20,257 bases of DNA. Source: a virus. The stretch spans positions 1-20,257 of the IMG/VR virus record IMGVR_UViG_3300045999_002214; one strand, written 5' to 3'. Below the pieces are notes generated by a model. The model searched no databases and was not told the DNA's origin. It saw only the letters and a list, made by a program, of their open reading frames with translations. The position numbers were made by a program, and so were the translations under genes. Below, in pieces: positions 1 to 20,257 of this stretch; position 1 is the first letter of the stretch, and each line of letters starts with the position of its first letter.

Positions 1-2
1 AA

Positions 3-128
3 GCAAGCCAGCGGTCTCAAATCCACTGGCTTGCACAGGAGGCATCGGCAGCGTTGCGGACTGGCCTAGAGCAGTGGCACCTAGATGCCGCTGAGGAACT
101 GCTTCGAGGGCGTCGTCGCGAGATCTGA
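3..128 (+). CDS. Possible 3' end of a gene entering from the left edge (uncertain)
   Basis: An open frame enters from the left edge and stops at TGA 126-128. Its 41 visible residues read like an amphipathic helix (WLAQEASAALRTGLEQWHLD region) ending in a basic tail (RGRRREI). It would converge on the dCTP deaminase gene and overlap its last 48 bases. No family is recognisable. The alternative is a minus-strand gene starting at ATG 45-43 and running off the left edge. I cannot decide between them from about 100 bases. Confidence 0.25.
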   Translation, partial: ASQRSQIHWLAQEASAALRTGLEQWHLDAAEELLRGRRREI

Positions 129-611
129 GTTGTAGTGGCCAACTTCGGCGTAGCTAGTCACTGGCTGCTGGCTCATGCGGAAGAACACCATTTGGCCAAT
201 CTTCAAGCCAGGCCACAGCGGCAGAGGTAAAAGCTGACGGCTGTTTTTTAGCTCCAAGGTCAGCACGCTGCCATGCCAACCAGGATCGGCGTAGCCGGCG
301 TGCAGATTTTCGTAGCCTTCCCTCGCGCGGCTGGATTTAAGGAAAAACAAGCCAGCGATGTTCTCCGGCATGTTGAACACCTCAATCGTCTGAGCAAGGA
401 TGAACTGCCCTGGCTTAAGTTCGTAGGGATTGTCTGCGGTGCGTCCTGCAATGCTGAGCGGGCGCATGTTGAGGTCTTCTGCGGACTCAATCATGATCGT
501 GTTGCCTAGCCGTAGGTCAAGGCTGGCGGGATTGATCAATGCCTCGTCATAGTTTTGCACCATGCCATCGGTGCAGAAGGCTTTGATCTCGTAATCGCAG
601 AGAATGGTCAT
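81..611 (-). CDS. dcd: dCTP deaminase / dUTPase-superfamily protein
   Basis: Predicted nucleotide-pool enzyme of 176 residues; the family deaminates dCTP to dUTP (some members also hydrolyse dUTP), feeding thymidylate synthesis. Visible family signatures are INPASLDLRLG (26-36), the nucleotide-binding segment LKSSRAREG (91-99), the core strand AGYADPGWHGSVLTLEL (105-121) with the expected catalytic Glu at 120, and IGQMVFFRM (138-146). Length is close to bacterial Dcd (about 190). The start ATG at 611 has no Shine-Dalgarno sequence and lies 24 bases after the preceding stop, so it is probably the last gene of the leftward early operon. Phages use this enzyme to raise dTTP supply. Monofunctional and bifunctional forms cannot be separated by eye. 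Confidence 0.86.
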   Translation of the reverse strand: MTILCDYEIKAFCTDGMVQNYDEALINPASLDLRLGNTIMIESAEDLNMRPLSIAGRTADNPYELKPGQFILAQTIEVFNMPENIAGLFFLKSSRAREGYENLHAGYADPGWHGSVLTLELKNSRQLLPLPLWPGLKIGQMVFFRMSQQPVTSYAEVGHYNSDLATTPSKQFLSGI

Positions 612-635
612 TGGTTGAATGAGTGGTTGATCGGA

Positions 636-809
636 CTACTGAGCTTCAGTCTCGACAATGGGCAGCGACGGACCAAGACTTTTCAGCCAGCACAACATGC
701 ACCAATACCCATCGTGTCCTGAAATGCTGCTGTGGATGTACTTATTGTGTTGTCCGTGCTTGGGGCAAATGATCTCCAGTGCTGCAGGCTCGATGTTCAA
801 GAATTCCAT
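636..809 (-). CDS. Small Cys/His-containing protein, unknown function
   Basis: A 57-residue reading frame lies in the space between two larger genes and in the same orientation. It contains CPKHGQH (15-21) and WCMLC (36-40), i.e. two Cys/His pairs separated by about 18 residues, so a small zinc-binding fold is possible. No family recognised. The start ATG at 809 has no clear ribosome-binding site. Position inside a co-directional gene string supports it being real; its small size keeps confidence moderate. Confidence 0.58.
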   Translation of the reverse strand: MEFLNIEPAALEIICPKHGQHNKYIHSSISGHDGYWCMLCWLKSLGPSLPIVETEAQ

Positions 810-830
810 GGTGACCAGAAGTGACGTTGA

Positions 831-1181
831 CTAATCGGGCAGGGATTCAATAGCGCAGCGGATGGTGTCCCAGTCTTCATCTCCCTGATAGTTGCAGGGA
901 TAATCACTTACGGACAACTTCTGCAGTGTCTTCAGCGCCTGCTCCTTCAAGCTCGGCGGCTTGGGGCGGCGGCCGGTGTGGAGATAATCCGCGTAGTGTT
1001 TGTCGTAACCAGGCAGGCTGCTGCGGAGCCAATCACAGCACGCCTCCAGCTCCATGTCTGCGCCCCAGCGGGCGGCTTGAGTGACGACTGCTTCAAACTC
1101 GTAAAGCGCACCGTGAGTGCCTTCCCACCACTGCTGCATTAGCTCCGGCGGCGGTGCGATCGGGTGGTTGTTGTCAGTCAT
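831..1181 (-). CDS. Conserved-looking phage protein, unknown function
   Basis: This 116-residue acidic, tryptophan-rich protein starts MTDNNHPIAPPPELMQQWW. It is predicted soluble and mostly helical, with a proline-rich patch near residues 72-75 and a conserved-looking end DWDTIRCAIESLPD. The style resembles small hypothetical proteins common in cyanobacterial siphophages, but I cannot assign a fold or role. It occupies its own gap in the early leftward operon with no competing frame, which supports it as a gene. Confidence 0.75.
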   Translation of the reverse strand: MTDNNHPIAPPPELMQQWWEGTHGALYEFEAVVTQAARWGADMELEACCDWLRSSLPGYDKHYADYLHTGRRPKPPSLKEQALKTLQKLSVSDYPCNYQGDEDWDTIRCAIESLPD

Positions 1182-1202
1182 GAAAAAGAGAAGTGTGTAG
1201 AT

Positions 1203-1388
1203 CTAATCCAGCCAGCTCCATGCAATGCGTTGGCAGATGCGCCATGCGTGTTTTTTATCAATGCCGTAGCGCTCTGCCAGTTGCCTGTAGCTGTTGCCGG
1301 CAACACGCAACTGGCGTAGTTCACGCACGTGGTCTTCAGTTAGAAACGCGGCGTAGTTTTCCTCGCCGCGCTTGCATGGATTACTCAT
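1203..1388 (-). CDS. Small helix-turn-helix protein
   Basis: A 61-residue protein. Residues about 18-52 (EDHVRELRQLRVAGNSYRQ, then LAERYGIDKKHAWRICQ) form a typical HTH of the resolvase/Hin-like or sigma-like type: helix, turn at AGNS, then a recognition helix containing KKHAWRI. Probably DNA binding; target unknown. Its ATG overlaps the end of the DUF3310 gene by 8 bases (ATGAGTAA), so it is likely translated by coupling. Such small HTH proteins often accompany HNH endonucleases or act as phage regulators; no HNH is present here. Confidence 0.68.
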   Translation of the reverse strand: MSNPCKRGEENYAAFLTEDHVRELRQLRVAGNSYRQLAERYGIDKKHAWRICQRIAWSWLD

Positions 1389-1599
1389 CTACATGCAGCA
1401 GCAACCTGCGCATGTACCAATCGGCTTTGCCGTAATCCTGATCGGCATTGCCTTTGTGCTCAGCGCGCCATAGGTACTTGATGACGTTGCCTTTGCAGTA
1501 AGCACGAAAGCCGTCATCACCGAGCGCTGCCTTAATGGCATGGATGCACTCAATATCGCTGTGCTTGTAGTGCGGAGGATGGTTGACAAGATCACTCAT
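1381..1599 (-). CDS. DUF3310 family phage protein
   Basis: A 72-residue protein matching the DUF3310 (SaV-like) signature. It opens with NHPPHYKHSDIECIHAI (6-22), then has FRAYCKGNVIKYLWRAEHKG (31-50), and ends in a KADWYMRRLL helix. The family is very widespread in tailed phages, often next to replication or nucleotide genes; its biochemical role is unproven. The length is that of a stand-alone domain. It overlaps both neighbours by 8 bases, so it sits firmly inside the early operon. Confidence 0.87.
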   Translation of the reverse strand: MSDLVNHPPHYKHSDIECIHAIKAALGDDGFRAYCKGNVIKYLWRAEHKGNADQDYGKADWYMRRLLLHVDE

Positions 1600-1747
1600 C
1601 GCCTAGAGCCTCTGCCATGTCGCGATTAATAAGTTCAGCAATGCGCTGTTGGTATAGGCCGGTGTAGGTGCTACAGGTGCGGCCACTTTGCTGATACAGC
1701 CACTGCAGGTAGTCATCACGGCGCTGCTCAGTTTTCGGATTGATCAT
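1592..1747 (-). CDS. 51-residue phage protein, unknown function
   Basis: A short frame with ATG at 1747 and TGA at 1594-1592. The protein (MINPKTEQRRDDYLQWLYQ...) is hydrophilic and helical with many Gln/Tyr residues; no motif recognised. It fills exactly the interval between its neighbours, overlapping the upstream gene by 20 bases and the downstream ATG by 8. That tiling is the main evidence that it is real. Confidence 0.58.
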   Translation of the reverse strand: MINPKTEQRRDDYLQWLYQQSGRTCSTYTGLYQQRIAELINRDMAEALGDE

Positions 1748-1883
1748 CTTGCATTAGCTCCAGGAGTTCAAGAATATGCGCGGCAAATGCCACGTGTGTC
1801 ATTACTGCATGGGTGCCGGGAGGGCGCCCGTAGGACGCCTCCCACCACTCCTTGAATGCAATATCAAGTGTGGTTTGATTCAT
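1728..1883 (-). CDS. 51-residue phage protein (FKEWWEASYGRPPG motif), unknown function
   Basis: ATG at 1883 to TGA at 1730-1728. The protein has a distinctive head, MNQTTLDIAFKEWWEASYG, followed by RPPGTHAVMTHVAFAAHILELLELM and an acidic tail. To me it resembles tiny proteins repeatedly found in cyanophages, but I know of no assigned function. Its ATG shares one base with the stop of the ssb gene (TGATG), which suggests coupled translation directly after SSB. Confidence 0.66.
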   Translation of the reverse strand: MNQTTLDIAFKEWWEASYGRPPGTHAVMTHVAFAAHILELLELMQDDQSEN

Positions 1884-2233
1884 CAGAACACAGGCTCCTC
1901 GCTGGTGGTTGCAGCGCCGCGTGGCATGAATTCAAAGCGTTGGATGCTGAGCACATGCTTGCTGCGCTTGGCACCGGTTTCTTTGTCATTCCATTCTTGA
2001 CGGCGCACGGCGCCAGTCACAAGGATGCTGTCACCTTTTTTGAGCTTATCGACGATCAGCTCAGCGGATTTACCCCAGATCTCGCAGTCAATAGCGTTAT
2101 TGATCCAGTTGCCGTCTTTGTCTTTACCTTCTTGGATACCACCAGCGAAGTTGGCAACCATGGTGCCAGATTCAAAGGCGCGCAGTTGCGGATCAGTGAT
2201 GATGCGAACGATGCCGGTTGCGTAGAGGCTCAT
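1883..2233 (-). CDS. ssb: Single-stranded DNA-binding protein
   Basis: A 116-residue OB-fold SSB that would coat single-stranded DNA during phage replication and annealing recombination. Diagnostic features are the N-terminal strand YATGIVRIITDPQLR (4-18), the aromatic/glycine strands NAIDCEIWGKSAELI (46-60), KKGDSILVTGAVRRQEW (65-81) and the final OB strand SKHVLSIQRFEFM (91-103). The tail is short (about 13 residues) and ends EEPVF, a weak version of the acidic tip that binds partner proteins, so host-partner recruitment may be altered. It is co-transcribed downstream of the RecE-like and Bet genes, the usual partners in a phage annealing cassette. Confidence 0.9.
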   Translation of the reverse strand: MSLYATGIVRIITDPQLRAFESGTMVANFAGGIQEGKDKDGNWINNAIDCEIWGKSAELIVDKLKKGDSILVTGAVRRQEWNDKETGAKRSKHVLSIQRFEFMPRGAATTSEEPVF

Positions 2234-2234
2234 T

Positions 2235-2444
2235 TCAGTTCAGTGGGGTGATGCCATTGGCTTCTTCAAAAGCCAAGACTTGTGCAAGGGGATAGCGAAC
2301 GCGTGGTGTACCTGCTGGTAGGCCAATGCGTGGTGCAGTGACGTAAGCAGGGCCAATGCCGCGTGCGCGTTGGTTTTTGATGGCAGCTGGTTTCATGCCC
2401 CAACGTGCTGCTAGCTCATCAGTGGTGAGGAATGGCTCAGTCAT
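2235..2444 (-). CDS. Excisionase/MerR-like winged HTH protein
   Basis: A 69-residue protein beginning with LTTDELAARWGMKPAAIKN (6-24), a helix-turn-helix of the AlpA/excisionase type, followed by a basic wing (RARGIGPAYV...RVRYPLAQVLAFEE). The closing segment resembles the 'RYPLSEVLAF' strand-helix seen in phage helix_turn_helix_17-type proteins. It probably binds DNA as a regulator, or as an excisionase if the phage is temperate; no integrase is visible in the window. It overlaps the bet gene by 8 bases and ends one base before ssb begins. Confidence 0.78.
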   Translation of the reverse strand: MTEPFLTTDELAARWGMKPAAIKNQRARGIGPAYVTAPRIGLPAGTPRVRYPLAQVLAFEEANGITPLN

Positions 2445-3195
2445 CAGCGAAGGGATCCTCAGTGGTGGGGGATAGAGCAGCCTCTCTGGCTAGTGCTAAC
2501 TCCATGAGCTGTTGATTCTGCTCATCGCTGAGATCAGGCTTGCGCTTATCCATGCGTGCAACGACCTCTTGCAGCTTGTCCAGCGTGTCGGCTTTGGCAA
2601 TAGCAGCCTTGCCGGCTTGGAACAACTTGGCATCACCTGCAGGCAGCGATGGCGCAGGTGCAGCGGTCACTGTCACCGGCTCCACTTCTGCCTGCTGCAT
2701 CTCATCAGTGCTGTAGACGCCGGACATATCAGCAGGGAATGCCTTGCGCAATGCCAATGCCTCAGAGCATTTGGCAATCATCGCGGCGCCCATCTTGGCC
2801 CATAAGCCTTGGCCGGCGTTGTAGTCAGCAAAACGTGCGACCCCAACAAATGGATGCTGGCTGCCCTTGCGGTGGATGATGGTCTTAGCAGCAGCCGGCG
2901 GCTTGCTGCCAAGCCATACGTCAGTCCACTGGCCATCGTCACCGCACCAGTAGGTTTCAGAGCCATCAAGCTGGCCGGTGCGCTCAGCAATAGCACGCAA
3001 GCCGTCAATGCCGGCTTGGATGGTCATCTTGCCGCCGCGCTTGATGGCGTAGATCTGCTTGCTGAATGGATCCAGTCCAGTGCGCTGGCAGGCGTAGGCA
3101 AACAGCCGCAACTCGTCATTGCTGCAGCCAGGCGCAATGGTGGTTGAGATCAGCTGCGTTTGCTCTGGTGTCCAGAGCGTGATGCTAGAAGTCAT
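2437..3195 (-). CDS. bet: Bet/RecT-family single-strand annealing protein
   Basis: A 252-residue recombinase expected to pair complementary single strands exposed by the neighbouring exonuclease. Characteristic Bet segments are CQRTGLDPFSKQIYAIKR (36-53), the conserved TIQAGIDGLRAIAERTG (58-74), and W-KM-AAMIAKCSEALALRKAF (132-153). The C-terminal 80 residues are low-complexity and acidic, as usual for partner or SSB contact regions. The start ATG at 3195 overlaps the exonuclease end by 11 bases and has no Shine-Dalgarno sequence, implying coupling. It forms an exonuclease-annealase-SSB module with its neighbours. Confidence 0.94.
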   Translation of the reverse strand: MTSSITLWTPEQTQLISTTIAPGCSNDELRLFAYACQRTGLDPFSKQIYAIKRGGKMTIQAGIDGLRAIAERTGQLDGSETYWCGDDGQWTDVWLGSKPPAAAKTIIHRKGSQHPFVGVARFADYNAGQGLWAKMGAAMIAKCSEALALRKAFPADMSGVYSTDEMQQAEVEPVTVTAAPAPSLPAGDAKLFQAGKAAIAKADTLDKLQEVVARMDKRKPDLSDEQNQQLMELALAREAALSPTTEDPFADD

Positions 3196-3976
3196 CGGAT
3201 GTGATAGTTGGGTTGGCAGTTAATGCCCATGAAGGCAGGCTGAGCGCTTGGCAGTGATCGCCGTAACCCGGCCACTCCTTAGTGGCTTGGCAGTCGGCAA
3301 TCACGCGCATGTCATGTTGCCGCAGCTCATCACCAGCAGCCATAGCCGCGGCATCGAGCTGGTAAACCGCAACCGCGTACGGCGCAGTCTTCTCAACGGC
3401 AATGAACACAAATCGCTCAGCACCGTGCAAGCCGGCTAGGTAATGGCTCGCTTGCACATGGTAGCGAAAGGTGGCGACGCTACGGGCAAAGCCAGCAGGG
3501 CTGGCGTCGGTAGTGGTCTTGAGGTCAACCACTGTTGCGCCGTCATACCAGTCAGGGCGGCACTTGCACCGCAGGCCGGTAGTGGCGTCATCCCACCAGA
3601 AGGACTGCTCAGCCTTGCCATGGGCCAGCAGTGCTGCAGCAGCAGGGTGCAAACGCACGCTTGCGGCCATAGATAGTGCAAGTGCCATATCGGACTGCGT
3701 GACGGCTTCAATGCCATCAGCAGCCATACGCTCTGCTTGCTCTTTGCCGGCCTTGGTATTGCGCGGACCGCAGACGCCATAGCGCTGCAGCAACTCCTCC
3801 GGCTCGAGCACTGCGCAATGCACCAGTGAGCCCAGCCGCATTGCAGCAGTTGGTTCCGGTGCGCTGCGCTTGGGATCGAGGTAGCGGCTCCAGTAGTGGT
3901 AGGGCGATTTGGCCACTGCGTGCAAGTGGCTAGCGCTGACGGCTGGGTCGGCGTGGTAGTCGGCGTTGCTGGTCAC
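3185..3976 (-). CDS. RecE-like PD-(D/E)XK exonuclease
   Basis: A 263-residue nuclease of the PDDEXK/RecE (exodeoxyribonuclease VIII-like) class, expected to resect 5' ends and deliver 3' tails to Bet. The RecB-type motif series is visible: LGSLVHCAVLEP (48-59, His53), a Glu in KAEQSFWW (121-128), RPDW (140-143, Asp142), VVDLKTT (149-155, Asp151 and Lys153), and the helix YHVQASHYL (172-180) with the conserved Gln/Tyr pair. Length fits the stand-alone nuclease domain. The start is a GTG at 3976 that overlaps the previous stop as GTGA. Confidence 0.89.
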   Translation of the reverse strand: MTSNADYHADPAVSASHLHAVAKSPYHYWSRYLDPKRSAPEPTAAMRLGSLVHCAVLEPEELLQRYGVCGPRNTKAGKEQAERMAADGIEAVTQSDMALALSMAASVRLHPAAAALLAHGKAEQSFWWDDATTGLRCKCRPDWYDGATVVDLKTTTDASPAGFARSVATFRYHVQASHYLAGLHGAERFVFIAVEKTAPYAVAVYQLDAAAMAAGDELRQHDMRVIADCQATKEWPGYGDHCQALSLPSWALTANPTITSDDF

Positions 3977-4173
3977 GCTGCTGTCCCACTGCGCAGTTGG
4001 CGGTGCATTCGGCTGGCGGTGCCGTAAGTGGCGACCAGCTCAGGGAATGCATCGAGCAAACGGCGCTTGTTGCCGGGATCAGCCTTGAGGCCAGCGTGCG
4101 CTAGCGCTTGGAAGAAACCACCGCCGTGCTGGTAGGCGGTGGCAAAGGTCCAGTAGATGTCTGCTTCGCTCAT
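3973..4173 (-). CDS. Small protein, unknown function
   Basis: A 66-residue frame between the exonuclease and a tiny membrane protein, overlapping each by 4 bases (GTGA downstream, ATGA upstream). The protein is helical (YWTFATAYQHGGGFFQALAHAGLKAD...) with several aromatic residues and a basic C-terminal region; no signal peptide or recognised domain. The paired stop-start overlaps are strong support that it is translated. Function unknown; its position suggests a role linked to the recombination module. Confidence 0.66.
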   Translation of the reverse strand: MSEADIYWTFATAYQHGGGFFQALAHAGLKADPGNKRRLLDAFPELVATYGTASRMHRQLRSGTAA

Positions 4174-4295
4174 GGCTTGAGCTGCTCTTGGCAGGCGTGA
4201 TGGCTGTAGGCAGGTTGCTGGCGGCCGGTGTCATAGGCCATTGCCCAGACGCCAAAGATGATTGCCAGCACGGCAAAGCGGTTGAGATTGTTCAT
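4170..4295 (-). CDS. 41-residue single-span membrane protein
   Basis: ATG at 4295 to TGA at 4172-4170. Residues about 6-20 (RFAVLAIIFGVWAMA) form one hydrophobic segment, followed by a short hydrophilic tail rich in His and Gln with a single Cys. Overlaps with both neighbours are of the ATGA type. Possibilities include an inner-membrane anchor or a small host-modifying peptide; nothing in the sequence distinguishes them. It follows another membrane-anchored small protein, so the two may act together. Confidence 0.52.
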   Translation of the reverse strand: MNNLNRFAVLAIIFGVWAMAYDTGRQQPAYSHHACQEQLKP

Positions 4296-4486
4296 GCCAT
4301 CAGCGCCTTACGGACGCGATAGGTGGACAGGTTGAGGCGGTCGGCAATGCGCCTCTGGCTCAGGCCAGTGCGGCGCAGTACGCGAATGCGGCGGTCGTCA
4401 GAGGCGGTTAGCCAGTCGATCACGGCGACTACTACCAGCAGTGGCAGCAGCAGTTTCCAGATGACTAGCAAGGCGGTTGTGAGCAT
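4292..4486 (-). CDS. Membrane-anchored helix-turn-helix protein
   Basis: A 64-residue protein with two clear parts: an N-terminal transmembrane helix (TTALLVIWKLLLPLLVVVAVI, about residues 3-23) and a basic C-terminal HTH with RRIRVLRRTGLSQRRIADRL and then NLSTYRVRKALM. The LSQRRIADRLNLSTYRVRKAL pattern is a classic two-helix DNA-binding unit, preceded by three Arg-rich turns. It is the first gene after promoter 4526-4553, so it heads the recombination operon. If both parts are functional it would tether DNA, perhaps phage DNA, to the membrane. No named family recognised. Confidence 0.63.
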   Translation of the reverse strand: MLTTALLVIWKLLLPLLVVVAVIDWLTASDDRRIRVLRRTGLSQRRIADRLNLSTYRVRKALMA

Positions 4487-4503
4487 GGTTCTCGGTTTGG
4501 GGT

Positions 4504-4517
4504 GCCGGTTGCCCGGC
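4504..4517 (-). promoter_or_regulatory. 5'-terminal hairpin in leader of the recombination operon
   Basis: On the minus strand GCCGG and CCGGC form a 5-bp stem closed by a GCAA (GNRA-type) tetraloop. It starts about 2-3 bases after the transcription start predicted from promoter 4526-4553, so the mRNA should begin almost directly with this stem-loop. It is followed by ACCCCAAACCGAG just upstream of the start codon at 4486, an element partly repeated before the RlpA-like gene. Confidence 0.55.
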
Positions 4518-4525
4518 TTGTGCGT

Positions 4526-4553
4526 ATCCTACACCATGTGCTGCCGTGGTCAA
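4526..4553 (-). promoter_or_regulatory. Sigma70-type promoter P1 (recombination operon)
   Basis: Minus strand: -35 TTGACC (4553-4548), 16-base spacer, -10 TAGGAT (4531-4526). The spacer ends in CACATGGTG and the -35 is preceded by GGG, both shared with promoters at 5012-5039 and 5400-5427. Predicted start near 4519, giving a leader of about 33 bases before ATG 4486. It probably drives everything down to the dCTP deaminase gene. The -10 is the weakest of the three related promoters. Confidence 0.62.
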
Positions 4554-4559
4554 CCCAGC

Positions 4560-4874
4560 TCAGTAACGGATCGACACAGTTGCGGTACCGTCTAGCGGGA
4601 CGCCCAGCCTGTAGGCGGCGCCGGCGCTGAGGTCCAGTGAGCCGCAGTCGCAGCGGTCAGTGACTGGCACAGTGAGCAGGCGCCCGCGGTGTTGCACCGT
4701 GACGCGTGTGCCGCATGGCAGCCATGGATGCGCAGCGGACACGCCCCAGTGCTGGTAGGTGCCGCCGCAGTACGTGGTGCGCCCGTGGTACCAGCCGTCG
4801 TAGACGGTGGCAGTCACCTGCCGGGCTTGAGCAGGCGACAGCAGCAGGATTGCTGCAGTGATCAGTGCACGCAT
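4560..4874 (-). CDS. Secreted RlpA-like double-psi beta-barrel protein
   Basis: A 104-residue protein starting at ATG 4874; the frame extends to a TTG at 4904, but only the ATG places a good signal peptide (MRALITAAILLLSPAQA, 1-17) at the N-terminus. The mature part is an RlpA-like barrel: YHGRTTYCGG (29-38), AAHPWLPCGTRVTV (47-60), VPVTDRCDC (69-77, with the conserved Asp73) and DLSAGAAYRLG (81-91). Four cysteines (36, 54, 75, 77) suit two disulfides in an oxidising compartment. RlpA proteins bind or cleave denuded peptidoglycan; without the SPOR domain this is a minimal form. It has its own promoter, so it may modify the envelope early in infection. An expansin-like binding role is an alternative. 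Confidence 0.8.
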   Translation of the reverse strand: MRALITAAILLLSPAQARQVTATVYDGWYHGRTTYCGGTYQHWGVSAAHPWLPCGTRVTVQHRGRLLTVPVTDRCDCGSLDLSAGAAYRLGVPLDGTATVSIRY

Positions 4875-4894
4875 GATGCTCGGTTTAGTGGTGT

Positions 4895-4909
4895 GCCGGG
4901 CCAACCGGC
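4895..4909 (-). promoter_or_regulatory. Hairpin before the RlpA-like gene
   Basis: Minus strand GCCGG, a 5-base loop, then CCGGC, about 20 bases upstream of ATG 4874. The following sequence ends in ACTAAACCGAG, nearly the same as the element preceding ATG 4486 (CCAAACCGAG) and resembling CTAAACCGAA at 4985-4976. It might affect ribosome access; no Shine-Dalgarno sequence is visible nearby. Confidence 0.42.
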
Positions 4910-4984
4910 GGTGCAGCCTTACTTAGGGCGTGTTGGGCTCGTGGTGACGCGTCGTGTACCCGGTTCCGCGGAGGTTCGGTTTAG

Positions 4985-5004
4985 CGAGGGATCCTCTCCC
5001 CTCG
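4985..5004 (-). promoter_or_regulatory. 5'-terminal hairpin in leader of the RlpA-like gene
   Basis: Minus strand CGAGGG and CCCTCG make a 6-bp perfect stem with an 8-base loop, beginning at about +2 of the transcript predicted from promoter 5012-5039. The rest of the roughly 130-base leader (4875-5004) contains no ATG-started frame and a second hairpin at 4895-4909. Confidence 0.55.
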
Positions 5005-5011
5005 TGCAACC

Positions 5012-5039
5012 ATTATACACCATGCGCAACCCCTGTCAA
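5012..5039 (-). promoter_or_regulatory. Consensus sigma70 promoter P2 (RlpA-like gene)
   Basis: Minus strand: perfect -35 TTGACA (5039-5034), 16-base spacer ending GCGCATGGTG, perfect -10 TATAAT (5017-5012). This is the strongest promoter in the window. Predicted start near 5005. It should transcribe the RlpA-like gene and possibly read on into the next operon, since no terminator is seen between them. Confidence 0.82.
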
Positions 5040-5138
5040 CCCTACGAGTAATAGCGGCCTCCGATACGGTTGCAGCTGCAGCCACCGCGACTGCAGCACC
5101 GCGCGCATCCTTACGGATAGCGCCGACCGCTGAGCAAT

Positions 5139-5160
5139 AAAAAAGCCCGCCGAAGCGGGC
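5139..5160 (-). terminator. Intrinsic terminator after the 62-residue gene
   Basis: On the minus strand GCCCGC, TTCG tetraloop, GCGGGC (5160-5145), then six T (5144-5139). A textbook Rho-independent terminator 8 bases past the stop of the gene at 5168-5356. It isolates that gene from the RlpA-like unit downstream. Confidence 0.92.
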
Positions 5161-5167
5161 CGATCCA

Positions 5168-5356
5168 TCAGCGCTCGAGGTCGTACTCCAGGTCAGTGCA
5201 GGCGCTCAGTAGAGCATCTAGCAGCCCATCGCTGCAGATCTCATCCCACCGATCTTCGGTGGTAGCGTCCCGCAAGGCTTGAAGAGCGGCAACGACAGAC
5301 TCCGCAGATCGGAGCGTGTCAGCCAGTACCTCGAGGCTGGCAGAGAGAGTATTCAT
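5168..5356 (-). CDS. Short acidic helical protein, unknown function
   Basis: I choose ATG 5356 (MNTLSASLEVLADTL..., 62 residues) because upstream starts in this frame would lie inside promoter P3 and its leader hairpin. The protein is acidic and almost wholly helical with a Leu/Ala periodicity (LADTLRSAESVVAALQALRDA) and ends DLEYDLER. No family recognised. It is a self-contained transcription unit, with its own promoter (5400-5427), 5' hairpin (5378-5391) and terminator (5139-5160). That is unusual in a compact phage and suggests early strong expression, as seen for small host-takeover proteins; that role is inference. Confidence 0.68.
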   Translation of the reverse strand: MNTLSASLEVLADTLRSAESVVAALQALRDATTEDRWDEICSDGLLDALLSACTDLEYDLER

Positions 5357-5377
5357 TTTTCTAGGTGCGGTGGATGC

Positions 5378-5391
5378 CGGGATCGCTCCCG
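5378..5391 (-). promoter_or_regulatory. 5'-terminal hairpin in leader of the 62-residue gene
   Basis: Minus strand CGGGA, GCGA tetraloop (GNRA type), TCCCG. It begins 2-3 bases after the start predicted from promoter 5400-5427, the same placement as the hairpins at 4504-4517 and 4985-5004, although the stem sequences differ. Confidence 0.55.
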
Positions 5392-5399
5392 ACTCCTTC

Positions 5400-5427
5400 A
5401 GTATAGCCCATGCGCCGCCCTGATCAA
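5400..5427 (-). promoter_or_regulatory. Sigma70-type promoter P3 (62-residue gene)
   Basis: Minus strand: -35 TTGATC (5427-5422), 16-base spacer containing GCGCATGG, -10 TATACT (5405-5400). It is clearly related to promoters P1 and P2, including the GGG before the -35. The -35 overlaps the stop codon of the VRR-NUC gene. Predicted start near 5393. Confidence 0.72.
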
Positions 5428-5798
5428 CCCTGCGCAACATCTCTTAATAATGCCTCTGCATCACTGACCGACCGCGCTACGCCCGCAATGCCGCCAGCCG
5501 CCTGGACCGCATCTAGCCACTGCTGCTGCTCAGGGCGCAGCCTGCCGGTGGGCGTCTTCACTTCAATGCTGGTGAACACAGCCACCGTGCTGCCGACCAT
5601 CTCTGGCGTGACGGTGACGCGCTTCCAGCCGATCAGATCAGCGCTGCCCTTGCACAGGCCAAACTGCACCGGTCTGCCGTTCTGATCACGCAGCGTGCCG
5701 GTGTTATTGCGGAACAGGCGCGTATCACCATTGCTGCAGGCGATGCGGATCTCTTGCTGGATTTGCTGCTCGCTTGGCACTACGCGCGTTGTACACAT
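5424..5798 (-). CDS. VRR-NUC domain nuclease
   Basis: A 124-residue protein consisting of a VRR-NUC nuclease domain (PD-(D/E)XK superfamily, related to FAN1 and phage resolvase-like nucleases). Seen are EQQIQQEIRIAC (10-21, Glu16), RLFRNNTG (27-34), GLCKGSADLIGW (47-58, Asp54), EVKTPTGRLRPEQQ (79-92, Glu79 and Lys81) and GGIAGVARS (102-110). All catalytic residues are present. Stand-alone VRR-NUC proteins are common in phages and are suspected to cut branched DNA. The start overlaps the helicase gene by 74 bases; a GTG at codon 7 would shorten the overlap slightly. Its placement with the helicase suggests joint action on replication or recombination intermediates. Confidence 0.9.
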   Translation of the reverse strand: MCTTRVVPSEQQIQQEIRIACSNGDTRLFRNNTGTLRDQNGRPVQFGLCKGSADLIGWKRVTVTPEMVGSTVAVFTSIEVKTPTGRLRPEQQQWLDAVQAAGGIAGVARSVSDAEALLRDVAQG

Positions 5799-7113
5799 GG
5801 CGCGCCCACGCTACGGGATTCTTGTATCCCCGCTCCTTGCCAAGTCGGATGAGCTGCTCTAGCGATTGCGCACCACCTTGCTCGCGCCGCTTAGCACATG
5901 CTGCCATCTCCACCAGCTCACCATCCACTTGCTGGAGCTCGCGGCGTTCCTGTGGCGCGAACACATGCCCGCACTCGCGGCATGCCTGGACAGCACTGGC
6001 GCTGGTGGCAAAGCACTGCGGGCAGACCTTGACGCTTGGCGCTTGCTCACGGTCGCGTTTTTTGATGCCGTCTAGTGACCACTCGCGTGGTTCCAGATGG
6101 TGGCCAAGCCTGAGCGTGTTGCCGACATGATCCAGCACCACAGCGCGCTTGCCCGGTTGCGGGCGCAAGCACCGACCGATCATCTGCAGATGCAGCGCCA
6201 CAGATGCCGTAGGGCGCAGCAGGATGCAGCCGCCGACGCTTGGCACGTCCACGCCTTCGCCAATCAATGCGCAACTGGTGAGCACTTTGAGGTCGCCTAC
6301 TGCTAGCCGTTGCAGCAGCTCGCGGCGCTGCGCAGCATCCATGCTGCCGTCAATGCTGGCCGCGGCAATGCCTGCTGACTGGAAGAGTGCTGCCACTGCC
6401 TCCGCGTGTGCCACGCTGCAGCAGAACGCAATTGCCGTCTGGCCTGGCAAGTGCTTTCGGTAGTGACCAAGGCAGTCGCCCATGATCGTGCCGACACGTT
6501 GCTCAGCCTCGCGCTGGTCAAAGTCACCCATGCGCTTGCGTAGGCCGGTTGAGTCAAAACCCGGCGGTGCCAGCACTTTTGCAGCGGCGAGGTAGCCGGC
6601 ATCCGTCAGTTGCTCCGCTGTTGGCCCTTGCACCATCGCCTGATAGTGCTCGCCTAGGCCGCGGCCATCGCTGCGTATCGGTGTTGCGGTGACACCAAGC
6701 AGCTTGGCGTTATGGAAGTGCTCAATCACGCGTGCCCATGTGCCAGCCGTGGTGTGGTGTGCCTCATCCACCACCACCAGTTGGAAGAAATCACGCGGCA
6801 GCAGGTGCAGTCGGCGTGCCAATGTCTGCACACTGGCAACCTGCACGGTGCGGGATAGATCCATCGCCTTGCCGGCGCTGATGCGACCGTGCGGTATTGG
6901 CATTGCGCGGCTGGCTTGGTCCAGTAGCTCTTGCCGGTGCACGAGGACCAGCACGCGGTTGCCCTTGATGCTGGCCTGCTCAGCGATATAGCTAAAGCAC
7001 ACTGTTTTGCCGCCGCCGGTTGGCAATACCGCTAGGACTGATTTATGTCCAAGCTGGTATTGCAGGCGGATGTCGGTGATGAGTTGTTGTTGGTAGGGGC
7101 GGAGGTTGATCAT
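5725..7113 (-). CDS. Superfamily 2 DEAH-box DNA helicase with C-terminal zinc ribbon
   Basis: A 462-residue helicase. I take ATG 7113 (MINLRPYQQQLI) because SF2 proteins of this type begin with this Q-like segment; an in-frame ATG at 7158 would add 15 residues lying in the divergent promoter region. Motifs in order: Walker A PTGGGKT (31-37), DEAH (116-119), VTATP (141-145), GEGVD (285-289) and QMIGRCLRP (310-318). A zinc ribbon with CPQC (364-367) and CREC (378-381) follows. It resembles the RadD/YejH-like and phage UvsW-like branch of SF2, which unwinds or remodels recombination and replication intermediates. No Shine-Dalgarno sequence or clear promoter seen upstream. Confidence 0.9.
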   Translation of the reverse strand: MINLRPYQQQLITDIRLQYQLGHKSVLAVLPTGGGKTVCFSYIAEQASIKGNRVLVLVHRQELLDQASRAMPIPHGRISAGKAMDLSRTVQVASVQTLARRLHLLPRDFFQLVVVDEAHHTTAGTWARVIEHFHNAKLLGVTATPIRSDGRGLGEHYQAMVQGPTAEQLTDAGYLAAAKVLAPPGFDSTGLRKRMGDFDQREAEQRVGTIMGDCLGHYRKHLPGQTAIAFCCSVAHAEAVAALFQSAGIAAASIDGSMDAAQRRELLQRLAVGDLKVLTSCALIGEGVDVPSVGGCILLRPTASVALHLQMIGRCLRPQPGKRAVVLDHVGNTLRLGHHLEPREWSLDGIKKRDREQAPSVKVCPQCFATSASAVQACRECGHVFAPQERRELQQVDGELVEMAACAKRREQGGAQSLEQLIRLGKERGYKNPVAWARHVYNARSAKRAANPARDPHRLQQW

Positions 7114-7143
7114 TATCAAAATTGAAAGCTTGCCGCATACGCC

Positions 7144-7171
7144 TTGACACCGTAGCATTAGCTGCTACACT
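7144..7171 (+). promoter_or_regulatory. Rightward sigma70 promoter of the replication operon
   Basis: -35 TTGACA (7144-7149), 16-base spacer, -10 TACACT (7166-7171). Predicted start near 7178, 17 bases before the GTG of the RHH gene. The spacer differs from the three leftward promoters but has the same length, and it contains a palindrome that extends into the -10. Confidence 0.74.
7152..7168. promoter_or_regulatory. Palindromic operator candidate
   Basis: GTAGCA and TGCTAC form a perfect 6-bp inverted repeat around TTAGC. It occupies the spacer and first bases of the -10 of the rightward promoter, an ideal place for repression. The gene immediately downstream encodes a ribbon-helix-helix protein, so autoregulation is a reasonable inference. 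Spacing does not match the NtcA half-site arrangement (GTA-N8-TAC). Confidence 0.5.
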
Positions 7172-7194
7172 GCGCGGGCCTTTCCCTTGAAATC

Positions 7195-7332
7195 GTGCGC
7201 TTAAGTCAGCCAACGCATATACGCTTAAGCCAAGACCTATTGCGGCAACTGGATTCTTGGCGTGGTGATCGCATGAACCGCGCTACCGCAATTCGGTTGC
7301 TGCTTGAGCAGGCGCTTAAGGAGTCCAAGTGA
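7195..7332 (+). CDS. Ribbon-helix-helix (Arc/CopG-like) regulator
   Basis: A 45-residue protein with GTG start at 7195. Residues 7-15 (THIRLSQDL) form the DNA-contacting strand, followed by helix LLRQLDSWRGD and helix NRATAIRLLLEQALKE, the standard RHH pattern. Such proteins act as dimers, often repressing their own promoter; the palindrome at 7152-7168 is a plausible site. The stop overlaps the primase start as GTGA. The gene is easy to miss because of its size and GTG start. The coding frame is open upstream only to 7162, so no longer product is likely. Confidence 0.74.
   Translation: MRLSQPTHIRLSQDLLRQLDSWRGDRMNRATAIRLLLEQALKESK
7198..7320. repeat. Three CGCTTAAG direct repeats
   Basis: Exact octamers CGCTTAAG at 7198-7205, 7222-7229 and 7313-7320, all within or at the end of the RHH gene. 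The first two share further bases on the right (TCAGCCAA versus CCAA). CTTAAG is itself palindromic. They could be binding sites or simply repeated Leu-Ser/Leu-Lys codons. Confidence 0.4.
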
Positions 7333-9395
7333 ACCTGCAGCAAGAACTCGCGCGCCTACCCGATGAATGGGGTTTTGTTGCCGTGGATGGGCAGAAGCGC
7401 CCGTATCAGTCGGCATGGCAAGACAACCCGCTCAATAAGGATGCGCTGCTGGCTGAATTGAGCAGTGGTCGCGCACGTGCTATTGGCGTGTGCTGCGGCG
7501 TGCCATCTGGCGGCCTGTTGTTTCTGGATCACGACGGCAAGTCCGCCAGCACGCTCTTGGCCGAATGGGATCTGCCGCTGTCATCCCTGCCGCGCAGCTG
7601 GGTGGTCAAATCTGGCCGCGATGGCCGGATGCAGATCATCTACCGCGTGCCTGAGCAGTATTGGGACGCCATCGCCACACGCAAATACAAGACCGGTGTC
7701 ATTGATGACGACGGCAAAGCCGAGCAAGTAGAGCTGCGCTGGAACGGCTGCCAGTCCGTTGTAGCCGGCGCACACCCGCAAACCAGTGGCTATTACTGGG
7801 TATCAGGCCATGGGCCAGGCGAGCGCGACATAGCAGAAGCGCCGATTGGACTAATTGAGCGGATGCTTAAACCGCAGCCGCAGCCAGTGCGCGCCGAACT
7901 AGTCCAGATACCTGATCCGCAAGGTGATGCGGATCGCGCGCGGTCATACCTAGCTGCATTGGATGCCAGCCGCGCTGATGACTACGACGATTGGCTTGCG
8001 GTTGGCATGTCGCTGCACAGCGTTGGTGACGACAGCCTGCTCGATCAATGGGAGCAGTGGTCTGCGCAGTCAAGCAAGCACAAGCCCAGTGACTGTCAGC
8101 GCAAGTGGCGCAGCTTCAAGAAATCCGGCATCACCCTTGGCACCCTTGGCGATATGGCCAAGAAAGACGGCTGGCGTAGCACCAGTCCAGTCCGGCGCGT
8201 GACTGGTGGTCGCACGGCTGATTCAGGGCCGCAGGCTGGCGGTCGTGCGCCAGTAAATGGCAAGCCGGAGAAGTTAGAGGCAGCAGAGCTGCTCGAATAC
8301 CTGCGTCGCAATGCGGGCGATATCCGTCTCAACATCTTCACCCAACAGATCGAGGTCGACAATCAAGTGATCGAAGGCGTCGACCGCTATTACCTCAAGC
8401 TGGCAGAACAGGGCTACAAGGTCGGCAAGGAGTTGGCCATTGACTGCTTGGTCCAAGTGGCGAGCGAAAAGCCATACGACCCGGTGCGGCTTTACCTCGA
8501 GCATTGCGCGGATCATGTCGAGCCAACCTATATCGACCGGCTGGCCACCACTTACCTGCGGCCATGCGATGCCGACCTGCCAGAGCCGACCATCTACGAC
8601 GAGATGCTCAAGCGCACGTTGATCGGTGCGGTGGCGCGCGCCTTCAACCCTGGCTGCAAGCACGACACCGCTTGCGTCCTAATGGGTGATCAAGGTGCCT
8701 ACAAGTCCAGCTTCTGGGGCTGCCTAGGTGGCCCGTTCTTCTCAGATGCACTCGGCGATATATCTAGCAAAGACGACGTAATGGTGCTCCATCGCTCATG
8801 GATGATGGAGTGGGCAGAGCTGGATCACATCACAGGTAGGCGGCACGCCGGACAGGTAAAAGCCTTTCTTTCGCAAGCTGTAGACCTGCTCCGCGTGCCA
8901 TATGGCAAAGCGGTTGAGTCATTCCCAAGGCGTGGCATCATCGTTGGCACAACCAACAAGACCACTGGCTTTCTAGTAGACGAAACCGGCAACCGCCGCT
9001 TCTGGGTCATCCCAACCACCAAGACACAGCAGGACCAGATTGATACCGCTTCGCTAATGCTTGAACGCGATGCGATTTGGTCTGCTGTTGTACATGCCTA
9101 CAGGGCAGGTGAGACAAACCGTTTATCGGTAGACATGGAAATTCAGGTCACAGAGGAGAATAACAACTATGTCATTGATTCGCCTTGGCGTAGTGCTATT
9201 GAGGAGCATCTTGAGAAGCGCCGTACAGTCGAACCGCTTACAACTGAAGAGCTTTTGAATAACGCAATCAAGAAACCCGCCGAACGCCAAACCCGCGCAG
9301 ACCAGATGCAAGTGGCTTCGATTCTCAAGGATCTTGGCTACGTCGCAAAACGAGAGGCGTCTGGGCGGCGGCGGCGGTACTTCGCAAAGCCCTAG
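7329..9395 (+). CDS. Primase-polymerase fused to a VapE-type helicase
   Basis: A 688-residue replication protein with GTG start at 7329 and a good ribosome-binding site AAGGAG (7318-7323). Domain 1 (about 1-185) is a bifunctional primase/polymerase: metal-binding LDHD (66-69) and the catalytic-His motif VVAGAHPQTSGYYW (144-157). Domain 2 (about 201-283) resembles PriCT-2 (YDDWLAVGMSLHSVG, KWRSFKKSG). Domain 3 (about 380-600) is VapE/virulence-associated E: Walker A GDQGAYKSS (453-461), WMMEWAEL (491-498), GTTN (540-543) and DETGNRRFWV (551-560). Such proteins prime and unwind phage or plasmid DNA. The last about 80 residues look like a winged-helix tail. It is the presumed initiator; a candidate origin lies directly downstream. 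Confidence 0.92.
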   Translation: MNLQQELARLPDEWGFVAVDGQKRPYQSAWQDNPLNKDALLAELSSGRARAIGVCCGVPSGGLLFLDHDGKSASTLLAEWDLPLSSLPRSWVVKSGRDGRMQIIYRVPEQYWDAIATRKYKTGVIDDDGKAEQVELRWNGCQSVVAGAHPQTSGYYWVSGHGPGERDIAEAPIGLIERMLKPQPQPVRAELVQIPDPQGDADRARSYLAALDASRADDYDDWLAVGMSLHSVGDDSLLDQWEQWSAQSSKHKPSDCQRKWRSFKKSGITLGTLGDMAKKDGWRSTSPVRRVTGGRTADSGPQAGGRAPVNGKPEKLEAAELLEYLRRNAGDIRLNIFTQQIEVDNQVIEGVDRYYLKLAEQGYKVGKELAIDCLVQVASEKPYDPVRLYLEHCADHVEPTYIDRLATTYLRPCDADLPEPTIYDEMLKRTLIGAVARAFNPGCKHDTACVLMGDQGAYKSSFWGCLGGPFFSDALGDISSKDDVMVLHRSWMMEWAELDHITGRRHAGQVKAFLSQAVDLLRVPYGKAVESFPRRGIIVGTTNKTTGFLVDETGNRRFWVIPTTKTQQDQIDTASLMLERDAIWSAVVHAYRAGETNRLSVDMEIQVTEENNNYVIDSPWRSAIEEHLEKRRTVEPLTTEELLNNAIKKPAERQTRADQMQVASILKDLGYVAKREASGRRRRYFAKP

Positions 9396-9606
9396 GTCGG
9401 GTTGGACGTGCTGAGCCATTGCAGTCACTGGATTTCGCGTCCGTCCAACGTCCGACCGTCCATCTAAGGGTTCAAGAGTTTCCTGATCCCCCTCCTCTCC
9501 CCCTTTCCCCTCTTTTATCCATATAGGTTGGGAGGTTGGACGGAGGGGCCAAACCCCAGTCGTAGCAAGGCCGCCGACCTCGTCCAACCTCGTCCACCTA
9601 GGTCGG
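9391..9606. repeat. Repeat-rich intergenic region, candidate replication origin
   Basis: This gene-free stretch is bounded by exact direct repeats CCTAGGTCGG (9391-9400 and 9597-9606). Inside are four GTTGGAC elements in alternating orientation: plus at 9401 and 9535, minus at 9443-9449 and 9582-9588. They form two inverted pairs: GTTGGACG with CGTCCAAC (8 bp, 9401-9408 with 9442-9449), and AGGTTGGACG with CGTCCAACCT (10 bp, 9533-9542 with 9581-9590). A small GGGG/CCCC hairpin is nested in the second pair. No coding frame looks genuine here. The position just after the primase-helicase suggests an origin or regulatory site. Confidence 0.6.
9487..9516 (+). other. 30-base uninterrupted pyrimidine tract
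   Basis: Thirty consecutive C/T bases lie between the two inverted GTTGGAC pairs, followed by the short AT-rich stretch ATCCATATAGG. Such asymmetric tracts occur at some origins, at priming sites, or can form triplex/H-DNA. Confidence 0.6.
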
Positions 9607-9648
9607 ACGCATCATGGAACTAGCCTGCACCGAGCTGGCGCAGAATTA

Positions 9649-9930
9649 ATGCCCGAAATCAAGCTCAATGTCTCTGATGCCGACCTGGCGCGACTCAATG
9701 CCGAAGCAGCAGCGCATGGCATCCCACGTGCGCACCTGATCCGGCAGCGTGCTTTGAGTGGTGGGGGTGTTGCAGGATTGACCACGGCGGCGTACCATGC
9801 GCTGGTGGCGGACGCCTGCGCGTTTATGCGTGGCGACATGAACCGCCGTCACGTTGAAACTCTTGTCGCCTATGTCATCGCTCATTCACATCCCAGCCAA
9901 ACAACAGCCGGTGATCAATCGGCTGCATGA
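9649..9930 (+). CDS. RHH-like small DNA-binding protein
   Basis: A 93-residue protein whose first 35 residues read as a ribbon-helix-helix: strand EIKLNVSDADL (3-13), helix ARLNAEAAAHG, turn IPRA, helix HLIRQRAL. The rest (TTAAYHALVADACAFMRGDMNRRHVETLVAYVIAH) is helical and may mediate oligomerisation. It lies just right of the repeat region and could bind it, an inference from position only. The ATG overlaps the stop of an 11-codon frame (TAATG) that I do not consider a gene. MobC-like mobilisation proteins share the fold, but no relaxase is present. Confidence 0.76.
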   Translation: MPEIKLNVSDADLARLNAEAAAHGIPRAHLIRQRALSGGGVAGLTTAAYHALVADACAFMRGDMNRRHVETLVAYVIAHSHPSQTTAGDQSAA

Positions 9931-9934
9931 GACC

Positions 9935-10081
9935 ATGACCCAAGCAGTGGCGTATGCCGCGGCCATTGCCGACAACGCCACTGATGACGGCGTGCCGCTA
10001 CCCATGGAGCTGGTCGACAGCTTTGCCGCTGATTACGAACGCATCATCACCAGCCTCGTCACTGCCGCCACCGCCAAATGA
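9935..10081 (+). CDS. 48-residue acidic helical protein
   Basis: ATG 9935 lies 4 bases after the previous stop and gives MTQAVAYAAAIADNATDDG...ERIITSLVTAATAK. In-frame ATGs at 9854 and 9872 would extend it upstream (SSLIHIPAKQQPVINRLHE is a plausible N-terminus) at the cost of a 59- to 77-base overlap, so the start is uncertain. The stop overlaps the sliding-clamp ATG as ATGA, indicating a translated, coupled frame. No domain recognised. Confidence 0.58.
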   Translation: MTQAVAYAAAIADNATDDGVPLPMELVDSFAADYERIITSLVTAATAK

Positions 10082-11118
10082 AAGCCGTCACCTGTCAAGC
10101 CGATCTAGATCACGCGTTGCGCACCATTGCACCCGCTGTTGGCCATCGCAGTCCACATCCGATCCTTGATTGCTGCCTGATCCAAGCCGCTGGTGGCGTC
10201 ATGACCATCACCGGCTTCAACCTTGATCTCGGCATCACCGTCACCATCCCAGCCGCGGTCGAGACCGATGGCGCTGTAGCGCTGCCGTATCGGCTGCTGG
10301 CTGGCCTTGTAAGCCGCTTTGACGGCGATGAGGCTCTGGCCCTTGCAGATGGCGCTCTGACGGCCTCTAGCGGCTCCTACGGGCTTGCAGCGGCCGATGC
10401 GGCGGATTATCCAGCGCTGCCGGTTGTAGACGCCGCCACGAGCGAGCTGCACCTATCCGCCGGTATCCGCGCCTGCATGGCAGCTGCCAGCACCGACGCC
10501 AGCAAGCAGATGCTTCAAGGCATCCACCTCGGCAATGGCCACATGGAAGCCACAGACGGCCATCGCCTCATGCGTTACGCCATTGACCTGCCAGATGGCC
10601 TAGACCTCGTGCTGCCAGCCAGCACCATGCGCCTGCTGCAGGACCGCGTGGTCACGATCGCAGTTGCCAAAGGCCAAGCCGTGATTGACGCAGGCGACGG
10701 CATCACCATCTACAGCCGCATCATGGATGGCACCTACCCAGACGTAGCAAAGCTGGTGCCTAGCGAGTTCAAGCACGCCATCACCGCCGACCGTCGTCGC
10801 CTGACGCGCGCCCTAGAGCGTGTCGCCATCATTGCCGATGCGCACAACTCCGTCGTCAAGCTCACCGCTGGCAGTGGTGGCCTTGAGATCAGCGCCGAAG
10901 CCGATGCCAACAATGGCCGCGAGCTGTTAGCCGTAGAAGGCGCTGCCACTGGCGCATGGGCGTTCAACGTCCACTACCTGCTGGATGGCCTAAAAGCATT
11001 CCGGAATCATGAAGCGGTTAAGCTTTTAGCTAACAGCGCTACGACTCCAGTAGTGTTGACACCATCAGACGACGACGGTAAAACCTATCTCGTCATGCCA
11101 GTGCAAATCAAACAGTGA
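10078..11118 (+). CDS. dnaN: Phage DNA polymerase III beta-clamp homologue
   Basis: A 346-residue sliding clamp (bacterial DnaN is about 366-370), a ring that tethers the replicative polymerase to DNA. The clamp signatures MEATDGHRLMRYAIDLP (156-172) and SRIMDGTYPD (213-222) match the second and third domain landmarks of DnaN, and the end LVMPVQIKQ matches the usual VMPMR-type terminus. The N-terminal domain is shorter than in bacteria. It sits between a small coupled gene and a methyltransferase (GTGA overlap). It presumably serves phage replication by a host or unseen phage polymerase, or helps late transcription as in T4. Confidence 0.92.
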   Translation: MKAVTCQADLDHALRTIAPAVGHRSPHPILDCCLIQAAGGVMTITGFNLDLGITVTIPAAVETDGAVALPYRLLAGLVSRFDGDEALALADGALTASSGSYGLAAADAADYPALPVVDAATSELHLSAGIRACMAAASTDASKQMLQGIHLGNGHMEATDGHRLMRYAIDLPDGLDLVLPASTMRLLQDRVVTIAVAKGQAVIDAGDGITIYSRIMDGTYPDVAKLVPSEFKHAITADRRRLTRALERVAIIADAHNSVVKLTAGSGGLEISAEADANNGRELLAVEGAATGAWAFNVHYLLDGLKAFRNHEAVKLLANSATTPVVLTPSDDDGKTYLVMPVQIKQ

Positions 11119-12263
11119 CATCCATCAAGGATCTCAAATCCGATCATAAAAACGCCAGAAAGCGTACAGATCGCTCGGCTGCGCTCATCGCTGAATCACT
11201 CAAGCGATATGGCGCAGCACGCAGCATCGTCATTGATGAAGATGGCCGGATCCTTGCTGGCAATGGCACTGTCGAAGGTGCCAAAGCGGCAGGCATTAAT
11301 AAACTGCGTGTTATCGAAGCAGAAGGCGATGAACTTATTGCCGTACGTCGCGCTGGCTTAACTGAAGACGAAAAGGTAGGCTTAGCACTCGCTGATAACA
11401 GGTCCAGCGACCTCAGCGATTGGGATCACGAGATGCTCCGGCAGCTCAGCGAAGAGCATGACCTCACGCCGTGGTTTGAGGATGATGAGCTACTGGCAGA
11501 GGTACTAGAGCCTGAGCAAGGCTTGACGGATGCCGATGACGTACCTGAGGCGCCAGAGGACCCCATCACCAAGCCCGGCGACCTTTGGATCCTTGGTAAC
11601 CATCGCCTGCTTTGCGGAGACAGCACCAACCCGCAGCACGTCGAACGCCTTATGGACGGCAAAAAGGCGGACATGGTTTTTACTGACCCGCCCTATGGAA
11701 TGAACCTAGATACCGACTACTCAAAAATGGGGACTTCAACCAAGTCCTACAAACCTGTTCACGACGACGACAAGCCCTTCAACGCTGGCGCAATGATGCG
11801 CCTTCTTCCATCTCCTATTTGGTACATCTGGGGCGCGGACTATTTTTGCAACTCCATTCCTATCTGGGATCAAGGCTCCACTCTTGTCTGGGCAAAGGCT
11901 CACTCAGAAGACGAAAATAAGGTTTACGGCTCTTCCTTCGAGCTGTGCTGGCGATACCCCAAAGCCAAGAAAGAGCTGTGGTTCGTCCGCCGCATACACA
12001 TGACCGACGAGCACTTAAAGGCGCATCCAACCCAAAAGCCTTGTGAGCTTTCTGTCCGCGCTATTGAAAAAGACAGCAAGCCAGGTCAGCTCATCGTTGA
12101 TCTTTTTGGCGGTTCAGGCACCACCCTCATCGCCTGCGAAAAGACCTCACGCCACTGCCGCATGATGGAACTCGACCCCGCCTACTGCGACGTCATCGTC
12201 AAGCGCTGGGAAGACTTCACCGGCAAGAAAGCTACACTTGAGGAACATAAGGAGGCGCTGTAA
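11115..12263 (+). CDS. ParB-domain / DNA methyltransferase fusion
   Basis: A 382-residue protein with GTG start overlapping the clamp stop. Residues 1-110 are a ParB/Srx-like N-terminal domain (RILAGNGTVEGAKAAG, 45-60; ALADNRSSDLSDWD, 91-104). The C-terminal half is an N6-adenine or N4-cytosine methyltransferase: LCGDST (166-171), catalytic DPPYG (191-195), HPTQKP (304-309) and the AdoMet motif DLFGGSGTT (329-337). The DPPY-before-FGGSG order indicates the beta class. No restriction enzyme is adjacent, so it is an orphan that may protect phage DNA or mark it for packaging; the recognition site cannot be read from sequence. The family is common beside phage terminases. Confidence 0.92.
   Translation: MTSIKDLKSDHKNARKRTDRSAALIAESLKRYGAARSIVIDEDGRILAGNGTVEGAKAAGINKLRVIEAEGDELIAVRRAGLTEDEKVGLALADNRSSDLSDWDHEMLRQLSEEHDLTPWFEDDELLAEVLEPEQGLTDADDVPEAPEDPITKPGDLWILGNHRLLCGDSTNPQHVERLMDGKKADMVFTDPPYGMNLDTDYSKMGTSTKSYKPVHDDDKPFNAGAMMRLLPSPIWYIWGADYFCNSIPIWDQGSTLVWAKAHSEDENKVYGSSFELCWRYPKAKKELWFVRRIHMTDEHLKAHPTQKPCELSVRAIEKDSKPGQLIVDLFGGSGTTLIACEKTSRHCRMMELDPAYCDVIVKRWEDFTGKKATLEEHKEAL
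12249..12255 (+). promoter_or_regulatory. Strong Shine-Dalgarno of the small terminase gene
   Basis: AAGGAGG lies 7 bases upstream of ATG 12263, inside the end of the methyltransferase gene. It fixes the start codon and contrasts with the SD-less early genes. Confidence 0.85.
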
Positions 12264-12586
12264 TGGCTGCGCCTGGCACCACTAAAGCTGAAACCGAAAT
12301 GCGGGCGCAGCGCTTTGCCCGCATCATCGCCAATGGCGGTCGGCGTTCCGATTGCTTGAGGTACGCGGAAGAGAACTGGGGGGTAAAAGCCGGCGCTTGC
12401 GACCGCTACTTGTCCATGGCGCGGGACATGCTCAAAGCCGATTGGGACATCGAACGCCCGCAGATGATTGCTGACCTGCTATCCCAATGCAGCACACTGC
12501 AGATGGAAGCCCGACGCGCTGGGCAGTATCACATCGCTCTTGGCGCCATTAACACCGCAGCCAAGCTCGCCCAACTCTGCTCGTGA
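12263..12586 (+). CDS. terS: Terminase small subunit (putative)
   Basis: A 107-residue helical protein directly upstream of, and overlapping by GTGA, the large terminase. Residues about 15-55 (AQRFARIIANGGRRSDCLRYAEENWGV, then CDRYLSMARDML) look like the HTH-type DNA-binding region of small terminases, which recognise the packaging site and load the motor. The C-terminal half has helices suited to ring oligomerisation. Assignment rests on position and fold style; I see no family-specific motif. Confidence 0.75.
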   Translation: MAAPGTTKAETEMRAQRFARIIANGGRRSDCLRYAEENWGVKAGACDRYLSMARDMLKADWDIERPQMIADLLSQCSTLQMEARRAGQYHIALGAINTAAKLAQLCS

Positions 12587-13932
12587 GCATCCTTGCCGCA
12601 GCGCCGACCGGCAGTGTGCTGCAGCAGCTCAATTACGGCAGTGGTGATGTCGACATGCCGGATTTGCTAACCCGCATCCGCGCTGACCTGCATCCTGGCC
12701 AGCTTGCCTTTGTCGATGACAGCGACACGCAGATCCTTGGCATCAGCGCTGGTTACGGCGCCGGCAAGACACGTGCGCTGTGCGCCAAGGCGGTGATGCT
12801 GGCCGCAGCCAATCAAGGCTTCATCGGCGCTGTGATGGAGCCAACCGGCCCATTGATTCGTGACATCTGGCAAAACGACTTCGAGCAGTTCCTCGAGGCG
12901 TATGAGATCCCATACACCTTCAGGGCTAGTCCGCTGCCTGAATACATGCTGCACCTACCAGGCGGTGACACCAAGATCTTGTGTCGCAGTTTCGAGAACT
13001 GGAGCCGCATCATCGGCCTAAACCTTGCATGGGTGCTTGCCGATGAGATCGACACGGTGACGCCATCCATAGCCAATAAGGCATTCCCTAAGATCCTTGG
13101 CCGCTTGCGTTCTGGCAATGTGCGGCAATTTGGCGCTGCCAGCACACCAGAGGGCTTCCGATGGATGTGGAACACATTTGGCAGTGAGGATGCCAAAGGT
13201 CGCGCTGATCGCAAGCTCATCAAGATGCGCTCAGTCGACAATCCGCATTTGCCGCCGGACTTCATCGAACGCCTACAGGCCAACTACGACCCCAACCTGC
13301 TGCGGGCGTATCTAGACGGCGAGTTCGTCAACCTGACTACTGGCACCATCTACGACCGGTTCAGCCGCGACAAGCACGTGGTGGCTGAGCTGCCGGATCT
13401 AGACCGCGAGCCGCTGCGCATTGGCGTTGACTTCAACGTTGGCAACATGTCTGCTGTGATCGGCGTCCGCAGCGGCAGCAGCCTGCTAGTGATTGATGAG
13501 ATCAGCGGCGCGCATGACACTGATGCACTGGCGCAAGAGATCCAAGCGCGCTATCCGCATCGTCGTATCTACATCTACCCAGATGCCAGCGGCGGCAACC
13601 GCAGCACCAACGCAAGCCAGACCGATATCCAGATCCTCGAGTCCTATGGCATGTCAAACCAGTCACCACGGGCAAATCCTCCCGTTCGTGATCGCGTGGC
13701 TGCTGTTCAGGCTTTGCTGGAAAACGGCAAGGGTCAAGTCAGGCTGAGCATCCACCAGCGCTGCAAGCGGCTGATCGAATGCCTAGAGCTGCAGTGCTAC
13801 ACCGACAAAGGCGACCCTGACAAAGATGCCGGCCATGACCATATGAATGACGCGCTCGGCTACTTGATATGGCGTGAATTCAACCCATTACACGCAGGTG
13901 CTGGCCGTAGCACAGGCATCAGACTATATTGA
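12583..13932 (+). CDS. terL: Terminase large subunit
   Basis: A 449-residue DNA-packaging motor. ATPase: Walker A GYGAGKT (57-63), Walker B VLADEID (151-157, Asp154/Glu155) and coupling motif STPEG (187-191). Nuclease: GVDFN (281-285, Asp283), YPDASGG (332-338, Asp334) and HDHMNDALGY (418-427, Asp423), the three metal-binding acids of the RNase H fold. The protein is full length. Start GTG 12583 overlaps the small subunit stop. It cuts concatemers and pumps DNA through the portal encoded two genes later. Confidence 0.95.
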   Translation: MSILAAAPTGSVLQQLNYGSGDVDMPDLLTRIRADLHPGQLAFVDDSDTQILGISAGYGAGKTRALCAKAVMLAAANQGFIGAVMEPTGPLIRDIWQNDFEQFLEAYEIPYTFRASPLPEYMLHLPGGDTKILCRSFENWSRIIGLNLAWVLADEIDTVTPSIANKAFPKILGRLRSGNVRQFGAASTPEGFRWMWNTFGSEDAKGRADRKLIKMRSVDNPHLPPDFIERLQANYDPNLLRAYLDGEFVNLTTGTIYDRFSRDKHVVAELPDLDREPLRIGVDFNVGNMSAVIGVRSGSSLLVIDEISGAHDTDALAQEIQARYPHRRIYIYPDASGGNRSTNASQTDIQILESYGMSNQSPRANPPVRDRVAAVQALLENGKGQVRLSIHQRCKRLIECLELQCYTDKGDPDKDAGHDHMNDALGYLIWREFNPLHAGAGRSTGIRLY

Positions 13933-13956
13933 TTCCGCCAACTATTACATCTACCC

Positions 13957-14277
13957 ATGCTCAAGGGTGCTGAACTGCTCGCCAAGGTCAAAGAACTGGG
14001 CGATATGCCAAAGTCCGAACTGGTACGCGCTTGCGGTTATGTCGTCAAGGATCGCGTGGCATTTACGCAGTTCTATGAGGCATTACTGGAAGCCAAAGGG
14101 CTTGACCTCAACGGCAAGACTGCCAAGCGTGGCCGTGGCTTGACCTACAAAGCCAAGGTGCAATTCAACGGCAAGCTGCAAATCGGTGATGGCTACCTGC
14201 GTGAAATGGGATACGAACCCGGCGCTGAGTTTGACATCAAGATTGGCCGCAACAGCATCACGCTGACTGCTGCTTAA
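13957..14277 (+). CDS. Cyanobacterial-type AbrB-like transcription regulator
   Basis: A 106-residue protein resembling the cyAbrB family that is near-universal in cyanobacteria (regulators of nitrogen and carbon metabolism and other processes). The N-terminal segment KGAELLAKVKELGDMPKSE (3-21) and CGYVVKD mirror the family's opening. Residues 64-103 (YKAKVQFNGKLQIGDGY, then LREMGYEPGAEFDIKIG) are the AbrB-like DNA-binding swapped-hairpin region found at the C-terminus in cyAbrB. It sits between terminase and portal genes, an unusual place for a regulator. Probably host-derived; possible roles are host reprogramming or late-gene control. ATG 13957 follows the terminase stop by 24 bases with no clear ribosome-binding site. 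Confidence 0.85.
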   Translation: MLKGAELLAKVKELGDMPKSELVRACGYVVKDRVAFTQFYEALLEAKGLDLNGKTAKRGRGLTYKAKVQFNGKLQIGDGYLREMGYEPGAEFDIKIGRNSITLTAA

Positions 14278-14303
14278 ACTGCACCTATGATCGCGGCGTT
14301 GTA

Positions 14304-15749
14304 ATGTACACCGGCTTCAATGCATACGACCGGCCTATTGCGCAGCGCCGCGTTACTCGCGTGCAAGATGCCAATACGGCATGGTATGCGCAAGAGCCGC
14401 ATTGGATCCTAATTGAAGATCTACTGCAAGGCACCTACGGGATGCGTCGCAAGCATCGCAGGTACCTGCCGCAGGAGCCACGTGAGCTAGACGAGTCCTA
14501 TGACAACCGCCTAGCACGCAGCGTATGCCCGCCGTTCTATCAACGCCTAGAGCGGATGATGGCTGGCATGTTGACGCGCAAGCCCGTACGGCTTGATGAC
14601 ACAGCTGACATCATCCGCGAGCAGTTGTTTGATGTTGACCTGCAAGGTAATGACCTCAACGTCTGGACCTATGAAACCACCCGCAAGATGGTGCGTTATG
14701 GCCACGTTGGCGTACTGGTGGATGCACCTGCTGATGGCGGTCGACCCTATTGGGTGAGCTACACGCCACGGCAAATCCTTGGCTGGCGCGCTGAGCAGCA
14801 GGAAGGCCGGCAGGTGCTGACGCAGCTGCGGTTGGCTGAAATTGTCACCGTGCCTGACGGTGATTTTGGCGAAAAAACAGTCGAACAGATCCGCGTACTG
14901 ACGCCAGGTGAGTTCCAACTGCATCAAAAGCAAGACAATGGTGATTTTGCAATCATCGACGAAGGCCGCACCAGCCTCGACAAGATTCCTTTTTCAGTTG
15001 CTTATGCGCAGCGCCATGGCTTCATGGAGTCGCGGCCACCGCTGGAAGATATCGCTGAGCTAAACCTCAAGGCGTATCAGATCCAGAGCGACCTGGACAA
15101 TCAGCTCCACATCAGCGCTGTGCCGATGCTGGCGTTCTACGGCTTTCCGTCTGCAGCGGAAGAAGTCAGCGCCGGACCAGGCGAGGCAATCGCATTCCCT
15201 GCTGATGGCCGCGCAGAATATATCGAGCCTGCTGGCCGCAGCTTTGACTATCAATTCCGCAGGCTTGAGCAGCTTGCATTGCAGATCAATGAGCTAGGGC
15301 TATCGGCTGTGCTTGGCCAGAAGCTATCGGCAGAAACTGCAGAAGCAAAGCGCATTGATCGCAGTCAAGGTGACAGCACCATGATGGTAATTGCGCAGAA
15401 TGTGCAGGACATGATTGACAACTGCCTGCAATTTCATGCGCAGTACATCGGCAACAACACATCTGCTGGCAGCAGCTACGTCAACCGCGACTTCCTTGGC
15501 ACACGTCTTGAGCCCGCTGAGATCCAAGCACTGCTGCAGCTTTACACCGCAGGCACAATCACGCAAGAAACATTACTGCGTGAGCTTGCCGAAGGCGATG
15601 TGCTAGGCGACGACTTTAACGTAGATGAGGAGCTTGAGGCTACGGCTAATGCGGGTCTTGATCTACAACCTGCTGGACTGGGTAACCGATCGCTTAGTGG
15701 ACCTGATGATCTGGATGGAGCCGAGGAAACCCAGGAGGCAAGAGCTTGA
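14304..15749 (+). CDS. Portal protein (DUF4055 family)
   Basis: A 481-residue protein in the canonical portal position after the large terminase. DUF4055-like features include the opening YTGFNAYDRPIAQRR, LLQGTYGMRRKHRRYLPQEP (40-59), the NRLARSVCPPFYQRLERM helix (68-85), GHVGVLVDAP (133-142), and the long alpha-helical stem ending around LGQKLSAETAEAKRIDRSQ. Twelve copies would form the DNA gate at one capsid vertex and dock the terminase. The C-terminal 40 residues are acidic and low-complexity, and the gene end overlaps the next one. Confidence 0.88.
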   Translation: MYTGFNAYDRPIAQRRVTRVQDANTAWYAQEPHWILIEDLLQGTYGMRRKHRRYLPQEPRELDESYDNRLARSVCPPFYQRLERMMAGMLTRKPVRLDDTADIIREQLFDVDLQGNDLNVWTYETTRKMVRYGHVGVLVDAPADGGRPYWVSYTPRQILGWRAEQQEGRQVLTQLRLAEIVTVPDGDFGEKTVEQIRVLTPGEFQLHQKQDNGDFAIIDEGRTSLDKIPFSVAYAQRHGFMESRPPLEDIAELNLKAYQIQSDLDNQLHISAVPMLAFYGFPSAAEEVSAGPGEAIAFPADGRAEYIEPAGRSFDYQFRRLEQLALQINELGLSAVLGQKLSAETAEAKRIDRSQGDSTMMVIAQNVQDMIDNCLQFHAQYIGNNTSAGSSYVNRDFLGTRLEPAEIQALLQLYTAGTITQETLLRELAEGDVLGDDFNVDEELEATANAGLDLQPAGLGNRSLSGPDDLDGAEETQEARA

Positions 15750-15969
15750 TTATCACGTCAGCGCTTTACCGGAAGAGGTTTTAGCGATCGTGCGCATCAG
15801 TTGGTACAAAGAAGGCAGACCAGATGAAGTGGATGAAACCATCTTGTACGAAGATGGTCAAAACGGTTATGACGCATTCGCAGCATTAGTTACCACTGCG
15901 CTAAACCGCGGCGCCAATGTCAGCATCCGCAGCGGGTATCAACCGGAAGATCTTGGCATTGAACGATGA
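15715..15969 (+). CDS. Small protein between portal and head genes, unknown function
   Basis: I choose ATG 15715 (MEPRKPRRQELDYHV..., 84 residues); ATG 15706 is equally possible, and ATG 15625 would add a hydrophobic segment but overlap the portal gene by 125 bases. The protein shows regular beta/alpha alternation (VLAIVRISWYKEG, DETILYEDGQNGYDAFAALVTTALNRGANVSIRSGY), so it is probably a compact alpha-beta domain. The stop overlaps the MuF gene start as ATGA. No family recognised. Confidence 0.66.
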   Translation: MEPRKPRRQELDYHVSALPEEVLAIVRISWYKEGRPDEVDETILYEDGQNGYDAFAALVTTALNRGANVSIRSGYQPEDLGIER

Positions 15970-17156
15970 GCACACCAGAAGCGCTATATCGCAATGCAAT
16001 CGACCTAAACCGGTACAGCAATAGCGTTGCGCGACGTGTCATCAATGCCTATAACGACATCATCATTGACGCCGTCAATCAACTGCGCACCATTGATGAT
16101 CTAGCAGCGCCAGTCAAAGCAGCACGGTTGCGTGCAATCCTTGCGCAGCTCAAGGACAGCTTGGCAACATGGGCAGGTGATGCAACGGAGCTGACCGCAT
16201 TAGAGCTGCAAGGCATTGCGGAGCTGCAATCTGAGTTTGTGGCCGATCAACTGCGGCGTGCATTGCCAGCAGGTGCACGTGATGCAGTGCGTACGGTAGA
16301 AATCAGCCCGCAATTTGCGCAGTCAGTAGTGACCACAGATCCAACGCAGATCAACGTGGTGACCTTGAGCGATGACCTATTTGCCGCAGCGTACGGCTCA
16401 CCGCAGACCTACAGCCTGACTGCTGCTCAAGGTGCCACGATCACATTGCCCAATGGCGAAGTGGTCGCCAAGGCGTTTCGTGGTATTGCCGTTGACCAGG
16501 CTGAGCGGTTTTCGCAAGTTGTGCGGCAAGGCTTGCTGACCGGTGAGCCGACACCAGCTATTGCTAAGCGGCTGGTCGGCAATCTCGAATTTGGCGAACA
16601 AGCCAAGACCGTGAAGCAACTGGTTGCAGCAGGCGGTCAAGCAACAGCAGTTGCAGATAATCAAATCGTTACCCTTGTCCGTACAAGCATCAATCAAGTT
16701 GCCAATGCAGCCAGTCAGCAGGTATATGAAGCGAATCAAGACATCACTAAGAAGTATCGCTATGTGGCAACACTGGATACCCGAACCAGCAGCATTTGCC
16801 GTGCATTGGATGGCCGTGAGTTTGAATACGGCAAAGGCCCGACTCCGCCGCAGCACTTCAACTGCCGCAGCACGACGATGCCAGTGATCGACTACAAAGA
16901 GCTTGGCTTCACGCCACCACCACCGGCAAAGCGTGCATCAGCAGGCGGCCAGGTGCCGGCAGATCAGACTTACGGGGAATGGCTAGCAAAGCAAGACCTT
17001 GAGACCAAAGCAAAAGCATTGGGCGCAAACAAGGTGCCGTACTTCAATCGCCTTGCCGATAAATATGGCCCAACTAATGCCGTCGCCAAGTTAGTCCGCG
17101 ATGATGGATCAGAGTTAACCTTAGATCAGCTCCGCGCACGATATGGACCTGCCTAG
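15966..17156 (+). CDS. MuF-like (SPP1 gp7) head morphogenesis protein
   Basis: A 396-residue minor head protein. The MuF core is clear: VRTSINQVANAASQQVYEAN (238-257), TLDTRTSSICRALDGREF (269-286) and PPQHFNCRSTTMPV (294-307). It includes the hallmark Cys278, His297 and Cys300. The long helical N-terminus matches family members that bind the portal and enter the procapsid. The extra C-terminal domain (about 330-396, YGEWLAKQDLETKAKALG...) resembles segments found in phage MuF proteins. Location between portal and scaffold is canonical. Confidence 0.92.
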   Translation: MSTPEALYRNAIDLNRYSNSVARRVINAYNDIIIDAVNQLRTIDDLAAPVKAARLRAILAQLKDSLATWAGDATELTALELQGIAELQSEFVADQLRRALPAGARDAVRTVEISPQFAQSVVTTDPTQINVVTLSDDLFAAAYGSPQTYSLTAAQGATITLPNGEVVAKAFRGIAVDQAERFSQVVRQGLLTGEPTPAIAKRLVGNLEFGEQAKTVKQLVAAGGQATAVADNQIVTLVRTSINQVANAASQQVYEANQDITKKYRYVATLDTRTSSICRALDGREFEYGKGPTPPQHFNCRSTTMPVIDYKELGFTPPPPAKRASAGGQVPADQTYGEWLAKQDLETKAKALGANKVPYFNRLADKYGPTNAVAKLVRDDGSELTLDQLRARYGPA

Positions 17157-17460
17157 CCTGCGGCATTTTCAAAATGTTGGCATCTACTGCATCTCAAGTG
17201 ATCCAGTAGAAGCACTGCACGGCGAGGCATGGGTGCCGGCTATTTATACCGACAAGGGTTGGGCAACAGCAGATGGCTCTACACTATTAACAGGTATCGA
17301 GGCGTGGCGCTATGGCGAAGAAGCCGACCAAAGCCGACAAAAAGATCAGCAAAGTGATGAGAGAATACAAAGCGGGAGCATTGAGGAGCGGCAAGCCGGG
17401 ACCAGGAAAAGGTCCAGTCGTAAAAAGTCGCAAGCAGGCAATAGCAATTGCGCTATCTGA
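17143..17460 (+). CDS. Unknown protein whose tail overprints the next gene
   Basis: Starts with ATG inside the end of the MuF gene (14-base overlap) and encodes 105 residues. Residues 1-60 (VGIYCISSDPVEALHGEAWVPAIYTDKGW...) look like a normal folded domain. Residues from about 57 on (a polar Gln/Arg/Ser-rich run ending NSNCAI) are simply the other frame of the basic gene at 17312-17491 and look non-natural. Either the gene lost an original stop near 17310, or the tail is tolerated overprinting. A head-completion role is possible from position only. Confidence 0.55.
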   Translation: MDLPSLRHFQNVGIYCISSDPVEALHGEAWVPAIYTDKGWATADGSTLLTGIEAWRYGEEADQSRQKDQQSDERIQSGSIEERQAGTRKRSSRKKSQAGNSNCAI

Positions 17461-17491
17461 AGCTGGCAAATCACGCAAAGGTAAGAAGTGA
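17312..17491 (+). CDS. DUF6496-like small basic protein
   Basis: A 59-residue lysine-rich protein beginning MAKKPTKADKKISKVMREYK, followed by AGALRSGKPGPGKGPVVKSRKQAIAIALSEAGK. The combination 'VMREYK.G.LRSG....V.SRKQAIAIALSEA' is characteristic of DUF6496 proteins found in phages and bacteria, role unknown, probably nucleic-acid binding. It lies in a different frame within the previous gene (149-base overlap); its own protein pattern is much more convincing than the overlapping tail. Its stop shares one base with the next ATG (TGATG). Confidence 0.8.
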   Translation: MAKKPTKADKKISKVMREYKAGALRSGKPGPGKGPVVKSRKQAIAIALSEAGKSRKGKK

Positions 17492-17721
17492 TGGCAATCG
17501 GCATCGGCTCGCGTGTCAGCTGGATTTATCAAGGCGTTCGCACCTTTGGGCAGGTAACTGGCGCAGCTGGAAAGCGTGCAACCATCACAACGCAAAATGG
17601 TGGAAAAATAACAAGAGTGGCTCAACCTGGCGACCCAGTGCTTGAGATCAAATCAGAATCCACTGGCGGCAAAGTTTTGAAGCTTCGCTCGGAGCTTCGT
17701 GAAGCACCGTTAAAACGGTAA
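17491..17721 (+). CDS. DUF2945 / HVA1-like Tudor-fold protein
   Basis: A 76-residue small beta-barrel protein. AIGIGSRVSWIYQGVRTFGQV and the end GDPVLEIKSESTGGKVLKLRSEL match the layout of DUF2945 (hypervirulence-associated TUDOR domain), where 'DP.YEIKSD.TG..A..K.S.L' closes the fold. Function of the family is unknown, possibly nucleic-acid or peptide binding. Coupled to the upstream gene by TGATG. Family assignment is by eye and could be wrong, but the small SH3/Tudor-like fold is likely. Confidence 0.68.
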   Translation: MAIGIGSRVSWIYQGVRTFGQVTGAAGKRATITTQNGGKITRVAQPGDPVLEIKSESTGGKVLKLRSELREAPLKR

Positions 17722-17753
17722 ATAGAATGTGACCATGCCTCTTTAAAAAAACA

Positions 17754-18290
17754 ATGGCACGGACCTACAAGCGCGACAAAATGGGCCGCTTCGCCGGCGG
17801 TGGCGGTGGCGGTGGCGGTGGCAAAAAAAGTGGCGGCAGCAAGCAAGGCAGTCAAGCAGTTAGCCAAAGAGTTGCTACTCGTTACGAAAACAAATCTCGC
17901 GCCAATGAACTGAAAGCTAAAGGTACAACTGCAATCGGCGGTCGTGTTAAAGCGCAAGGCTTTATCGGCCAAAAAGCCGCTGAGAAACGTGCCGGGGGTC
18001 TTCGTGCCACCAATGTGAAGGGCCTGAAAACCAAAGCTACCGGTGCTGGCGCAGGGACTCGTTCTGGCATGAAGGCCAGCGCTGCTCAGGCTGGCAAGAC
18101 TCGCTCTAAAGCTGCGTCTAAGGGCACAAAGAAAATGAGCAAAGCTCCGGTTAGCGCCGCCAAGGCTCGATTCAAGGAGCTGAGTGGTCGCGCTCGCCAG
18201 TCCTCGCCGCTTCGTTCTGCAGCAGAAAATCGCAAGGCAGCCGGCGCTAAGCGCAGCCTTGCAACAATGATCAAAAAGCGCGGCGTTTAA
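17754..18290 (+). CDS. Highly basic low-complexity protein with RDxxGRFA tag (1)
   Basis: A 178-residue protein with N-terminus MARTYKRDKMGRFAGGGGG, a nine-Gly run, then a histone-like Lys/Ala/Arg/Ser-rich body (GTRSGMKASAAQAGKTRSK; KGTKKMSKAPVSAAKARFKE). Net charge is strongly positive and no globular domain is seen. The YxRDxxGRFA tag occurs at the start of many phage head-associated proteins. It shares that tag with the next gene, suggesting duplication. It could coat or neutralise packaged DNA, or be an internal head protein; both are inference. Confidence 0.8.
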   Translation: MARTYKRDKMGRFAGGGGGGGGGKKSGGSKQGSQAVSQRVATRYENKSRANELKAKGTTAIGGRVKAQGFIGQKAAEKRAGGLRATNVKGLKTKATGAGAGTRSGMKASAAQAGKTRSKAASKGTKKMSKAPVSAAKARFKELSGRARQSSPLRSAAENRKAAGAKRSLATMIKKRGV

Positions 18291-18314
18291 TTAACACTAT
18301 CTCAGGCACACGCA

Positions 18315-18875
18315 ATGGCTCGTTCTTATAAGCGTGATCAGCTTGGTCGATTTGCAGCCGGCGGTGGCTCTTCTGGCCGCCGCCAGCTGCGTTCTCAAGT
18401 CGGCACATCGGCGACATCAGCACGACTCAAGCGCAACCCTGCTAGCGGTACCGCCAAGCCCGCCGGTACCATTTCCGGCTCTCGTTACGGCAGATCTGTT
18501 GATCAGTTCAGTCGTGAGATGCAAGCTATGTCAGGCAGGAAGATCAATGCAAAAGTCAAGCAACGACCAACCAGCTTGAAAGAGCAGGCTGCTCAAGCTG
18601 GAATCAAGCCGCGCGGAACGCGTACAACAGCGCCTCGCACAATGCGTGACGCCAATTTCGTGACATCAGCTCCGGTCGGAACAATCCCAAAGCGAAATCC
18701 TTCTGCCGCCATTTCAAGCAGCATGAAGCAGCGCCGCACCGTGACTGCTACAGCCTCAACACGACAGCCACAACGATCAAAGGCAGCGGCCGCTAAAGCA
18801 GAAAAGGCAGATGGCATCATGGTGAGAGGAGAATTCAGGCAATTGCCTCGCCAGCGCAATAGAATTCGCCGTTGA
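18315..18875 (+). CDS. Highly basic low-complexity protein with RDxxGRFA tag (2)
   Basis: A 186-residue protein opening MARSYKRDQLGRFAAGGGSS, nearly identical to the N-terminus of the previous gene. The rest is Arg/Ser/Thr/Ala-rich and probably disordered, with a repeated element VTSAPVGTIPKRNPSAAISS versus ARLKRNPASGTAKPAGTISG (shared KRNPxxG/A and GTI pieces). It ends FRQLPRQRNRIRR. Likely a paralogue of its neighbour and a DNA- or capsid-associated virion protein by inference. Confidence 0.79.
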   Translation: MARSYKRDQLGRFAAGGGSSGRRQLRSQVGTSATSARLKRNPASGTAKPAGTISGSRYGRSVDQFSREMQAMSGRKINAKVKQRPTSLKEQAAQAGIKPRGTRTTAPRTMRDANFVTSAPVGTIPKRNPSAAISSSMKQRRTVTATASTRQPQRSKAAAAKAEKADGIMVRGEFRQLPRQRNRIRR

Positions 18876-18882
18876 ATTCTAT

Positions 18883-19125
18883 TTAGCTAATAAATTCATC
18901 TAGTGTGCCCAGGTTTTCCATGATCTCCTGAGCAAAATCAGTGATGAATACCAAGTCGCCATCTGCATCACGAGCGATGGCGACAATGCTTGATAAATGA
19001 AGATTGCCAACAGTGGCAAATGCCATTGCCTCATTGCCGTTCTCGTCGATATCAATGACGCGCTTAAGCGCATTGCGAATGGCGCGCGACCCAAGGCCGT
19101 CAGGATCCGATGCGATAATTTCCAT
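18883..19125 (-). CDS. Lone leftward gene in the head operon, unknown function
   Basis: An 80-residue acidic protein (MEIIASDPDGLGSRAIRNAL...DEFIS) in opposite orientation to all surrounding head genes. It looks folded, with alternating strands (AMAFATVGNLHLSSIVAIARD, GDLVFITDFAQEIMENLG). It converges on the previous gene with only a 7-base gap, where an AT-rich imperfect palindrome lies. I found no convincing promoter upstream at 19126-19160. Its orientation suggests an inserted accessory ('moron') gene. No family recognised. Confidence 0.62.
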   Translation of the reverse strand: MEIIASDPDGLGSRAIRNALKRVIDIDENGNEAMAFATVGNLHLSSIVAIARDADGDLVFITDFAQEIMENLGTLDEFIS

Positions 19126-19159
19126 GCGGCTAGCCTAGTCCAGCAGCAATGCTTGCACC

Positions 19160-19432
19160 ATGATCACCTACCGCGGCGAGCAGTTTGACGGCTACAACAA
19201 GCCGAAGCGGACGCCAAAGCATCCGAACAAGTCGCACGCAGTGCTCGCCAAGGAAGGCGACAAGGTGAAGCTGATCCGCTTTGGTCAGCAGGGTGTCAGT
19301 GGCAGCCCATCAAGGCCAGGCGAATCCAAGGCAGCAGAATCGCGGCGTGCATCATTCAAAGCTCGACACGCCAAGAACATAGCCAAAGGGAAAATGTCTG
19401 CTGCATACTGGGCTGACAAGGAGAAGTGGTAA
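19160..19432 (+). CDS. Conserved small phage protein, unknown function
   Basis: A 90-residue basic protein: YRGEQFDGYNKPKRTPKHP (4-22), KSHAVLAKEGDKVKLIRFGQQGVSGSP, and a C-terminal FKARHAKNIAKGKMSAAYWADKEKW. I recognise this as a pattern repeated in many phage genomes near head genes, without a known function that I can name. Positively charged, likely nucleic-acid or capsid associated. ATG at 19160 has no strong ribosome-binding site. Confidence 0.78.
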   Translation: MITYRGEQFDGYNKPKRTPKHPNKSHAVLAKEGDKVKLIRFGQQGVSGSPSRPGESKAAESRRASFKARHAKNIAKGKMSAAYWADKEKW

Positions 19433-19464
19433 CGTAGAAGTGTAATTAAGCCTGCGGCTTATCC

Positions 19465-20139
19465 ATGTCTGATGAACAACAAACCCAAGAGCCTGCGGCT
19501 ACTGGGGCTGATGCCGATGCACTGCAGCGCAGTGTTGAAGCGCTAGAACGCAAAAACCAAGAACTGATCGCTGAATTGCGGCAAGCGAAGAAGGCGCCAA
19601 AGCTCCCTGATGGTGTAAACGTCGATGAGCTGCTCGAGTTCAAACGCAACTACGAGCAGCAGCAGCTTGAATCACAAGGCAAATACCAAGAAGCACGCCA
19701 AGCCTTAGAGCAGCAGTTCCGTGAGGCGACGGCGGAGAAGGACAAGCGCATTTCAGAGCTTGAGTCACGCGTCCGCGAGCTGGAGCTGGTCACACCAGCA
19801 GTGACCGCACTGGCTGAGATCGTGCACGATCCCGATCTCGTGCTTAAGACCAAGCTGTCGCCTGACGCAATCCAGCGCGAAGCAGATGGCACCGTCGTGG
19901 TGGTGGATGGCTACCAGCGCACGCCCGTTAGCGAATGGGCCAAGACGTTGCCTGCATGGATGCAGAAGCAACCCAAGCCGCAAGGCAGTGGCGCACCAAC
20001 CGGCGGCAGCAATGGCGCTATCCCATCAGGCATGGCTAATCCATTCAGCCGCGAGACATTCAATCTCACTGAGCAGTCGCGGTTGTTCCGCACAGATCGT
20101 GATCTATACGATCGGATGAAAGCAGCAGCCAACCGTTAG
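19465..20139 (+). CDS. Capsid scaffolding protein (putative)
   Basis: A 224-residue acidic protein with a long coiled coil (about 20-115: ALERKNQELIAELRQAKKA, ARQALEQQFREATAEKDKR, ISELESRVRELELV), a small middle region and a flexible Gly/Pro/Ser-rich stretch. It ends in a basic helix (DLYDRMKAAANR) typical of the coat-binding helix-loop-helix of scaffolds. Location immediately before the capsid gene is standard. A 5-bp hairpin (AAGCC/GGCTT, 19448-19460) sits just before ATG 19465. Assignment rests on architecture and position. Confidence 0.83.
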   Translation: MSDEQQTQEPAATGADADALQRSVEALERKNQELIAELRQAKKAPKLPDGVNVDELLEFKRNYEQQQLESQGKYQEARQALEQQFREATAEKDKRISELESRVRELELVTPAVTALAEIVHDPDLVLKTKLSPDAIQREADGTVVVVDGYQRTPVSEWAKTLPAWMQKQPKPQGSGAPTGGSNGAIPSGMANPFSRETFNLTEQSRLFRTDRDLYDRMKAAANR

Positions 20140-20212
20140 TATTTGAGTGTCTGCTCGTGATGGCTGCGCCACATAGAGCCTAGGGCTGCGCCCACATCCG
20201 TAAACCCTTTTT

Positions 20213-20216
20213 GAGG
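20213..20216 (+). promoter_or_regulatory. Shine-Dalgarno of the presumed capsid gene
   Basis: GAGG 7 bases upstream of ATG 20224. One of few clear ribosome-binding sites in the window, in line with high expression of the capsid protein. Confidence 0.72.
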
Positions 20217-20223
20217 ATTAGTC

Positions 20224-20257
20224 ATGGCGACCCTTCGCTCTGACATCATCATCCCCG
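20224..20257 (+). CDS. Start of probable major capsid protein (partial)
   Basis: Only 11 codons are inside the window: MATLRSDIIIP. The next gene after a scaffold is usually the major capsid protein, and an opening of this type (ATLRSDIIIPE-like) is familiar from phage coat proteins. The gene runs off the right edge. Assignment is mostly by position. Confidence 0.62.
   Translation, partial: MATLRSDIIIP

Follow-up and report, generated by a model that had tools for sequence, protein, structure and literature searches.

A host-derived cyAbrB gene with a diverged DNA-binding domain between the terminase and portal genes of uncultured picocyanophages

Introduction

Why does a virus carry a cyanobacterial regulator between its terminase and portal genes? 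The gene that raises this question lies in a 20,257-base IMG/VR virus record, an uncultured siphovirus-like contig (the window). The cyAbrB proteins are conserved cyanobacterial regulators that carry the AbrB-type DNA-binding domain at the C-terminus and not at the N-terminus (PMC4284466), and they have recently been proposed to be nucleoid-associated (PMC11368403). Host cyAbrB2 is reported to oligomerise and to bind broadly with a preference for AT-rich DNA; it coats extended AT-rich regions, insertion sequences among them, and keeps the genes located there repressed. cyAbrB1 is essential in Synechocystis, binds cyAbrB2 and has binding sites in common with it (PMC11368403). Glutathionylation of the single conserved cysteine of AbrB2 alters both its oligomerisation and its DNA binding (PMC4264147).

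Results

The 106-aa open reading frame at 13957..14277 (+ strand; ATG at 13957, TAA at 14275-14277) matched the AbrB-like profile PF14250 over residues 38-103 of 106 (E 1.8e-20), scoring 73.2 bits against a curated cut-off of 25 bits. PHROGs and NCBIfam profile searches gave no match for the protein. A chance ORF was ruled out by the PF14250 score of 73 bits, by conservation in ~190-370 viral matches, and by 80 loci that share an identical start, length and place. The profile score, together with a tree position inside the picocyanobacterial cyAbrBs (below), bore out the cyAbrB family call of the original prediction, which had been made from the sequence of the window.

Comparison and modelling divided the protein into two domains. 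The N-terminal domain (residues 1-49; 13957..14103, + strand) is host-like, with three predicted helices and the sole cysteine, C26. The C-terminal AbrB/DNA-binding domain (residues 58-103; 14128..14265, + strand) was delimited by PF14250 and alignments, and carries phage-specific K73, Q75, D78, R82, N99, S100 and T102. An hhalign alignment to Bacillus subtilis AbrB covered residues 67-103 and, with the PF14250 match at 38-103, placed the AbrB-type domain at the C-terminal and not the N-terminal end. An AlphaFold2 model (pLDDT 71, pTM 0.41) comprised three helices in the N-terminal domain and strands in the C-terminal domain. The best Foldseek matches to this model were AbrB and SpoVT, with MazE further down; the top matches had E > 0.1, weak values of the kind expected when the query is one chain of a swapped dimer. 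The sole PDB sequence match was weak (E 0.02), to 2glw, an archaeal protein with two repeats. The model is consistent with an AbrB fold.

We observed that the gene is spaced ~25 bp from its neighbour on either side. As predicted, the large terminase gene lies upstream (12583..13932, + strand; Terminase_6N/6C, phrog_2) and the portal gene downstream (14304..15749, + strand; phrog_145, E 2e-115). A Mu-F-like head morphogenesis gene identified by profile matches follows (15966..17156, + strand), and a small Hva1-type TUDOR-domain protein is encoded at 17488-17721, between the MuF and scaffold genes. An Hva1-type TUDOR domain also occurs inside a capsid-protease fusion of another viral contig (L232). 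Ahead of the terminase gene lie genes for a homologue of the DNA polymerase III beta-clamp (10078-11118) and, next, for an N6/N4 DNA methylase (11115-12263). The early region encodes a replication protein of Prim-Pol/PriCT_2/VapE-like type (7329-9395, + strand), as well as RecT and a DUF3799 PD-(D/E)XK nuclease (2437-3976, - strand) that are likely a pair for recombination.

A scan of IMG/VR viral contigs confirmed 187 relatives, and alignment-based viral scans found 356 and 367; the three sets share members, and the patterns used for searching restrict their size. Recurrence in cyanophages, a check named in the original prediction, is widespread among uncultured picocyanophages, viruses of tiny freshwater cyanobacteria. 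Full-length cyAbrB was found in 0 of 50,697 phage records: tblastn with the phage protein gave no match, and tblastn with a host cyAbrB gave only partial, N-terminal-half matches (P-TIM68, B23 and S-CBP1). In the initial set of 80 loci, every contig of sufficient length kept cyAbrB after the terminase gene and before portal and MuF. The portal gene was downstream of cyAbrB in 54/79 loci of a second, more diverse set, in which one further contig (L244) has the terminase gene upstream and ends before the portal. Five contigs (L226, L230, L238, L240 and L243) carry a terminase of another branch (27-34% identity), with cyAbrB still adjoining the portal gene.

We also performed a portal-anchored scan that was not guided by cyAbrB, which yielded 80 loci, 75 of them scorable. 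cyAbrB was present in 33/75 and absent from 42/75; the 33 carriers comprise 7 from the earlier cyAbrB-guided sets and 26 additional loci. Where it was absent, the terminase and portal genes were separated by a gap of 6-60 bp or by other small genes. With gaps this short, terminase and portal are direct neighbours in relatives that lack cyAbrB, and cyAbrB is an insertion between the two. Some contigs with cyAbrB have an additional gene on one flank. On the portal tree, the pattern of presence and absence needs at least 7 gains or losses. Since the occupants vary and at least 7 changes are needed, the terminase-portal slot is an accessory-gene hotspot, with cyAbrB among its commoner occupants. 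Other occupants of this slot (13933-14303 in the window; gaps of L329-L401) were single-TM micro-proteins, an HNH endonuclease, PAPS-reductase-like and dNMP-kinase-like proteins, and a zinc-ribbon-like 108-aa protein. Where a relative has some other gene in the slot, we checked whether that gene could be a shortened form of cyAbrB, and this was ruled out.

Terminase and portal comparisons put the window closest, among isolates, to the Synechococcus phages KBS-S-2A and S-H1 (75.7-80.4%) and the Prochlorococcus phages P-HS2, MED4-184 and MED4-117 (59.4-73.5%), which infect marine hosts. The cyanosiphoviruses KBS-S-2A, S-H1 and P-HS2 have homologous terminase (73-80%) and portal (59-79%) genes in identical order. 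None of these nearest isolates has cyAbrB; their slot is empty or is occupied by a dNMP-kinase-like gene or by a gene for an unknown protein of 85 aa. In further uncultured phages, cyAbrB is found elsewhere: in lambda-like phages behind the capsid genes (L232, L235), after the endolysin gene and near DNA polymerase (L217, L219), or as a tandem pair near the terminase gene (L236). These unrelated contexts suggest repeated capture.

Non-viral matches to the phage cyAbrB in plasmid and genome scans were confined to cyanobacteria. The plasmid matches comprised 10 records, all from Acaryochloris or Calothrix (38-46%). A genome scan with the single phage protein returned nothing, and a query built from a plasmid-informed alignment returned picocyanobacterial matches. 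The best cellular matches were in Cyanobium/Synechococcus genomes, at up to 61% in one scan and 66% in a genus-level scan. Outside the Aphanothece minutissima/Synechococcus genus group, the majority of cyanobacteria that gave a match carry 2 cyAbrB copies. Within that group (G001-G002, G158-G197), 3 to 11 copies were present in 42/42 genomes examined. Some of the extra copies in these freshwater picocyanobacteria may have come from viruses or genomic islands; one MAG copy (L109) groups with the viral copy L236. Among the most host-like viral contigs (L197-L212), some may be host islands.

The cyAbrB tree was built from 130 rows and 126 columns, and its deeper forks are uncertain because there are only 126 columns. 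Phage and picocyanobacterial proteins formed one group against other cyanobacteria (support 99/100), and the window protein fell in a 12-row clade (support 100/87). We observed that 23/25 slot copies clustered with two other viral copies (support 92/76), and a single clade of all slot copies with L232 and L235 was not rejected by the AU test (p-AU 0.53). These data are consistent with what was likely a single capture of the slot cyAbrB. With the phage proteins lying inside the picocyanobacterial cyAbrBs, and with Cyanobium/Synechococcus as best cellular matches, the proposed origin as a captured host gene held. The host group to which the gene had been said to point proved to be the picocyanobacteria, by both tree and best matches, and the suggested phylogeny placed the protein with neither non-cyanobacterial AbrB nor a toxin-antitoxin clade.

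Median pairwise dN/dS was 0.16 for cyAbrB (0.11 for the N-terminal and 0.17 for the C-terminal domain) and 0.09 for the portal gene. The cyAbrB and portal distances were correlated (Mantel r 0.84, with 0/999 permutations as high). The cyAbrB gene is maintained under purifying selection and is largely co-inherited with the portal gene.

We compared the divergence of the two domains, taking the 12-row clade that holds the window protein as the phage side. Phage-host identity was 75.3% over residues 1-49 and 52.1% over residues 58-103. Host-host identity was 84.5% for the N-terminal and 79.1% for the C-terminal domain, and identity within the phage clade was 86.2% and 88.1%, respectively. Pairs from other cyanobacteria that had diverged to a comparable extent overall had the opposite skew, with N-terminal conservation below C-terminal by 0.13-0.16. 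The control within picocyanobacteria is thin: pairs at matched divergence were few and dominated by the odd MAG copy L109, which has a similar skew and the viral L236 as its closest tree relative, and the three matched pairs left after removal of the top outliers had little or no skew.

The differences in the C-terminal domain fall on positions that are (near-)invariant in hosts. Picocyanobacterial N73, L75, K78, K99, Q100 and R/K102 are replaced by K, Q, D, N, S and T in the phage protein. The phage residues were rare or missing in 82 hosts (K73 0/82, N99 0/82, S100 2/82, T102 1/82), and position 78 was K in 94% of the picocyanobacteria used and in 0/25 slot copies. K73 and R82 aligned in hhalign with R15 and R24 of B. 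subtilis AbrB, both known DNA-contacting residues. The N-terminal C26 was kept in 25/25 phage copies and in 50/59 picocyanobacterial rows. The net charge of the C-terminal domain was similar in phage and host, and the domain therefore looks re-specified and not dead; with no charge loss, the idea that it has lost DNA binding was unsupported. These data suggest that with a host-like partner half and a rewritten DNA-binding half the virus may interfere with or redirect host gene control. Folding constraint alone could also account for the higher conservation of the N-terminal domain.

A hexamer resembling a -10 element precedes both the cyAbrB and the portal gene in the window. TATATT (13925..13930, + strand) lies at -32 from the cyAbrB ATG and overlaps the terminase stop codon, where it is confounded with the terminase coding sequence. 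For the portal gene, the hexamer is TAAACT (14275..14280, + strand), which lies at -29 relative to the ATG and shares bases with the stop codon of cyAbrB. Across loci, such hexamers often overlap the preceding stop codon or sit just past it. In nearly all of the 19 distinct contexts without the usual terminase end upstream, TANNNT occurred at -29 to -33 before cyAbrB, against an average of 0.36 per position; a similar hexamer likewise preceded the portal gene at -26 to -29. A simple scan near the cyAbrB start found no sigma-70 pair and no -35 match, and no terminator-like site or hairpin was found on the + strand in 12200-16200. Because the distance to cyAbrB is constant, the gene could have its own promoter; the TANNNT hexamers may be cassette-specific promoters, and independent transcription of cyAbrB is possible. 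The original description of a late structural operon was fair as to position, but it sits less well with a TANNNT at constant distance even where other genes lie upstream.

Discussion

We propose that the phage protein is probably a captured, re-specified nucleoid-associated protein with host cyAbrB as its target in trans. The capture of a host cyAbrB would have taken place in an ancestor of these picocyanophages, and the gene would have been retained as an accessory cassette in the terminase-portal slot. Once produced in the infected cell, the protein would most likely use the N-terminal domain, which has stayed host-like, to pair with the resident cyAbrB proteins. Its altered C-terminal domain, presumably changed in specificity, would then displace host cyAbrB or carry the complexes to other DNA, and chromatin-type repression by the host would be relieved or redirected in the phage's favour. 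We regard joining and displacement of host cyAbrB as the best explanation because the partner domain is host-like and the DNA-binding domain is altered, and we hold this account as a whole tentatively, at somewhat below even chances. The cysteine whose modification alters AbrB2 oligomerisation and DNA binding sits in the N-terminal domain, the part that the phage keeps host-like.

The chief competing accounts are an action on phage DNA and a metabolic reset of the host. The first is an unlikely alternative explanation, in which a phage nucleoid or regulatory protein tunes late or head-gene expression through a DNA-binding domain fitted to phage sites. It would agree with a DNA-binding domain that changed and was then fixed within phages, with a gene inside the head module, and with the constant-distance TANNNT before cyAbrB and portal as nearby candidate sites. 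However, no conserved operator was identified, and the host-like N-terminal domain would be left unexplained. The gene is also absent from 42/75 scorable portal-matched loci, and is therefore not needed for late transcription across the phage group, whose late expression works regardless. The change at host-(near-)invariant residues speaks against an unaltered copy that simply reinforces the host regulator. It makes the metabolic proposal of the original prediction, in which the protein stands in functionally for host cyAbrB and shifts host carbon and nitrogen metabolism in infection, quite improbable, since the phage protein is unlikely to recognise host cyAbrB targets as the host protein does; this despite host origin, purifying selection and the regulation of nitrogen and carbon genes by host cyAbrB2 (PMC4284466).

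The variability of the slot, with 7 or more changes of cyAbrB presence along the portal tree and either no gene or unrelated ones (HNH endonucleases, a membrane micro-protein, a PAPS-reductase-like gene), raises the prospect that cyAbrB is a nearly neutral passenger hitchhiking beside the portal gene. We give this little credence: dN/dS is 0.16, one intact frame persists across phages with portals down to 73% identity, and similar genes occur in other contexts of other phages. MazE belongs to the AbrB fold class and appears lower in the Foldseek list, but an AbrB/MazE-type antitoxin is extremely improbable here. The neighbours are terminase and portal, with no adjacent toxin gene, the tree position is within cyAbrB, and the DNA-binding domain is C-terminal; a toxin-antitoxin identity was rejected on context and tree.

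Among the partial matches from phage records, all in cyanophage isolates, Prochlorococcus phage P-TIM68 encodes a 52-aa protein (AIR93619.1, L326:1501-1659) that is the cyAbrB N-terminal domain alone, as does viral contig L402 (1501-1656). In B23, gp246 (L327:1414-1842) is an N-terminal domain fused to other sequence, and S-CBP1 (L328:1127-1693) has a marginal fused match (E 0.4). Such N-terminal-only proteins would be possible dominant-negative decoys of host cyAbrB. We checked whether N-terminal-only variants are a common phage theme and found that they are rare. It is a doubtful but conceivable extension of pairing with host cyAbrB that picocyanophages repeatedly convert captured cyAbrB into an anti-silencer, forming mixed complexes in which the DNA-binding domain is re-specified or, as in P-TIM68, lost. 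If this were true, cyAbrB would stand at the forefront of the conflict between cyanobacteria and their phages, the place that H-NS holds in enterobacteria.

Phage- and plasmid-borne antagonists and paralogues of bacterial nucleoid silencers include T7 gp5.5, which acts against H-NS, phage LUZ24 Mip, which acts against MvaT, and truncated H-NST. The proposed logic, a mobile-element protein engaging a host silencer, would be analogous; however, the fold and host group differ, and the phage cyAbrB is itself a homologue of its putative target and is known here from sequence. Phage morons are accessory genes inserted between conserved phage genes. The slot gene resembles them as a single accessory gene of variable presence; the hexamer in front of it is a candidate promoter-like element. 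No coding-strand terminator-like hairpin was found, and cyAbrB sits in a lytic-looking head module. Compared with cyAbrB1 and cyAbrB2 (Sll0359/Sll0822 type, PF14250), the phage protein shares the family, a full-length alignment, the C-terminal DNA-binding domain and the conserved N-terminal domain with its single cysteine (PMC4284466, PMC4264147). It differs in being virus-borne, in lacking ~5 residues between the N-terminal helices and in having a shorter linker.

A literature search for cyAbrB or AbrB in cyanophages, with subscription papers largely outside it, returned no relevant paper. Phage-borne host regulators are a known kind, but the literature searched contained no account of a phage cyAbrB whose DNA-binding half has been rewritten and which is widespread in uncultured picocyanophages yet missing from sequenced phage records. 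A widespread phage version of these conserved regulators, rewritten in this way, would show directly that phages act on the cyAbrB layer of control, and the phage cyAbrB is a ready tool for testing whether cyAbrB silences foreign DNA in cyanobacteria. On the Acaryochloris plasmids pREC2 (L089) and pREC1 (L090), cyAbrB lies just upstream of a gene for an HU-family DNA-binding protein, another nucleoid-protein context.
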